From the NCBI GenBank assembly GCA_022483015.1, contig JAKVOB010000001.1, positions 1,512,902 to 1,576,901 of the forward strand: a stretch of DNA of 64,000 nucleotides. Reading direction: 5' to 3'. Positions 1 through 64,000 of the stretch are shown here, in pieces. The position numbers and the translations under genes were made by a program. The first letter of the stretch is position 1. Every line of letters begins with the position of its first letter. A model generated the notes under the pieces. The model searched no databases and was not told the DNA's origin. It saw nothing but the letters and a program-made list of their open reading frames with translations. This DNA is from Atopobiaceae bacterium. GTDB taxonomy: Bacteria; Actinomycetota; Coriobacteriia; Coriobacteriales; Atopobiaceae.

Positions 1-545
1 AAGTCGTGCTCCATCATGAGGTCATAGACCTGGTTGACCGTGCCGGCAGTCGAGTTCTCGACGGGGAGCACCCCGTAGGAGGCAAGTCCCTCGTCGACCG
101 CTCGGAAGACACCCTCGAAGGTGTTGAGGTAGGTGATGGTGGGGTGCTTGAAGAGACGATCGGCCGCGATCTGCGAGTAGGCGCCCTCGACGCCCTGGCA
201 TGCCACGTATGCCCGCTGGGGGAAGAGCTCCGGTGTCGTCCTGACAGCCGATTCTATCTGGCTGGCAAGCTCGCTCGTGGCCCCGAGGCGTGCGCTCTGG
301 TTGGCCTTGGAGACCTCGGTGAGTAGCCCGAAGACGAGACCGGCATAGGTCTGGAGGTCCTCGGGGACCTTGTCGCACACGTCCGAGAGGTGCTGACGCT
401 CGCGGGTGCGATCGAGCACGGGGAGGTCATGGGCCCGCTTGTAGTCGGCGATGTCGTTCGTGACGCCCATCCGCTCGCAGAAGAGGGAGCGGATCTCGTC
501 GTCGATGGAGTCGATGCGCGCACGGGCGCTCGTGAGGTCTTCCAT
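1..545 (-). CDS. pheA: Bifunctional chorismate mutase / prephenate dehydratase, 3' part outside window
   Basis: Converts chorismate to prephenate and then phenylpyruvate, the committed branch to phenylalanine. The ATG is at 545 on the minus strand and the frame is open to the window edge, giving 181 residues. Residues 1-90 look like an AroQ-type helical chorismate mutase (RIDSIDDEIRSLFCERM, then Lys36 and an RTRER segment). From about residue 111 the prephenate dehydratase domain starts (VACQGVEGAYSQ, then VLPVENSTAG). The rest of that domain and any ACT regulatory domain lie outside. It is last in the aromatic operon, 42 nt after aroC. No frame break is seen in the visible part. Confidence 0.93.
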   Translation of the reverse strand, partial: MEDLTSARARIDSIDDEIRSLFCERMGVTNDIADYKRAHDLPVLDRTRERQHLSDVCDKVPEDLQTYAGLVFGLLTEVSKANQSARLGATSELASQIESAVRTTPELFPQRAYVACQGVEGAYSQIAADRLFKHPTITYLNTFEGVFRAVDEGLASYGVLPVENSTAGTVNQVYDLMMEHD

Positions 546-587
546 GGGGGTCCTATTCTCGAGGGGACAGATGCTTCTGGGCCTAGC

Positions 588-1742
588 TTACCCCTCGCAG
601 GAGGCTGGCTCGGCGTCGGTGTGGCGATCTGGGTCGGCAGGCCAGGTGAGCAGCGCGTCGAGGAGCGTGAGCGCGCAGACCGCCTCGACCACGGGCGCGG
701 CGCGTGGCGCGATGCAGGGGTCGTGGCGTCCGTGGACGGCGAGTCGGCATGCCTCACCGGTGCGGAGGTCGACGGAGTCCTGTTCGCGCCCGATGCTTGC
801 CGTCGGCTTCACGGCCACGCGGAAGCGGATGGGTGCCCCGGTGGTGATGCCTCCGAGGATGCCGCCGGCGTCGTTCTTGGCGGGGAGGGGACCCGAGGGC
901 GAGGGAACGTAGGGGTCGTTGTGTGCGCTCCCACGCATCCCGGCCGCCTCGAAGCCGGCGCCGAACTCTATCGCCTTCACCGCAGGTATCGCGAAGGCCG
1001 CTCGGGACAGGAGGTTCTCGATGCCATCGGCCATGGGGGAGCCGACGCCGCAGGGCATCCCGCTGGCGACGCACTCGATGGTGCCCCCCACCGAGTCGGC
1101 ATCCTTGCGGGCGGCCTCGATGGCCTCCCTCATACGCTCACCGGCCGACTCGTCGAGAACGGGGAAGGCCGCCTCCGAAAGAACGGTCATCTGCCGTGCG
1201 AGCCGGTCCTGCGAGTCGGGCGTGAGCTCGCGCCATGAGAGGGGCTCGTCGACCACCCCCGCGACCGACGAGAGGTGGGCCGCGACGCGCACGCCACGGG
1301 CCTCGAGCATCTGGAGGCAGATCCCCCCAGCCACACAGAGCGGAGCGGTGAGCCGCCCGGAGAAGTGGCCGCCGCCAGCCACGTCCTGGGCACCGTGCCA
1401 CTTGGCCTGCGCGACGAGGTCGGCATGCCCAGGACGTGGGACGGATGCGACCTGGGCATAGTCCTGCGAGCGTGTGTCGGTGTTCTCGATCACGGCAGCG
1501 AGTGGCGCACCACAGGTGAGGCCCTCCCGGTCGAGGCCTGAGACGATGCGTGGGGTGTCGGCCTCGTGGCGCGTGGTCGCCCAGGGCCCCTGCCCGGGGG
1601 CCCTTCTCGCCATGAGGTGGGCAAGTGCGTCGAGGTCCACAGGGAACCCGGAGGGGAGTCCCTCTATGACGCATCCGATGGCAGGTGAGTGGGACTGTCC
1701 GAAGACGGAGACCCTCACGGTCGTACCGAGCATCGAAGGCAT
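588..1742 (-). CDS. aroC: Chorismate synthase
   Basis: Catalyses the FMN-dependent anti-1,4 elimination of phosphate from EPSP to give chorismate, the last shared step of aromatic synthesis. The 384-residue product has the usual family length. It carries the N-terminal FGQSHS signature (GESHG in many species), the AGGGHFSGRLTAP segment and the C-terminal GRHDPCIAPRAAPVVEA signature. It starts only 6 nt after the aroA stop, so translation is probably coupled. It belongs to the minus-strand operon aroF-tyrA-aroB-aroA-aroC-pheA. Confidence 0.96.
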   Translation of the reverse strand: MPSMLGTTVRVSVFGQSHSPAIGCVIEGLPSGFPVDLDALAHLMARRAPGQGPWATTRHEADTPRIVSGLDREGLTCGAPLAAVIENTDTRSQDYAQVASVPRPGHADLVAQAKWHGAQDVAGGGHFSGRLTAPLCVAGGICLQMLEARGVRVAAHLSSVAGVVDEPLSWRELTPDSQDRLARQMTVLSEAAFPVLDESAGERMREAIEAARKDADSVGGTIECVASGMPCGVGSPMADGIENLLSRAAFAIPAVKAIEFGAGFEAAGMRGSAHNDPYVPSPSGPLPAKNDAGGILGGITTGAPIRFRVAVKPTASIGREQDSVDLRTGEACRLAVHGRHDPCIAPRAAPVVEAVCALTLLDALLTWPADPDRHTDAEPASCEG

Positions 1743-1748
1743 GTCAGG

Positions 1749-3059
1749 TCACGCTCCCAACGTCGTGACCGAGCCACCGAGGGTGGCAAGGTCCTGGAAG
1801 AACCCCGGATAGGACTTGGCCACGCACTCGGCATGGAGGATGGTCACCGGCGCGGATGAGCGCACGGAGCAGATGGCGGCCATCATGGCGATGCGGTGGT
1901 CGTTTGACGGGTCGATGGTGCCACCCGCGAGCGAGGGTACCCCGTGGATGGTGATGGTGTCAGCCGACGCCGTGATGTCCGCGCCGAGCGTGGACAGGAC
2001 GTCGCAGACCGTGCTCACACGGTCGGACTCCTTGAGACGGAGTCGTCCGACGCCGTGAATCGCGGTGGTGCCCTCGGCCACGCTCGCCACGGCGGCGATG
2101 GGGGGCACGAGGTCGGGGATGTCAGATGCGTCGATGTCACTGCCGGCGAGGTGGTCGAAGCTCACCGCCGCCGTGGTGTGCTGTCGGCTCACGCGGGCCC
2201 CGAGCCGTGCAAGCGCCCCGAGGATCGCTCGGTCGCCTTGGGCACTCGAGAGGTCGAGGCCGGTGACGCCGACCCCATGCCCGGCCATGGCACCGGCGGC
2301 AAGCCAGAAGGCAGACCCGGACCAGTCCCCCTCGACCTCGCATGTTCCCGGTGAGGTGTAGGGGGTCGAAGGAGAGACGGCGAAACTCGTCTCCCCCTCG
2401 ACCTGCTTGTCCTCGGCGACGATGACCCCGAACGACTCGAGCGCCGCGCGAGTGAGGCTCACGTACGGCCTGCTCTCGAGTCGGCCCGTGACCCTGAGCT
2501 CACTGGGGGAGGCCAGCAGCGGGAAGGCGAGCAGAAGGCCGCTCACGAACTGTGACGAGACGTCACCGGGAAGCACGTAGGCTCCCGGCCTGAGGCGTCC
2601 GGACACCGTGAGCGGGAGGGAACCCTCTGGGGAGAGCGTACAACCGTTGCGGACGAGCTCCTCGTAGAGGGGCGAGAGCGGACGGTCTGCGAGCCTGCCA
2701 TGACCCGTGAGGGTCGCCCCATGTCCAAGGGCACACACCACGGGGAGCAGGAAGCGGAGGGTCGATCCCGACTCGCCGCAGTCGACGAGCGCGCCTGCGG
2801 CCGACGAGCGTAGGTTGTCGGTGGCACTCGTGCCGGGGATGGGGACGACGTCGAAGCCGTCAGGGGTGGGCCTGACCTTTGCGCCGAGTGCCTCGAGGGC
2901 ACCTGATGTGGCCTCGATGTCTGCCGACGTCGTCCTGCAGCGTATGCGCGTGGGGCCTGAGGAGAGGGCGGCGCAGATCAGGAGGCGGTGCGCCATCGAC
3001 TTCGAGGCGATGGCGTCGATGGTGCCGGCAAGCGTGCCGGGGGCGACGATGGCGTCCAT
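1749..3059 (-). CDS. aroA: 3-phosphoshikimate 1-carboxyvinyltransferase (EPSP synthase)
   Basis: Transfers the enolpyruvyl group of PEP to shikimate 3-phosphate. The ATG at 3059 begins MDAIVAPG; a longer frame upstream lies inside aroB and is not used. The 436-residue protein has the substrate-binding SKS near the N-terminus, a CGESGSTLRFL segment of the kind common in Firmicutes enzymes, GDVSSQFVSG, RLKESDR and SNDHRIAMM. The start lies one base beyond the aroB stop, so the two genes are translationally linked. Confidence 0.95.
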   Translation of the reverse strand: MDAIVAPGTLAGTIDAIASKSMAHRLLICAALSSGPTRIRCRTTSADIEATSGALEALGAKVRPTPDGFDVVPIPGTSATDNLRSSAAGALVDCGESGSTLRFLLPVVCALGHGATLTGHGRLADRPLSPLYEELVRNGCTLSPEGSLPLTVSGRLRPGAYVLPGDVSSQFVSGLLLAFPLLASPSELRVTGRLESRPYVSLTRAALESFGVIVAEDKQVEGETSFAVSPSTPYTSPGTCEVEGDWSGSAFWLAAGAMAGHGVGVTGLDLSSAQGDRAILGALARLGARVSRQHTTAAVSFDHLAGSDIDASDIPDLVPPIAAVASVAEGTTAIHGVGRLRLKESDRVSTVCDVLSTLGADITASADTITIHGVPSLAGGTIDPSNDHRIAMMAAICSVRSSAPVTILHAECVAKSYPGFFQDLATLGGSVTTLGA

Positions 3060-3060
3060 A

Positions 3061-4170
3061 TCAGCGCTCCTTGGTGCCGCAACCGGCATCGATGATGCTT
3101 GCGAGCCGCTCGCAGGAGACCTTCTCGACCGAGACCGAGCCGATGGCGTGGGGCACGACGATGTTGATCGAGTCTCCGTGGCGCTTCTTGTCCGAATGGG
3201 CGAGGCGGAGCAGCACGGAGTGGTCCACGTCCGTGTCGGTGGGGAGGCCATAGCGAGCGACGATGGTCGTTATGCGGCGCGCCACGTCCTCGTCCGTCTC
3301 CCCGAGTCGTGCGAGTCCCCGAGCCATGCAGCACATGCCCGCGGCCACGCTCGAACCATGCCCGAGGTGGTAGTCGCTTGCCGCCTCGATGGCGTGGCCG
3401 ATCGTGTGGCCGAGGTTCAGGGTCTGTCTGAGACCCTGTTCGCGCTCGTCGGCGTCGACCACGTCTCGCTTGATCTCCACGTTCCTGGCGACGATGCGCA
3501 CCAGTGCGTCGCGGCTGAGGTCTCCACCGTTCAGTGGCGTCCGTCCGAGCTCGTCGAACAGGGCGGGGTCTGACAGGACGGCATGCTTGATGACCTCACC
3601 GCAGGAGTCGGTGATGAGGTCGTGGCTGATCGTGTCGAGGCAGTCGACGTCGGCGACCACGATCGAAGGCTGGAAGAACGCTCCTGCGAGGTTCTTTCCA
3701 GCCTCGAGGTCCACCGCGGTCTTGCCGCCGACGGAGGAGTCGACCATGGCGAGGAGCGAGGTGGGGACCTGCGCCACCTCGCAGCCCCTGAGATAGGTTG
3801 CGGCGGCGAAGCCTGCCATGTCACCGGTGACGCCCCCTCCCAGCGCGACGATGCAGTCGTCCCGGGTGAGGCCTGCCGCGGCGAGGCCCTCGAGGAGCTT
3901 GCCATAGGTGGAGATGCGCTTTGAGGCCTCGCCGGCCGGGAATGTGAGCAATGCCGTCTTCCAACCTGCCGATGCGAGGGATGCTAGCACGCGGTCGGCG
4001 TAGAGCTGAGCGACCGTGGAGTCGGAGATGACGCAGGCGACCTCACCGGTGCAGGCCTCTCGGACGAGGGGGCCCACCTGCTCGAGCATCCCGCTCCCCA
4101 CGTGCACGTCATAGGTGCGTGAGGGAGTGTCCACGGTGACGATGCGTTCCTGGACCGGCATGCCTGTCAT
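3061..4170 (-). CDS. aroB: 3-dehydroquinate synthase
   Basis: Cyclises DAHP to 3-dehydroquinate using NAD and a divalent metal. The 369-residue product has the nucleotide-binding GGGVTGDMAGF loop, the MVDSSVGGKTAVD segment with its catalytic lysine, and the metal-binding HTIGHAIE. The chosen ATG at 4170 overlaps the tyrA stop as ATGA; an in-frame ATG four codons in is the alternative. The longer upstream frame belongs to tyrA in another phase. No aroK fusion is present, although aroK is a frequent neighbour elsewhere. Confidence 0.95.
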   Translation of the reverse strand: MTGMPVQERIVTVDTPSRTYDVHVGSGMLEQVGPLVREACTGEVACVISDSTVAQLYADRVLASLASAGWKTALLTFPAGEASKRISTYGKLLEGLAAAGLTRDDCIVALGGGVTGDMAGFAAATYLRGCEVAQVPTSLLAMVDSSVGGKTAVDLEAGKNLAGAFFQPSIVVADVDCLDTISHDLITDSCGEVIKHAVLSDPALFDELGRTPLNGGDLSRDALVRIVARNVEIKRDVVDADEREQGLRQTLNLGHTIGHAIEAASDYHLGHGSSVAAGMCCMARGLARLGETDEDVARRITTIVARYGLPTDTDVDHSVLLRLAHSDKKRHGDSINIVVPHAIGSVSVEKVSCERLASIIDAGCGTKER

Positions 4171-5042
4171 CGGCGTTCGGCCTCCCTCTTGAGGCGGTCG
4201 CCCTCGGCGAGAAGACCGGTCAGGGCCTCCTCGTCGCGGGCGTCGATCGCATCCTTGAAGCGGCCGAGCTCGTCGATGAGATGCCCGACCTCGAAGGACA
4301 GGTTGTCGGCATCGTCGATGAACAGCTCGCTCCACATGGTCGGGTTGCAGCGTGCGACGCGTGTGAGGTCCTTGTAGGAGCCAGCCGAGAACCCACCCTG
4401 GTGGGCGGCGGTCGGGCTCTTCACGTAGGCGTTCGACACCACGTGCGCCAGCTGCGACGTGAATGCGATGAGCTCGTCATGACGCTTCGGCGTGGTGATC
4501 GAGAACTCGCCGAACCCGCAGGGCCCCAGCAGGCGCTCGAGGCGGTCGAGCACCTCGAGGCGGTCGACGTCGTCCATGTCCGTGGGCGGGCAGAGCACCA
4601 TGGGTGCCCCATGGTAGAGGTTCGCACGTGAGTGAGCGTACCCGGCATACTGGGTGCCAGCCATGGGATGTGCGCCACAGAAGGTGAAGGGGTGCCCCTG
4701 GGCGACCTCGAAGCACCTCTCGCAGACCACGCGCTTCACCCCTGCCGCATCAATGACGATGGCGCCGGGGGCGATGTCGTCGACGTGCGCTGAGAGCCAG
4801 TCCACGCAGGCCTCCGGGAACAGGGAGACGATGACGAGCTCGCAGGTGGAAATCACCTCGTCGGTGAGCTCACCGGTGATGGTGTCTATGCATGCCAGCT
4901 CGGTGACCTCATGCGTGCGGTTCCAGGCATAGACATCCGAGCCGGCCTTGGCAAAGGCCTTGGCGAACGATCCCCCGATGAGGCCGAGCCCGACGACGCC
5001 CACGCGCCCGGGGACGTACGTGTCCGTGACGCCTTTCCCCAT
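4167..5042 (-). CDS. tyrA: Prephenate dehydrogenase
   Basis: Oxidatively decarboxylates prephenate to 4-hydroxyphenylpyruvate, the tyrosine branch. The 291-residue protein opens with a Rossmann dinucleotide motif (VGVVGLGLIGGSFA) and has the active-site segment CGAHPMAGTQYAGY, followed by the helical dimerisation half with TPKRHDELIAFTSQLAH. The ATG at 5042 lies just past the aroF stop; an in-frame TTG at 5051 is a weaker alternative. There is no C-terminal ACT domain, so tyrosine feedback control on this chain is not evident. Confidence 0.93.
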   Translation of the reverse strand: MGKGVTDTYVPGRVGVVGLGLIGGSFAKAFAKAGSDVYAWNRTHEVTELACIDTITGELTDEVISTCELVIVSLFPEACVDWLSAHVDDIAPGAIVIDAAGVKRVVCERCFEVAQGHPFTFCGAHPMAGTQYAGYAHSRANLYHGAPMVLCPPTDMDDVDRLEVLDRLERLLGPCGFGEFSITTPKRHDELIAFTSQLAHVVSNAYVKSPTAAHQGGFSAGSYKDLTRVARCNPTMWSELFIDDADNLSFEVGHLIDELGRFKDAIDARDEEALTGLLAEGDRLKREAERR

Positions 5043-5043
5043 G

Positions 5044-6063
5044 CTAGTCAAGGTCCTTCGTGACGGCCTCGCGCACGAGTGCGATGCGCCTCATGAGGGC
5101 GGCGAACATCTCGGGAGTCAGTGCCTGGCCGCCATCGGACCATGCATGCGAGGGATCGTCATGGACCTCGATCTCGAGCGCATCCGCGCCGGCCGCGGTG
5201 GCCGCGAGTGCCATCGGCGAGACATAGCGGGTGTAGCCCGTGGAATGGCTGGGGTCCGCCACCACGGGGAGATGCGTGAGGTGGTGCAGCACGGGGACCG
5301 CGTTCAGGTCGAAGGTGTTCCTAGTGCGCGTCTCGAAGGTGCGGATACCCCTCTCGCAGAGGATGACGTTCTCATTGCCCTCGCTCATGATGTACTCGGC
5401 GGCCATGAGCAGCTCGTCTATCGTGCCGGCCATGCCGCGCTTCAGCAGGACGGGAATCTGGGTGCGTCCGACCTCCTTCAGGAGCGGGAAGTTCTGCGCG
5501 TTCCTGGCACCGATCTGCATGACGTCGATCTTCTTGTCTACGAAGAGCTGCACGTCACGCGGGTCCATGACCTCGGTGACGATGGGCATGTCGAGCTCCG
5601 CCGAGGCCTCGAGGAGCAGGTCGAGGCCGGCCTCTCCCATGCCCTGGCAGGCGTACGGCGAGGTCCTGGGCTTGAAGGCGCCGCCTCGGAGCATGGTGGC
5701 CCCGGCTGCATGGACCGCACGGGCGATGGTGATGAGGTTGTCGCCCTCGACCGAGCAGGGGCCCGCGATGACCTGGAAGTTGCCGCCGCCGATGGAGATG
5801 CCATGGCCGCAGTCGATGACGGAGTCCTCGGGATGGAACTTGCGGTTGGCCTTCTTGAACGGCTCCGAGACGCGTTGGACGCGCTCGACGATGTCCATGC
5901 TCTCGAGCAGGTAGGGGTCGATGACCGAGGTGTCACCGATGAGACCCACGATGATCTCGTTCTCGCCCTTCGAGATGTTGGTCGTGAGCCCCTTGTTCTC
6001 GACCCAGGTGATGAAGTGGTCGAGCTGCTCTTGGGTGGCGCTTTCCTTGATGACGGCAATCAT
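5044..6063 (-). CDS. aroF: 3-deoxy-7-phosphoheptulonate (DAHP) synthase, type I-beta
   Basis: Condenses PEP with erythrose 4-phosphate, the entry reaction of the shikimate pathway. The 339-residue protein starts at the ATG at 6063 (MIAVIKESATQEQ). Residues 1-75 resemble the ferredoxin-like regulatory domain of the Thermotoga-type enzymes. The TIM barrel follows, with VIAGPCSVE, GGAFKPRTSPYACQG, EVMDPRD, LLKRGM and ADPSHSTG. The regulatory domain suggests feedback inhibition by an aromatic amino acid. As first gene of the operon it should carry the operon promoter within 6064-6227, but I see no convincing minus-strand promoter there. Confidence 0.94.
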   Translation of the reverse strand: MIAVIKESATQEQLDHFITWVENKGLTTNISKGENEIIVGLIGDTSVIDPYLLESMDIVERVQRVSEPFKKANRKFHPEDSVIDCGHGISIGGGNFQVIAGPCSVEGDNLITIARAVHAAGATMLRGGAFKPRTSPYACQGMGEAGLDLLLEASAELDMPIVTEVMDPRDVQLFVDKKIDVMQIGARNAQNFPLLKEVGRTQIPVLLKRGMAGTIDELLMAAEYIMSEGNENVILCERGIRTFETRTRNTFDLNAVPVLHHLTHLPVVADPSHSTGYTRYVSPMALAATAAGADALEIEVHDDPSHAWSDGGQALTPEMFAALMRRIALVREAVTKDLD

Positions 6064-6210
6064 GCGGTCTCCCGTCTGCGTCCCGAGGGCGCAGGTAGCT
6101 ATGTGGCTTTGGCAGTCGATGGTACTACAAGATGGGCTGCGGTCGGTCGCCTTGCGTGCAAGCACGTCCGACCTAGGGCGTATGCGATGGCGGGGGAGGG
6201 GCTTTTGCCC

Positions 6211-6216
6211 TATACT
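6211..6216 (+). promoter_or_regulatory. Candidate -10 box for tRNA-Arg
   Basis: TATACT stands 11 nt before the tRNA 5' end, a normal distance for a stable-RNA promoter. The sequence about 17 nt upstream (TGGCGG) is a poor -35. The rest of the aroF-tRNA gap from 6064 shows no gene. Confidence 0.5.
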
Positions 6217-6227
6217 CTGTGGCCGTC

Positions 6228-6304
6228 GCCCTCTTAGCTCAGTGGATTAGAGCGTTCGCCTCCGGAGCGAAAGGCCGTGGGTTCGAGCCCCACAGAGGGC
6301 ACCA
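6228..6304 (+). tRNA. tRNA-Arg (anticodon CCG)
   Basis: A complete cloverleaf can be drawn. The acceptor GCCCTCT pairs with AGAGGGC, the anticodon stem is TTCGC/GCGAA around the loop CTCCGGA (anticodon CCG), and the T-arm carries GTTCGAGCC. The CCA end is encoded at 6302-6304. It reads CGG arginine codons. The stretch from 6305 to the ATPase start at 6413 holds only that gene's leader. Confidence 0.96.
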
Positions 6305-6412
6305 GACGCAACGTGACGGGCCTCCCCTCGGGGAGGTCCGCTTGATATGGGGACGCCATGCGCATCTTCCTACGTCCCCTCCGGGTCATGTCGGATCGCA
6401 CGAGAGGACCAG

Positions 6413-8818
6413 ATGTCTCAGACAGGTGAGCGGACAGGCTCGGCTACGGAGGACCCCGGCCTCACCTCGGCCGAGGTCGAGGCCCTCGTCGCGGCCGGGA
6501 AGACCAACGTCGACACCAACGTGAAGACGAAGTCCGTGGGCGCCATCGTGCGGGAGCATACCTGCACCCTCTTCAATGGGGTGAACGCCGCGCTCGCGCT
6601 CCTCGTCCTTACGACTGGCTCCTTGCGCAACCTCCTGTTCGTCTGGGTCGTCATCGCGAACCTCGTCATCGGCGTCGTGCAGGAGCTCCGGTCCAAGGCG
6701 ACCGTCGACCGTCTCTCCGTCCTTGCGGCCCATGACGTGCGGGTCCGCCGCGACGGGGAGGTCACGCGCGTCCCGTCTGCCGGCGTCGTCCTTGGTGACC
6801 TCCTAGTCCTGGGGAGGGGCGAGCAGGTACCAGTCGATGCCGAGGTCGTCTCGGGCGAGGCCTCGCTCAACGAGAGCCTCCTCACAGGAGAGAGCACGCC
6901 CCTTCCCAAGGCCGTCGGGGACCAGCTCATGAGCGGGAGTTTCATCGACTCGGGGACCCTCGTGGCCCGGGTCACGAGGGTCGGTGCCGAGAGCTACGCG
7001 GCACGCATCAATGCCGAGGCCAAGTACGTGAAGACCCCGAACTCAGAGATCATGGCCACGCTGCGTGCGATCATACGGCTCGCGACCTACCTGCTGGCGC
7101 CTCTGGGCGTCGGCCTCTTCCTGAGGACGTTCCTGACTGGCGAGACCTTGAGCGGTGCCATCCTCACCACCGTGGCCGCCGTGGTGGGCATGATCCCCCA
7201 GGGGCTTGTGCTGCTCACCTCGACGGTGCTTGCCATCGCGACGATTCGCCTGGCCCGCCAGAAGGTGCTCATCCAGCAGTTCTACTGTATCGAGACCCTT
7301 GCGCGGGTCGATGTGCTGTGCCTCGACAAGACCGGCACCATCACATCGGGGGCCATGGAGGTCGAGCGCTGCGAGGCGGTGGTGCCATCGGATGGCCCTG
7401 GCGCCCTGGAAGGTGCGCTCTCGACCCTCGCCCATGCCCAGGACGACGATGCCAACGAGACCGCCGCCGCGATCCTCTCATATGTGGATGGCAAGGGGGT
7501 CTCCCCGATGCCGACGCTGCGCTGCGTGCCCTTCTCGTCCTCCCGGAAGTACTCCGGTTGCGTCACGGCCGATGGCTGCCTCGTCATGGGCGCGGCGCAG
7601 TTCGTCATGGGAGATGCCTCCGCCGATGTCTCAGACAGGCTTCGTTCCTTCGGCCCGATGTCCCGCGTCCTGGTGGTCTGCTCCTGCGACGGCTTCGACG
7701 ACGAGGGCCTGATCGAGGGCGACGTCAGGCTCCTGGGGTTCGTGGCCATCCGCGACCAGATACGTCCCAATGCCGCCAAGACCATCTCCTACTTCTGCGA
7801 GCAGGGCGTCGCGCTCAATGTCATCTCGGGGGACGATCCCGCCACGGTCTCTGCGATCGCTTCCCACGTGGGGGTCCCGGGTGCCGAGCGGTGGGTCGAT
7901 GCGACCACGCTTGACTCGCCGGAGAGGCTCGCCGCGTCCGTGGGGGAGTACCACGTGTTCGGACGCGTCACCCCCCAGCAGAAGCGCGACCTTCTCCGTG
8001 CCCTCAAGGAGCAGGGGCACACGGTCGCGATGACGGGCGACGGCGTCAACGACGTGCTGGCGCTCAAGGATGCCGACTGCTCGGTGGCGATGGCCTCCGG
8101 CTCCGACGCCGCCAGGAACGTCGCCGAGGTCGTCCTCGTCGACAACGACTTCGCTCACATGCCCGAGGTCGTGGCCGAGGGTCGTCGGTCCATCAACAAC
8201 CTCCAGCGGTCGGCCTCGCTCTTCCTGGTGAAGACGCTCTTCTCGGCGGTGCTTGCCCTGGTGTGCATCGTGAACCCGCCGTATCCCTTCCTGCCGATAC
8301 AGATGAGCCTGATCTCGGCAGCGATCATCGGCGTGCCTTCGTTCGTGCTCGCGCTCGAGCCCAACCATGAGCGCGTCACGGGAGACTTCCTCGTGAACGT
8401 CCTGTGCAGGTCGATCCCCGCAGCAATCGTCGTGTCCGTCGCGGTCGCGGTGACGACGTGCACATCCGGCATGACGGGGTTCTCGTATGGGGAGGTCTCC
8501 ACCCTCTGCCTCATGATCACGGCGACGGTGGGCCTCTGCCTCATCGCGAGGATATCCTCCCCGCTGAACCCGCTCCGGTGCGCCCTGCTCGCCGTCTGCA
8601 TCGCTATGGTCCTTGGTGGATGCACGGTGGCCAGGGACTTCTTCGAGGTCTCCTACCTGACGTTTCAGATGTGGGTCTTCTTGGCCGTCACGCTCTGTGT
8701 CGGCCTCGTCGCGTTTAATCTCTTGTACGACCGGTTCGCGAGGAGCGCCGAGGCCGGGACCGGCCTCATGCGCCTCGTGAGTGACTTGGAGGAGAAGTAT
8801 GCCAGAGCAAGGTCTTAG
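6413..8818 (+). CDS. Cation-translocating P-type ATPase (CtpE/YfgQ-like)
   Basis: An 801-residue P-type ATPase that should move a cation across the cytoplasmic membrane using a phospho-aspartate intermediate. Visible signatures are the actuator TGES (158-161), the phosphorylation site DKTGT with Asp305, and the hinge MTGDGVND (540-547). Paired helices precede the actuator and six or so membrane segments follow the hinge. There is no N-terminal heavy-metal CxxC domain, so Cu/Zn/Cd export is unlikely. Length and the GMIPQGLVLLTS segment recall mycobacterial CtpE, reported as a calcium transporter, but substrate cannot be read from the sequence. The ATG at 6413 (MSQTGE) follows a weak GAGAGGA. 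The last 20 bp overlap the aconitase start. Confidence 0.88.
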   Translation: MSQTGERTGSATEDPGLTSAEVEALVAAGKTNVDTNVKTKSVGAIVREHTCTLFNGVNAALALLVLTTGSLRNLLFVWVVIANLVIGVVQELRSKATVDRLSVLAAHDVRVRRDGEVTRVPSAGVVLGDLLVLGRGEQVPVDAEVVSGEASLNESLLTGESTPLPKAVGDQLMSGSFIDSGTLVARVTRVGAESYAARINAEAKYVKTPNSEIMATLRAIIRLATYLLAPLGVGLFLRTFLTGETLSGAILTTVAAVVGMIPQGLVLLTSTVLAIATIRLARQKVLIQQFYCIETLARVDVLCLDKTGTITSGAMEVERCEAVVPSDGPGALEGALSTLAHAQDDDANETAAAILSYVDGKGVSPMPTLRCVPFSSSRKYSGCVTADGCLVMGAAQFVMGDASADVSDRLRSFGPMSRVLVVCSCDGFDDEGLIEGDVRLLGFVAIRDQIRPNAAKTISYFCEQGVALNVISGDDPATVSAIASHVGVPGAERWVDATTLDSPERLAASVGEYHVFGRVTPQQKRDLLRALKEQGHTVAMTGDGVNDVLALKDADCSVAMASGSDAARNVAEVVLVDNDFAHMPEVVAEGRRSINNLQRSASLFLVKTLFSAVLALVCIVNPPYPFLPIQMSLISAAIIGVPSFVLALEPNHERVTGDFLVNVLCRSIPAAIVVSVAVAVTTCTSGMTGFSYGEVSTLCLMITATVGLCLIARISSPLNPLRCALLAVCIAMVLGGCTVARDFFEVSYLTFQMWVFLAVTLCVGLVAFNLLYDRFARSAEAGTGLMRLVSDLEEKYARARS

Positions 8819-11474
8819 CGCTGCCGTCAGGCAGGCCCGTTCGTATGACACGCTCGAAGCGGGCGGTCTGAGTCGACGCATCGTCGACGTCTCGCGCATC
8901 CCTGGTGCGGAGCGCCTCCCGCGAGCGCTCGTGTGCCTCCTCGAGAACGTGGTGCGTCGTGCGGACACGGACGAGCAGGCGGAGGAGCTGGCAGGCCGGG
9001 TCCTGGAGGCCGGCCTTGCAGGCGAGCAGGGCGACGAGATCGAGTTCATGCCCTCGCGCGTCCTGTTCCAGGACTTCACCGGCGTCCCGGTGTTCTGCGA
9101 CTTCGCTGCCATGCGGGATGCGGTTGCCGCGCGAGGCAAGGACCCGGCCCTCGTGAACCCTCGCATCCCCTGCACGCTCGTCATAGACCACTCCGTCTGC
9201 GCGGACGAGGTCGGCACGCCTGATGCCGCCTCCGAGAACCTCTCCATCGAGGCCAGGCGCAACCAGGAACGCTTCGCCTTCCTCAAGTGGGCAAGCCACT
9301 CGTTCGACAACGTGAGGATCGTTCCTCCTGGAGGCGGAATCTGCCACCAGCTCAACTTCGAGCGGTTCTGCTCGGTCGTGGGGACCGACGCCCTCGCCAC
9401 TGGGGATCCTGAGATGGCGTGCTACGACACGCTCGTGGGTACCGACTCCCATACGCCGACGGCCAACGGCATCGGCGTGCTCGGCTGGGGCGTGGGCGGT
9501 ATCGAGGCTGAGGCCGCGGCATTGGGGCAGCCCATCAGCATGCGCGTCCCGGCCGTCGTGGGCCTTCGTCTCTCGGGTTCCATGCCGGACGGCATCTCTG
9601 GCATGGACCTGGCGCTCACCGTCGCCCAACGTCTCCGTTCGGAGGGCGTGGTGGGCTGCCTGGTCGAGGCCTTCGGGCCTGGCGTGGCCAACCTCTCGGT
9701 GACGCAGCGCGCCTGCGTCTCGAACATGACCCCCGAGTACGGTGCGACCTCGACGCTGTTCCCCGTCGACGAGGCCGTCCTCGACTACCTGCGTCTCACG
9801 GGGCGTGACGAGCACGAGGTCGACTTCGCCGAGGCCTACGTGCGCCGTCAGCGCACCTTCGGCTCGGAGGGTGACCGGACCTATGCCCGGATCGTCGACA
9901 TCGACCTCTCCACGCTCGAGTGGAGCCTTGCCGGTCCCTCCCGTCCCCATGACCGCGTGACGCCTGCGGGGCTCAAGGCTCGGGTCGAGGAGGCCTGTGG
10001 CGCGCACGGGCATGCCGACCTCGGCGAAGGCTTCGACGTCACGTGCGTCGACGGCACCCACGAGCTCCATCACGGTGCGCTCGCCATCGCAGCCGTCACC
10101 AGCTGCACCACCGCGACCGACCCGGCCATGATGGTCGGCGCCGGCCTGCTGGCCCGCGAGGCCGCACGACGGGGCCTCGAGCCCAAGCCCTGGGTGAAGC
10201 GCATCCTCGCACCGGGAAGCCATGCGACGGAGCTCCTGCTCGAGCGTGCCGGCCTCATGGATGGCCTTCATGACCTTGGCTTCTATACCTGTGGGTTCGG
10301 CTGCATGAGCTGCATCGGCAACTCGGGCCCCATACTCCCATGCCTGCGCCCGGTGGCGGACGACCTCGAGCTCACGAGCGTCCTGTCGGGCAACCGCAAC
10401 TTCGATGGCCGCATCAGCCCGGACGTGAGCCAGAACTACCTCTGCCAGCCGGCCATGGTCGTGGCCTACTCGATCGCAGGGACCATGGACGTCGACCTGA
10501 CGACCGAGCCGCTGGGCATGGGCACGGACGGGCGTCCGGTCATGCTCTCCGACGTCATGCCCACGAATGCGCAGATAGAGAAGGTCTTGGCCACGGTGCT
10601 CGACCGAAGCCTGTACGAGGAGGGCATGGCCGGGCTCCTCGACGGTGACGCAACCTGGCAGGCCATCTCGGCGGGGGAGTCCTCCACCTATCCCTGGGAC
10701 CCGAAGTCGACCTACGTCCGTCGCCCGCCCTACTTCGACATCGCACGCACGCAGGACACGATCGGCGTCACAGGTGCCCGTGCGCTCGTGCGCCTGGGCG
10801 ACTTCGTCACGACGGACCACATCTCGCCGGCCGGGGCAATCGCTCCCGACTCTCCGGCGGCTCGCTACCTCCTCGAGCGCGGCGTCGACCAGAGCGACTT
10901 CAACACCTACGGAAGCAGGCGCGGGAACCATGAGGTCATGGCCCGTGGCACCTTTGCGAACGTCAAGCTCGAGAACCAGCTCGCCGCCCCGCGGCGCGGA
11001 GGATGGACGCGCGACCTCCTCACAGGTGGGGTCACCTCGGTATTCGAGGCTGCCGAGGACTATCGCGACCACGAGGTTCCGCTCGTCGTCGTCGCCGGGA
11101 AGATGTACGGGAGCGGCTCGTCGCGCGACTGGGCCGCGAAGGGACCGCTCCTCCTCGGGGTCACCTGCGTCATCGCCGAGAGCCTCGAGCGCATCCATCG
11201 GTCGAACCTCGTGCAGATGGGCATCCTCCCCCTCGAGCTCGCCGACGGTGCGACCGCCGATTCGCTCGGGCTCGACGGCACCGAGACCTATGACGTGTCA
11301 CCGGTCGACCTGAGCGGCGGGCTTCCTGCCCGTCCGCGGACGACCGTCACCGCCAGGCGTGCGGACGGGACCTCGGTCTCGTTCGAATGCGTCGTCCGTG
11401 TGGACACGCCGACCGAGGGGGAGTACCTGCGCGCCGGCGGCATCCTTCCCTTCGTCCTCGACCTCATGGCATAG
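8799..11474 (+). CDS. acnA: Aconitate hydratase (AcnA-type)
   Basis: Interconverts citrate and isocitrate with a [4Fe-4S] cluster. The 891-residue length matches AcnA/IRP1-type enzymes. Cluster ligands are visible as Cys436 (TSCTTATDP, where SCTNTSNP is usual) and Cys502/Cys505 (GCMSCIGNSG). Other landmarks are VGTDSHTPTANGIG, the C-terminal swivel domain segment TTDHISPAGAI, and GSGSSRDWAAKGP. The ATG is inside the ATPase gene behind GGAGGAG, implying coupled translation. No citrate synthase or isocitrate dehydrogenase is nearby, so it may serve glutamate precursor synthesis rather than a full TCA cycle (inference). AcnA proteins can also bind RNA when the cluster is lost. Confidence 0.95.
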   Translation: MPEQGLSAAVRQARSYDTLEAGGLSRRIVDVSRIPGAERLPRALVCLLENVVRRADTDEQAEELAGRVLEAGLAGEQGDEIEFMPSRVLFQDFTGVPVFCDFAAMRDAVAARGKDPALVNPRIPCTLVIDHSVCADEVGTPDAASENLSIEARRNQERFAFLKWASHSFDNVRIVPPGGGICHQLNFERFCSVVGTDALATGDPEMACYDTLVGTDSHTPTANGIGVLGWGVGGIEAEAAALGQPISMRVPAVVGLRLSGSMPDGISGMDLALTVAQRLRSEGVVGCLVEAFGPGVANLSVTQRACVSNMTPEYGATSTLFPVDEAVLDYLRLTGRDEHEVDFAEAYVRRQRTFGSEGDRTYARIVDIDLSTLEWSLAGPSRPHDRVTPAGLKARVEEACGAHGHADLGEGFDVTCVDGTHELHHGALAIAAVTSCTTATDPAMMVGAGLLAREAARRGLEPKPWVKRILAPGSHATELLLERAGLMDGLHDLGFYTCGFGCMSCIGNSGPILPCLRPVADDLELTSVLSGNRNFDGRISPDVSQNYLCQPAMVVAYSIAGTMDVDLTTEPLGMGTDGRPVMLSDVMPTNAQIEKVLATVLDRSLYEEGMAGLLDGDATWQAISAGESSTYPWDPKSTYVRRPPYFDIARTQDTIGVTGARALVRLGDFVTTDHISPAGAIAPDSPAARYLLERGVDQSDFNTYGSRRGNHEVMARGTFANVKLENQLAAPRRGGWTRDLLTGGVTSVFEAAEDYRDHEVPLVVVAGKMYGSGSSRDWAAKGPLLLGVTCVIAESLERIHRSNLVQMGILPLELADGATADSLGLDGTETYDVSPVDLSGGLPARPRTTVTARRADGTSVSFECVVRVDTPTEGEYLRAGGILPFVLDLMA

Positions 11475-11483
11475 GGGATTAGG

Positions 11484-11521
11484 GCGACCTGGGCTTATCG
11501 TGTGTGTCGTACCCAGGTCGC
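11484..11521. repeat. Perfect 10-bp inverted repeat after acnA
   Basis: The arms GCGACCTGGG and CCCAGGTCGC are separated by 18 nt. No T-run follows on either strand, so a classical terminator is doubtful. The right arm falls where the -35 of the next gene would be expected, so it could be an operator. Confidence 0.5.
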
Positions 11522-11541
11522 GCGTGACCCGGGCGAGGGGC

Positions 11542-11547
11542 TAGAAT
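11542..11547 (+). promoter_or_regulatory. Candidate -10 box for the zinc-ribbon gene
   Basis: TAGAAT lies 39 nt before the TTG start. No good -35 is present at 16-18 nt; that position is covered by the inverted repeat arm. Confidence 0.4.
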
Positions 11548-11586
11548 GTCGAGACGACCATCACGAGTTCGCCAAGGAGACCACTC

Positions 11587-12654
11587 TTGATCTGCCCCTC
11601 CTGCGGAAGCCATATCCCAGACGATGCGCTCGTCTGTCCCGCCTGTCACGCCGACCTGGCGCTGACGAGCATGCTGCCACGCCTCCGAGGCACGTACTGT
11701 GCCTCCTGCGGCGCGCTCGTTCCTACGGGCGCCGCACGCTGCCCCGTCTGCGGCATGCCGGTGGCAGGTGCCTCCCAGAAGGACCCGTCGTCGAGGTCGA
11801 CCCCGTCCGAGGAGGACCTCCCTGACGTCGGGGAGGACGAGGAGGATGACGGAGACCAGGAGTCGCCTACGTCGGTCCTCGACCTGGATGCCGAGAAGAC
11901 CAACGCGCTCCCGCGCATCGAGAGCTCGATTCCCTCCGAGGAGGACGTCCGTGAGGGCGTGTTCGAGCACGAGAAGACCCCACACCGTCGTGTCGTCGTG
12001 CTGGTGGTGCTCGCATCGCTCATCGTGGTGGGCGGCGTCACCCTGTTCATAGCCCACCCATGGGACCCCAACTTCTTCTCGGCCCAGCCTACGGCCGATG
12101 CCGACATGAGCAAGGCCGGTTTCCCCGGCACCATCGAGAAGCTGCAGGGCCAGGACTCGGAGACGGCCCAGACCTCGGACGCTGCCACGGACGCCGCCAC
12201 GACGTCGTCGGGCGACCCGATCTTCGACTCCCTCTCGTCTGACTATGCGCAGCTCGCTGACCTTCGAGACCAGGTGGATGCCAACGAGTCGACCTTTGAC
12301 CAGAGCGCGATCACGGGTGACCTGGCTACGCGCGTCGCGGGCAAGAATGATGCCGATGCGCTTGGCATCACGATATCCAACCTCATCACCGACATCAAGA
12401 AGATCGACGTGTCTTCGACCCCATATGCCGAGGACCAGGAGCATCTCACGACCCTTGCCAACTGGCTGCGCAACCGTACCGACGCCCTCTCGGAGGCTTG
12501 GGCGCTCGACGTGGCAAGTGATGACCCGAGTGCCGACGAGGCCAAGATCAAGGCCCCCCTCGACCGGAACGCGGGGTCGGATGGTACGAGCTCCTATGCG
12601 ACGCTCTTCTCCGAGAACTACTCGGCCTGGGAGCCTGTCAAGAGCTCTTCTTGA
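11587..12654 (+). CDS. Double zinc-ribbon membrane protein, function unknown
   Basis: A 355-residue protein with four regions. Two CxxC...CxxC zinc ribbons occupy Cys3/6/17/20 and Cys38/41/52/55. An acidic, serine-rich linker runs over residues 65-130. One membrane helix spans about 135-155, and the rest, from about 160, should lie outside the membrane with many Asp, Ser and Thr. The zinc ribbons should face the cytosol. The start is a TTG with a strong AAGGAGA eight bases upstream. It precedes a cyclophilin and a TPR protein of the same topology, then the mre cluster, which hints at an envelope role (inference). I do not recognise a characterised homologue. Confidence 0.8.
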   Translation: MICPSCGSHIPDDALVCPACHADLALTSMLPRLRGTYCASCGALVPTGAARCPVCGMPVAGASQKDPSSRSTPSEEDLPDVGEDEEDDGDQESPTSVLDLDAEKTNALPRIESSIPSEEDVREGVFEHEKTPHRRVVVLVVLASLIVVGGVTLFIAHPWDPNFFSAQPTADADMSKAGFPGTIEKLQGQDSETAQTSDAATDAATTSSGDPIFDSLSSDYAQLADLRDQVDANESTFDQSAITGDLATRVAGKNDADALGITISNLITDIKKIDVSSTPYAEDQEHLTTLANWLRNRTDALSEAWALDVASDDPSADEAKIKAPLDRNAGSDGTSSYATLFSENYSAWEPVKSSS

Positions 12655-12729
12655 CCCTCTGGCATGGCCTTTCCCATGGCATTCGCCGTGGTTTTGCATG
12701 CCGAAAGTGTGAATGGGCGTATGTGCTGA

Positions 12730-12735
12730 TAGAAT
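12730..12735 (+). promoter_or_regulatory. Candidate -10 box for the cyclophilin gene
   Basis: TAGAAT lies 59 nt before the start in an otherwise non-coding 139-nt gap. The upstream -35 match is poor (TGTGAA at 16 nt spacing). Confidence 0.4.
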
Positions 12736-12793
12736 AGCGGCTGCTATGTAGACTCCGCGTGTGCCGTGTGGCGCGCGCTCTTTGTAGGGAGGC

Positions 12794-13345
12794 ATGATGG
12801 GGTTTTTCGAGGATCCCCTCTATACGCCAGAGTACCAGGTAAAAGGTGACGAGGTCGCGGTCATCTCCACCAGCAAGGGCACGATCGAGGTCTCGCTTGA
12901 CGGTGCCGGCGCCCCCGTCCATGTGGCCAACTTCTGCGAGCTCGCTAGCTCGGGCTTCTATGATGGGCTGAAGTTCCATCGCTACGTGCCCGGTTTCGTC
13001 ATCCAGGGCGGATGCCCCAACACGCGCGACATGACGCCCTCTGACGTCGCCCAAGGCCATCGTGGGCCTGACGGGATGCCGGGTACCGGCGGTCCCGGTT
13101 ACCGCATCAAGCAGGAGTACACCACTAACCCTCGCAACAGCCACGAGGACGGTGCACTCGCCATGGCGAGGTCACAGTCCCCCGACTCCGCCGGGTCACA
13201 GTTCTACTTCTGCCTCGGCGCTCAGCATGGCCTCGACTCCGGGTATACCGTCTTCGGCTCGACCATCGGCGGCAAGGATGTCATCGACAAGCTCCGTGCC
13301 GGCGATACCATAGAGTCCGTGCGCATCGAGCACCGGGCCGCGTAG
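12794..13345 (+). CDS. Peptidyl-prolyl cis-trans isomerase, cyclophilin type
   Basis: A 183-residue single-domain cyclophilin that should accelerate proline isomerisation in folding proteins. The catalytic region is clear: FHRYVPGFVIQGG with its arginine, then GALAMARSQSPDSAGSQFYFCLG. No signal peptide or membrane segment is seen, so it is probably cytosolic. The double ATG follows GGGAGG closely. A short N-terminal extension (FFEDPLYTPEYQ) precedes the core. The 64 nt to the next gene contain no terminator, so it may be cotranscribed with the TPR gene. Confidence 0.92.
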   Translation: MMGFFEDPLYTPEYQVKGDEVAVISTSKGTIEVSLDGAGAPVHVANFCELASSGFYDGLKFHRYVPGFVIQGGCPNTRDMTPSDVAQGHRGPDGMPGTGGPGYRIKQEYTTNPRNSHEDGALAMARSQSPDSAGSQFYFCLGAQHGLDSGYTVFGSTIGGKDVIDKLRAGDTIESVRIEHRAA

Positions 13346-13409
13346 CCCATCCGTCAAGACACGGCAACGGGCCAGCCCGTCCAGAGCATTCAGAGCAAAA
13401 GGAGCAATC

Positions 13410-14822
13410 GTGGATCAACAGGCATATCTTGCTGCTAAGAACGCCTATCAACAGGGCGACATGGCAGCTGCCGCAAATGCTGCACGCTCCTGCAAGCAGC
13501 CGGGCGAGATCTCGGGTTGTGCTGACCACCTCCTCGGGAACGCCCTCATGAAGATGGGCCGCTATGCCGAGGCGGCCGACGCCTATGGCTCGGCCCTCGA
13601 GGACACCTCCTACGGCAAGTCAGGGGCCCTCTCCTGCAACCGTGGCCGTGCGCTCCTTGCCGCCGGCCAGGTCGACGGTGCCATAACCGCGCTCACGCAG
13701 GCATCCTCAGATGCGAGCTATCCGACCCCATACAAGGCGCAGATGGCGCTCGGCAAGGCGTATACCAGGAAGGGCGACCTGCGCCAGGCGGGTGTCGCCT
13801 TCAGGAACGCCGCCATCGACGAGTCGAACCCGGACCCTTCCGTCGCGCTCATGCGCCTCGGGCGTTGCTTCATGGACCTCGGTCGCCCCGTCGACGCTGT
13901 CGAGGCGTACCGCACCGCCCTGGACTTCTCGACCCCGCTCGAGAGCCAGAACTCCATCTATGCCGAGCTCGGACGTGCCTATGTGGCGGCCAACCGCATG
14001 ACCGAGGCCATCGATGCCTTCGGACATGCCACGGCTGACGGTACCTATCAGCTCTCTCCCGAGGCCGCGGTCGCGTTCCAGTCCGCCCAGCATGCGGTCG
14101 CGGCCATGACGGGTGGTGGTCCGTCCTCCACGGACGCCATGCTTGCGGCCGCCGGCTATGGCGAGGGCGGGACCGGCTCCTACGACCCGCTCGACCCCAT
14201 GGGCAAGTCTGGCGAGATGATGCCGTCGCCCGAGGATACCGGGTTCTTCTCGGTGTCGGAGCAGGAGCTTGTCGAGAACGACAAGAAGGATCGGAAGAAG
14301 AAGCGCCATACGGGCAGGCACATCCTCATAGCGCTTCTGGTCATCCTGCTCCTCCTTGCTGCCGTCGCGGGCTTCGGCTACTACAAGGGTTACGGCTGGC
14401 CGACGCAGGAGGCGACCGTCGAGGCCATGTTCAAGGCCAACACGGACTCCGGTGACATCGGCAGCTACCTCGCCGGGAGCGTCACGAGCGGCACGCGCTC
14501 CGATATCGAGGCCGTGCTTCCCGTCAACGCCACCGTCAAGGTCGACGGCGTCGACCGCTCCATGAGCTCGTCCAAGGTCACCGCGACGGCCACGCTCGAG
14601 GCCGGTGGGACCCAGTCCTACACGATCTCGCTCGTGCGTGACGGCATCGGCTGGAAGGTCGACAACGTCACCGTCGACTATGCGTCACAGGGCGGCACGA
14701 CCGCCTCGCTGAGCGGGACCGCGAAGACGTCCGCTGCGACGACTTCCACTGCCACGACGACCACCGGCACCCTCGCGAGTGCCACGACGGCATCCTCCCA
14801 GGATGCCCAGACCACCAACTAG
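13410..14822 (+). CDS. TPR-repeat single-pass membrane protein, function unknown
   Basis: A 470-residue protein. Residues 1-235 hold about five tetratricopeptide-like repeats (for example LGNALMKMGRYAEAADAYGSAL). A charged stretch, KKDRKKKRHTGRH, precedes a membrane helix at about 305-326. An outer domain of about 100 residues follows, ending in a Thr/Ser/Ala-rich tail from about 420. Topology is probably TPR inside, tail outside. The GTG start follows AAAAGGAG. The stop lies 17 nt before mreB, so it is probably in the mre transcript and may be a scaffold or regulator of cell-wall elongation (inference). Confidence 0.8.
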   Translation: MDQQAYLAAKNAYQQGDMAAAANAARSCKQPGEISGCADHLLGNALMKMGRYAEAADAYGSALEDTSYGKSGALSCNRGRALLAAGQVDGAITALTQASSDASYPTPYKAQMALGKAYTRKGDLRQAGVAFRNAAIDESNPDPSVALMRLGRCFMDLGRPVDAVEAYRTALDFSTPLESQNSIYAELGRAYVAANRMTEAIDAFGHATADGTYQLSPEAAVAFQSAQHAVAAMTGGGPSSTDAMLAAAGYGEGGTGSYDPLDPMGKSGEMMPSPEDTGFFSVSEQELVENDKKDRKKKRHTGRHILIALLVILLLLAAVAGFGYYKGYGWPTQEATVEAMFKANTDSGDIGSYLAGSVTSGTRSDIEAVLPVNATVKVDGVDRSMSSSKVTATATLEAGGTQSYTISLVRDGIGWKVDNVTVDYASQGGTTASLSGTAKTSAATTSTATTTTGTLASATTASSQDAQTTN

Positions 14823-14839
14823 CGGCTGGAGACCCGTAG

Positions 14840-15883
14840 ATGTCGTTCTTTGACTCCATGTTCGGCGAATATGGTGGCGACCTTGCCATCGACCTCGGGA
14901 CGGCCAACACGCTCGTCTCCGTGCGAGGCGAGGGCATCGTCCTGAACGAGCCCTCCGTCGTTGCCATCGACAAGAGCGAGGAGCGCGTGCTCGCCGTGGG
15001 TGCCGACGCCAAGCGCATGGTGGGCCGCACCCCAGGCTCGATCCTTGCCATACGTCCCCTCAAGGACGGCGTCATCGCCGACTTCGACGTGACCGAGGTC
15101 ATGCTCCGCTATTTCATCGAGAAGGCACGCGAGCGACGCTACCCGTGGTCGCCGCGTCCGCGTGTGGTCGTCTGCGTCCCATCGGGCGTGACCTCCGTCG
15201 AGAAGCGCGCGGTTTTCGAGGCGACCATACAGGCAGGTGCGCGTCAGGCCTACCTCATCGAGGAGCCGATGGCGGCAGCCATCGGGGCCGACCTGCCCAT
15301 AGAGGACCCCACCGGCTCCATGGTGGTCGACATCGGCGGCGGCACGACCGAGGTCGCCGTGATCGCCATGGGCGGGATCGTGGTCTCGCAGTCCATCAGG
15401 ACCGCCGGTGACGAGTTCGACCAGACCATCCTCGAGCACGTGCGCGACGCCTACGGCCTCTCGATCGGTGAGCGCACCGCCGAGGACATCAAGATCAAGG
15501 TCGGGTCCGCGGCTCCCCTGAAGGAGGAGCTCGATGTGGAGGTCAACGGCCGTGATGTCATCTCCGGCCTCCCGAAGACCGTGCGCATCGAGAGCGAGGA
15601 GATCAGGCGAGCCCTCAACAGGCCGCTCGACGAGGTCACCAAGGCAGTGAAGGATGCGCTTGACATGACGCCTCCTGACCTGGCAAGCGACCTCATGTAC
15701 TATGGCATCCTGCTCACCGGTGGTGGCGGTTTCCTGCGGGGCCTCGACCAGAGGCTCCGAGAGGAGACGGGTGTTCCTGTCAACGTGAGTCCCACCGCCC
15801 TCGAGAACGTCGTCAACGGATGCGCGAAGGTTCTCGAGGCGAATGCGCTCTCGGGTGGGTTCGTCCAGAGTGCGGCGCAGTAA
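14840..15883 (+). CDS. mreB: Rod shape-determining actin homologue MreB
   Basis: The bacterial actin that forms membrane-bound filaments and guides lateral wall synthesis. The 347-residue protein has the actin-fold ATP-binding signatures DLGTANTLV near the N-terminus, PSGVTSVEKRAV, VVDIGGGTTEVAVIA and LTGGGGFLRGLDQRL. The N-terminal hydrophobic FFDSMFG is a plausible membrane anchor. It heads mreB-mreC-mreD-PBP2-rodA, which together imply a rod-shaped cell with an elongasome. Confidence 0.97.
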   Translation: MSFFDSMFGEYGGDLAIDLGTANTLVSVRGEGIVLNEPSVVAIDKSEERVLAVGADAKRMVGRTPGSILAIRPLKDGVIADFDVTEVMLRYFIEKARERRYPWSPRPRVVVCVPSGVTSVEKRAVFEATIQAGARQAYLIEEPMAAAIGADLPIEDPTGSMVVDIGGGTTEVAVIAMGGIVVSQSIRTAGDEFDQTILEHVRDAYGLSIGERTAEDIKIKVGSAAPLKEELDVEVNGRDVISGLPKTVRIESEEIRRALNRPLDEVTKAVKDALDMTPPDLASDLMYYGILLTGGGGFLRGLDQRLREETGVPVNVSPTALENVVNGCAKVLEANALSGGFVQSAAQ

Positions 15884-15886
15884 CTG

Positions 15887-16885
15887 GTGGCTCGTCTCTC
15901 GCAAAAGGGCCTGGGATCGGTCAACTCGTACAAGAGGGGGAACGGGCCAGGTCCCCTGGTGCGCCCCCTCATATTGTGCTGCGTCGTCTCGATAGCCCTC
16001 CTTGGGGTCTCCTCGGCCGAGGGCGACTCGGGCCCGATCCATGCTGCTCGGGGCGTCTTCCAGACGATCACGATGCCGGTGCGTTATCTCGGCTCGGCCG
16101 TGGCGTCGCCCTTCGCCGGCCTCGGGAACGTATTCACGAACCTCACGGCGAACCAGGAGTCCCTCTCTGAGCTCGAGGCCGAGAACGAGCAACTCAAGAG
16201 CCAGGTCGCCGAGCTGACCGAATCCGATCAGACGGCGACGAGGCTCGAGGACCTTCTCCAGCTCAAGAGCACCTATAGCCTCCAGTCGACGGCCGCCCGC
16301 ATCGTCTCGGGGTCTGGGGACTCGTGGTCGACCTCGGTCACGATCGACAAGGGGACCACATCCGGGTTCGCCGTGGGCATGCCCGTGACGGACTCGATGG
16401 GAGTCATCGGCCAGATCACCGAGTGTGGGCCGTCGACCTCGGTCGTGCGCCTCATATCTGACGAGAGCTCGGGCGTCTCGGCCATGGTCCAGTCGAGCCG
16501 CGCCCAAGGCCAGCTCACGGGATCTGCCGATGGCACGCTGCACCTCACGCTCATCAAGTGCGACCAACAGGTGGCGGTCGGTGACACCGTGGTCACGAGC
16601 GGCCTCGGGGGAGTGTATCCGAAGGGTCTCCCGATCGGTACGGTCACGAGCGTCGAGAAGTCTGACGGCGCGCTCTACTATGACATCACGGTAAGCCAGC
16701 TCGCCTCGACCGAGAACCTCGAGGAGGTCCTGGTCATAACCTCGCTCTCCGAGGACCAGCAGGCCTCGACCGACGAGGTCAGTGCCGCTGACTCGCAGGA
16801 GCGCTCCGAGGCGACGACGGCGGACACGGCCAGCGCGACGACCACCGCTGCTACCACGACGAGCGCCACGACGGACGAGGGGTAG
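15887..16885 (+). CDS. mreC: Rod shape-determining protein MreC
   Basis: Extracytoplasmic scaffold of the elongasome that activates PBP2. The 332-residue product has a cytosolic N-terminus, a membrane helix near 27-45, and a coiled coil at about 88-125 (SLSELEAENEQLKSQVAEL). The double beta-barrel domain typical of MreC follows (KGTTSGFAVGMPV, DTVVTSGLGGVYPKGLPIG). A low-complexity Ala/Thr/Ser tail of about 45 residues ends the protein and resembles the tail of the TPR protein upstream. The GTG start is 3 nt after the mreB stop. Confidence 0.94.
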   Translation: MARLSQKGLGSVNSYKRGNGPGPLVRPLILCCVVSIALLGVSSAEGDSGPIHAARGVFQTITMPVRYLGSAVASPFAGLGNVFTNLTANQESLSELEAENEQLKSQVAELTESDQTATRLEDLLQLKSTYSLQSTAARIVSGSGDSWSTSVTIDKGTTSGFAVGMPVTDSMGVIGQITECGPSTSVVRLISDESSGVSAMVQSSRAQGQLTGSADGTLHLTLIKCDQQVAVGDTVVTSGLGGVYPKGLPIGTVTSVEKSDGALYYDITVSQLASTENLEEVLVITSLSEDQQASTDEVSAADSQERSEATTADTASATTTAATTTSATTDEG

Positions 16886-16891
16886 GCGAAG

Positions 16892-17473
16892 ATGCTCGTC
16901 AACGACAAGAACAACGACCGTAGGTCCTTCATCATCCTCTGCGTGGTGTGCGGCGTCCTCCAGCTCGCCCTCGCGCCGAACGTCTGCATCGCAGACGGGC
17001 GTGCCAACTTCGCCCTCGTGCTCGCCGCCTGTGTGGCGTTCGGCATCGGTGGGGGAAGGGGAGTGGTATGCGGCTTCGCTGCCGGTCTGTTCTTCGACCT
17101 CGCCACGACAGGGCCCATCGGCCTCATGGCCCTCGAGCTCACGGTCTTCTCGTTCGTCGCTGGTTCCCAGGAGCGCAACCGACTTTCCGAGAATCCCGTG
17201 GTCACCTTCGAGCTCTTTGCGGCCGGCGCCCTCGTGGTCTCGCTCTTCTATAACCTCTGCATGGTCATCGTCGGCCAGGCCTCGATCGTCGATGCACTCG
17301 TGTTCCGGACACTCCCCACGACGCTCCTGACCTGCCTCGCCTTCCTCCCGTTCCTCTACCTCCTCTCGAGGGGCATGGGCTCGAGCCCCCGCCTCTCGAG
17401 GTCCTCCCTCGGGTCCTCGTCCTACAAGGGCGCACGGCGCGGTGCCGGTCACCTGCGTACCAAGGGATTGTAG
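16892..17473 (+). CDS. mreD: Rod shape-determining protein MreD
   Basis: A 193-residue integral membrane protein with five or six predicted helices and a basic C-terminal tail. MreD proteins bridge MreC and the PBP2/RodA synthase. Sequence identity across the family is low, so the call rests on length, hydrophobic pattern, the GGGRGVVCGFAAGLFFDL segment and position between mreC and the PBP2 gene, with only 6 nt to mreC. Confidence 0.9.
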   Translation: MLVNDKNNDRRSFIILCVVCGVLQLALAPNVCIADGRANFALVLAACVAFGIGGGRGVVCGFAAGLFFDLATTGPIGLMALELTVFSFVAGSQERNRLSENPVVTFELFAAGALVVSLFYNLCMVIVGQASIVDALVFRTLPTTLLTCLAFLPFLYLLSRGMGSSPRLSRSSLGSSSYKGARRGAGHLRTKGL

Positions 17474-17481
17474 GAGGCGCC

Positions 17482-19509
17482 ATGAGCCTCACCACCATCG
17501 TCATCGTCTGCCTGCTCGTCGCTGCCTTGGCGGCCCTCTGCGCCTATCTCTATCTGCGTTCCAACTCTGGCAAGATGCACTTCGACATCGGCGGGCAGAC
17601 TCCCAAGGCATCGGGCGGCAACGACACGTCGCCCGAGACGGGCTTCAAGACGCGGATCCACGGCGTGGGCATCTTCTGCGGTGGTGTCATCGCCGCCCTC
17701 CTCGCCCGTCTCTGGAGCATGCAGCTCGTCTCGAGTGACACCTACACCGAGCAGGCCGAGCAGAACCGCACGCGCACCATCTCGACCATCGCCCCCCGTG
17801 GACGGATCCTGGACCGCAACGGTGCCGAGCTCGTCACCAACCGGTCGAGCCTGACGGCCGTCGCCTATGAGTCGGTGGCGGACGACGACATCGAGCTGCA
17901 GCTCCTCGCCAACCTCCTCGGCATGCCCGTGACGGCGGTGAAGAGGAAGATACAGGATGAGACCGAGGGTGCGCAGAGCGCCCATACCGTCGCCGTGGAC
18001 GTCTCTCGGCGGGTGGTCGCGTTCATACAGGAGCATCCGGACGCCTTCTCGCAGGTCTCCATCGAGCAGCGGACGCAGAGGTATTATCCCCTCGGCAACG
18101 TCGCCGCCCATCTCCTCGGGTATACCGGCACCGTGACCTCCGACCAGCTCAACTCCACGAGCGACGACGAGTCTGCCATCTCCTACGAGTCCGGTGACAC
18201 CGTGGGCCAGGCAGGCATCGAGTACCAGTATGAGTCGGTCCTCCAAGGGGTTCGTGGGGAACAGACGGTCTATGTCGATGCCTCAGGCAACGTGACCGGG
18301 TATTCGACCTCCATCGACCCGACGAGCGGGAGTGACATAGAGCTCACGCTCGATGCCTCGATTCAGCAGGCCGCCGAGAGCGGGCTTGCGCATGCCATCC
18401 AGGCATCCAAGGACAAGGGTAATGCCGACTGCAAGTCGGGGGCCATCGTCGTCCTGGATGCCACCAATGGAGAGGTGCTTGCCATGGCAAGCGCGCCGCA
18501 GTTCAACCCCTCCATCTTCGTCGGTGGCATATCCAACGACGACTGGGAGGCCCTCTCTTCGGACGATTCGGGGAACCCCCTCATGAACAGGGCCGTCGCT
18601 GGCCAGTACATGTCGGCCTCGACCATCAAGCCCATCGGGGCGCTCGCTGCCCTCGACCACGGCATCGCCACCGCAGACACGGGTTACGACTGCACGGGCT
18701 ATTGGACGGGCTTCGGAGACGCCTACGGGCAGTACTGCTGGCTCCATACGGGGCATGGCTACATGACGCTCCAGACGGGCATCACCTACTCGTGCGACAC
18801 CGTCTTCTACGAGATCGGCAAAGACTTCTACTACTCCTCCACCCCCGAGGGCCTGCAGGAGACCTACCGCAAGTGGGGACTTGGCACCGCCACTGGCATC
18901 GACCTCCCCGCCGAGGGCTCGGGAAGGGTCCCCGATGCCGAGTGGAAGGCCGACTACTTCTCGAGCTACTCCGATGACCAGCGTGCCTGGCAGGGCGGCG
19001 ACATGACGAACCTCGCCATCGGCCAGGGCGACCTGCTCGTGACCCCGCTGCAGATGGCCTGCGCCTATGCGGGAATCGCCACGAGGGGCACCATCTGGCA
19101 GCCCCATGTGCTGAAGGGGATCCTGGCACGAGGCTCCTCCGGGACCATCTCCGAGTATGCCTGCGCCGCGCTCCATACGCCTTCCGAGTCAGAGGACTAC
19201 TTCGACCTTGTGAGGACCGGGCTCAAGGGGGTCATATACGAGGAGAGCGATTCGCTCGCGAGCCATTTCACCAACCTCGACGTGACCGTCGCGGGAAAGA
19301 CGGGGTCGGGCGAGAAGACCAACGAGGCGGCGACGGGTTGGTTCTGCGCGTTCGCACCGTTCGACGACCCGAAGTACGCCCTTGCGGCCGTGGTCGAGCA
19401 AGGCGGCTTCGGTGCGACCTCGGCCATGTATGCGGTCCGCGACACGCTCGGGGGCATCTATGACGAACCGGACACGTCCACGGTCACCATGGACGACAGC
19501 ACGAGATAG
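17482..19509 (+). CDS. mrdA: Penicillin-binding protein 2, elongation transpeptidase
   Basis: Crosslinks peptidoglycan during side-wall growth. The 675-residue class B PBP has a pedestal domain (APRGRILDRNGAEL) and a transpeptidase domain with Ser380-T-I-Lys383 as SxxK, Ser437-Cys-Asp439 as the SxN box (Asp for Asn, seen in other PBP2s), and Lys606-Thr-Gly. Two hydrophobic segments precede the catalytic part, at about 5-26 and 58-78, instead of the usual one; the first would place the N-terminus outside. The gene starts 8 nt after mreD and is followed 9 nt later by rodA, its glycosyltransferase partner. Confidence 0.95.
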   Translation: MSLTTIVIVCLLVAALAALCAYLYLRSNSGKMHFDIGGQTPKASGGNDTSPETGFKTRIHGVGIFCGGVIAALLARLWSMQLVSSDTYTEQAEQNRTRTISTIAPRGRILDRNGAELVTNRSSLTAVAYESVADDDIELQLLANLLGMPVTAVKRKIQDETEGAQSAHTVAVDVSRRVVAFIQEHPDAFSQVSIEQRTQRYYPLGNVAAHLLGYTGTVTSDQLNSTSDDESAISYESGDTVGQAGIEYQYESVLQGVRGEQTVYVDASGNVTGYSTSIDPTSGSDIELTLDASIQQAAESGLAHAIQASKDKGNADCKSGAIVVLDATNGEVLAMASAPQFNPSIFVGGISNDDWEALSSDDSGNPLMNRAVAGQYMSASTIKPIGALAALDHGIATADTGYDCTGYWTGFGDAYGQYCWLHTGHGYMTLQTGITYSCDTVFYEIGKDFYYSSTPEGLQETYRKWGLGTATGIDLPAEGSGRVPDAEWKADYFSSYSDDQRAWQGGDMTNLAIGQGDLLVTPLQMACAYAGIATRGTIWQPHVLKGILARGSSGTISEYACAALHTPSESEDYFDLVRTGLKGVIYEESDSLASHFTNLDVTVAGKTGSGEKTNEAATGWFCAFAPFDDPKYALAAVVEQGGFGATSAMYAVRDTLGGIYDEPDTSTVTMDDSTR

Positions 19510-19518
19510 GGGAGGGGC

Positions 19519-20754
19519 ATGGGCGAGTCGGGCTACTCAGGAAATCTTCGTGACATCGGCTTCGGGGGGCTCGTCTCGTCCCTCTTCGGCGGGGATGCCG
19601 GCAAGCGACCGGGTGCCGCGCGCATGCGGCAGCGCAAGGGGCTTCTCGGCGACCTCTACTTCCCGGTCCTGATCCCCGCGCTCGCGCTCATCGTCTACGG
19701 GCTCATCGTCATCTGGTCGGCATCCCTCTCCATATCGGAGGCCTCGTTCCCTCGCCAGCTCCTCGGGGCCTGCATCGGCCTCGTGGCTGCCGGCGTCGTG
19801 TGGCGCCATGACTATCGGAACCTTGCCAACATGACGACGGCCCTGCTCGTCATCGATATCGTGCTCATGCTGCTCCCCCATGTTCCTGGCATCTCCTACT
19901 CCGCGAAGGGTCTCACGGGATGGATCAAGATCCCCCTCATCAACCTGACCTTCCAGCCTGCCGAGCTTGCCAAGCTGGTGACGATCTACCTCATGGCGGC
20001 CCTGGCGGCCCAGTACAACGGGAAGATCAAGACCCTCTCCGACTATCTCAAGCTCTGCGGCATCCTCTGCGTGCCGTTCGCGCTGATCCTCATGCAACCC
20101 GACCTCGGGACCGGCCTCGTGGTCCTCTTCCTCGGTGCCGTCATCATCGTCTGCGGCGGTGCGCGACGGAGCTGGGTGCTTGTGACGCTTGCCGTGGTGG
20201 TGGCGGGTGCTGCGTTGGTCGTCATCACCTCCTCAACGGACGGGTTGCCGCATATACTCAAGGAGTACCAGCTCAAGCGCCTCATGGTCTTCATCGACCC
20301 CTCCGTCGACCCGACAGGTGATGGCTACAACCTGCAACAGGCTGAGATCGCCGTGGGAAGCGGCGGCTTCTTCGGTAAGGGTATCGGCAACGCGACCCAG
20401 GCGGGCCAGGGCTTCCTGCCCGAGGCCCACACCGACTTCGTGTTCGCGCTCGTGGCCGAGGAGTTCGGGTTCCTGGGGGTCATCGTGCTCCTCGGACTCT
20501 TCGGGTGGCTCTTCTTCGCGACCCTGAAGCTCGCGCTCAAGGTGGACGCCCCCTTCGCCAAGCTCGTGCTCGTAGGCGTCGTGGCCATGTGGAGCTTCCA
20601 GCTGCTCGAGAACGTCGGGATGTGCATCGGCATCATGCCGATCACAGGTATCCCGCTTCCCTTCATCAGCTATGGGTCCTCTTCGATGATATGCCAGGTC
20701 ATGGCTGTGGGTATGGTCCAGTCCGTCTGGTTCCATCGGACAAAGTCAGCCTGA
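19519..20754 (+). CDS. rodA: Peptidoglycan glycosyltransferase RodA (SEDS family)
   Basis: Polymerises lipid II into glycan strands together with PBP2. The 411-residue SEDS protein has about ten membrane helices after a basic 50-residue cytosolic N-terminus. Family landmarks include TGWIKIPLINLTFQPAELAK, the substrate-cavity LMQPDLGTG segment, GKGIGNATQAGQGFLPEAHTDFVFAL with the catalytic Glu/Asp region, and the C-terminal GIPLPFISYGSSS. The position immediately after PBP2 favours RodA over FtsW. Confidence 0.95.
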   Translation: MGESGYSGNLRDIGFGGLVSSLFGGDAGKRPGAARMRQRKGLLGDLYFPVLIPALALIVYGLIVIWSASLSISEASFPRQLLGACIGLVAAGVVWRHDYRNLANMTTALLVIDIVLMLLPHVPGISYSAKGLTGWIKIPLINLTFQPAELAKLVTIYLMAALAAQYNGKIKTLSDYLKLCGILCVPFALILMQPDLGTGLVVLFLGAVIIVCGGARRSWVLVTLAVVVAGAALVVITSSTDGLPHILKEYQLKRLMVFIDPSVDPTGDGYNLQQAEIAVGSGGFFGKGIGNATQAGQGFLPEAHTDFVFALVAEEFGFLGVIVLLGLFGWLFFATLKLALKVDAPFAKLVLVGVVAMWSFQLLENVGMCIGIMPITGIPLPFISYGSSSMICQVMAVGMVQSVWFHRTKSA

Positions 20755-20807
20755 TGGTCGCCTGAGGCTTGGGTATACGTTGACTGTCATGCAACCCTAG
20801 TTGGGGG

Positions 20808-21755
20808 ATGAACGCAATGCCGTCCTTTGGTAACAATCTCGTCGGGAAGGCGCTCGGGGTCCTCGATGCCGGACGGTCTGCCGAGTCACTCCGGCACGAG
20901 CCCGTGCGCATCGCCATCGTCCTTGACCCAAGGGCCTCGCGCGACCTCGTCTGCTCCATACGGGACGCGTTCGTCCCAGAGCAACCTTCGGGCCTCGTTC
21001 ACGTGGCGCGCCTCGAGGAAGGCGCCTCGGTCGCCATCAACCCGGCCACCGACCTTGCCATCGTGGTGGTGGGCCCTTCGGCCAACCTCTGCGCTCGTGC
21101 GGCGCGCTCCTTCTCGGATGCGGGGATACCGTGCGTCCTCGTCGCCGAGACGAGCCTCGACGCGCCTGAGATCACGGGCTCGGCAACGGGTGGGCGCATC
21201 TCGCTCGTCGTGGCCTCGAGCCGTGCCGTGCTTCTCGACAAGCTCGCCCGCTGGCTCTGCGACACCTCCGAGAAGGACCTCGCGCTCGCGGCCTGCTTCC
21301 CCTTCGTGCGCCATCCCAAGGCCTCGCAGATCATCGACACCTGCTCGGCCGAGAATGCCGGCGTCGCGGCGCTCCCGTTCCTCTCGGGCTCGGCCGACCT
21401 GCCGATCATGTGCGCCAACGAGGCCAAGATGGCCCTGCAGATGGCGGCCGTCTATGGGCAGGACCTGAGCCTGTGGCGCATCCCCGAGGTCATTGGGGTC
21501 GTTGCCGGTGGCTTCGGCCTCCGCGGGGCTGCTCGCCAGGCTGACTTGCTCCTGCCTGGCCTCGGTCGTCTCACCAGCGTCGGCGTGGGCTACGTGGGAA
21601 CGCAGGCCATCGGGCATGCGCTCCTGTCCTGGTTCGAGCTTGCGTCGGACCCTGAGGCCCTCGCCGAGCTCGTCAGTGACCTGCGGGCCCACGTGAGCCA
21701 TGGTGCCGAGGTCGGCGGATCGGCTGCGGAGCCTGCCCGTGCCCTCATCGACTGA
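20808..21755 (+). CDS. Uncharacterised protein with DUF697-like C-terminal region
   Basis: A 315-residue protein of unknown function. Residues 30-175 have an alternating alpha/beta pattern (VRIAIVLDP, DLAIVVVGPS, IPCVLVAETS) resembling a P-loop GTPase fold, but no Walker A, switch or NKxD motif is visible. From about 200 a hydrophobic stretch (CANEAKMALQMAAVYG, then VIGVVAGGFGLRGAARQ) resembles DUF697, which elsewhere follows GTPase domains in membrane-associated proteins. It may be a degenerate GTPase-like protein (inference). It lies 53 nt after rodA with no clear terminator between. Confidence 0.65.
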   Translation: MNAMPSFGNNLVGKALGVLDAGRSAESLRHEPVRIAIVLDPRASRDLVCSIRDAFVPEQPSGLVHVARLEEGASVAINPATDLAIVVVGPSANLCARAARSFSDAGIPCVLVAETSLDAPEITGSATGGRISLVVASSRAVLLDKLARWLCDTSEKDLALAACFPFVRHPKASQIIDTCSAENAGVAALPFLSGSADLPIMCANEAKMALQMAAVYGQDLSLWRIPEVIGVVAGGFGLRGAARQADLLLPGLGRLTSVGVGYVGTQAIGHALLSWFELASDPEALAELVSDLRAHVSHGAEVGGSAAEPARALID

Positions 21756-21815
21756 GGCACCCCTCCCTGATTCGGTCGCTTTCGTGCTAATGCGGTCGAG
21801 CTGGGAAGTCGTGAG

Positions 21816-21843
21816 TTGATTTTGCTCCACCTTCTGGTAACAT
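21816..21843 (+). promoter_or_regulatory. Candidate sigma-70-type promoter for rplU-rpmA
   Basis: TTGATT (21816-21821) and TAACAT (21838-21843) are separated by 16 nt, and the rplU ATG follows 41 nt later. Confidence 0.55.
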
Positions 21844-21884
21844 TCCTAACGTTTGCACTCACCTCAGCACCGAAGGGCTTACAC

Positions 21885-25245
<3,361 letters not shown>

Positions 25246-25272
25246 CATTACCCTACCTGCGAAGGAGCGCCC

Positions 25273-26529
25273 ATGTCGGAGTCCGAGTCCAAGGCACGTC
25301 TGGCCCATGAGGCCGCGCCAGTGGTGGCGCACCTCTCTGCCCAGGTCCGTAGCGAGGCGATCCGCGCCGCAGCAGGTGCGCTCCTCTCGTCGTCAGAGGC
25401 GATCCTCGAGGCGAACGGGCGCGACATGGCGAGGGCCCGCGAGGCGGGGATGGCCGACTCGCTCCTTGACCGTCTCATGCTCGACGAGGGGCGTGTCAAG
25501 TCGATCGCCTCGTCGATGTCCGAGGTGGCCGACCAGCCTGACCCGCTTGCGCGTACCCTGGCCGGCTCGACGCTCCCGTCTGGGGTCCGTGTCGAGCGAG
25601 TCACCGTACCGCTGGGCGTCGTCGCCATCGTCTACGAGGCCCGCCCCAACGTCACGGCTGACGCGATCGCGCTGTGCCTGCGCTCCGGGAACGCCTGCGT
25701 GCTGCGCGGGGGCTCCGCCGCGCACGACTCGTGCATCGCCATCACCGAGGCCGCGCGGGCGGGGGCGGTGGGGTGCGGTGTCCCGCCCGAGGCCATCGCC
25801 ATCATCGAGGCCCCCGGCCATGACGAGACCCAGTGCCTGATGCGCGCCACCGGCCTCGTCGACCTGCTCATCCCGCGCGGGGGAGCCTCCCTCATACGCG
25901 CCTGCGTGGAGGGGGCCACGGTCCCCACCATCCAGACCGGCGTGGGTAACTGCCACATCTACCTGGAGCGCACCGCGGACGTCCAGAAGGCGATCAACAT
26001 CGTCGTCAACGCCAAGACCTCGCGGCCGGGTGTCTGCAACGCTGCCGAGTCCCTCCTGGTCGATTCCGACGTCGCCGGGACCTTGCTCCCGCCCGTCCTC
26101 GAGGCCCTGGCCGACAAGGGTGTCGAGCTCGTGGGTGACGAGCGTGCCTGCATGGCGGCAGCCTCGTGCGGCGTGGACATGGGGCATGCCTCCGTGGAGG
26201 ACTGGGGGCGTGAGTACCTTGGCCTCAAGATGAGCGTCCGCTGCGTCGATGGGGTCGTGGCGGCCATCGACCACATCAACCGGTATGGCACCGGGCATTC
26301 GGAGGCCATCGTCACCGAGAGCTACGAGGCCTCCGAACGCTTCCTCGCCGACGTGGATGCCGCGGTCGTGTATGTGAACGCCTCGACGCGCTTCACCGAT
26401 GGCGGGATGTTCGGACTCGGCTGTGAGATCGGCATCTCGACCCAGAAGCTGCATGTGCGTGGTCCCATGGGTGCAGAGGCTCTCACGTCCACCAAGTACC
26501 TCGCCAGGGGAGACGGGCAGATACGATGA
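25273..26529 (+). CDS. proA: Gamma-glutamyl phosphate reductase
   Basis: Reduces glutamyl 5-phosphate to glutamate semialdehyde with NADPH, the second step of proline synthesis. The 418-residue aldehyde-dehydrogenase-like protein contains VYEARPNVTADA, LRGGSAAHDS, IPRGGASLIR and the catalytic cysteine in RPGVCNAAE (Cys255). Length is normal. The start has GAAGGAG upstream, and the stop overlaps the nadD ATG. proC is not in the window. Confidence 0.96.
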   Translation: MSESESKARLAHEAAPVVAHLSAQVRSEAIRAAAGALLSSSEAILEANGRDMARAREAGMADSLLDRLMLDEGRVKSIASSMSEVADQPDPLARTLAGSTLPSGVRVERVTVPLGVVAIVYEARPNVTADAIALCLRSGNACVLRGGSAAHDSCIAITEAARAGAVGCGVPPEAIAIIEAPGHDETQCLMRATGLVDLLIPRGGASLIRACVEGATVPTIQTGVGNCHIYLERTADVQKAINIVVNAKTSRPGVCNAAESLLVDSDVAGTLLPPVLEALADKGVELVGDERACMAAASCGVDMGHASVEDWGREYLGLKMSVRCVDGVVAAIDHINRYGTGHSEAIVTESYEASERFLADVDAAVVYVNASTRFTDGGMFGLGCEIGISTQKLHVRGPMGAEALTSTKYLARGDGQIR

Positions 26530-27209
26530 CGCCTCCTTGCGTCGAGGAACCCATGGCAGGACTGCCTGACCTCGCTCGTGACCCGAGCCGCACCTATCGG
26601 CTCGGCATCATGGGTGGTACCTTCGACCCGATCCATAACGGGCACCTGGTCGCGGCACAGCAGGCGGCTGGCGACCTCGGGCTCGACCTCGTGCTCTTCA
26701 TGCCTGCCGGACATCCGGCGTTCAAGCAGGACCGTTCGGTCTCGTCATGCGAGGACCGCTATGCGATGGCGCTCCTCGCGACTTCCGACAACCCCCTCTT
26801 CGTTGCCAGTCGATTCGAGGTCGACCGGCCGGGGATCACCTATACCGCGGATACCCTCGAGGCCATCAGGGACTACTATCCCCCCAACGTGAAGCTCTAC
26901 TTCATCACGGGCGCAGATGCCATCATCAGCATCGTCACCTGGCACGACGCTGCCAAGATCGCACGGCTGGCCACGCTCGTGGGGGCCACGCGGCCGGGGT
27001 ATGACCTCGCACGGGCACGTGCCGTTCTGGATTCCTCACCCATCGACTTCGACGTCAGGTATCTCGAGGTGCCTGCCCTTGCCATCTCGTCGAGCTACCT
27101 GAGGGCACGCGTGAAGGAGGGGCAATCCCTGCGCTACCTCACTCCTGAGTCGGTGCGGGGTTACGTCCAGAAGCGTCATCTGTATGGTGCCAACCAGGAG
27201 GATGCATGA
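26526..27209 (+). CDS. nadD: Nicotinate-nucleotide adenylyltransferase
   Basis: Adenylates nicotinate mononucleotide in NAD synthesis. The 227-residue protein has GGTFDPIHNGHL near the N-terminus and the C-terminal ISSSYLR equivalent of the ISSTxIR motif. The ATG at 26526 overlaps the proA stop (ATGA); a second ATG at 26553 would remove a nine-residue unconserved leader. nadD-yqeK-rsfS is a very common trio, and all three are present here in order. Confidence 0.94.
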   Translation: MTPPCVEEPMAGLPDLARDPSRTYRLGIMGGTFDPIHNGHLVAAQQAAGDLGLDLVLFMPAGHPAFKQDRSVSSCEDRYAMALLATSDNPLFVASRFEVDRPGITYTADTLEAIRDYYPPNVKLYFITGADAIISIVTWHDAAKIARLATLVGATRPGYDLARARAVLDSSPIDFDVRYLEVPALAISSSYLRARVKEGQSLRYLTPESVRGYVQKRHLYGANQEDA

Positions 27210-27916
27210 GCAAGGTCGCCAAGAGGAAGGGTCAGGTCAAGAGAATCGCCCCGACCAAGGGGACGAAGGCCGCGGGATGGAAGGAGCTCCTCGGCCATAG
27301 GGCTCGGTTCACGCCGCTGCAGTGCGCTCGGATCGAGCGGCTCGAGGATGACCTTGCCGAGCGGCTCGAGTCCCTGCCGAAGAGGCTCGCCCACTCGCTC
27401 TCGGTGGGACGCAGCGCCGAGGCGCTCGCCCTCCTCTATGGCGTCGACCCCTATAAGGCCCGCGTGGCCGGAATCCTCCATGACTGGGACAAGGTGGTGC
27501 CCCATGACGAGCTCATCGCTCGCGCCCATGAACTCGGCATCGACCTCGGGGTCGAGCCGACCCTCGTGGTCTCCCTGCTGCATGGCATGGTCGCCGAGCG
27601 CGAGCTGCCGGACGTCTACCCCGACCTGCCCCCTGACATCCTGCAGGCGATCGGTCGCCATACCATCGGCGCCGCCGACATGACGCCGCTCGATGACGTC
27701 ATCTTCGTCGCGGACGGGATCGAGCCGCTCCGACCGTCCTCGCCTGGCATCGACGAGGTGAGGCATCTGGTCGGGAGCGTGACGCTGCCGAACCTCTTCT
27801 GGGTCTCGTTCACGGGTGGCATCACGTACGTGGTGGGACGCGGCCGCTACCTCTACCCTGGTACCATCGACATATACAATGGGATCGTGGCCCGTGGAAA
27901 CCACGGGTACGAGTGA
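27206..27916 (+). CDS. yqeK: HD-domain protein YqeK, probable symmetrical Ap4A hydrolase
   Basis: A 236-residue HD-superfamily phosphohydrolase. The metal-binding His and His-Asp pair are seen in HSLSVGRSAEALA and ILHDWDK, with further histidines in LLHGMV and IGRHTIG. YqeK proteins hydrolyse diadenosine tetraphosphate to two ADP, limiting this stress nucleotide. A basic N-terminal extension of about 30 residues (KVAKRKGQVKRIAPTKGTK) is longer than usual. It starts on the nadD stop (ATGA). Confidence 0.88.
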   Translation: MSKVAKRKGQVKRIAPTKGTKAAGWKELLGHRARFTPLQCARIERLEDDLAERLESLPKRLAHSLSVGRSAEALALLYGVDPYKARVAGILHDWDKVVPHDELIARAHELGIDLGVEPTLVVSLLHGMVAERELPDVYPDLPPDILQAIGRHTIGAADMTPLDDVIFVADGIEPLRPSSPGIDEVRHLVGSVTLPNLFWVSFTGGITYVVGRGRYLYPGTIDIYNGIVARGNHGYE

Positions 27917-27941
27917 TCGTACGAACACGACAGGAGACTTC

Positions 27942-28334
27942 ATGACGACACCGCTCGAGATGGCACGAATCGCTGCAAGCGCCGCGGACGACAAGAAGGC
28001 GGAGGACATCGTCCTCCTCGACCTCGAGGGGGTGTCAGACGTCTGCGACTACTTCCTCATCTGCACCGCAGCCAACGCCCGCCGTTCGTCCTCCGTCGTC
28101 GACGAGGTCATCGACCGGGTCCGTGCCAATTGCGGGGTGCGTCCCATCTCAAGCGAGGGGCGGGACGATTCGACCTGGGTGCTCCTCGACTATGGCTCGC
28201 TCGTCGTGCACGTCTTTCTCCCCGAGACACGTGACTTCTATCGGCTCGAGCGTCTCTGGGGCGACTGCTCGCAGGTCGATCTCGGCCTCGCTCATGGTGC
28301 CGACAAGGGGGACGATGGGGGAGTGCAGGACTAG
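27942..28334 (+). CDS. rsfS: Ribosomal silencing factor RsfS
   Basis: Binds L14 on the 50S subunit and blocks subunit joining when nutrients are short. The 130-residue protein has the family core: DIVLLDLEGVSDVCDYFLICTA, then WVLLDYGSLVVHVF and FYRLERLWGD. The ATG at 27942 has CAGGAGA upstream; an in-frame upstream start would lie inside yqeK. Its TAG shares the palindrome CTAG with the convergent dinB stop, so the two transcripts overlap tail to tail. Confidence 0.93.
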   Translation: MTTPLEMARIAASAADDKKAEDIVLLDLEGVSDVCDYFLICTAANARRSSSVVDEVIDRVRANCGVRPISSEGRDDSTWVLLDYGSLVVHVFLPETRDFYRLERLWGDCSQVDLGLAHGADKGDDGGVQD

Positions 28335-29596
28335 TCGTCCTGCTTGTGGGCGGGTGTCGTGTTCGTGGTGCGGCCCGAGAGCCTGAGGTCGCGGCCGAGC
28401 GCCACGGCCTGGTCTCCGAATCGCTCCCGGACCTCGTCGCAGGTCCGATGGAGCTCGTGCCGTTGCGTGGCTGAGGCCTGGTCATCGAAGAGGCCGAGCT
28501 GCTCGGGCTCCTCCGTGTCGGCGAACCCCGAAATGCCGACGCCGACCAGGCGTACGTGCATGCCCCTTGCCCAGAGACCTGCCGCCAGGTCCTGCGCCAT
28601 GGGTCCGAAGTCCCCCTCGTCGTCGGTCGGATGGGTGAGGCTCGTCTGTGCCGTGCTCGCATGGTCGAGGTCATAGCGCACCTTCACGGTCACGCAGGTG
28701 CCCTTGAGGCCCTTCCGGCGAAGCCTGGTCGCCACCATGGACGCCATGGCGCCCGCTGCGGCCCTCACGTCAGCCTCGGTCGTGAGGTCCGTTGCATACG
28801 TGCGCTCGTTCGAGACGGACTTCGGGTCTGGCCTCGATGCCTGCTCCGAGACGACCGACTGCTCGAGGCCGGCGGCCCTGAGTGCGAACGAGGTCGCCTG
28901 CGATCCGAGGACCGACGTGAGCAGCCCTCGGTCCGCTGCTGCGAGCTGTCCCAACGTCGTGATGCCGAGCGCCGAGAGCCGCCGCTCGGCCGACGCCCCG
29001 ATGCCGCTCATCGAACGCACCGGCAGAGGGGCCAGGAAGGCCTGCTCGGAGCCTGGGAGGACGATCGTGAGGCCTCGTGGCTTGTCTCGCTCGGAGGCGA
29101 TCTTCGCGACGGTCTTGTTGGATCCGAGCCCGATGGAGCACGTGACTCCGAGCGCGGCCACGCGCTCCTGTATGCGCCCGCATATCGCGAGCGGGCTCTC
29201 GTGCGAGAACCTCCCTGGCGTCACGTCGAAGAAGGCCTCGTCTATGGACACCTGTTCCACATAGGGGCTCTCTTGGCCGATGAGCGACATGACCTGCCCG
29301 CTCACGCAGCGGTAGCGGTCGAAGTGGCCGTTGGTCCAGACGGCATCGGGGCAGAGACGGCGTGCGGTGGCGGCTGGCATGGCAGAATGGACGCCGAAGG
29401 TGCGGGCCTCATAGGAGGCCGTGGAGACGACGCCTCGCCGGTCGGCGTCCCCGCCTACGATGACGGGACGTCCGCGCCACTCCGGGTGGTCGAGCTGCTC
29501 GACGGAGGCAAAGAACGCGTCGAGGTCTAGCAGACCTATGGCAGGGCCCTCCCAGGGGAGGTCGTCCGTATCGTCTGATGTGGTCTCTCGGTCCAT
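28331..29596 (-). CDS. dinB: DNA polymerase IV (Y-family)
   Basis: Translesion polymerase that extends past damaged or misaligned bases. The 421-residue protein shows the catalytic carboxylates in LLDLDAFFASVEQ and QVSIDEAFFDV, the steric region YEARTFGVHSAMPAATA, a helix-hairpin-helix segment near RSMSGIGASAERRL, and a little-finger domain. EQLGLFDD resembles a beta-clamp binding motif (QLxLF). No LexA-like box is visible upstream. A -10 box sits 6 nt before the ATG, suggesting a leaderless transcript. Same strand as the two-component genes. Confidence 0.94.
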   Translation of the reverse strand: MDRETTSDDTDDLPWEGPAIGLLDLDAFFASVEQLDHPEWRGRPVIVGGDADRRGVVSTASYEARTFGVHSAMPAATARRLCPDAVWTNGHFDRYRCVSGQVMSLIGQESPYVEQVSIDEAFFDVTPGRFSHESPLAICGRIQERVAALGVTCSIGLGSNKTVAKIASERDKPRGLTIVLPGSEQAFLAPLPVRSMSGIGASAERRLSALGITTLGQLAAADRGLLTSVLGSQATSFALRAAGLEQSVVSEQASRPDPKSVSNERTYATDLTTEADVRAAAGAMASMVATRLRRKGLKGTCVTVKVRYDLDHASTAQTSLTHPTDDEGDFGPMAQDLAAGLWARGMHVRLVGVGISGFADTEEPEQLGLFDDQASATQRHELHRTCDEVRERFGDQAVALGRDLRLSGRTTNTTPAHKQDD

Positions 29597-29602
29597 GGAC
29601 CC

Positions 29603-29608
29603 AGTATA
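29603..29608 (-). promoter_or_regulatory. Candidate -10 for a leaderless dinB transcript
   Basis: On the minus strand TATACT ends six bases before the dinB ATG, and no Shine-Dalgarno sequence is visible. The -35 match is poor and falls over the kinase stop codon. Confidence 0.45.
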
Positions 29609-29623
29609 GGGTGATCAAAGGCC

Positions 29624-30880
29624 TCAGAAGGTCACCGAGAAGCAGGTGCCTGCGGCGGCAGAGCTCGTGCAGGAGATCTTTCCATGGTGCGCGTCGACGA
29701 TCCCCTTCGCGATGGCCAGGCCGAGGCCATAGCCGCCGGTCTCCTTGCCGTTCTTGCGCGTGCGGGCCTTGTCGGAGCGATAGAAGCGGTCGAACACGTG
29801 GTCGATGTCCTCCTGGTCCATCGGGACGCCCTTGTTGGTGACGCTGAGGCGCGGGTGCGAGCCCTCAGTGGCCAGGCGCACCTTCACCGTGGACTCCGCC
29901 TCGGCGTACTTGCAGGCGTTGTCGACGAGGATCTTGACGAGGCGTTCCAGGGCTGCGGGGTCTCCCTTGACATGCTCGCCCTCAGTGACGGATGCGTCGA
30001 TCTGACAACCCCGCTCGAAGGCGACGGCATCGAACTCGAGGGAGACGTTGTCCACCAGAGCCGAGAGGTCGACGTCGACGCACTGGAAGGCGCCGCCGTC
30101 ACCGACGGAGGTCTCATCGGTTCGTGCAAGTTCGAGGAGGTCGTTCACGAGCCCCTTCATGCGTTCCGACTCGTCCGAGGTGGACTCGATCCAACGCCGG
30201 TCCTCCTCTGGTATGTCGGTCCGTTCGGTGAGGATCTGCGAGTTCGCAAGAATCACCGAGAGGGGCGTCTTGAGCTCGTGGGACGCGTCGGCGACGAATC
30301 TGCGCTGCTCGTTCCAGGCGCGCTCGACAGGCGCAAGGGCCCATTTGGAGAGGAACCATGTGATGACGAAGAGGACGCCCATGCCGGCCCCGAAGACGAG
30401 CAGGGCCGATGTCGCCTGGTTCTTGAGGGTCGCATCTATGCCGGACGTGTCGGCTATGGCGATGCGGTATCCGTCATCCGTGGAGGCCCGCTTCCAGGCG
30501 AGGTGCTGGGCCGAGATGGTGCCTGAGGAGCTGTCCGAGGTGAGCGCCTCAGACAGCACGCTTGCAAGCGTGTCCTGCGAGATGGCGACTGACGCGCCGT
30601 TGGAGTGGAGGACGAGGCCGTCGGAGTCGACGTCCACCCAGAACACGACCATGTGACCGCCGCCGAGCTGCTCCATGCTCGAGTTGCCGTCGTCGGCCAC
30701 CGAACCGTTCTCCGGCGAGGTGGCTGACATGGCATCGAGCGAACGGTCGAGCGAACGGTCGAGCATCTCGTCGAGCGAGCGGTACGTCGTCACGTACGAC
30801 GAACCCAGCACGCAGGCAAGCACGATGCCGACGAGGATCATCGTCGTGAGGATGAACTTCCTCTTCAGTCCCTTGAGCAT
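29624..30880 (-). CDS. Two-component sensor histidine kinase
   Basis: A 418-residue membrane kinase. Helices at about 9-30 and 156-178 enclose an extracytoplasmic sensor of about 125 residues with no recognised fold. Then come a dimerisation domain with His201 (DASHELKTPLSVI) and a catalytic ATPase domain with the N box LVDNACKYAE and the G box GGYGLGLAIAKG. The sensor start (LDEMLDRSLDRSLDAM) is encoded by a 12-bp tandem repeat. It lies 27 nt after its response regulator and should phosphorylate it. The ligand is unknown. Confidence 0.92.
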   Translation of the reverse strand: MLKGLKRKFILTTMILVGIVLACVLGSSYVTTYRSLDEMLDRSLDRSLDAMSATSPENGSVADDGNSSMEQLGGGHMVVFWVDVDSDGLVLHSNGASVAISQDTLASVLSEALTSDSSSGTISAQHLAWKRASTDDGYRIAIADTSGIDATLKNQATSALLVFGAGMGVLFVITWFLSKWALAPVERAWNEQRRFVADASHELKTPLSVILANSQILTERTDIPEEDRRWIESTSDESERMKGLVNDLLELARTDETSVGDGGAFQCVDVDLSALVDNVSLEFDAVAFERGCQIDASVTEGEHVKGDPAALERLVKILVDNACKYAEAESTVKVRLATEGSHPRLSVTNKGVPMDQEDIDHVFDRFYRSDKARTRKNGKETGGYGLGLAIAKGIVDAHHGKISCTSSAAAGTCFSVTF

Positions 30881-30907
30881 CTCGGCCTCTTCCCTTGGCA
30901 GCGCAGG

Positions 30908-31585
30908 TTACTGGTCGAGCTCCTCGAGGCGGTAGCCGAGCATGCGAAGGGTCGTGATCTGGACCCGCGAGTGCAGGAAGGTGAGCTTCTTGCGCAGGAA
31001 GGAGATATAGGCCTCGGCCGAGTTCTCGTTGGTCTCGCCCTCGGTGCCCCAGACCCTCGTGAGCAGGTCCTGCTTCGAGACGACCCTGTTGGTCCCGCTC
31101 ATGAGCATGCGGAGGACCTCGAACTCCTTCTGCGAGAGGTGCACGTGGTGCTCGTCGCACTTGAGGTCGTGCGTGTTGAGGTCGAGCGTGAGGTCACCGA
31201 AGGAGGCCTCGTCGACCACGACCTCGCCCTGGCGGCGGGTGAGCGCACGGACGCGTGCGAGCAGCTCGGCTGACTCGAAGGGCTTGGTCATGTAGTCGTC
31301 GGCCCCACAGTCGAGCCCCTCGACCTTGTCGGTCGTGGCGGTGCGGGCGGTCAGCATCATGACGGGGATGGAGTTGTTCTCCTTGCGGAGGGTGTGGACG
31401 ACCTCGAAGCCGTCGATGCCGGGTAGCATCACGTCGAGGACGACGGCGTCGTACATGCCGCTCTGTGCATAGGAAAGGCCCGTCTTGCCGTCATAGGCCG
31501 CCTCGGCGTTGTATCCGTCCTCCTTGAGGATGTGGCAGATCGCGTCAGCCAGGTTCCGTTCGTCCTCTACTACGAGTACGTTCAT
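30908..31585 (-). CDS. OmpR/PhoB-family response regulator
   Basis: A 225-residue transcription factor. The receiver domain has the acidic pair in VVEDER, the phospho-acceptor Asp51 (VVLDVMLPG), the signalling Thr in MMLTART and Lys in MTKPF. The C-terminal winged helix spans about 125-222 (LSQKEFEVLRMLM, then VSKQDLLTRVWG). It is transcribed first, with the kinase 27 nt downstream, then dinB. Targets cannot be read from the window. Confidence 0.94.
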   Translation of the reverse strand: MNVLVVEDERNLADAICHILKEDGYNAEAAYDGKTGLSYAQSGMYDAVVLDVMLPGIDGFEVVHTLRKENNSIPVMMLTARTATTDKVEGLDCGADDYMTKPFESAELLARVRALTRRQGEVVVDEASFGDLTLDLNTHDLKCDEHHVHLSQKEFEVLRMLMSGTNRVVSKQDLLTRVWGTEGETNENSAEAYISFLRKKLTFLHSRVQITTLRMLGYRLEELDQ

Positions 31586-31722
31586 CGTGGGTCCCTTCCG
31601 CTGGTGTTTGACTTACCTTGTGCTTGCCCAAAATGTACGCATAGCCACTGAACTGGGGCTGAAGCTTTCAGGAACCTGCAGATAGGAGCTCTAGCTGGGT
31701 TTTCCGTTCACAAAAACTGCAC

Positions 31723-31751
31723 TTCAAAGACATGCTGCCATGGCGTATGAT
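31723..31751 (+). promoter_or_regulatory. Candidate promoter for the rpsP operon
   Basis: TTCAAA (31723-31728) and TATGAT (31746-31751) are 17 nt apart in the 241-nt divergent gap. The leader to the rpsP TTG would be about 70 nt. A small inverted repeat, CTGAA-3-TTCAG, lies near 31660-31672 between the two divergent units. Confidence 0.5.
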
Positions 31752-31826
31752 GAACAGCGTTCTGTGTGGGTATGCGGTGCATTTCACAGCTTCTATCCCA
31801 GCGCCGCTCGTATGGAGGAGTTTTCA

Positions 31827-32186
31827 TTGGCAGTCAAGATTCGCCTGGCCCGTCACGGTGCCAAGAAGCGTCCGTATTACCGCGTCGTCGTCGCTGACGG
31901 CCGCAAGCCGCGCGACGGCAGGCTCATCGAGGAGGTCGGTCGTTACAACCCGCTGACCGAGCCCAAGACCATCACGCTCGACCTCGAGAAGATCGATGCC
32001 TGGATCGCCAAGGGCGCTCAGCCCTCCAACGCGGTCTCGCACCTCATCGACATCGCTCGCGAGGGCGACAAGCCCGCGCCCGAGAAGAAGTCCAAGAAGT
32101 CGAAGAAGCAGGCTGCCAAGGACGCTGCTGCCAAGGAGGAGGCGGCTGCCGCCGCCGAGCCCGAGGCAGCCGAGGCCGCTGAGTAG
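31827..32186 (+). CDS. rpsP: 30S ribosomal protein S16
   Basis: A 119-residue small-subunit protein. [24 protein letters not shown] is encoded from a TTG at 31827 behind GGAGG; an in-frame ATG at 31740 would add a 29-residue non-conserved leader. Conserved features are [14 protein letters not shown] and the W-AKGAQPS segment. About 35 residues of Lys/Ala-rich then Ala/Glu-rich low complexity extend beyond the family core. It leads rpsP-khpA-rimM-trmD, a widely conserved order. Confidence 0.95.
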
Positions 32187-32187
32187 C

Positions 32188-32490
32188 ATGTCTGATACCG
32201 AGGCTGGACCCATCGAGGACGCTTCGTCTGACGCCACCGGCGAGCTCCCCTCCGATCGCGTCGCCGACCTGGTGGAGCTCATCGTCTGCGGTCTCGTCGA
32301 TGACGAGGACGCGGTCTCTCTCGATGTCACCGACTCCGAGGCAGGTACCCTCATCGAGGTCTCCTGCGCCGAGGACGATGCCGGCAAGGTCATCGGGAGG
32401 CGTGGCCGCTCGATCAAGGCCATCCGTACGATCGCGCGGGCCTTGGGCCAGCGCGTGGGGACGGCCGTCGAGGTCGAGGTCGTCGGCTAG
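32188..32490 (+). CDS. khpA: KH-domain RNA-binding protein KhpA
   Basis: A 100-residue type II KH protein with the RNA-binding GRRG loop in KVIGRRGRSIKAIRT. In Gram-positives KhpA pairs with KhpB/Jag and influences cell division and mRNA stability. The usual length is about 75-80; here an acidic N-terminal extension of roughly 20 residues is added. The start is one base after the rpsP stop, and rimM follows after 5 nt. Confidence 0.92.
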   Translation: MSDTEAGPIEDASSDATGELPSDRVADLVELIVCGLVDDEDAVSLDVTDSEAGTLIEVSCAEDDAGKVIGRRGRSIKAIRTIARALGQRVGTAVEVEVVG

Positions 32491-32495
32491 TCGTC

Positions 32496-33026
32496 GTGCA
32501 GCCTGACTATCGTGTCATAGCATGCGTCACCAAGACGCATGGGAGGAAAGGGGAGGTCGTCGCGGTTCCCGCGGACGGCCTTCCCTTGCTCATGCGCGAG
32601 GGGCTTCGCGTCTGCGTCGTTCCTCCCTTGCTCAAGGGTGACCGGTGGCATGAGGTCCTCGATGTGGACGATGGTCCTCATGGCCAGCTGGTCGCCCTCT
32701 CGGGGGTCACGGACCAGGGCGCCGCGTCCAAGATCGTGGGAAGGTCCCTGCTGGCCTCCGTGGCCGACCTCCCGGAGGATCTCACCCTGCATGACGGTGC
32801 GCGCCTCGTGGGGAGGGATGTCGTCGACTCCCGGCTCGGTGCCATCGGCCACGTCGAGGAGGTCATGTTCGGTACGGCCCAGGACGTCTGGGTCGTCCGC
32901 GGCGGCGACCTCGGTGAGGTGCTCGTGCCTGCCGTCGACGCCATCGTCACCTCCGTCCCTGCGGACGGGCCTATTCAGGTCACGCTTCCTCCCGGCTTGC
33001 TCGACCCCGCCGGGATGGGGGAGTAG
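32496..33026 (+). CDS. rimM: 16S rRNA processing factor RimM
   Basis: A 30S maturation factor that binds S19 and helps assemble the 3' head domain. The 176-residue protein has the N-terminal beta-barrel (VIACVTKTHGRKGEVVAVP) and the PRC-barrel domain from about residue 100 (LVGRDVVDSRLGAIGHVEEV through VLVPAVDAIV). The start is GTG at 32496. trmD follows 2 nt later. Confidence 0.92.
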   Translation: MQPDYRVIACVTKTHGRKGEVVAVPADGLPLLMREGLRVCVVPPLLKGDRWHEVLDVDDGPHGQLVALSGVTDQGAASKIVGRSLLASVADLPEDLTLHDGARLVGRDVVDSRLGAIGHVEEVMFGTAQDVWVVRGGDLGEVLVPAVDAIVTSVPADGPIQVTLPPGLLDPAGMGE

Positions 33027-33028
33027 CC

Positions 33029-33790
33029 ATGGCCCTCACCGTGGACGTGCTCTCCGTCTTCCCGGAGGTCTTCGCGTCATACGTGGACGCCTCGATCCTG
33101 GGCCGTGCGCAGCGCTCGGGCCTCTTCGAGTTCCATGCGCATGACCTCAGGGACTGGACGCATGACCGGCATCGGACGGTCGACGATGCCCCCTTCGGCG
33201 GAGGCCAGGGGATGCTCATGAAGCCAGCACCCATCTTCGACGCCGTCCGTGACCTCTCGTCTTCTGGCGTGGTCCCACATGTCGTGTTCTTCTCGCCTGT
33301 CGGGACGCCGTTTCGCCAGGCGGATGCCGAGCGACTCTCGCGCGAGGAGCGGGTCCTCTTCGTCTGCGGACGCTACGAGGGCATGGACGAGCGGGTCTAT
33401 GAGCTGGCCGACGAGGTCGTCTCGTTGGGCGACTACGTGCTCACGGGAGGCGAGCTCGCCGCGCTGGTGGTCACGGATGCCATGGTGAGGCTCATCCCTG
33501 GTGCCCTGGGTGACGACAAGAGCGCGGTGGACGAATCGTTTTCCTGTGGGATGCTCGAGTACGCGCAATATACGAGGCCGGCGGACTATGATGGGCGCCG
33601 TGTGCCTGACGTCCTGCTCTCGGGCGATCATGCCGCGGTCGATGCCTGGAGGCGCAGGTCCGCCATCACGAGGACAGCGCTCCGGAGGCCTGACCTCATC
33701 GAAGGGGCCGGTCTCACGGCAGACGAGCGAGCGGCGGCGCACCAGATCGAGCAACGTCAGCAGACCGACCATGACAGGGAGGACTCATGA
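33029..33790 (+). CDS. trmD: tRNA (guanine-N1)-methyltransferase
   Basis: Methylates G37 of tRNAs using S-adenosylmethionine, preventing frameshifting. The 253-residue protein has the trefoil-knot SPOUT core with FVCGRYEGMDERV and SLGDYVLTGGELAAL. The N-terminal motif LSVFPEVFASYV and the substrate segment HRTVDDAPFGGGQGM are typical. The stop overlaps the lepB ATG (ATGA). Confidence 0.96.
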   Translation: MALTVDVLSVFPEVFASYVDASILGRAQRSGLFEFHAHDLRDWTHDRHRTVDDAPFGGGQGMLMKPAPIFDAVRDLSSSGVVPHVVFFSPVGTPFRQADAERLSREERVLFVCGRYEGMDERVYELADEVVSLGDYVLTGGELAALVVTDAMVRLIPGALGDDKSAVDESFSCGMLEYAQYTRPADYDGRRVPDVLLSGDHAAVDAWRRRSAITRTALRRPDLIEGAGLTADERAAAHQIEQRQQTDHDREDS

Positions 33791-34347
33791 GCGACTCAGG
33801 CCACGAGCGTCTGTCCAGTGCGCTGGAGTGGGTGCTCATCATCGTCGCGGCCGTCGGATTTGCCCTCCTCATCAGGACCTTCGTAGCCGAGCCCTTCGAG
33901 ATCCCCTCTGGTTCCATGCAAGACACCCTCGAGGTAGGCGACCGGATCCTCGGCGAGAAGGTCAGCTACCACTTCAGGTCTCCCCAGGCTGGCGACATTG
34001 TCACCTTCACCGACCCCGACGACGAGGGCACCACGCTCATCAAGCGGGTCATCGCCACCGAGGGGCAGACGGTCGACCTCGAGGACGGCGTGGTCTACGT
34101 CGATGGGCAGGCACTCTCCGAGTCCTACACTGAGGGCAAGCGGAGCGACCCCATCTCGTCCCATGCGAAGGGACTCGACCAGGACGTCACATACCCATAC
34201 GTGGTGCCCGAGGGCTCGATCTGGGTCATGGGGGACAACCGTACCAACTCGCTCGATTCGAGGTATTTCGGGGCAATCCCGGTCTCCAACGTCACCACGC
34301 GGGCCTTGGCGACGTTCTGGCCCCTCTCGGACTGGAAGGTCCTCTAG
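33787..34347 (+). CDS. lepB: Signal peptidase I
   Basis: Cleaves signal peptides from exported proteins at the outer face of the membrane. The 186-residue protein has one N-terminal helix at about 12-33, the catalytic serine Ser43 in IPSGSM, the general-base Lys86 in LIKRVIA, and GDNRTNSLDSRYFG near the C-terminus. The short single-anchor form is the Gram-positive type. It overlaps trmD by four bases, so export capacity is transcriptionally tied to the ribosome genes. Confidence 0.95.
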   Translation: MSDSGHERLSSALEWVLIIVAAVGFALLIRTFVAEPFEIPSGSMQDTLEVGDRILGEKVSYHFRSPQAGDIVTFTDPDDEGTTLIKRVIATEGQTVDLEDGVVYVDGQALSESYTEGKRSDPISSHAKGLDQDVTYPYVVPEGSIWVMGDNRTNSLDSRYFGAIPVSNVTTRALATFWPLSDWKVL

Positions 34348-34395
34348 GACATCCCCGCTCACGGCAAACCAAGGCAACGGAAGGCGTCAACGAAC

Positions 34396-35304
34396 ATGGA
34401 CCATACAGGCGGCACGTTCCAGGACATGATCCTCACCCTCGAGCACTACTGGGCCGACCACGGATGCACGGTCATGCAGCCCTATGACTCCGAGGTCGGA
34501 GCCGGTACGTTCCATACCGCGACCCTCCTGCGCTCCTTGGGCCCTGCCTCCTGGAGCGCCTGCTACCCGCAGCCGTGCCGCAGGCCTGCTGACGGGCGCT
34601 ACGGGGAGAACCCCAACCGGCTGCAGCACTACTACCAGTTCCAGGTCCTCATCAAGCCGAGCCCGGTCGACTCCCAGGACCTCTATCTCGGGAGCCTCGC
34701 GGCCATCGGCCTCGACCCCGCGAAGCACGACGTGCGCTTCGTCGAGGACGACTGGGAGAGTCCCACGCTCGGGGCATGGGGCCTGGGATGGGAGGTCTGG
34801 CTCAACGGCATGGAGGTCACGCAGTTCACGTACTTCCAGCAGGTGGGTGGTATCGAGGTCGATCCCGTCCCCGTGGAGATCACCTATGGCCTCGAGCGCA
34901 TCGCCATGTACGCGCAGGGCGTCAACTCGGTATATGACCTCGTGTGGAGCTACCTGCCTGACGGCACGCCCATGACCTACGGCGAGGTCTTCCTCGAGAA
35001 CGAGCGCGAGTTCTCGGCCTACAACTTCGAGGTGGCGAACGTCGACATGATGCGCTCGAAGTTCGACGACTACGAGCGCGAGTGCCATAGCTGCCTCGAC
35101 GCGCACCTCCCCCTGCCCGGCTATGACTGCGTCCTCAAGTGCAGCCATGCGTTCAACCTGCTCGACAGCAGGGGAGCGCTCTCGGCGACCGAGAGGACCA
35201 ACTACATCCTCAGGGTCAGGACGCTCGCGAAGGCCTCGTGCGAGGCCTACCTGGCCGACGTGGCCAGCTCTGACGGATCTTCCCAGAAGGGTCAGGTGGC
35301 CTAA
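34396..35304 (+). CDS. glyQ: Glycyl-tRNA synthetase alpha subunit
   Basis: Catalytic subunit of the alpha2beta2 GlyRS. The 302-residue protein contains the class II signatures: [39 protein letters not shown], and the YGLERIAMY motif 3. Many Actinobacteria use the unrelated single-chain GlyRS, so the two-subunit form supports Coriobacteriia or Firmicutes-like ancestry. glyS follows after 2 nt. Confidence 0.96.
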
Positions 35305-35306
35305 CG

Positions 35307-37391
35307 ATGGCGACGACACACGAACTCCTGCTCGAGATCGGGTGCGAGGAGCTTCCCTCCGCGCCTCTCATGAAGGCCGTCGTCCAGCTCGGCAAGCTCA
35401 TGGATGCCGGGCTCGACGAGGCTGGGCTTACCCATGGTGAGGTCCGCACGCTGTCGACCCCCCGCAGGCTCGCCGTTATGGTGGCGGATGTGGCAGACGC
35501 GACCGAGGAGGTCCATACGTGCGCGCGTGGTCCCCAGGCGCGCATCGCGTTCGATGCCGATGGCAACCCGACCAAGGCGGCCCTCGGGTTCGCACGTGGC
35601 AAGGGTGTCGACGCCTCTGACCTCGTGACGCGCGAGGCCGAGGACGGGAAGACCTATGTCTTCGCCGACGTCAACGTGGCGTCACGGCCTGCGGCGGGTC
35701 TCATCACCGAGCTCGCCGAGCGCACCATCGCCTCGCTGGACTTTCCGCGGAGTCAGCGTTGGGGCTCCACGCACGAGCGCTTCTGCCGCCCGGTCAGGTG
35801 GATCTGCTGCCTGCTCGGCAGCGACGTCATCCCGGTACGCTATGCGGATGTCACCTCGGGTAACGTGACGCGAGGGCATCGAGTCCTGGCGCCTGGCGAC
35901 CATGTCGTGGGCGAGGCCTCGGCCTACGAGGACGTCCTCGAGAGGGCCTTCGTGCTTGGCGAGGACCGTAGGCGGGCGGTGATCGAGGAGGGCATCAAGG
36001 GCCTCGAGGCCCGTCTCGCCTGTCACGTCGACACACCGAAGCGTACCTTCGACGAGGTGGTTAACCTCTGCGAGTGGCCGACCGTCCTCGTCGGTCACTT
36101 CGACGACGAGTTCCTTGCCGTCCCGCATGAGATCATCTGCGAGTCCATGCTCTCCAACCAGCGCTATTTCCCCGTCTATGATGCCGACGGAAAGCTCACC
36201 ACGTCATTCGTCGTGGTCTCGAACGCGGACCCAGCCGTGTCTGACACCGTCGTCGATGGCAACGAGCGCGTCGTCCGTGCCCGTCTCGACGATGCGAAGT
36301 TCTTCTACGAGGAGGACCTCAAGACCCCTCTCGACGACCTGCTTCCCCGACTCGACAAGGTCACCTTCCAGGAGCGCCTGGGGACGGTCCTGCAGAAGGT
36401 CCGCCGCATGGAGGTGGTCGCTCCCGTGGTCGCTCGGGAGGCCTCGGCCGATGTCGCCTGCCAACATGAGGCCGAGCGTGCCGCCCATCTCGCGAAGGCT
36501 GACCTCGTGAGCCAGGCTGTGGTGGAGTTCACGAGCCAGCAAGGTGTCATGGGCGGTTACTATGCGGCCGCAGCTGGAGAGCCGACGGAGGTCTGCGACG
36601 CCATCCGTGACCAGTATCGCCCACGCTTCGCCGGGGACGACCTGCCCGAGGGGCTGGTCGGCAAGTGCGTGGCCGTCTCCGACAAGCTCGACACCATCTG
36701 TGGAATGTTCGCCATCGACGAGCCTCCCACTGGCAGCTCGGATCCGTTCGCCGTCCGCAGGAGCGCAATCGGCGTCCTCAACATCCTCGAGACCCTCCCC
36801 GCGGTCTCCCTCTCGGCCCTGGTCGACGCGTCTCTCGATGCCTATGCGAGGCAGGGCATCGACTTCGACCTGCCTGCCGTGTCGCATGCGGTGTGCGACT
36901 ACTTCGCGGGTCGTCTCGCCGTCATGGCCAAGGATGCGGGAGTTCGTCCCGACACGATAGAGGCCGTCGAGGCCACCGGTGTCATCGACCCGGCGGAGTT
37001 CCTCCGTCGTGCCCGTGCGCTCGACGTCGCCCGTGCCAGCCAGGCAGACCTGTTCGATGATCTCGCGACCGCCTATGCGCGTGCCTCCCACCTTGCTGAT
37101 GCCTCGCTTGGCACCGACGTCGACGAGGCACTTCTCACAGACCCTGAGCGTGCGCTCGACGATGCGTGCTCCGAGGGACAGGACCAGGTGGCGCAGGCCC
37201 TTGAGAAGGGCGACTACGAGTCCGCTCTCGCCTCGCTCGCCTCCCTGCGTGCGCCCATCGACACCTTCTTCGAGGACGTCCTCGTGATGGATGACGACCC
37301 CGCCATCCGCGAGAACAGACTCCGACTGCTCAACCGGTTTGCCGGCGTCTTCGCTGACGTCGCGGACTTCGGGGCGCTCGCCCGGGCGTAG
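35307..37391 (+). CDS. glyS: Glycyl-tRNA synthetase beta subunit
   Basis: The tRNA-binding and recognition subunit of GlyRS. The 694-residue protein begins with the typical LLLEIGCEELPS and contains TPRRLAVM, WGSTHERFCRPVRW, LCEWPTVLVGHF, an HD-like segment in the middle, and a C-terminal anticodon-binding helical region with FFEDVLVMDDDPAIRENRLRLL. The full-length uninterrupted frame follows glyQ directly. Confidence 0.95.
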   Translation: MATTHELLLEIGCEELPSAPLMKAVVQLGKLMDAGLDEAGLTHGEVRTLSTPRRLAVMVADVADATEEVHTCARGPQARIAFDADGNPTKAALGFARGKGVDASDLVTREAEDGKTYVFADVNVASRPAAGLITELAERTIASLDFPRSQRWGSTHERFCRPVRWICCLLGSDVIPVRYADVTSGNVTRGHRVLAPGDHVVGEASAYEDVLERAFVLGEDRRRAVIEEGIKGLEARLACHVDTPKRTFDEVVNLCEWPTVLVGHFDDEFLAVPHEIICESMLSNQRYFPVYDADGKLTTSFVVVSNADPAVSDTVVDGNERVVRARLDDAKFFYEEDLKTPLDDLLPRLDKVTFQERLGTVLQKVRRMEVVAPVVAREASADVACQHEAERAAHLAKADLVSQAVVEFTSQQGVMGGYYAAAAGEPTEVCDAIRDQYRPRFAGDDLPEGLVGKCVAVSDKLDTICGMFAIDEPPTGSSDPFAVRRSAIGVLNILETLPAVSLSALVDASLDAYARQGIDFDLPAVSHAVCDYFAGRLAVMAKDAGVRPDTIEAVEATGVIDPAEFLRRARALDVARASQADLFDDLATAYARASHLADASLGTDVDEALLTDPERALDDACSEGQDQVAQALEKGDYESALASLASLRAPIDTFFEDVLVMDDDPAIRENRLRLLNRFAGVFADVADFGALARA

Positions 37392-37443
37392 CTCCCACCC
37401 GAAGTGCTTCTCGTCCCCTGGCATTCGAGAGTATGGAGGCACC

Positions 37444-38322
37444 ATGGCCGTCACGTTCAAGCAGGCTATCGACACGCCCAACGAGGACGCTGCCGTCGCG
37501 TATGTGATCTCGGACTCGCTCGGAGGCACGGCGAGCGGCGTCGTGAGCGCCGCCGCCGCCCAGTTCGAGCGGGGGAGTGTCGAGGTCATCAGGCTCACGA
37601 AGGTCGAGTCCGTCGATGACGTGCGCGCCTACCTCGATGCCCATTTCGACCCCGAGCGTCCGTGCGCGGTCTTCCATACGATCGCTGACCCCGAGCTGAG
37701 GCAGCAGATAAAGGAGGAGCTCGAGGGCCGCATGATTCCCTCGATCGACCTCATCGGTCCCTCCATCTCGATCCTGTCGGTGCTGACGGGCTCGGCCCCC
37801 TCTCGCGCCGCAGGTCAGACCCATGTGGCGGACGACCGCTACTTCCGTCGCATCTCGGCCATGGAGTTCTTCGTCGACCACGACGACGGTCGCAACCCCG
37901 AGGGCCTCAAGGACGCCGAGATCGTGCTCGTGGGCGTCTCGCGCACATCAAAGACACCCCTCTCCATGTACCTCGCGTTCCTGGGATATGACGTCGCCAA
38001 CGTACCGCTTGCCCATGGGATGGAGCCACCCGCCCAGCTCCTCGACGAGGTGGACCCAGGAAGGATCTTCGGCCTGCTCTCCACGGTCGACGTGCTCTCC
38101 GAGATCCGTGACAGCCGGCTCTCGGATGATGCGACCTATGCTGCCGCGGGGAGCTATGCCGACCCGGCACAGATCTCCGACGAGCAGCGTGAGGCGCGCG
38201 CGTACATGAAGAAGCTGGGCTGCCTCGTCATCCATACCGAGCACAAGTCCGTCGAGGAGACCGCCTCCGAGATCGTCGAGCATATCGAGGCGCTCGAGCG
38301 GGCCCGCGGCGAGAGGAGCTAG
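37444..38322 (+). CDS. Pyruvate, phosphate dikinase regulatory protein (DUF299)
   Basis: Bifunctional enzyme that inactivates PPDK by ADP-dependent phosphorylation of a threonine and reactivates it by phosphate-dependent removal. The 292-residue protein has the family's atypical P-loop G164-VSRTSK-T171 and DRYFRRISAMEFFVDHDDG. The ATG at 37444 lies 52 nt after glyS. Its target gene, ppdK, is immediately downstream, and the target threonine there is intact. Homologues have been named PPRP, PdrP and YqfL. Confidence 0.94.
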   Translation: MAVTFKQAIDTPNEDAAVAYVISDSLGGTASGVVSAAAAQFERGSVEVIRLTKVESVDDVRAYLDAHFDPERPCAVFHTIADPELRQQIKEELEGRMIPSIDLIGPSISILSVLTGSAPSRAAGQTHVADDRYFRRISAMEFFVDHDDGRNPEGLKDAEIVLVGVSRTSKTPLSMYLAFLGYDVANVPLAHGMEPPAQLLDEVDPGRIFGLLSTVDVLSEIRDSRLSDDATYAAAGSYADPAQISDEQREARAYMKKLGCLVIHTEHKSVEETASEIVEHIEALERARGERS

Positions 38323-38528
38323 CGCGGCCATAGGTCCTCGCGAGCCTGTCCCCGCTGTGGAGATGGCTTGGTGATGTCGGCGCCATCATCCGTTTGCGGA
38401 TGTATTTCGCCGCCCGACCGCATTCTCGGCCTTCTTTGGGAACATTCCACCACAATGGTGCGAGTGAGTCGGGGGCGTGGGATGCGTTCTCGGGCACTCG
38501 TCTCATACAAGGGTGGGTAACTGTTGGT

Positions 38529-38542
38529 GCGCCCATGGGCGC
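38529..38542. repeat. Perfect 14-bp palindrome in the ppdK leader
   Basis: GCGCCCATGGGCGC reads identically on both strands and ends 17 nt before the ppdK start, just upstream of its AAGGAGAG. It could be an operator or an RNA stem near the ribosome site. No confident promoter was found in the 237-nt gap from 38323. Confidence 0.45.
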
Positions 38543-38559
38543 TCATGAGAAGGAGAGAC

Positions 38560-41319
<2,760 letters not shown>

Positions 41320-41347
41320 CACGGAGGTTCTCCCAGAGGGATCCTTG

Positions 41348-41385
41348 AGACGGGGAGGTCGGACCAGGTCCGGCCTTCCCGTCTT
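41348..41385 (+). terminator. Candidate terminator after ppdK
   Basis: A 16-bp stem with two G-T wobbles (AGACGGGG... / ...CCCGTCT) and a five-base loop, but only a very short T tract after it. Stable hairpin, weak tail. Confidence 0.6.
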
Positions 41386-41448
41386 GCCAAAGAAGCGTCT
41401 ATCATGGACCGCAAGCGCGTCAAGCTGTGCGCGTGGGAAGGAGCCACC

Positions 41449-42504
41449 ATGGAACGCCTGAGCCGAGAGGAGCTCGAACGTCGCGAGGACGAGCTCCTCG
41501 GGCCGCTCGCGACTCGTGCCGCAGACTCCCGTGGGCGCCTCCGCCCCGAGGTGCCAGACCCGCTCCGGACCTGCTTCCAACGTGACCGGGACCGGATCCT
41601 GCACTGCAAGAGCTTCCGCAGGATGGCCCACAAGACGCAGGTGTTCCTCGCCCCCGAGGGAGATCACTATCGCACGCGCCTCACGCATACCCTCGAGGTC
41701 TGCCAGATCTCCCGCGACGTCGCCCGCTCGTGCCGGCTCAACGAGGACCTCACCGAGGCGATCGCGCTCGGCCATGACCTCGGGCATACCCCCTTCGGCC
41801 ATACCGGGGAGGACGCGCTCGCGCGCGCGATGGCACGGTATCGTGGCATGGACCCTGCGACTGACCAGGGGCGTGCCCTGTTCCGCCACAACGAGCAGAG
41901 CGTGCGCGTTGTGGAGCTGGTCGAGAAGGACGGCCAAGGCCTCAACCTCTGCCTCGAGGTCGTCGACGGCATCCTGTGCCATACGGGTCCCAAGGAGGCT
42001 GACACGTCCGAGGGCCAGGTGGTGTCCATCTGCGACCGGGTCGCCTATGTCAACCATGACATCGACGACGCCATCAGGGCGGGTCTCCTCTCGGAGACGG
42101 ACCTTCCGGCTGCGCCATGCTCGCTGCTCGGGCACTCCTCTACCGAACGGATCACCTCTATGGTCACCGACCTCGTCGACACGACCTGTGAGGTCGGGCG
42201 GGTCCGCATGAGCGACGTCACCTGGGATGCCATGGAGGAACTCCGCGCGTACCTCTATGCCCATATCTATTCGAAGAGCGACGCCAAGCATGAGGAGCCC
42301 AAGGCCAACCGCCTCGTGGAGGAACTCTTCGACTACTACATCGAACACCTCGACCAGGTCCCCTCGGAATATCGCCGGCATGACGCCGACCATCCCGACG
42401 TGCAGGTCGCGGACTTCATCTCGTGCATGACGGATAGGTATGCGGTGCGTACCTATGAGGAGCTCAAGGTCCCCCATGCCTGGGGAAGCGTGACCACGTT
42501 CTGA
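41449..42504 (+). CDS. dgt: dGTPase-like HD-domain deoxynucleotide triphosphohydrolase
   Basis: Probably hydrolyses dNTPs to deoxynucleosides and triphosphate. The 351-residue protein has the HD metal site: His in RLTHTLEV, His-Asp in ALGHDLGHTPFGH, and a further Asp in VSICDRVAYVNHDIDD. CFQRDRDRILHCKSFRRMAHKTQVF is the typical N-terminal segment. The ATG at 41449 was chosen for its AAGGAG; a start 15 codons upstream has none. In Firmicutes this gene usually precedes dnaG-rpoD, which are absent here. Confidence 0.9.
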   Translation: MERLSREELERREDELLGPLATRAADSRGRLRPEVPDPLRTCFQRDRDRILHCKSFRRMAHKTQVFLAPEGDHYRTRLTHTLEVCQISRDVARSCRLNEDLTEAIALGHDLGHTPFGHTGEDALARAMARYRGMDPATDQGRALFRHNEQSVRVVELVEKDGQGLNLCLEVVDGILCHTGPKEADTSEGQVVSICDRVAYVNHDIDDAIRAGLLSETDLPAAPCSLLGHSSTERITSMVTDLVDTTCEVGRVRMSDVTWDAMEELRAYLYAHIYSKSDAKHEEPKANRLVEELFDYYIEHLDQVPSEYRRHDADHPDVQVADFISCMTDRYAVRTYEELKVPHAWGSVTTF

Positions 42505-42573
42505 GGGAGGGTCACACGGCCCTGAGGTATGCTCGATGTGGTCCTGAAGGCAATCTGCCCGTATTGGAGCGAC

Positions 42574-43557
42574 ATGTCTCATCGAGGTTCCCAGGGAAGT
42601 GCTCGTGCGATCGTTGCCGTGGTGGTGCTCGTGGTGGGTGTCGCAGCCGTCCTGGGCATGGCTACGGGCCTGATACCGAGCCTCCTGTCCAGGGCAGGCT
42701 CCGGGACGTCCCAGAACCAGGCCACGACGCAGGGCTCGATACCCACCACACGGTCAGCCGACTCGTTCTCGGAGTACTCATGGGCCGAGCTCTCCGACAT
42801 CTCGAGGCAGATCGAGGCCGCTGGGGGAGGGGATGCCTCGGTCGACGTCGCAAGGCGGTATGGCCTCGTGAACCAAGACGGCACCCTGACTGCCGAGCGG
42901 CATGCCCTCGAGCTCTCGGATGGCACCACCGTTGAGGTGAGGCTGGCTGGAATCATGCACGACCAGCGCTCGGACGCTTCCGGGGCAGCCGGGCTGACCC
43001 TTGTCACATGCGATGCGATCGCCCAACGGCCCATGGAGGACACGGCCACCGTCGATGGCGGCTGGGAGGGGTCCTCGATGAGGACCTGGCTCTCTGCGGA
43101 CGGGGCTGCGCTCCTTCCGCAGGACCTCTCCTCACGGATCGTCCCCGTCAACAAGCTCACCAACAACGTCGGCAAGGCCTCGGATGCCTCCGTGGTGACC
43201 GGTACCTCCGATGCCATCTGGCTCCTCTCGGCTCATGAGGTCTGTGGCGACGTCGACTGGTTCGGGAGCGAGTATGGGTCGGGGTACTCGTTCTATGATG
43301 ACGTCCTTGATGCCGAGGGCACGCAGTACGAGTGCTTCCAGGAGGCTGGCGTGAGCGCGAAGAGTGCTTCGAGCTCGGTGCTGTCCGCATCTTATGGCGG
43401 CAAGGCCACGGCGTGGTCGTACCGTACCCCCGTCCCCGTCGATTGGAACATCGACGCACTCGGTCACTACTTCTTCGGCGCGCTCGACACGGGATATCCC
43501 CATGGGCAGAACGACGTCAACGTGGCCACGGGTGTGGTGATCGGGTTCTGCCTCTAG
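42574..43557 (+). CDS. DUF6273-like membrane-anchored protein, function unknown
   Basis: A 327-residue protein. A basic N-terminus and one hydrophobic helix (about 12-38) act as signal or anchor, followed by a Ser/Thr/Gln-rich spacer and an extracytoplasmic domain. The domain matches the pattern I associate with DUF6273: WEGSSMRTWLSADG, LPQDL, KLTNNVGKASDAS, a W-L-SAHEV stretch, EGTQYECF and a C-terminal VVIGFCL. Such domains occur in surface or secreted proteins of gut bacteria. The usual W(W)LRSP element here reads SYRTPVP. It sits between dgt and rplS. The ATG at 42574 follows TTGGAG. Confidence 0.7.
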   Translation: MSHRGSQGSARAIVAVVVLVVGVAAVLGMATGLIPSLLSRAGSGTSQNQATTQGSIPTTRSADSFSEYSWAELSDISRQIEAAGGGDASVDVARRYGLVNQDGTLTAERHALELSDGTTVEVRLAGIMHDQRSDASGAAGLTLVTCDAIAQRPMEDTATVDGGWEGSSMRTWLSADGAALLPQDLSSRIVPVNKLTNNVGKASDASVVTGTSDAIWLLSAHEVCGDVDWFGSEYGSGYSFYDDVLDAEGTQYECFQEAGVSAKSASSSVLSASYGGKATAWSYRTPVPVDWNIDALGHYFFGALDTGYPHGQNDVNVATGVVIGFCL

Positions 43558-43608
43558 GAGGTCTCGGAACCTCAGATTGTGTGGGAGGCAAGACATGTGG
43601 CCTCTCCC

Positions 43609-43637
43609 TTGCAGGACGAGCCGCGTTCGGGTACCAT
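43609..43637 (+). promoter_or_regulatory. Candidate promoter for rplS
   Basis: TTGCAG (43609-43614) and TACCAT (43632-43637) are exactly 17 nt apart, 72 nt before the rplS ATG. Confidence 0.6.
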
Positions 43638-43709
43638 CTCATCTCGTGTGCAAACCCATGTGCTCGGCGCTGATGCGCGAGCACCTCTGGCCAGAGGATT
43701 GAGGAAACA

Positions 43710-44054
43710 ATGGATTACATCCGTGCCATCGAGCGCCAGCAGATTCGCGAGGACATCCCCGCGGTCAAGGTCGGCGACAACGTCAAGGTGCACTACCGCA
43801 TCAAGGAAGGCGACCGCGAGCGCGAGCAGATCTTCCAGGGCGACGTCATCCGCATGAGCGGTGCCTCCAGCCGTGAGACCTTCACGGTTCGCAAGATCAG
43901 CTTCGGCGTCGGCGTCGAGCGTACCTTCCCGCTTCATAGCCCTAAGATCGCGAAGCTCGAGATCATGCGTCACGGTGAGGTCCATCGTGCCAAGCTGTAC
44001 TTCCTGCGCGACCGCGTCGGCAAGGCGGCTCGTCTGCGCGAGAAGCGCAACTAG
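43710..44054 (+). CDS. rplS: 50S ribosomal protein L19
   Basis: A 114-residue protein at the interface between the subunits. [22 protein letters not shown]-like core, [28 protein letters not shown] and the basic C-terminus [13 protein letters not shown] are typical. It is monocistronic here, with its own promoter and a strong terminator. In many genomes it directly follows trmD; here about 10 kb lies between them. Confidence 0.97.
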
Positions 44055-44077
44055 CCTCTGCTCATCCGTGTTTGGGA

Positions 44078-44101
44078 GGGCCGCCTGCGGGCGGCCCTTT
44101 T
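44078..44101 (+). terminator. Intrinsic terminator after rplS
   Basis: GGGCCGCC / GGCGGCCC stem with a four-base loop followed by TTTT. Confidence 0.9.
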
Positions 44102-44149
44102 GCTAGACCCGTTCTGGGGTGAGGACTTCTTCTTGGTGGAGGCGGGTTG

Positions 44150-44944
44150 ATGGGTACCACTGGCATGCCTTGTCCGCATACCGCACGAGAGGTGGCGGCC
44201 GTGCTGTCCGATGCCACCTACGAGGAGGTCGATGGCCTCATCGCACGCTATTCCGACGACCCGCGTGCGGGCGTGAGGAAGGCCGTCGCGACAGCCCGTC
44301 GGAGGCACGACCGCGATCGGGCCGAGCGGTCTCGTGTCGAGGGAATGTACTCGCTCATGAGGGAGCTTGGCGGGGATGGAGTCGTGGTGGGCGTCGACGA
44401 GGTCGGCCGCGGTGCCGTTGCGGGGCCCCTCACGGTGGGGGCAGTGGTACTTCCCGATGACCCCATCATATGGGGCATCAACGATTCCAAGCAGCTCACG
44501 CCGCAGATGCGCGAGCGTCTTGCCGTCCGCATCAGCGAGGTCGCGATCGCGATAGGCATCTGCCACGTCCCTCCCGAGACGATCGATGCGGTCGGCATGT
44601 CGGCTGCCCTTCGCTATGCGATGTCCCATGCCATCGATGACACTGGCGTGGAGCCAGACTGCGTCCTCATCGACGGCAACCCCGTCCATGCCCATCCCCT
44701 CGAGCGCACCCTCGTGAAGGGCGACGCACGCATAGCCTGCATCGCCTGTGCCTCCATCGTCGCCAAGGTCACGCGAGATGAGCTCATGGTCTCGTACGAT
44801 GACGTCTATCCGGGATACCACCTTGCCGAGTCAAAGGGGTATGCCTCCCCTGAGCACATCGCGGCCATTCGTGCCCATGGGCTCACCGACATACATCGTG
44901 CATCGTTCTGTGGAAACTTCTTGGAGACCCCCAGCCTCTTCTGA
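44150..44944 (+). CDS. rnhB: Ribonuclease HII
   Basis: Cleaves RNA in RNA/DNA hybrids, including single misincorporated ribonucleotides. The 264-residue protein has the catalytic Asp-Glu pair in VGVDEVGRGAVAGP, the later Asp in VLIDGNPVH, and the C-terminal GYHLAESKGYASPEH. About 75 residues before the core match the N-terminal extension of Bacillus-type RNase HII. The ATG at 44150 follows TGGAGG; a TTG one codon earlier is possible. Confidence 0.94.
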   Translation: MGTTGMPCPHTAREVAAVLSDATYEEVDGLIARYSDDPRAGVRKAVATARRRHDRDRAERSRVEGMYSLMRELGGDGVVVGVDEVGRGAVAGPLTVGAVVLPDDPIIWGINDSKQLTPQMRERLAVRISEVAIAIGICHVPPETIDAVGMSAALRYAMSHAIDDTGVEPDCVLIDGNPVHAHPLERTLVKGDARIACIACASIVAKVTRDELMVSYDDVYPGYHLAESKGYASPEHIAAIRAHGLTDIHRASFCGNFLETPSLF

Positions 44945-45035
44945 TGGGTCCCCGATGCCCCCCGCATGGCTTCTCGGCATCCGCGGCCTGTTGACCTCGG
45001 CAGCTCTTCCAACTGTCAAAGTTTGTTGGATTCCT

Positions 45036-45053
45036 GACTGTTTTTGGACAGTC
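45036..45053. repeat. Short inverted repeat in an AT-rich patch before yraN
   Basis: GACTGT and ACAGTC are separated by six bases, with a related ACTGTC at 45012-45017. The 40 bp around it are visibly AT-richer than the surroundings. It may be an operator or promoter region for the yraN-comM-dprA unit. No clean -35/-10 pair was found. Confidence 0.4.
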
Positions 45054-45117
45054 GGGACCGAATCCCTGTTGGTTTTCCATGCCATTCTCTGAGCCCCACC
45101 ACGACGGAGGAGGACCC

Positions 45118-45684
45118 ATGGACGAGGAACTGACGAACTGCCTGGACGAGGACCTTGATGCGGCCATCGAAGCGAAGGACGATCCCGACGCGGTCGGTGT
45201 CGATGACGGCGCCCCCGACGACGACCTCGATGCGTGTTCGAGGCTCGTACCGTCCTTCAGGCGAATCCCCTACGAGGCCCCGAGGTATAAGGCGCCCGAC
45301 AAGCCCATCGGCCAATGGACCTCGCGCGAGGTAGGGCGCGAGGGCGAGACCATAGCCGCCCTCTACCTCAGGCGTCGAGGGTACGAGGTCATCGCTCGCA
45401 ACTGGCGGTGCATCAAGGGCGAGGCCGATATCGTCGCCATCGATGGGGACACGCACGTCCTCGTCGAGGTGAAGACCAGGGTCCAGGTCGGGGAGGAGGA
45501 CTTCATCCCGGAGCTTGCCGTCGACGGAGCCAAGCAGAGGCGATACCGCGACATCGGCCTCATGTACATGGTCGAGAACCCCGATGTCAGATCGGTTCGA
45601 TTCGATGTCATCGCCGTGAGCATAGTAGGGGAGCAGTGCGCCCGCCTTCGCCACCTGATGGCCGCGTTCAGCTGGGATGACTGA
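45118..45684 (+). CDS. yraN: UPF0102/YraN family endonuclease-like protein
   Basis: A 188-residue protein with a PD-(D/E)xK nuclease-like core. GREGETIAALYLRRRGYEV precedes GEADIVAIDGDTHVLVEVKTR, holding the Glu, Asp and Glu-Val-Lys residues. YraN is widespread and often next to rnhB and comM, but its role is not settled. About 70 residues before the core, acidic at first, exceed the family norm of about 120 residues in total. The ATG at 45118 has an excellent GGAGGAGG. The comM ATG overlaps its stop. Confidence 0.88.
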   Translation: MDEELTNCLDEDLDAAIEAKDDPDAVGVDDGAPDDDLDACSRLVPSFRRIPYEAPRYKAPDKPIGQWTSREVGREGETIAALYLRRRGYEVIARNWRCIKGEADIVAIDGDTHVLVEVKTRVQVGEEDFIPELAVDGAKQRRYRDIGLMYMVENPDVRSVRFDVIAVSIVGEQCARLRHLMAAFSWDD

Positions 45685-47190
45685 TGGGCAGCAGGGGGTT
45701 CTGCGTCCATGGGGCGGTGCTGAGGGGAATCTCGGCGGTCCCCGTGACGGTGGAGGTCGACCTTGCGGGAGGCATCCCCGGGATAACCATCGTGGGGATG
45801 CCGGATGCGGCCGTCCTCGAGGCGCGCAGTCGCGTGCGATGTGCCCTGCGCGCCTGCGACTTCGAGATTCCCCGTCTTCATATCACGGTCAACCTTGCCC
45901 CGAGCGATGTCCGAAAGCAGGGCACGGGCCTCGACCTTGCGATGGCCACCGCAATCCTTGCGGCGACTGCGCAGATCCCCGCCTCTGGTCTTGACGGAAG
46001 CCTCTTCGTGGGCGAGCTCGGGCTGGACGGTGCGGTGAGCCCCGTGCGGGGGGGACGTGGCCTACGCGCTCCTCGCTCGGGACGAGGGACTTGACCTTGC
46101 GGGGCACCTCGGATCATGGTGTGCCTCCGAGGTAGGGGTCAAGCTCAGGCGCATCGAGACGCTCTCCCAGCTCAAGGCCGGCCTGGCGCGAGTCGCCGAG
46201 GTGGGGTCCCCCAATATGCCGGAGCGCATGACCGACCCTGCTTCCACGACGGACTTCTCCGATGTGATTGACCAGGAGCTCGCGAAGCGCGCCTGCGTCA
46301 TAGCGAGCGCCGGGCGGCTCGGTCTGCTCATGGTCGGGCCCCCTGGTGCCGGCAAGACCATGCTTGCGCGGAGGATGCCGCAGGTGCTGCCTCCCCTCGT
46401 AGGGGAGGAGCGCCTCCAGGCCCTCCTGGTCCATTCGGTCGCGGGGCTTGACGGTTCTGCTCTCATGCGGGGCGAGCGCCCCTTCAGGGCCCCGCACCAC
46501 TCGGTGTCGACGGCAGGCCTCATAGGGGGCGGCCGCCCGGTGGTTCCCGGCGAGATATCGCTGGCGCATGGAGGGGTCCTTTTCCTTGACGAGATGCCGG
46601 AGTTCGGACCTGGCTCGCTCCAGGCCCTCCGGCAGCCGCTCGAGGACGGCGAGGTCCGTATCGTTCGAGTGGATGGCACCTATACGTTCCCCTGCGACTT
46701 CCAGCTCGTCGCTGCGGCGAACCCCTGCCCCTGCGGGTACCTCGGGGACCCTGACCATCCCTGCACCTGTGGGGAGGCTGACATCCATCGCTACCGCGGT
46801 CGGATCGGGGGGCCGCTCCTTGACCGCATCGACCTCGCCATCGCCATGGCACGCCCCTCCTCCGAGAGGATCATACGGGGCCAGGAGGGTCTTGGCACGC
46901 GCGAGATGTGCGAGTTGGTCTCGAGGGCACGTGCATTCGCCGCTGAGCGAGAGCGACATGTGCCCGAGGGGGCGGGCCGGGGGAGCGCAGGCCCGCTCTC
47001 GGGGCTCTCCTTCTCACGTTCGGTCCGTGCCACGCTGGAGGGGATGGCCGCGAGGCTCGCGCTCGGTGGCCGTGCCATCGCCCGTGTGGCGCGCGTCGCC
47101 CGTACGGTCGGCGACGTCGAATGCCATCCGGAGGTGACCTCAGACGACGTGGCCGAGGCCATGGGGTTCAGGACGGGGGCGATATCATGA
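45684..47190 (+). pseudogene. comM: ComM/YifB Mg-chelatase-like AAA+ ATPase, frameshifted
   Basis: ComM is a hexameric helicase that aids branch migration during natural transformation. Reading from the ATG at 45684 gives the N-terminal domain (GAVLRGISAVPVTVEVDLAGG to GELGLDGAVSPVRG) and then leaves frame at a run of seven G (46048-46054). With six G the frame continues as VRGDVAYALLARDEG into the AAA+ domain: Walker A GPPGAGKT, APHHSVS, FLDEMPEF and NPCPCGYLGD. The C-terminal part is open to 47190. The combined product would be about 500 residues, normal for the family. It may be a true mutation, a slippage-prone switch or a sequencing error. The stop overlaps the dprA ATG. Confidence 0.85.
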
Positions 47191-48107
47191 GCGACGGAAT
47201 CCGTGAGATGCCAGATGACGGATGGACGATGGCCCCATCCGACGACTCGTATCCGCCTCTCGCACGCGATGCGCACGAGGGCTCAGGGTTCGAGAGGATC
47301 TGGGGCGTGGGCTCTGCCGAGGTCCTCTCGAGGCCATGCGTCTCGGTCGTGGGAGCCCGGAGGGCGACTCCCTATGGGCTCGCGGTCGCCGAGATGGTCG
47401 GAAGGGTCGCGGCCGAGAGCGGCATCGTGGTCGTGTCCGGAGGGGCCATGGGGGTCGACCGGGCGGCCGGCTTGGCCGCGGTGGACGCGGGGGGCGCCAC
47501 GGTCGTCGTCTCCGGATGCGGGGCCGACGTCGTCTACCCACGTTCCTCCGCAGACGTCTTCGATGCCGCGCGCACGCAGGGCGGGGCCGTCATATCACTT
47601 GGGAGCTGGGGGACGCAACCCCGCCGGTACGCGTTTCCCAAGAGGAACGTCCTCATAGCGGCCCTCTCGCCGGTGCTCGTGGTCACCGAGGCCGGGCTGC
47701 CCTCGGGGACGATGAGCACGGCCGTGAGCGCTGCAGAGCTCGGCAGGTCCGTCTATTGTGCGCCTGGGTCGATCTTCTCGCCCAACTCGCGCGGGACCAA
47801 CCAGCTCCTCTATGATGGGGCGCGGCCGTTCATAGGCGAGACGACCCTTCAGGACATGCTCGAGGATGACTATCGGCTGCTACGCCTGAGTCCCACGGGT
47901 TCGCATTGCCAGGAGCGTGGGCGCATCCTCTCGGCGCTCGTGGCCTCACCGGCACGTCCCGACGACCTCGCATCGCGTCTGGGCGAGGGGCTGCTCACGA
48001 TCCTGAGGACGTTGTCCGACTACGAGTCCCGAGGCCTTGTGACGAGGCTGGCCGATGGGAGGTATGCAGCCTCCGAGGCCTCGCTCTTGGGGCACAATGG
48101 GAGCTGA
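47187..48107 (+). CDS. dprA: DNA-processing protein DprA
   Basis: Loads RecA on incoming single-stranded DNA during natural transformation. The 306-residue protein has the Rossmann-like core (VSVVGARRATPYGLAVAEMV, VVVSGGAMGVDRAAGLAA, TVVVSGCGADVVYP, FPKRNVLIAALSPVLVVTEA, SNSRGTNQLL) and a C-terminal winged helix from about 240. The ATG at 47187 overlaps the comM stop. In the neighbour order common in Firmicutes, topA comes next; here it does not. Confidence 0.92.
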   Translation: MSDGIREMPDDGWTMAPSDDSYPPLARDAHEGSGFERIWGVGSAEVLSRPCVSVVGARRATPYGLAVAEMVGRVAAESGIVVVSGGAMGVDRAAGLAAVDAGGATVVVSGCGADVVYPRSSADVFDAARTQGGAVISLGSWGTQPRRYAFPKRNVLIAALSPVLVVTEAGLPSGTMSTAVSAAELGRSVYCAPGSIFSPNSRGTNQLLYDGARPFIGETTLQDMLEDDYRLLRLSPTGSHCQERGRILSALVASPARPDDLASRLGEGLLTILRTLSDYESRGLVTRLADGRYAASEASLLGHNGS

Positions 48108-48155
48108 CGGTCGGAAGGCATGGCGTGCCCATGCCAAGGTATGTTTGGGGGATGC

Positions 48156-49481
48156 ATGGCTCAGGTCAGCGTTGTCGGAGGAGGCCTCGCAGGCTCGGAA
48201 TGCGCGCTCCAACTCGCCTCCCGCGGCGTAGACGTCGTGCTCTTCGAGCAGCGTCCCGTCCATACGACGGCTGCGCACAGGACGGATGGGCTTGCCGAGC
48301 TCGTCTGCTCGAACTCACTCAAGTCGTCTCGTCCTGACAGCGCGGCAGGCCTCCTCAAGGAGGAGCTCGCGCTCATGGGCTCGCAACTCCTCGAGGTGGC
48401 CCATGAGGCCGCCGTCCCTGCGGGCGGCGCCCTCGCGGTCGACCGTGACGCCTTCTCGCAGGCGGTCACCGCCCGCATTGCCTCTGAGCCTGCCATAACG
48501 CTCGTGCGCGAGGAGGTCTCCTCGATCCCCTCAGGTCCCTGTGTGATAGCTGCCGGGCCGCTGTGCTCTGACGCCCTGTTCAAGGCGGTCTCAGGGCTCG
48601 TGGGCGGCGAGGCCATGTCGTTCTTCGATGCCGCAGCGCCCATCGTCGACGCCGATACGCTCGATCGCTCGATCGTCTTCGAGCAGTCCCGGTATGACGA
48701 GGAAGGCTCGGGCGACTATCTGAACTGCCCCTTCTCGCGGGATGAGTACGAGGCCTTCCACGCGGCCTTGGTCTCGGCCTCGCGCGTCATCGCCCGTGAC
48801 TTCGAGCAGGGTGACCTGTTCTGTGCCTGCCAGCCAGCCGAGGAGGTCGCACGGACCGGCCTCGACTCGCTGAGGTTCGGCGCCATGAAGCCGGTCGGCC
48901 TCGTCGACCCGAGGACGGGGCATCGCCCGTGGGCTGCCGTGCAGCTGAGGAGCGAGAATGCGGCCCGTACGGCCTATAACCTCGTCGGCTTCCAGACCAA
49001 CCTCACCTGGCCCGAGCAGCGTCGGGTCTTCCGGATGATTCCCGGGCTCTCCCATGCTGAGTTCTTCCGGTATGGCGTCATGCATCGCAACTCCTTCGTG
49101 GACGCACCACGCGTGCTCGACCACACCTTCGCGGTCCCTGGGACCCAGGTCCGTCTGGCCGGGCAGATCTGTGGTACCGAAGGGTATACGGAGGCGATTG
49201 CATCGGGGCTCCTCGCTGCCCTGAACACCGCCGCCGCGCTTGATGGCAGGCCGGCCGTCTCCCTTCCGCGTACGGGGGCGTTGGGCTCGCTCGTCTCCTA
49301 TGCGACGGACCCGGCGACGAGTCCCTACCAACCCATGCACGTGAACTTCGGCCTCGTGCCGCCCTTGGAGGGCCCGCGTCTCAAGAAGCGCGAGCGCTAC
49401 CAGGCCTACGCCGACCGCGCGCGCCGTGACCTCATGGGATATCTGGAGGGTCGTCCCGACCTTGGGATCGACCTCACATGA
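48156..49481 (+). CDS. trmFO: Folate-dependent tRNA uridine-54 methyltransferase TrmFO
   Basis: Forms ribothymidine at position 54 of tRNA using methylene-tetrahydrofolate and FAD. The 441-residue protein has the N-terminal FAD motif GGGLAGSECALQLASRG, CSNSLKS, RYDEEGSGDYLNCPFSRDEY, MKPVGLVDPRTG and the C-terminal QPMHVNFGLVPPLE. The ATG at 48156 fits the conserved MAQVSVVGGG start; earlier in-frame ATGs add unconserved residues. It overlaps the recombinase gene as ATGA. Confidence 0.95.
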   Translation: MAQVSVVGGGLAGSECALQLASRGVDVVLFEQRPVHTTAAHRTDGLAELVCSNSLKSSRPDSAAGLLKEELALMGSQLLEVAHEAAVPAGGALAVDRDAFSQAVTARIASEPAITLVREEVSSIPSGPCVIAAGPLCSDALFKAVSGLVGGEAMSFFDAAAPIVDADTLDRSIVFEQSRYDEEGSGDYLNCPFSRDEYEAFHAALVSASRVIARDFEQGDLFCACQPAEEVARTGLDSLRFGAMKPVGLVDPRTGHRPWAAVQLRSENAARTAYNLVGFQTNLTWPEQRRVFRMIPGLSHAEFFRYGVMHRNSFVDAPRVLDHTFAVPGTQVRLAGQICGTEGYTEAIASGLLAALNTAAALDGRPAVSLPRTGALGSLVSYATDPATSPYQPMHVNFGLVPPLEGPRLKKRERYQAYADRARRDLMGYLEGRPDLGIDLT

Positions 49482-50422
49482 GCAGGGATCATGAGGTTCC
49501 TGTGGCCGTGGGGGAGGGGCCGGATCCCGTCCTCGAGCCCCTCGTGGGACGGTTCCTGTCGTACCTCGGAGATGTCAGGAACCTCTCGCCCAACACCGTG
49601 CGTGCATACGGTGCCGACCTCGCATCCTTCCAGGAGTGGGTGGCGAGGTCGGGGGTAGAGCCGCTCCATGTCACCCATCGTCAGCTGAGGCTCTATCTCT
49701 CGGAGCAGTCACGGGCGCGGTACTCCACCCACACCATCGATCGCAGGCTCTCGGCCATCCGCTCGTTCTACCGCTGGCTCGTCGACGAGGGGATCACGGA
49801 CGAGGACGCGGCGGCTGCGTTGGCGACTCCCAAGGCGGCACGCCTGCTTCCGAAGACCTTGACCGACGCCGAGGTCGAGCTCCTCATAGGCTCCGTCGAC
49901 GGCGATGACGCGTGTTCGGTCCGCGACCGGACCATGCTCGAGCTCCTCTATGCCACGGGCGCGCGCATATCCGAGCTCTCGCACCTTGACGTTGCGGACG
50001 TCGACCTCTCGCAGGGGCAGGTGAGCCTCTTCGGGAAGGGGTCCAAGCAGCGGATCGTCCCCATCTATGACCTTGCCGTCGAGCAGGTCCATGCCTATCT
50101 GCTCCGGGCAAGGCCCACGCTTGCGCGCAATGGCAAGGAGCCCACGAGCGCCCTGCTCCTCTCGACCAGGGGACGCAGGATGAGCGCCGACGCGCTCCGT
50201 ACCCGCTTCGAGCATGACGCGCGTGCGGCGGGGCTCGACGCGACCCTCACACCTCACGCCATGCGGCACTCCTATGCCACCGAGCTCCTCTCGGGGGGAG
50301 CCGACCTGAGGAGCGTGCAGGAGCTGCTTGGCCATGAGAGCCTCTCGACCACGCAGATCTACACGCATCTCTCGGTCGACCGCCTCAAGGCCGCCACACG
50401 ACAGGCACATCCCCGTAGCTGA
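49478..50422 (+). CDS. xerD: Tyrosine recombinase of the XerC/XerD family
   Basis: Resolves chromosome dimers at dif with a partner recombinase and FtsK. The 314-residue protein has a SAM-like N-terminal core-binding domain and a catalytic domain with Arg163 (ATGARISEL), Lys187 (FGKGSKQR), His260-x-x-Arg263 (HAMRHSYATELL), His286 (LLGHESL) and the nucleophile Tyr295 (IYTHLS). It could be XerC or XerD; XerC commonly follows trmFO in Firmicutes, so the symbol is provisional. No attachment site or phage gene is near, which favours the housekeeping role. Confidence 0.88.
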   Translation: MSRDHEVPVAVGEGPDPVLEPLVGRFLSYLGDVRNLSPNTVRAYGADLASFQEWVARSGVEPLHVTHRQLRLYLSEQSRARYSTHTIDRRLSAIRSFYRWLVDEGITDEDAAAALATPKAARLLPKTLTDAEVELLIGSVDGDDACSVRDRTMLELLYATGARISELSHLDVADVDLSQGQVSLFGKGSKQRIVPIYDLAVEQVHAYLLRARPTLARNGKEPTSALLLSTRGRRMSADALRTRFEHDARAAGLDATLTPHAMRHSYATELLSGGADLRSVQELLGHESLSTTQIYTHLSVDRLKAATRQAHPRS

Positions 50423-50440
50423 GGTGACGACAAGTCATGC

Positions 50441-50446
50441 TATACT
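50441..50446 (+). promoter_or_regulatory. Candidate -10 box for rpsB-tsf
   Basis: TATACT lies 139 nt before rpsB. The -35 is poor. The leader contains a possible hairpin (GCCCAGG with CCTGGGT, about 50507-50535), a place where S2 autoregulation could act. Confidence 0.45.
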
Positions 50447-50585
50447 CTCACTCGCTGTGCAAAAGCACGGCATACATAACACGCGTGGCTACCTGATGGC
50501 CATGGTGCCCAGGACTTACAAGCCATGACCTGGGTGGTCCGTCAGGGTCGACCCCACGCGCAAGGCTAACCAGAAGGAGAACGCA

Positions 50586-51404
50586 ATGGCTGTCAAGATC
50601 AACATCAACACCCTGCTCGAGGCCGGCTGCCACTATGGTCACCAGACGCGTCGCTGGAACCCCAAGATGAAGCCCTACATCTTCGGTGAGCGCAACGACA
50701 TCTACATCCTTGACCTCAAGCAGACCATCCTTGATGCCGACAAGGCATACACGTTCCTGCGTGACACCGCCTCCAAGGGCGGCAAGGTCCTCTTCGTGGG
50801 TACCAAGAAGCAGGCACAGGACCCCGTGCAGATCCAGGCTGACCGCTGCGGCATGCCCTACATCAACCAGCGCTGGCTCGGCGGCGTCCTCACCAACTTC
50901 GTCACCATGCGCTCGCGTATCGACCGCATGGAGGAGCTCGAGGCCATGGTCGAGGACGGCCGCATGGCCCTTCTCCCCAAGAAGGAGCAGGCGCTCCTGG
51001 GCAAGGAGCTCGGTAAGCTCCAGCGCAACCTCGGTGGCGTCCGCGACATGAAGGCCACGCCCCAGGCGCTCTTCGTCGTCGACTCGAAGCGTGAGGAGAT
51101 CGCGGTACGCGAGGCAAACCGCCTGCACATCCCCGTCGTCGCGCTCCTCGACACCAACTCGGACCCTGACGTCATCGACTATGGCATCCCTGCCAACGAC
51201 GACGCGATCCGCTCCGTCTCGCTCATGTGCGAGCTTGCTGCCGACGCCGTCCTTGCCGGCACCGGCAAGGAGCAGGTCACGGCTGAGGAGATGGCCGCCG
51301 CTCCCGCAGCCGCCCCTGTGGCCACCGCTCCCGAGGCAGCGCCTGCAGCTGCCCCCGAGGCCGCGGCGCCTGCAGCTGCCCCCGAGGCCGCACCTGCCAA
51401 GTAG
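50586..51404 (+). CDS. rpsB: 30S ribosomal protein S2
   Basis: A 272-residue protein that is the last major component added to the 30S subunit. Conserved stretches are LLEAGCHYGHQTRRWNPKM, FVGTKKQAQD, NQRWLGGVLTNF and NSDPDVIDYGIPANDDA. The final 40 residues are an Ala/Pro/Glu tail made partly of a 27-bp tandem repeat and do not belong to the S2 fold. AGAAGGAG lies well placed before the ATG. tsf follows 41 nt later, the usual pair. Confidence 0.97.
   Translation: MAVKININTLLEAGCHYGHQTRRWNPKMKPYIFGERNDIYILDLKQTILDADKAYTFLRDTASKGGKVLFVGTKKQAQDPVQIQADRCGMPYINQRWLGGVLTNFVTMRSRIDRMEELEAMVEDGRMALLPKKEQALLGKELGKLQRNLGGVRDMKATPQALFVVDSKREEIAVREANRLHIPVVALLDTNSDPDVIDYGIPANDDAIRSVSLMCELAADAVLAGTGKEQVTAEEMAAAPAAAPVATAPEAAPAAAPEAAAPAAAPEAAPAK
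51339..51391 (+). repeat. 27-bp in-frame tandem repeat in rpsB
   Basis: A 26-bp sequence (starting GCGCCTGCAGCTGCC) occurs at 51339-51364 and again at 51366-51391, a period of nine codons encoding Ala/Pro/Glu. Copy changes would stay in frame. Confidence 0.85.
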
Positions 51405-51445
51405 CTCGTCCAACCGCTCATCTGAATCCCGAATAGAGGTATCCA

Positions 51446-52318
51446 ATGGCTACTGTTACCGCAGCTCTGGTCAAGCAGCTCCGCGAGATGACCGACTCAC
51501 CCATGATGGAGTGCAAGAAGGCCCTGGTCGAGGCCGATGGCGACATCGAGAAGGCCGTCGACGTGCTGCGTACCATGGGCATGGCCAAGGCCGTCAAGAA
51601 GGCTGGCCGCGAGACCAACGAGGGCACCATCGGCGTCTCCATCTCGGATGACTCCCGCTCGGGCGCGCTCGTCGAGGTCACCTGCGAGACCGACTTCGTG
51701 GGCACCAACCCCAAGTTCACCGGGTTCGCCAAGGCCCTGGCTCAGGTCGTCGCCAAGAACGACCCTGCCGACGTCGAGGCGCTGAAGGCATGCCAGTTCG
51801 ACGAGAAGGACACGGTCGACTCGGCCCTCACCGAGATGATCCACACCATGGGCGAGAACATGAAGATCGCTCGCTTCTCGAGGCTCTCCGTCGAGTCCGG
51901 TGCCCTCTCGAGCTACGTCCACCTTGGCGGCAAGCTCGGCGTCATCGTCGAGTTCGCCTTCTCCAAGCCTGAGACTGCTGCCAATGACGAGTTCAAGGCC
52001 TTCGCACACGACGTCGCCATGCAGGTGGCCGCTGCCACCCCCATCTGCGCCCGTCGCGAGGACGTCCCTGCTGACACCATCGAGCATGAGAAGTCCATCT
52101 ATAAGGCGCAGGCCGCCGACTCCGGCAAGCCCGAGGCCATCCAGGAGAAGATCGCCGAGGGGCGTCTCGAGAAGTTCTATCGCGAGAGCGTCCTTACCGA
52201 GCAGGTCTTCATCAAGGACTCCGAGACCACGATCTCGGAGCTTGCCAAGAAGGTCGGCTCCACGTGCGGCGACACGATCCAAATCATGAAGTTCGTGCGT
52301 TTCACCTTCGGCGAGTAG
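51446..52318 (+). CDS. tsf: Elongation factor Ts
   Basis: Nucleotide exchange factor for EF-Tu. The 290-residue protein has the UBA-like N-terminal domain (ALVKQLREMTDSPMMECKKAL, with the signature GD-EKAV-LR) and the core CETDFVGTNPKF. The C-terminal subdomain has VLTEQVFIKD near its end. Full length. A hairpin follows, then pyrH. Confidence 0.96.
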   Translation: MATVTAALVKQLREMTDSPMMECKKALVEADGDIEKAVDVLRTMGMAKAVKKAGRETNEGTIGVSISDDSRSGALVEVTCETDFVGTNPKFTGFAKALAQVVAKNDPADVEALKACQFDEKDTVDSALTEMIHTMGENMKIARFSRLSVESGALSSYVHLGGKLGVIVEFAFSKPETAANDEFKAFAHDVAMQVAAATPICARREDVPADTIEHEKSIYKAQAADSGKPEAIQEKIAEGRLEKFYRESVLTEQVFIKDSETTISELAKKVGSTCGDTIQIMKFVRFTFGE

Positions 52319-52339
52319 CCCGAGACCCGATCGATCCTG

Positions 52340-52370
52340 CAGAGGCCGGCGCCTATGGCGTCGGCCTCTG
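52340..52370 (+). terminator. Strong hairpin between tsf and pyrH
   Basis: CAGAGGCCGGCGCC pairs with GGCGTCGGCCTCTG over 14 bp with one G-T wobble and a three-base loop. There is no T-run, so it may be a weak or Rho-assisted terminator, or an mRNA-stabilising structure. Confidence 0.55.
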
Positions 52371-52428
52371 TCATGTGCAGACCCCCTGCCACATGCCCTG
52401 CGTGACCGGTCTGAGGTATCAGCTCTGC

Positions 52429-52434
52429 TAGAAT
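52429..52434 (+). promoter_or_regulatory. Candidate -10 box for the pyrH operon
   Basis: TAGAAT lies 49 nt before the pyrH GTG. The best -35-like GTGACC is 20 nt upstream, too far for a strong promoter. Confidence 0.4.
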
Positions 52435-52482
52435 CATCGAGGTATAACAGCGCCCAGGCGGCGCCAAAGGAAGGGATGTCGC

Positions 52483-53223
52483 GTGGCGGACCATACGGAC
52501 TACAAGTACAAGCGCGTGCTCCTCAAGCTCTCAGGCGAGGCCCTCATGGGTAGCGGCCAGGGTAACATCGACCCTGACGTCCTCAACAAGCTCGCTGAGG
52601 AGATCCGCGTCATCCACGACGACGGCGTCGAGGTCGGCGTCGTGGTCGGTGGTGGCAACATCTTCAGGGGGATGTCTGGGGCCGCGGCGGGTATGGAGCG
52701 CGCTCAGGCTGACTACATCGGCATGCTCGCCACGGTCATGAATGCCCTCGCCATCCAGGATGCCTTCGAGAAGCACGGCCTGACGAGTCGCGTCATGAGC
52801 GCCATCGAGATGCATGAGATATGCGAGACCTATATCCGTCGTCGCGCGATCCGTCACCTCGAGAAGGGCCGCGTCTGCATCTTCGCTGCCGGAACGGGCA
52901 ACCCCTACTTCACCACCGACACGGCAGCGGCCCTGCGGGCCTGCGAGATCGATGCCGACTGTCTCATGAAGGCCACCAAGGTCGATGGCATCTATGACAT
53001 GGACCCCGCCGTGCACCCCGAGGCCAAGAAGTTCGACGTCATCTCCTACCATGAGGTGCTCATGCGCGACCTCAAGGTCATGGACGCCTCGGCCACGGCC
53101 CTGTGCAACGACAACTCCATGCCGATTATCGTCTTCAACATGACCGAGCAAGACGTCTTCAAGCGGGCCCTCATGGGGGAGTCCGTCGGCACCACCGTCA
53201 TCCGGGAGGAGAACAACCAATGA
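52483..53223 (+). CDS. pyrH: UMP kinase
   Basis: Phosphorylates UMP to UDP, feeding pyrimidine and UDP-sugar pools. The 246-residue amino-acid-kinase-fold protein contains [52 protein letters not shown] and the C-terminal [14 protein letters not shown]. The GTG start follows AAGGAAGGG. The stop overlaps the frr ATG (ATGA), and a run of overlapping genes follows. Confidence 0.96.
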
Positions 53224-53765
53224 GCGATATCCAGGACTTCACGCGCGACCACATGGACAAGTGCGTCACATCCCTCAAGGCGAACTTCGCGAAGGTCCGC
53301 ACCGGACGGGCCAACCCGCACGTCCTCGATTCCATCAGGGTCGACTACTACGGCGTAGCCACGCCCATCACGCAGCTTGCTGCCGTGAAGGTCCCCGAGG
53401 CGACCATGCTCGTCGTGGAGCCTTGGGACAAGACAGCCCTGAACGCCATCGAGAAGGCCATCGCCACCTCCGACCTCGGCATCACCCCCGGAAACGATGG
53501 CTCTGCCATCAGGCTGCCGTTCCCGAGCCCCACCGAGGAGCGCCGCCGCGAGCTTGCCAAGGAGTGCCGTGCCTATGGCGAGGACGCGCGTGTCGCCGTG
53601 CGCAACGTCCGTCGCGAGGCCAACACCAAGCTCGAGCATGATGACGACCTCTCCGACGATGATGTGACACGCGGCAAGCAGCAGGTCCAGAAGGTCACCG
53701 ATTCGTTCATCGAGAAGATCGACGAACTCGTCAAGGCCAAAGAGGCCGAGGTCATGGAGATCTAG
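53220..53765 (+). CDS. frr: Ribosome recycling factor
   Basis: Splits post-termination ribosomes with EF-G. The 181-residue protein shows [46 protein letters not shown]-like and VRNVRREAN segments, with the long three-helix bundle pattern. Its start overlaps the pyrH stop by three bases, and its last G is the first base of the uppS GTG. Confidence 0.96.
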
Positions 53766-54550
53766 TGCAACGAGACGAGAAAAAGCTCAGGGACTACTTC
53801 TGCAATCCCCCTGAGGACATCTCACTCGACTCGGTCGACCTCGACCGCATGCCGCACCACGTCTCCATCATCATGGATGGGAACGGGCGTTGGGCGACGG
53901 AACGTGGGCTCGAGCGGGGGGCTGGTCACGAGGCGGGCGTGAAGGCGCTTCGCGAGACCATCACGGCGAGCGTGCGCCTTGGCATCGACGTGCTGTCGGC
54001 CTACGCCTTCTCCACCGAGAACTGGAAGAGGCCCCAACATGAGGTCGACCTCCTCATGCACCTCTTTGCCACGACGCTCCTGCGCGAGCTGCCGCTGTTC
54101 GATCGCGAGAACGTCCAGCTGCGCTTCCTTGGCGACCTTGCGGGCCTTCCCGCGGCGACCCGAGACGTGTTCCAGGAGGGCCTCGACCGTACGGCGCACC
54201 ACACCGGTATGGTGCTGGCCCTCGCCGTGAACTACGGCAGCAGGGCAGAGATCGTGAGGGCGTGTCAGATGATCTCTGCGAAGGTCGCCGCAGGCGAGCT
54301 CTCCGCTGATGACATCGACGACAAGGTGGTCTCGGATGCCCTCTACACGGAGGGCCTTCCTGACCCCGAGCTGCTCATCCGCACGTCTGGCGAGCTGAGG
54401 CTCTCCAACTACCTGCTCTGGCAGCTTGCCTATACCGAGTTCTATGTATGGGACGGTTACTGGCCTGACTTCTCCCGTTGGCAGCTCCTTCGCGCCATCG
54501 ACTCCTTCCAGCACCGCAACCGCAGGTTCGGCGGGGTGTCTGCCTCATGA
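53765..54550 (+). CDS. uppS: Isoprenyl transferase (undecaprenyl diphosphate synthase)
   Basis: Chain-elongating cis-prenyltransferase that makes the lipid carrier for peptidoglycan. The 261-residue protein has the catalytic Asp in IIMDGNGRWA, YAFSTENWKRP and the C-terminal LLIRTSGELRLSNYLLWQLAYTEFYV. The GTG start overlaps the frr stop codon. It works directly upstream of the mre/PBP2 wall machinery encoded elsewhere in the window. Confidence 0.95.
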   Translation: MQRDEKKLRDYFCNPPEDISLDSVDLDRMPHHVSIIMDGNGRWATERGLERGAGHEAGVKALRETITASVRLGIDVLSAYAFSTENWKRPQHEVDLLMHLFATTLLRELPLFDRENVQLRFLGDLAGLPAATRDVFQEGLDRTAHHTGMVLALAVNYGSRAEIVRACQMISAKVAAGELSADDIDDKVVSDALYTEGLPDPELLIRTSGELRLSNYLLWQLAYTEFYVWDGYWPDFSRWQLLRAIDSFQHRNRRFGGVSAS

Positions 54551-55491
54551 GCGACGCCAATGGCCCTGCCAGCCAGGAGTCTGCCTCCCAGCGTGATGAC
54601 CGGCGTGCGGCCCGTGAGGAGCGTCGCGAGGCCCACGAGAGCCAGCGCGTCGTCGGCGACCTCAAGAGCCAGAAGGTGCGTGGCGGAGCCGAGCGGGTCC
54701 TGACCCGTACCACCTCGGGTGCCATCTATGCCATCACCATCCTCGTCTGCCTCTACCTCGGTCCCATTGCCACGGACCTCCTCGTGGCGGCCATGTCGTG
54801 GCTCTGCTGCTCCGAGTTCTTCCGCATCATCCGCATGGGCGGCAGGATGCCGAACGAGTTCATCGGACTTGCCTTTGCCGTGGCGTTCCCCGTCTCGGTC
54901 CTCCTGCATGGGTCGGTCATGCTGTTCCTCCTGTTCTGCCTGGTGTTCGCTGTAGGCGTCTGGTATGTGGCAACGCCGAGGGCGAGCATCGCCGACGTCG
55001 CCGCCACCGTCTTCGGCCCGGTCTATACCGGTCTCATGCTCTCGGCCATCGTCTCCATCCGCGTGTGCGACGCTGGCGGCGAGGGAGCCTTGCTCACCTT
55101 TGCCGTCATGGCGTCCGTCTGGATCAACGACGCCGCCGCCTACTTCGTGGGGTCCCGCATCGGACGTCATCCGCTTGCGCCACGCATATCGCCTCACAAG
55201 AGCATCGAGGGCCTCGTGGGAGGCATCCTGGGCTCCTTGGTCGTCTGGCTGGCGATCGCCTTCATCGGGGTCCGGTCGGTCTCGCTGCCGCTTGCCGTCT
55301 GCGCGGCGCTGCTCTCGGCCGCGGCAAGCGTCATGGGAGACCTCTTCGAGAGCAGGCTCAAGCGAGGGGCCGGGGTCAAGGACTCCGGCAACCTCATGCC
55401 TGGGCATGGCGGGCTGCTCGACCGTTCCGACTCCATGATCTTCGGGTGCATGGTCGCCTACTTCGTCCTGTTGATGGGAGGCGTCCTATGA
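54547..55491 (+). CDS. cdsA: Phosphatidate cytidylyltransferase
   Basis: Makes CDP-diacylglycerol for phospholipid synthesis. The 314-residue membrane protein has about seven helices after a charged cytosolic N-terminus of some 65 residues. The signature near the C-terminus, SVMGDLFESRLKRGAGVKDSG followed by PGHGGLLDRSDS, is complete. The ATG overlaps the uppS stop and the stop overlaps the dxr ATG. Confidence 0.95.
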   Translation: MSDANGPASQESASQRDDRRAAREERREAHESQRVVGDLKSQKVRGGAERVLTRTTSGAIYAITILVCLYLGPIATDLLVAAMSWLCCSEFFRIIRMGGRMPNEFIGLAFAVAFPVSVLLHGSVMLFLLFCLVFAVGVWYVATPRASIADVAATVFGPVYTGLMLSAIVSIRVCDAGGEGALLTFAVMASVWINDAAAYFVGSRIGRHPLAPRISPHKSIEGLVGGILGSLVVWLAIAFIGVRSVSLPLAVCAALLSAAASVMGDLFESRLKRGAGVKDSGNLMPGHGGLLDRSDSMIFGCMVAYFVLLMGGVL

Positions 55492-56687
55492 GCATCTTCG
55501 AGGACACGGCCCCTTGTTCGCCGCGCCCAGAGGTCCTGCGCGTCGCGATCCTTGGATGCACGGGCTCCATCGGACGTCAGGCCCTTGACGTCTGCCGGCA
55601 GCATCCCGACCGGCTCGACGTCGTGGCGCTGGCCGTCAACTCCTCCTGCGCAGGGCTCGTGGCTGCCGCCCGCGAGTTCGGGGCGACCCACCTCGCGGTC
55701 GCCGATGCGTCCCGAGCCCATGACCCCGCGCTTGCCGACCTCTCCGATTCCTGCGAGGTCGCCTTCGGCCACGACGCTGTCGAGGACCTCTGTGACCTCG
55801 ACTGCGTGGATTGCGTCCTCGTGGCTGTGGTGGGGGAGGCTGGCATAGGTGCGAGCTGGCGTACGCTCAAGGCCGACAAGATTCTTGCCTGCGCCAACAA
55901 GGAGCCCCTCGTCTCGGGGGGCGACCTCCTCATGCCCCTCGCGCGACCCGGTCGCATGCTTCCCGTCGACTCCGAGCACAGTGCGATCTTCCAGTGCCTG
56001 GTGGGGGAGAGGCACGACGAGGTCCACGCCATCTGGCTCACCTGCTCGGGAGGCCCCTTCCGGGGCCGCTCGCGCTCCGAGCTCGCCGACGTGACCGTGG
56101 CCGAGGCCCTGGCACATCCCAGCTGGTCGATGGGTCCCAAGATAACCATCGACTCCGCCTCCCTCATGAACAAGGGGCTCGAGGTCATCGAGGCGCATCA
56201 TCTCTTCGACGTGCCCATCGACGACATCCACGTCGTGGTCCACCCACAGAGCCGGATCCATTCCATGGTCGAGTTCGTAGACGGGTCGGTGAAGGCCCAG
56301 CTCGGCCCATCGGACATGCGCCTCCCCATCCAGTACGCATTCTCGTACCCCGAGCGCTGGGACACGCCTGCCGACCGGGTTGACTACTCCTCGGTGGGGG
56401 AGCTCTCCTTCTCGAGCCCTGACCTCGGCGCCTTCCGCTGCCTCTCGCTCGCCTTGTCTGCCGGCCGTACCGGGGGGACCCTCCCCTGTGCCATGAACGC
56501 GGCCAACGAGGTTGCCAACGCGGCGTTCAGGAAGGGGCTCTGTCGGTTCACTGACATCGATGCCATCGTCGAGAAGGTCATGGAGGCAACCGACGTCGAG
56601 CCTGTCGCATCAATCGAGCAACTCGCAGAGGTCGACCGCCTGGCGCGCGCACGTGCCGAGCGGGCCTCGGAGGGGATTCGCCTGTGA
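55488..56687 (+). CDS. dxr: 1-deoxy-D-xylulose 5-phosphate reductoisomerase
   Basis: Second enzyme of the MEP isoprenoid pathway, converting DXP to MEP with NADPH. The 399-residue protein has the NADPH motif GCTGSIGRQALD, ANKEPLVSGG, PVDSEHSAIFQCL with the metal/substrate residues, LTCSGGPFRG, DSASLMNKGLEVIEAHHLF and MNAANEVA. The ATG at 55488 overlaps the cdsA stop. A long in-frame extension upstream is antisense-phase noise within cdsA. Confidence 0.95.
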   Translation: MSIFEDTAPCSPRPEVLRVAILGCTGSIGRQALDVCRQHPDRLDVVALAVNSSCAGLVAAAREFGATHLAVADASRAHDPALADLSDSCEVAFGHDAVEDLCDLDCVDCVLVAVVGEAGIGASWRTLKADKILACANKEPLVSGGDLLMPLARPGRMLPVDSEHSAIFQCLVGERHDEVHAIWLTCSGGPFRGRSRSELADVTVAEALAHPSWSMGPKITIDSASLMNKGLEVIEAHHLFDVPIDDIHVVVHPQSRIHSMVEFVDGSVKAQLGPSDMRLPIQYAFSYPERWDTPADRVDYSSVGELSFSSPDLGAFRCLSLALSAGRTGGTLPCAMNAANEVANAAFRKGLCRFTDIDAIVEKVMEATDVEPVASIEQLAEVDRLARARAERASEGIRL

Positions 56688-58068
56688 GCGGTGCCATGTC
56701 TGTCGTCTCGGCTGTGTTCTGGGGCGTCATCATCCTTTCCCTGCTGGTGTTCGTTCACGAGGGAGGCCACTTCCTCCTCGCGCGAGCCTTCGGTGTCCGT
56801 GTGACCGAGTTCTTCCTCGGCCTCCCCTGCAGGTTCAAGCTCTCGCATCGGAGCCGTCGCTACGGTACCGAGGTCGGTGTCACCCCGCTCCTGCTTGGCG
56901 GGTATAACCGCATCTGCGGCATGGAGGGTGACGACGACGGCACGCTGGCCGGGGTGCTCGCCTGCGTGCAGGCCCACGGCCGCGTGAGCGTGGACGAGGT
57001 CGCGACCGAGTGCGCCCTCGACCATGACGTCGCCCTCGCCTCCTTGGTCACGCTGTCGGACTGGGCGAGCGTCGAGGCGTTCTACGACCCCGAGAAGGGT
57101 GAGAGGCCCACGCAGCGCTACTATCCGGAGTGCTTCCAGACGGTCCGGCGTGACGGTGCGCTCCTGACTGCCTACGACCGTGACCATGACTTCGAGGCTC
57201 CAGGCGTGAGCGATGCAGGCGCTCCTCGTCCCATCGAGGGCGAGCCCGAAGGGTTCCTCTCGGGCGAGCGTTCGCACACCTACCAAGGGCTCGGCTTCTG
57301 GAGGCGATTCTGCATCCTGGTGGCCGGCGCGACCGTGAACGTGGTCTGTGGGTTCCTTCTCGTCGTGTGCGTGCTGATGTTCGCGGGCGTCGAGACCACC
57401 ACGGGCACCAACGTCATCTCTGGTGTCGTGGAGGGGTCCCTCGCACAGGACTCGGGCCTTGCCGCCGGTGACAGCATCACCGTCCGTCGCAGGGAACGCA
57501 GACCGATGACTGGGAGGCGCTCGTGGGCGCCCTCAGCGATGCCTTGGGCACCGGTCAGGACTTCGCGATCACCTATACGCATGACGGCCAGGACCTCACC
57601 TCCACGGTCCCGGTGGACGGTCGTGACACCTCTCAGTTCGGCATCTATGCCGAGCAGGGGAGGACCTATCTCGGGTTCACTGATTCCTGCGCCTATACCG
57701 CCAGCTATATAGGGGTCGTCGCAAGCTATGTTGTGAAGCTCATGATTCCCACGCACACGGCAGAGGTCCTGCAGAGCTCGACCTCGATCGTGGGGATCTC
57801 GGTCATGGCGAGCCAGGCGGCGGCTGCCGGCGCGGACCAGCTTGCCCTGTTCGCCGCGGCCATCTCGCTCTCGCTCGGGTTCATGAACCTACTGCCGATC
57901 CCGCCGCTCGATGGTGGGAAGATCCTCATCGAGGCGATCCAGGCCATCGCGCATCGCAAGATTCCGGCCAAGGCCAACCTGGTCATCAACTATATCGGCC
58001 TGGGCCTGTTCATGCTCCTCTTTGTATACATGCTCAGGCAGGACGTATTCCGCTTCATCCTCGGCTAG
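56684..58068 (+). pseudogene. rseP: RseP/RasP site-2 protease (M50) with unusual insert, frameshifted
   Basis: Intramembrane zinc protease that usually completes regulated release of anti-sigma factors or signal-peptide remnants. From the GTG at 56684 come the first helix with the zinc motif His25-Glu26-Gly-Gly-His29, the cytosolic strand TPLLLGGYNRICGM, then about 115 extra residues (82-195), then GFWRRFCILVAGATVNV (second helix) and the start of a PDZ domain (VEGSLAQDSGLAAGDSIT). The frame is lost near 57484-57494. The +1/-2 alternative frame resumes with GTQTDDWEALVGAL, and the second catalytic motif NLLPIPPLDGG with two helices runs to 58068. Repair needs a net gain of one or loss of two bases. 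Total about 460 residues. Confidence 0.85.
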
Positions 58069-58076
58069 GGGGTTCC

Positions 58077-59183
58077 ATGATGGCTGACCTTAGGAGGCCA
58101 GAGCTCGCATCCGCTCCGCTCTCACGGTCGCTTACGCGTCCCGTGCACGTGGGTGGCGTCACGGTGGGTGGTGGTGCCCCGGTGGTGGTGCAGTCCATGT
58201 GCAACACGGCTACCTCCGACGCGGACGCCTCGCTCGCTCAGATTGAGACGTTGATGCAGGCAGGCTGTGAGCTCATCCGTCTTGCGGTACCGCACGCCTC
58301 GGCCCTCGACGGCTTCGCCGAGGTCTGTCGCAGGAGCCCCCTCCCTGTCATCGCGGACATCCACTTCGACCATCGCCTTGCCATCTCGGCCATCGAGGCG
58401 GGCGCCTCTGCGGTCCGTATCAATCCTGGCAACGTTGGCGGATGGGACCGCGTGGACGCCGTGGTCGATGCCGCACGCGATGCGGGGGTCCCCCTGAGGA
58501 TCGGCGTCAACGCAGGCTCGCTCGACCCCGCGCTCGCAGCTCGAGACGACCTCAGCCTCGAGGACAAGATGGTGGCCTCTGCGGTCTCGTATGTGAGCCA
58601 TATCCATGGGAGGGGGTTCGAGGACCTCGTCCTGTCCGCCAAGGCCCATGACGTCCCCACGATGGTGGCGGTGAACAGGCGCCTCTCGACGGAGCTTCCC
58701 GAGGTCCCGCTCCACCTCGGGGTCACCGAGGCAGGCACCCCCCGACAAGGGACCATCAAGAGCTCCTGTGGGCTCGGCATCCTGCTTGCCGAGGGAATCG
58801 GTGACACCATCCGCGTGTCGCTCACGGCGCCTCCGGAAGACGAGCTTCCTGTCGCGTGGGGGATACTCCAAGCCCTTGGGATCCGTCGGCGTGGTCCCGA
58901 GATCGTGAGTTGTCCCACGTGCGGCCGCACGGAGGTCGACCTCGTCGGTCTTGCTGACCAGGTGACCGAGAGGCTTGCTGGCATCACCGCCCCCATCAGC
59001 GTCGCCGTGATGGGGTGCGTGGTGAACGGGCCAGGCGAGGCCAAGGACGCTGACCTCGGCGTGGCCTGCGGGCATGGGCAGGGCCTCCTCTTCGCGAACG
59101 GCGAGGTCGTGCGTAAGGTCCCTGAAGAGGCTATCGTCGATGAGCTGATGGCCGAGGTCGCGCGGAGGTATCCAGAGGCCTGA
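58077..59183 (+). CDS. ispG: 4-hydroxy-3-methylbut-2-en-1-yl diphosphate synthase
   Basis: [4Fe-4S] enzyme of the MEP pathway that makes HMBPP. The 368-residue protein has a TIM barrel (VQSMCNTATSDADASLAQI, VIADIHFDHRLA, VRINPGNVG) and a C-terminal cluster domain with Cys279 and Cys282 (SCPTCGRTE), Cys314 (VMGCVVNGPGEA) and the following glutamate as fourth ligand. It lies 8 nt after rseP and completes the dxr-rseP-ispG grouping seen in many bacteria. Confidence 0.96.
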   Translation: MMADLRRPELASAPLSRSLTRPVHVGGVTVGGGAPVVVQSMCNTATSDADASLAQIETLMQAGCELIRLAVPHASALDGFAEVCRRSPLPVIADIHFDHRLAISAIEAGASAVRINPGNVGGWDRVDAVVDAARDAGVPLRIGVNAGSLDPALAARDDLSLEDKMVASAVSYVSHIHGRGFEDLVLSAKAHDVPTMVAVNRRLSTELPEVPLHLGVTEAGTPRQGTIKSSCGLGILLAEGIGDTIRVSLTAPPEDELPVAWGILQALGIRRRGPEIVSCPTCGRTEVDLVGLADQVTERLAGITAPISVAVMGCVVNGPGEAKDADLGVACGHGQGLLFANGEVVRKVPEEAIVDELMAEVARRYPEA

Positions 59184-59209
59184 CCTGCCTGGCTCCCAAG
59201 GGCTATGAT
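59180..59209 (+). promoter_or_regulatory. Candidate promoter for proS
   Basis: CTGACC (59180-59185), 18 nt, TATGAT (59204-59209). A GCACGG/CCGTGC hairpin follows in the leader (about 59217-59240). No T-box consensus is visible. Confidence 0.45.
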
Positions 59210-59269
59210 GCAACGTGCACGGTACGGCTGCCGGCCGTGCTTCTCGAAAACGAACACCAAGGAGTACCC

Positions 59270-60994
59270 GTGAAGACCTATTCCAGGATGACCAACCTCT
59301 ATGCACCCACGCTCAAGGAGGATCCGGCCGAGGCCGAGCTCGCGAGTCATAGGCTGCTGCTCCGCGCGGGCATGATCCGCAAGTGCGCCTCGGGCGTCTA
59401 CTCCTACCTCCCGCTCGCCTGGGCATCTCTCAAGAAGATCGAGCAGATCGTGCGCGAGGAGATGGACGGCATCGGTGCGCAGGAGTGCCTCCTGCCCATC
59501 CTCACGCCCGGCGAGCTCTGGCGCGAGTCGGGGCGTTGGGACGACTACGGCCCCGAGCTCATGCGCATCTCCGACCGCCACGAGCGCGAGTTCTGCCTCG
59601 GTCCCACCCACGAGGAGACGGTGACCGACCTCGTGCGCAACGAGCTCCGCAGCTACAAGCAGCTCCCGGTGACGCTCTACCAGATCCAGACCAAGTTCCG
59701 CGACGAGATGCGTCCCCGGTTCGGGCTCATGCGCGGACGCGAGTTCATCATGAAGGACGCCTACTCCTTCAGTGCCGACCAGGCCTCGCTCCAGTCGATC
59801 TATGACGACATGAAGGGTGCCTACGCCCGTATCTGCGAGCGCTGTGGCCTGAGGGCGCTTCCCGTCGCCGCAGACTGCGGGCAGATCGGTGGCGACACCT
59901 CGGTCGAGTACATGGCGCTTGCCGATGCCGGCGAGGCAGCACTGGTGTGGTGCGACTGCGGCTTCGCGGCCGACACCGAGGCGGGCACTGCCACCATCGA
60001 CGTCATGGAAGGTCCCGGAGACACCTGCGAGCGCGTCCATACGCCCTGCGAGGGGAGCTGCGAGGCCGTGGCCTCGTTCATGGGCGTCGACGTGAGAGCG
60101 ACCCGGAAGTCCTTGGCCGTGATGACCGAGGGCGGTACGCCCATTCTCGCGATCATCCCAGGCGACCACGAGATGAACGACGTGAAGGCCGAGCATGCCT
60201 TCGGCACCTATCGTCTCATGGATGACGACGAGCTGGAGGCCTATGGCCTCGTGAAGGGCTTCATGGGTCCCATCGGCCTGAAGCCAGGCGTGAAGGTGGT
60301 CGCTGACGTCTCGCTCAAGGGCTCCATGAGCTGGCTCGTGGGCGGCAACGAGGACGAGACTCACATCAAGGGTGCTCGACCCGGTCGTGACTTCGAGGTC
60401 GACGAATGGGTCGACGTGGCGGCCGCACAGGAGGGCGACCTGTGCCCCGCGTGTGGGCGTCCGCTCAAGGGCGCTCGTGGCATAGAGGTCTCGCAGGTGT
60501 TCCAACTGGGCACCAAGTACTCCAAGACCCTCGGTGCGACCTTCGCCGACGAGAACGGCGACGAGCAGCCCCTCATCATGGGATGCTATGGCGTGGGCGT
60601 CTCTCGCACGCTTGCCGCCGTGGTCGAGCAGCACAACGACGAGCACGGCATCTGCTGGCCCGTCTCGGTCGCCCCGTACGAGGTCGAGGTCATACCCCTC
60701 GACGTGGATGGCGACCTCGTCTGGCCGGCAGCTCAGAGGGTCGCTGAGGCGCTCGTGGGCGCTGGCGTCGAGACGATCATGGACGACCGTGCCGAGCGGC
60801 CCGGCGTCAAGTTCAACGACGCGGACCTCTATGGGTTCCCCTACCAGGTCGTCTGTGGCAAGCGCGCCGTCAAGGACGGGAACTGCGAAGTCAAGAACAG
60901 GCAGACCGGCGAGCGCGAGGTCGTCTCGCTCGACGAGGTCGCGTCGGTCCTCGCCGCACGCGTCGCTGCCGAGCGCGAGCCTGCCTGCGACTGA
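59270..60994 (+). CDS. proS: Prolyl-tRNA synthetase, bacterial type with editing domain
   Basis: Charges tRNA-Pro. The 574-residue protein has class II motifs (GVYSYLPLAWASLKKIE, then GPTHEETVTDLVRNEL and FRDEMRPRFGLMRGREFIMKD), a long insertion from about 225 to 400 that corresponds to the Ala-tRNA-Pro editing domain, then GCYGVGVSRTLAAVVEQ and an anticodon-binding C-terminus. The GTG at 59270 follows AAGGAG and matches the conserved start MKTYSRMTNLYAPTLKE. Confidence 0.96.
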   Translation: MKTYSRMTNLYAPTLKEDPAEAELASHRLLLRAGMIRKCASGVYSYLPLAWASLKKIEQIVREEMDGIGAQECLLPILTPGELWRESGRWDDYGPELMRISDRHEREFCLGPTHEETVTDLVRNELRSYKQLPVTLYQIQTKFRDEMRPRFGLMRGREFIMKDAYSFSADQASLQSIYDDMKGAYARICERCGLRALPVAADCGQIGGDTSVEYMALADAGEAALVWCDCGFAADTEAGTATIDVMEGPGDTCERVHTPCEGSCEAVASFMGVDVRATRKSLAVMTEGGTPILAIIPGDHEMNDVKAEHAFGTYRLMDDDELEAYGLVKGFMGPIGLKPGVKVVADVSLKGSMSWLVGGNEDETHIKGARPGRDFEVDEWVDVAAAQEGDLCPACGRPLKGARGIEVSQVFQLGTKYSKTLGATFADENGDEQPLIMGCYGVGVSRTLAAVVEQHNDEHGICWPVSVAPYEVEVIPLDVDGDLVWPAAQRVAEALVGAGVETIMDDRAERPGVKFNDADLYGFPYQVVCGKRAVKDGNCEVKNRQTGEREVVSLDEVASVLAARVAAEREPACD

Positions 60995-61055
60995 GGACGA
61001 AGTCAGGCGGCATCGCCGTGCGTCCCTCCAACCACCAGCGGGCGAAGGAGCTCAT

Positions 61056-62069
61056 ATGACATACGCCGAGATAGCACATGAGGCCCAAGGGAAGATGGGA
61101 CCCTGCCATGCCTGCCCGGTCTGTGACGGGAGGGCCTGCACGAACCATATCCCCGGTCCAGGGGCCAAGGGCACGGGCAACGTCTCCACGAGGAACTACG
61201 AGGCGTGGTGCACGTTCCGCCTCAACATGGACACGCTCCATGCGTCGTTCGTCCCGGACCTCACGACCGAGTTCCTGGGCAGGACGCTCTCGCTCCCCGT
61301 CATGGTGGGGCCGGTCGGTGACGTGCAACGCCACTACGGCACCGCGTTCGACGACGTCACCTACAACGAGTGCGTGCTCACTGCTGCCGCCTCCGCAGGC
61401 ACGGTCGCCTTCACCGGCGACGGCCTCAGGCCCGAGGTGGTCGAAGGGGCGGCTTCGCTCATCGGCAGGTTGGGAGGCGCCGGCATCCCCACGATCAAGC
61501 CTTGGGCGGCAGATGTGGTGCGGCAGAAGCTCGACCTGGTACGCGCTGCGGACCCGGTCGCCATCGCCATGGACGTCGATGCCGCCGGGCTCCCGTTCCT
61601 CAAGGACCAGGACCCTCCCGCGGGCTTCAAGTCAGTCAAGGAACTTGCCTCGATCATCTCGGACTGCGACCAACCCTTCATCGTGAAGGGCGTCATGAGC
61701 GCGTCAGGTGCCGAGAAGGCCGTCAAGGCAGGGGCGGCCGCAGTCGTGGTCTCGAACCATGGAGGTCGTGTGCTCGACGGGGTCCCGTCGACGGCTGAGG
61801 TGCTCCCGGACGTGGTGGATGCCGTCGGCGATGACGTCGCGGTCCTCGTGGACGGTGGCATCCGCAGCGGTACGGACGTGTTCAGGGCGCTTGCCCTCGG
61901 TGCCGATGCGGTGCTTCTCGCACGCCCGTTCGTCGTGGCGGCCTACGGCAACGGCCAACAGGGTGTCAGGGACCTCATCAGTGTCCTCTCGGACGAGCTC
62001 GCTGACGTCATGGGCATGTGCGGCGCCGCATCCATCGACGACATCGACGAGGACATGCTCACCTGGTAG
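61056..62069 (+). CDS. FMN-dependent alpha-hydroxy-acid oxidase-like protein with N-terminal cysteine cluster
   Basis: A 337-residue TIM-barrel flavoprotein of the lactate/glycolate oxidase superfamily. The FMN and catalytic region is clear: VVVSNHGGRVLDGVPST with catalytic His235 and Arg238, VLVDGGIRSGTDVFRALALGADAVLLARP. Unlike classical oxidases it opens with CHACPVCDGRAC (Cys17, 20, 23, 28), a CX2CX2CX4C pattern that could hold zinc or an iron-sulfur cluster, followed by GPGAKGTG. Similar proteins occur in anaerobic Firmicutes, and I know of no settled substrate. The ATG at 61056 has GAAGGAG. It follows proS by 61 nt and is convergent with the tRNA genes. Confidence 0.82.
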   Translation: MTYAEIAHEAQGKMGPCHACPVCDGRACTNHIPGPGAKGTGNVSTRNYEAWCTFRLNMDTLHASFVPDLTTEFLGRTLSLPVMVGPVGDVQRHYGTAFDDVTYNECVLTAAASAGTVAFTGDGLRPEVVEGAASLIGRLGGAGIPTIKPWAADVVRQKLDLVRAADPVAIAMDVDAAGLPFLKDQDPPAGFKSVKELASIISDCDQPFIVKGVMSASGAEKAVKAGAAAVVVSNHGGRVLDGVPSTAEVLPDVVDAVGDDVAVLVDGGIRSGTDVFRALALGADAVLLARPFVVAAYGNGQQGVRDLISVLSDELADVMGMCGAASIDDIDEDMLTW

Positions 62070-62146
62070 GGCAGGGTATCCGAGAAGGACCTTGGCCCCT
62101 CTCCTCCGACCCCTGCACACCAACTGCACGCATCGGAGAGATACAC

Positions 62147-62183
62147 AAAAGAGCAGGCCACGACTTTCTATGCCGTGACCTGC
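62147..62183 (-). terminator. Intrinsic terminator after tRNA-Met/Ile(CAT)
   Basis: On the minus strand GCAGGTCACG pairs with CGTGGCCTGC (one G-T wobble), followed by CTTTTG. On the plus strand the same stem has a C-A mismatch, so it serves the tRNA. Confidence 0.75.
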
Positions 62184-62191
62184 TTGTTTGT

Positions 62192-62268
62192 TGGTGGGCC
62201 CAGTAGGATTCGAACCTACGACCTAGGGATTATGAGTCCCCTGCGCTGACCGCTGCGCCATGGGCCCT
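62192..62268 (-). tRNA. tRNA with CAT anticodon (elongator Met, or Ile2)
   Basis: Acceptor GGGCCCA pairs with TGGGCCC. The anticodon arm has loop CTCATAA (anticodon CAT) and the T-loop is TTCGAAT. CCA is encoded at 62194-62192. The first pair G1-C72 rules out the initiator. Elongator Met and lysidine-modified Ile2 cannot be separated with confidence by eye. Confidence 0.92.
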
Positions 62269-62296
62269 TCTCGTCCGATGGGGACGTGGGGGAATC

Positions 62297-62323
62297 AAAA
62301 AAAGGGCGGCGACCTTCGCCGCC
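62297..62323 (-). terminator. Intrinsic terminator after tRNA-Ala
   Basis: On the minus strand an 8-bp GGCGGCGA/TCGCCGCC stem with a three-base loop is followed by seven T. It sits between the two tRNA genes, so the CAT tRNA needs read-through or its own promoter. Confidence 0.85.
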
Positions 62324-62338
62324 GCCCCATTGTTCACA

Positions 62339-62414
62339 TGGTGGAGATAAGGGGGTTCGAACCCCTGACCTCATGACTGCCAGTCATGCGCTCTCCCAGC
62401 TGAGCTATATCCCC
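62339..62414 (-). tRNA. tRNA-Ala (anticodon GGC)
   Basis: Acceptor GGGGATA pairs with TATCTCC (one wobble). The anticodon stem is CATGA/TCATG with loop CTGGCAG (GGC), and the T-stem is AGGGG/CCCCT. CCA is encoded at 62341-62339. Reads GCC and GCT alanine codons. Confidence 0.95.
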
Positions 62415-62521
62415 GTGCCGTTGCGTTGATTACTATACCAAAGCGCGCCGAGCGGTCAAGGGGAGATTTGCTACAGTGGGTCAGGAAGGTTCTTGCCCGA
62501 AGAGGCGAAGCAGGGGAGATT

Positions 62522-63535
62522 ATGGCGGCAAGCTCACAGGATGATGCCGAACCCAGGGGGAGAAACTATCTCCAGATCCTTGGGATCCTCTTCCTCGTCT
62601 GGCACTCCATCCTCTCGATCGTGCTCGTCCTGGTGTCCCTGGCATCCATCCTGGGTGCCTTCCATGTGCTCAAGCTGCCATACGACCTGCCCGACTCCAT
62701 AGCGGTCGGTCCCTATCCCGTCGACGTACGGGTGGCCTCCCTCGTCTTCCTCGTATTGTGCCTCGGGGTGGTGGCCCTTGGGTTCTTCCTCGGGATCTAT
62801 TCGATCAGGGTGTCACGTCATCCCATGCTGGCGAGAAGGGCGTCGCGCCTTGCCATCGTGGTGCTGGTCCTGAGCCTGCTCGGGCTCGTGGGATACCTCT
62901 CGCAGCATGACTTCGTCATGGTCCTCGTCTTCCTCTATTCGTCGCTGCTGACCGGCGCCCTTCTGGTGAACCTCGCGACGACGGCCCGGTGCGTCGAGAG
63001 CGGGAGCATCAGTGCCGAGGCACCTACGCCGGACCGGGACTCCCTCGAGAGCGCTGGTGCCTTCGGCCCCGGGCAGGCAGACCTCACGCCTGACGCCCGC
63101 GGGCTCAGGGGCTTCTCGACTATCATGCTCATCTGGGGGGTCCTCAAGGTCTTCATGGGCCTCATGCTGCTCTTCGGGATGCCTGCGGACGAGGCATTCG
63201 GCCATGACCTGCTCTCGTTCCTCGCCTCGGCCTATGGCACCGGGCTGGTGTTCGTGGTCGGCGGTGGCATCGACATGGCCTGTGGTGGCTTCTCGCGGTC
63301 GCTCTCGGCGGCTCCCACGTACGCTACGGTCGCGATTGGCCTCGCGACCCTGTGCGTCATCCTGTATGCCGTCGTACTCGTGGGGTGCGGCCTTTCGCGG
63401 GCGCTTGGTGTCTCCACTGACAGCCAGCAGGTCTTCACGGCAGCCCTCGACGTGCTCCTGGGCGCGGCTGTGCTCTGGTATGCACGCAGGGTCATCAATG
63501 ATGGTGCGGCTTCGTCCGCCGAGAGGGGAGACTGA
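62522..63535 (+). CDS. Multipass membrane protein, function unknown
   Basis: A 337-residue integral membrane protein with about eight hydrophobic helices in two groups of four, separated by a hydrophilic loop of some 45 residues (near 165-210). Helices include ILGILFLVWHSILSIVLVLV and LVFLVLCLGVVALGFFLG; the second group starts at FSTIMLIWGVLKVFMGLML. No catalytic or transport signature was recognised. The ATG at 62522 follows AGGGGAG. An in-frame start 32 codons earlier lies over a basic, unconserved stretch. The gene begins on the far side of tRNA-Ala, divergent from it. Confidence 0.75.
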   Translation: MAASSQDDAEPRGRNYLQILGILFLVWHSILSIVLVLVSLASILGAFHVLKLPYDLPDSIAVGPYPVDVRVASLVFLVLCLGVVALGFFLGIYSIRVSRHPMLARRASRLAIVVLVLSLLGLVGYLSQHDFVMVLVFLYSSLLTGALLVNLATTARCVESGSISAEAPTPDRDSLESAGAFGPGQADLTPDARGLRGFSTIMLIWGVLKVFMGLMLLFGMPADEAFGHDLLSFLASAYGTGLVFVVGGGIDMACGGFSRSLSAAPTYATVAIGLATLCVILYAVVLVGCGLSRALGVSTDSQQVFTAALDVLLGAAVLWYARRVINDGAASSAERGD

Positions 63536-63538
63536 GCC

Positions 63539-63949
63539 TTGTCTGCTGACCAGAGGCTTCTCAAGATCCTGAGCGTCCTGCTCCTCTGCTGGGCCATCGC
63601 CTGTGCCGCGATTGCGGCCTATGACGTCATGGCACTGCTCTCCACGGACTCCTACTCCGAGGGAGGCCTCTTCCTCCTCGTGGTCCTTCTCGCGGATGTC
63701 GCGCTCTCGGTCCTGATGGGCGTCACGGGTGTCATCGGGGCAAACAGCCCCCGGCGCGTCGGCGGCTTCCTCGTGTCGACGTATGTGGCCTTGGGTGTCC
63801 AGGTAGCGACCCTTGTCGCCAACCTGGTCTTCTCGCGGGTCTTTGCCTCGCAGTCCCTGGAGGCGGTCGCCTCCGGTGCCATCATGCTCGCGGTCTCCGT
63901 CGTCGCGCTGGTGCTCGGGCGTAGGGTCAGAGCCCAGGTCGAGGCCTGA
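63539..63949 (+). CDS. Small four-helix membrane protein, function unknown
   Basis: A 136-residue protein with four hydrophobic segments (LLKILSVLLLCWAIACAAIAA; LLVVLLADVALSVLMGVTGV; GGFLVSTYVALGVQVATLV; AIMLAVSVVALVLG) and a basic tail. No family recognised, but it resembles one half of the preceding protein in length and helix pattern. The TTG start is 3 nt after the previous stop, with GGGGAG upstream inside it, so the two are probably cotranslated. The last 51 bases of the window show no further gene start. Confidence 0.68.
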   Translation: MSADQRLLKILSVLLLCWAIACAAIAAYDVMALLSTDSYSEGGLFLLVVLLADVALSVLMGVTGVIGANSPRRVGGFLVSTYVALGVQVATLVANLVFSRVFASQSLEAVASGAIMLAVSVVALVLGRRVRAQVEA

Positions 63950-64000
63950 CGCCTCCTTTCGAGCTCGCATGGGCGGCAGCGTCGTATGCGTGCCGGCGGA

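What the first reader, a model, noticed from the sequence alone, without database searches (positions are those of the whole stretch)
11587..14839. Zinc-ribbon, cyclophilin and TPR membrane proteins leading into the mre cluster
Two neighbouring proteins share a layout: a cytosolic sensor or scaffold (double zinc ribbon; TPR array), one membrane helix, and an outer low-complexity domain rich in Ser/Thr/Ala/Asp. The TPR gene ends 17 nt before mreB with no terminator. MreC has a similar Thr/Ala tail. Inference: accessory elongasome factors specific to this lineage, with the outer domains in the wall and the inner domains recruiting MreB or precursor enzymes.
Basis: inference. Interest (0 to 1): 0.6.

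Follow-up and report, generated by a model that had tools for sequence, protein, structure and literature searches.

The report
Class-wide TPR membrane protein beside mreB
The gene just before the rod-shape operon encodes an undescribed one-pass membrane protein (repeat scaffold inside, small folded domain outside) kept by nearly every Coriobacteriia genome, but its contact with mreB arose late, after another gene was lost, so a cell-elongation role is possible but not shown.

Summary
The three genes are real. The TPR gene ends 17 nt before mreB with no terminator. The "low-complexity outer domains" are mostly wrong: the zinc-ribbon protein ends in a confident helical bundle, and the TPR protein has a conserved folded domain of about 95 aa (alpha-alpha-beta4, probably NTF2-like). 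Its Ser/Thr/Ala tail is confined largely to two families, and such tails are common on exported proteins of this genome. The cyclophilin is not a membrane protein here.

The TPR protein is single-copy in 146 of 148 Coriobacteriia genomes and almost absent elsewhere. Its steady neighbours are the cyclophilin upstream (77 of 82 loci) and, outside two families, ndk downstream (54 of 55). It touches mreB only in the window's family (Atopobiaceae) and a sister family (27 of 27), where ndk has gone from between. RodZ is present separately. The zinc-ribbon gene is confined to those two families.

Best reading: a class-wide envelope scaffold or sensor that later became joined to the elongation operon. 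New clues are an invariant cytosolic Phe-Phe motif and groove residues (His40, Asn44, Asn77, Lys109) placed like a TPR carboxylate clamp. A dedicated elongasome role is plausible (about 0.25), not shown.

The parts
11587..12654 (+). Double-zinc-ribbon, one-TM protein (355 aa, TTG start) with an outer helical bundle; present at this locus only in the window's family and a sister family
11593..11751 (+). Cytosolic double zinc ribbon, residues 3-55, eight Cys invariant in 58 sequences
11986..12054 (+). TM helix of the zinc-ribbon protein, residues 134-156
12217..12621 (+). Outer helical bundle, residues 211-345, pLDDT mostly 94-98 (one block 88)
12674..12691 (+). Terminator-like hairpin plus T run after the zinc-ribbon gene (consensus scan, near chance level; rarely found in relatives)
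12794..13345 (+). Cyclophilin-type peptidyl-prolyl isomerase, no signal peptide or TM here; upstream neighbour of the TPR gene in 77 of 82 loci
13410..14822 (+). TPR - TM - outer-domain protein (470 aa, GTG start); single copy in 146 of 148 Coriobacteriia genomes
13410..14111 (+). Cytosolic TPR superhelix, residues 1-234
13527..13736 (+). Span of the clamp-like groove residues His40, Asn44, Asn77, Lys109 (conserved in 60, 61, 61 and, as K or R, 61 of 61 sequences)
14244..14249 (+). Invariant Phe279-Phe280 in the cytosolic linker before the TM helix (61 of 61)
14310..14384 (+). TM helix of the TPR protein, residues 301-325
14388..14678 (+). Conserved outer domain (folded part about residues 333-423), alpha-alpha-beta4, probably NTF2-like, no Pfam family over cut-off
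14688..14819 (+). Disordered Ser/Thr/Ala tail, residues 427-470, long mainly in two families
14840..15883 (+). mreB, downstream neighbour here (17-nt gap)
15887..20754 (+). mreC, mreD, PBP2 (mrdA) and rodA, continuing the operon

Best explanation
The main object is a conserved one-pass membrane protein of Coriobacteriia. Shown: the sequence is a TPR array, a linker with an invariant Phe-Phe, one membrane helix, and a small outer domain predicted to fold; it occurs once per genome. Inferred: the TPR array is in the cytosol and its groove holds the C-terminal or acidic tail of a client protein, through His40, Asn44, Asn77 and Lys109, which sit where TPR carboxylate clamps have their binding residues. 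Inferred: the outer domain is NTF2-like and binds or senses something in the wall space, so that the protein ties a cytosolic client to an envelope site or signal. Its old partners by gene order are a peptidyl-prolyl isomerase (exported lipoprotein in most basal-order loci, cytosolic-looking in Coriobacteriales) and, downstream, ndk. In the window's family and its sister family, ndk left the locus and the gene came to lie directly before mreB, so it is probably now transcribed with the elongation operon. That makes coordination with wall growth possible there without showing that it is an elongasome part. The zinc-ribbon protein is a separate neighbour confined to these two families.
For: Present in 146 of 148 class genomes, almost always once, against one clear homologue among the non-Coriobacteriia genomes of a 246-genome and a 396-genome phylum sample. 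Cyclophilin upstream in 77 of 82 loci; ndk downstream in 54 of 55 loci outside the two families; mreB adjacent in 27 of 27 loci of the two families and 0 of 55 others. ndk absent from the Atopobiaceae genomes listed and elsewhere in Coriobacteriaceae. Structure model with confident TPR, TM and outer domain. FF and Trp invariant in 61 of 61. Clamp positions: 4 of 5 conserved in one triple of repeats, post hoc p about 0.0014 to 0.006 by cut-off; the clamp of Tah1 is formed by Lys8, Asn12, Asn43 and Lys79 (PMC4427203). Outer domain: weak recurrent matches to NTF2-like DUF3828 and DUF4878, which have a conserved C-terminal Trp (PMC3924330). No terminator-like site in 76 CYP-TPR gaps and 1 in 80 TPR-mreB gaps.
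Against: No ligand or partner is known. The clamp lacks the usual Arg (position 113 is Ala/Gly), and Asn at these positions is common in consensus TPRs (own knowledge), so only His40 and Lys109 are distinctive. The NTF2 assignment rests on sub-threshold matches and predicted topology; the outer domain was not folded or searched alone. Topology is inferred from charge. Gene order may persist by drift in a slowly rearranging region.
Confidence: 0.55

Rival explanations
1. Dedicated elongasome accessory factor: the TPR domain recruits MreB or a precursor enzyme from inside while the outer domain meets the MreC-PBP2-RodA side, acting beside RodZ.
For: Directly upstream of mreB, same strand, short gap, in 80 of 80 named Atopobiaceae loci and 27 of 27 loci of two families. 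In most other loci mreB still lies within about 12 kb downstream on the same strand (46 of 55). G008 lacks TPR, mreB and mreC. Distances of TPR and Mre proteins correlate 0.89-0.92 (no independent control).
Against: Adjacency is derived; ndk, hydrogenase or Rnf genes intervene elsewhere. TPR stays with ndk, usually with the cyclophilin too, when mreB lies 41-212 kb away. RodZ-type HTH_25 is present separately in 147 of 148 genomes. Absence in G008 may be an assembly gap. G098 has mreB and mreC without a TPR hit.
Confidence: 0.25
2. Export or envelope protein quality control: the TPR protein works with the neighbouring prolyl isomerase on folding or assembly of exported proteins, and wall growth is incidental.
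For: The cyclophilin is the commonest upstream neighbour (77 of 82) and is a signal-peptide lipoprotein in 17 of 18 basal-order loci. Many TPR domains bind chaperones (established knowledge).
Against: The cyclophilin lost its export signal in Coriobacteriales (0 of 38) while the TPR protein kept its outer domain. CYP is missing upstream in 5 of 82 loci.
Confidence: 0.25
3. No functional tie between the neighbours: old gene order kept by chance, with the TPR protein having an unrelated housekeeping role.
For: Intervening genes are metabolic by sequence inspection (ndk, hydrogenase-like, Rnf), and the block stays collinear whatever its content.
Against: CYP-TPR stay together when the surroundings change, with a median gap of 33 nt and no terminator-like sites in named Atopobiaceae loci.
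Confidence: 0.2

Closest known systems
RodZ
   Same: One-pass membrane protein, cytosolic N-terminal interaction domain, outer C-terminal part, tied to wall elongation
   Different: RodZ has an HTH_25 domain; this has TPRs and no HTH_25. A RodZ-like protein is separately encoded in this genome at G000:C1:1637407
NTF2-like outer domains DUF3828 / DUF4878 (PF12883, PF12870)
   Same: Small alpha+beta domain with a conserved Trp near the C-terminus; recurrent weak profile matches (PMC3924330)
   Different: Window sequence scores below curated cut-offs; only two outer helices and four strands predicted; attached to a TM and cytosolic TPR array
TPR carboxylate-clamp co-chaperones (Hop, CHIP, Tah1)
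   Same: Groove residues at repeat positions 5, 9, 6 and 2 conserved as His, Asn, Asn, Lys/Arg; Tah1 uses Lys8, Asn12, Asn43, Lys79 (PMC4427203)
   Different: His replaces the first Lys; position 6 of the third repeat is Ala/Gly, not Arg; membrane-anchored bacterial protein with unknown ligand
Cysteine-motif / zinc membrane proteins TcaA and Lactococcus Llmg_0524, Llmg_0526
   Same: For the zinc-ribbon protein: N-terminal cytosolic Cys motif, TM, outer part; Llmg_0524 linked to cell wall integrity (PMC4628341)
   Different: Two ribbons and an outer helical bundle here; TcaA model 12 bits against a cut-off of 550
PilF/PilW and MamA TPR proteins
   Same: Similar TPR superhelix (PilF Z 19.7, rmsd 4.7, 215 aligned; MamA Z 18.5, rmsd 2.3, 172 aligned)
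   Different: Scores far below curated cut-offs; helical repeats give high Z generically; no comparable TM-linked outer domain known to me

Membership tests
RodZ | N-terminal HTH_25 domain | tested here: not met
   Pfam scan of the TPR protein shows no HTH_25; a separate HTH_25-TM protein lies elsewhere in the genome
TPR repeat proteins | TPR repeats over Pfam gathering score | tested here: met
   TPR_2 59.5 bits vs 27; TPR_16 59.8 vs 32.7
NTF2-like superfamily (outer domain) | Profile match over cut-off to an NTF2-like family | tested here: not met
   Window sequence 12.7 bits vs 26 for DUF3828; 23 of 40 members match DUF3828 weakly, best 3e-4
NTF2-like superfamily (outer domain) | Cone-like alpha+beta fold | tested here: inconclusive
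   Model shows two helices and four strands; domain not folded or searched alone, structure searches dominated by TPR
TPR carboxylate clamp | Lys5/Asn9, Asn6, Lys2/Arg6 in three successive repeats | tested here: inconclusive
   His40, Asn44, Asn77, Lys109 conserved; the Arg position is Ala113; register set by TPR consensus, no coordinates measured
mre operon member | Conserved adjacency to mreB across the class | tested here: not met
   27 of 27 loci in two families, 0 of 55 elsewhere
Elongasome component | Localisation with, or binding to, MreB, MreC, PBP2 or RodA | not testable with these tools
   needs imaging or interaction assays
Double zinc ribbon proteins | Two CxxC...CxxC ribbons | tested here: met
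   DZR 38.6 bits vs 27.3; eight Cys invariant
TcaA | NCBIfam teico_TcaA cut-off | tested here: not met
   12.1 bits vs 550
Cyclophilin-type PPIase | Pro_isomerase domain | tested here: met
   PF00160 2.7e-39
Type IV pilus PilW/PilF | NCBIfam type_IV_pilW cut-off | tested here: not met
   42.9 bits vs 154

The most novel reading that the evidence does not exclude
The TPR protein is a second transmembrane adaptor of the Coriobacteriia wall-elongation machine, acting beside RodZ: a carboxylate-clamp TPR inside picks up a client by its C-terminus, the invariant Phe-Phe segment contacts the machine at the membrane, and the NTF2-like outer domain reads the wall.
Probability: 0.15. Interest if true: 0.65.

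Novelty: new variant of a known kind. Interest (0 to 1): 0.38.

Why it matters
Little is known of how Coriobacteriia, common gut and oral bacteria, build their envelope; a search of open-access papers found none on their mre genes beyond passing mentions. A single-copy, nearly class-wide membrane protein with invariant motifs and no described family in the libraries searched is a good candidate for a core envelope function, and point mutations can test it. The survey also warns that contact with a famous operon can be a by-product of gene loss.

Tried and rejected
Shared Ser/Thr/Ala tails as an elongasome signature: rejected, common on exported proteins of this genome and short or absent in most relatives. 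TPR as a RodZ replacement: rejected, RodZ-like protein present. Pilus role suggested by the PilW-like hit: rejected; the blocks beside TPR in basal orders are ndk, hydrogenase-like and Rnf genes by sequence inspection, not pilus genes. Cyclophilin C-terminus as the clamp ligand: rejected, not conserved and in another compartment in basal orders. Co-loss of TPR and mreB as evidence: inconclusive; G108's contig ends before where mreB would lie, G511 and G540 were seen only as short fragments, and G457 and G008 may be gaps. Rate correlation: no independent control. Structure search of the zinc-ribbon outer bundle: only generic helical bundles, best Z 11.7, within the range expected for unrelated bundles. 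Solved-structure sequence search of the outer domain: best match a designed protein at E 0.019. First-pass gene calling chose a long antisense ORF over mreB and was redone.
Full report
WHAT IS THERE. The window lies at G000:C1:1512902-1576901 of a 2.28-Mb genome. Five genes run in a row on the + strand: a double-zinc-ribbon membrane protein (11587-12654), a cyclophilin (12794-13345), a TPR membrane protein (13410-14822), mreB (14840-15883) and mreC (15887-16885), followed by mreD, PBP2 and rodA. The coordinates in the finding are right, and the 17-nt TPR-mreB gap has no terminator-like site.

CORRECTIONS TO THE ANATOMY. The zinc-ribbon protein has two cytosolic ribbons with eight invariant Cys, a TM helix, a low-complexity spacer and a confidently predicted helical bundle at 211-345. 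The TPR protein has a confident TPR superhelix at 1-234, a linker, a TM helix at 301-325, a confident outer alpha-alpha-beta4 domain at about 333-423, and a disordered tail at 427-470. Across 61 class members the outer domain is conserved with an invariant Trp, the cytosolic linker keeps an invariant Phe-Phe, and the tail is 10 residues or fewer in 39 of 40 loci outside f1/f3. In a sample of 295 predicted proteins of this genome, 13 of 47 one- or two-TM proteins have Ser/Thr/Ala-rich stretches, RodZ and MreC included, so the shared tails say little about function. The cyclophilin here has no signal peptide; in basal orders 17 of 18 loci encode a lipoprotein version, against 0 of 38 in Coriobacteriales loci and the window.

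DISTRIBUTION. TPR protein: 146 of 148 class genomes, almost always once. mreB: 146 of 148, and 324 of 329 in the larger sample. RodZ-type HTH_25: 147 of 148. Zinc-ribbon protein: 51 of 148, all in f1 and f3. Outside the class, two phylum samples gave one clear homologue, G366, split over two contigs and next to a DUF1015-like gene and a PHP-domain-like gene (identified by eye), with no mre gene seen on those stretches; its FF, TM and outer domain are recognisable.

NEIGHBOURHOODS. In 82 loci the cyclophilin is directly upstream of TPR in 77. ndk is directly downstream in 54 of 55 f2 and basal loci and in none of 27 f1/f3 loci. mreB is directly downstream in 27 of 27 f1/f3 loci and in none of 55 others; in 46 of those 55 it lies further down on the same strand, after ndk and often hydrogenase-like and Rnf genes. 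mreB lies elsewhere on the same contig in G137 (67 kb), G063 (212 kb), G136 (204 kb) and G006 (41 kb), while TPR keeps its own ndk or hydrogenase-like neighbours. No ndk was found in the f1 genomes listed, and it lies elsewhere in f3. The simplest history is that ndk left the locus in the f1-f3 ancestor and brought TPR and mreB together; insertion in the other lineages is not formally excluded but needs the same ndk position to arise in all of them. In 80 named Atopobiaceae loci the TPR-mreB gap is 8-141 nt in 79 and 463 in one, with 1 terminator-like site in 80 and none in 76 cyclophilin-TPR gaps, so shared transcription there is likely but unmeasured. The aconitase-zinc-ribbon gap is short in relatives (median 31 nt) and the zinc-ribbon-cyclophilin gap longer (median 129 nt); the zinc-ribbon gene may belong with aconitase.

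MECHANISM CLUES. Outside the structural TPR positions, conservation includes His40 (60 of 61), Asn44 (61), Asn77 (61) and Lys/Arg109 (61). By TPR register these are positions 5 and 9, 6, and 2 of repeats 2, 3 and 4: four of the five positions of the two-carboxylate clamp (positions from own knowledge of Hop TPR1). A hypergeometric estimate corrected for four triples gives about 0.0014 to 0.006 depending on the conservation cut-off; it was made after seeing the pattern. Tah1 uses Lys8, Asn12, Asn43 and Lys79 in its clamp (PMC4427203). The outer domain has sub-threshold matches to DUF3828 (23 of 40 members) and DUF4878 (7 of 40), described as NTF2-like, with a conserved C-terminal Trp and proposed small-molecule or extracellular ligand binding (PMC3924330). 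From this I infer a bitopic scaffold or sensor. Shown: sequence anatomy, conservation, gene order. Inferred: topology, groove function, NTF2 fold, any tie to wall growth.

VERDICT. The elongasome inference is possible (about 0.25) but weaker than it looked, because the mreB contact is derived and the stable partners are the cyclophilin and ndk. The more interesting object is the class-wide TPR-TM-outer-domain protein itself, which has no described family in the libraries searched.

Noticed in passing
L077-L136 (cyclophilin genes): The cyclophilin upstream of TPR is a signal-peptide lipoprotein in 17 of 18 basal-order loci and lacks any signal in 38 of 38 Coriobacteriales proteins: a change of compartment.
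   Followed up: partly
Eggerthellaceae-like loci L097-L115 (mreB): MreB there is about 60% identical to the window family and 57% to basal orders, while those two share 68%: accelerated or replaced MreB at the same locus.
   Followed up: no
whole class: ndk (nucleoside diphosphate kinase) was not found in the window genome or the other same-family genomes listed as lacking it.
   Followed up: partly
L245:14689-15948: Another one-TM protein of this genome with Ser/Thr-rich sequence after the TM and TPRs on the C-terminal side, topologically the reverse of the TPR protein studied.
   Followed up: no
window 14819-17452, - strand: Antisense ORF of 877 codons opposite mreBCD; rejected by a protein-composition score, most likely a by-product of G+C-rich coding.
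   Followed up: partly
L237:8640-10217: RodZ-like protein of this genome, about 525 aa, with a long cytosolic linker and Ser/Thr-rich outer stretches, in a longer open frame than the roughly 260-aa ones in basal orders.
   Followed up: no
L236:3-1670 and L235:1976-3076: G366 homologue with a long Pro/Glu/Ala-rich linker, split over two contigs at the repeat.
   Followed up: partly
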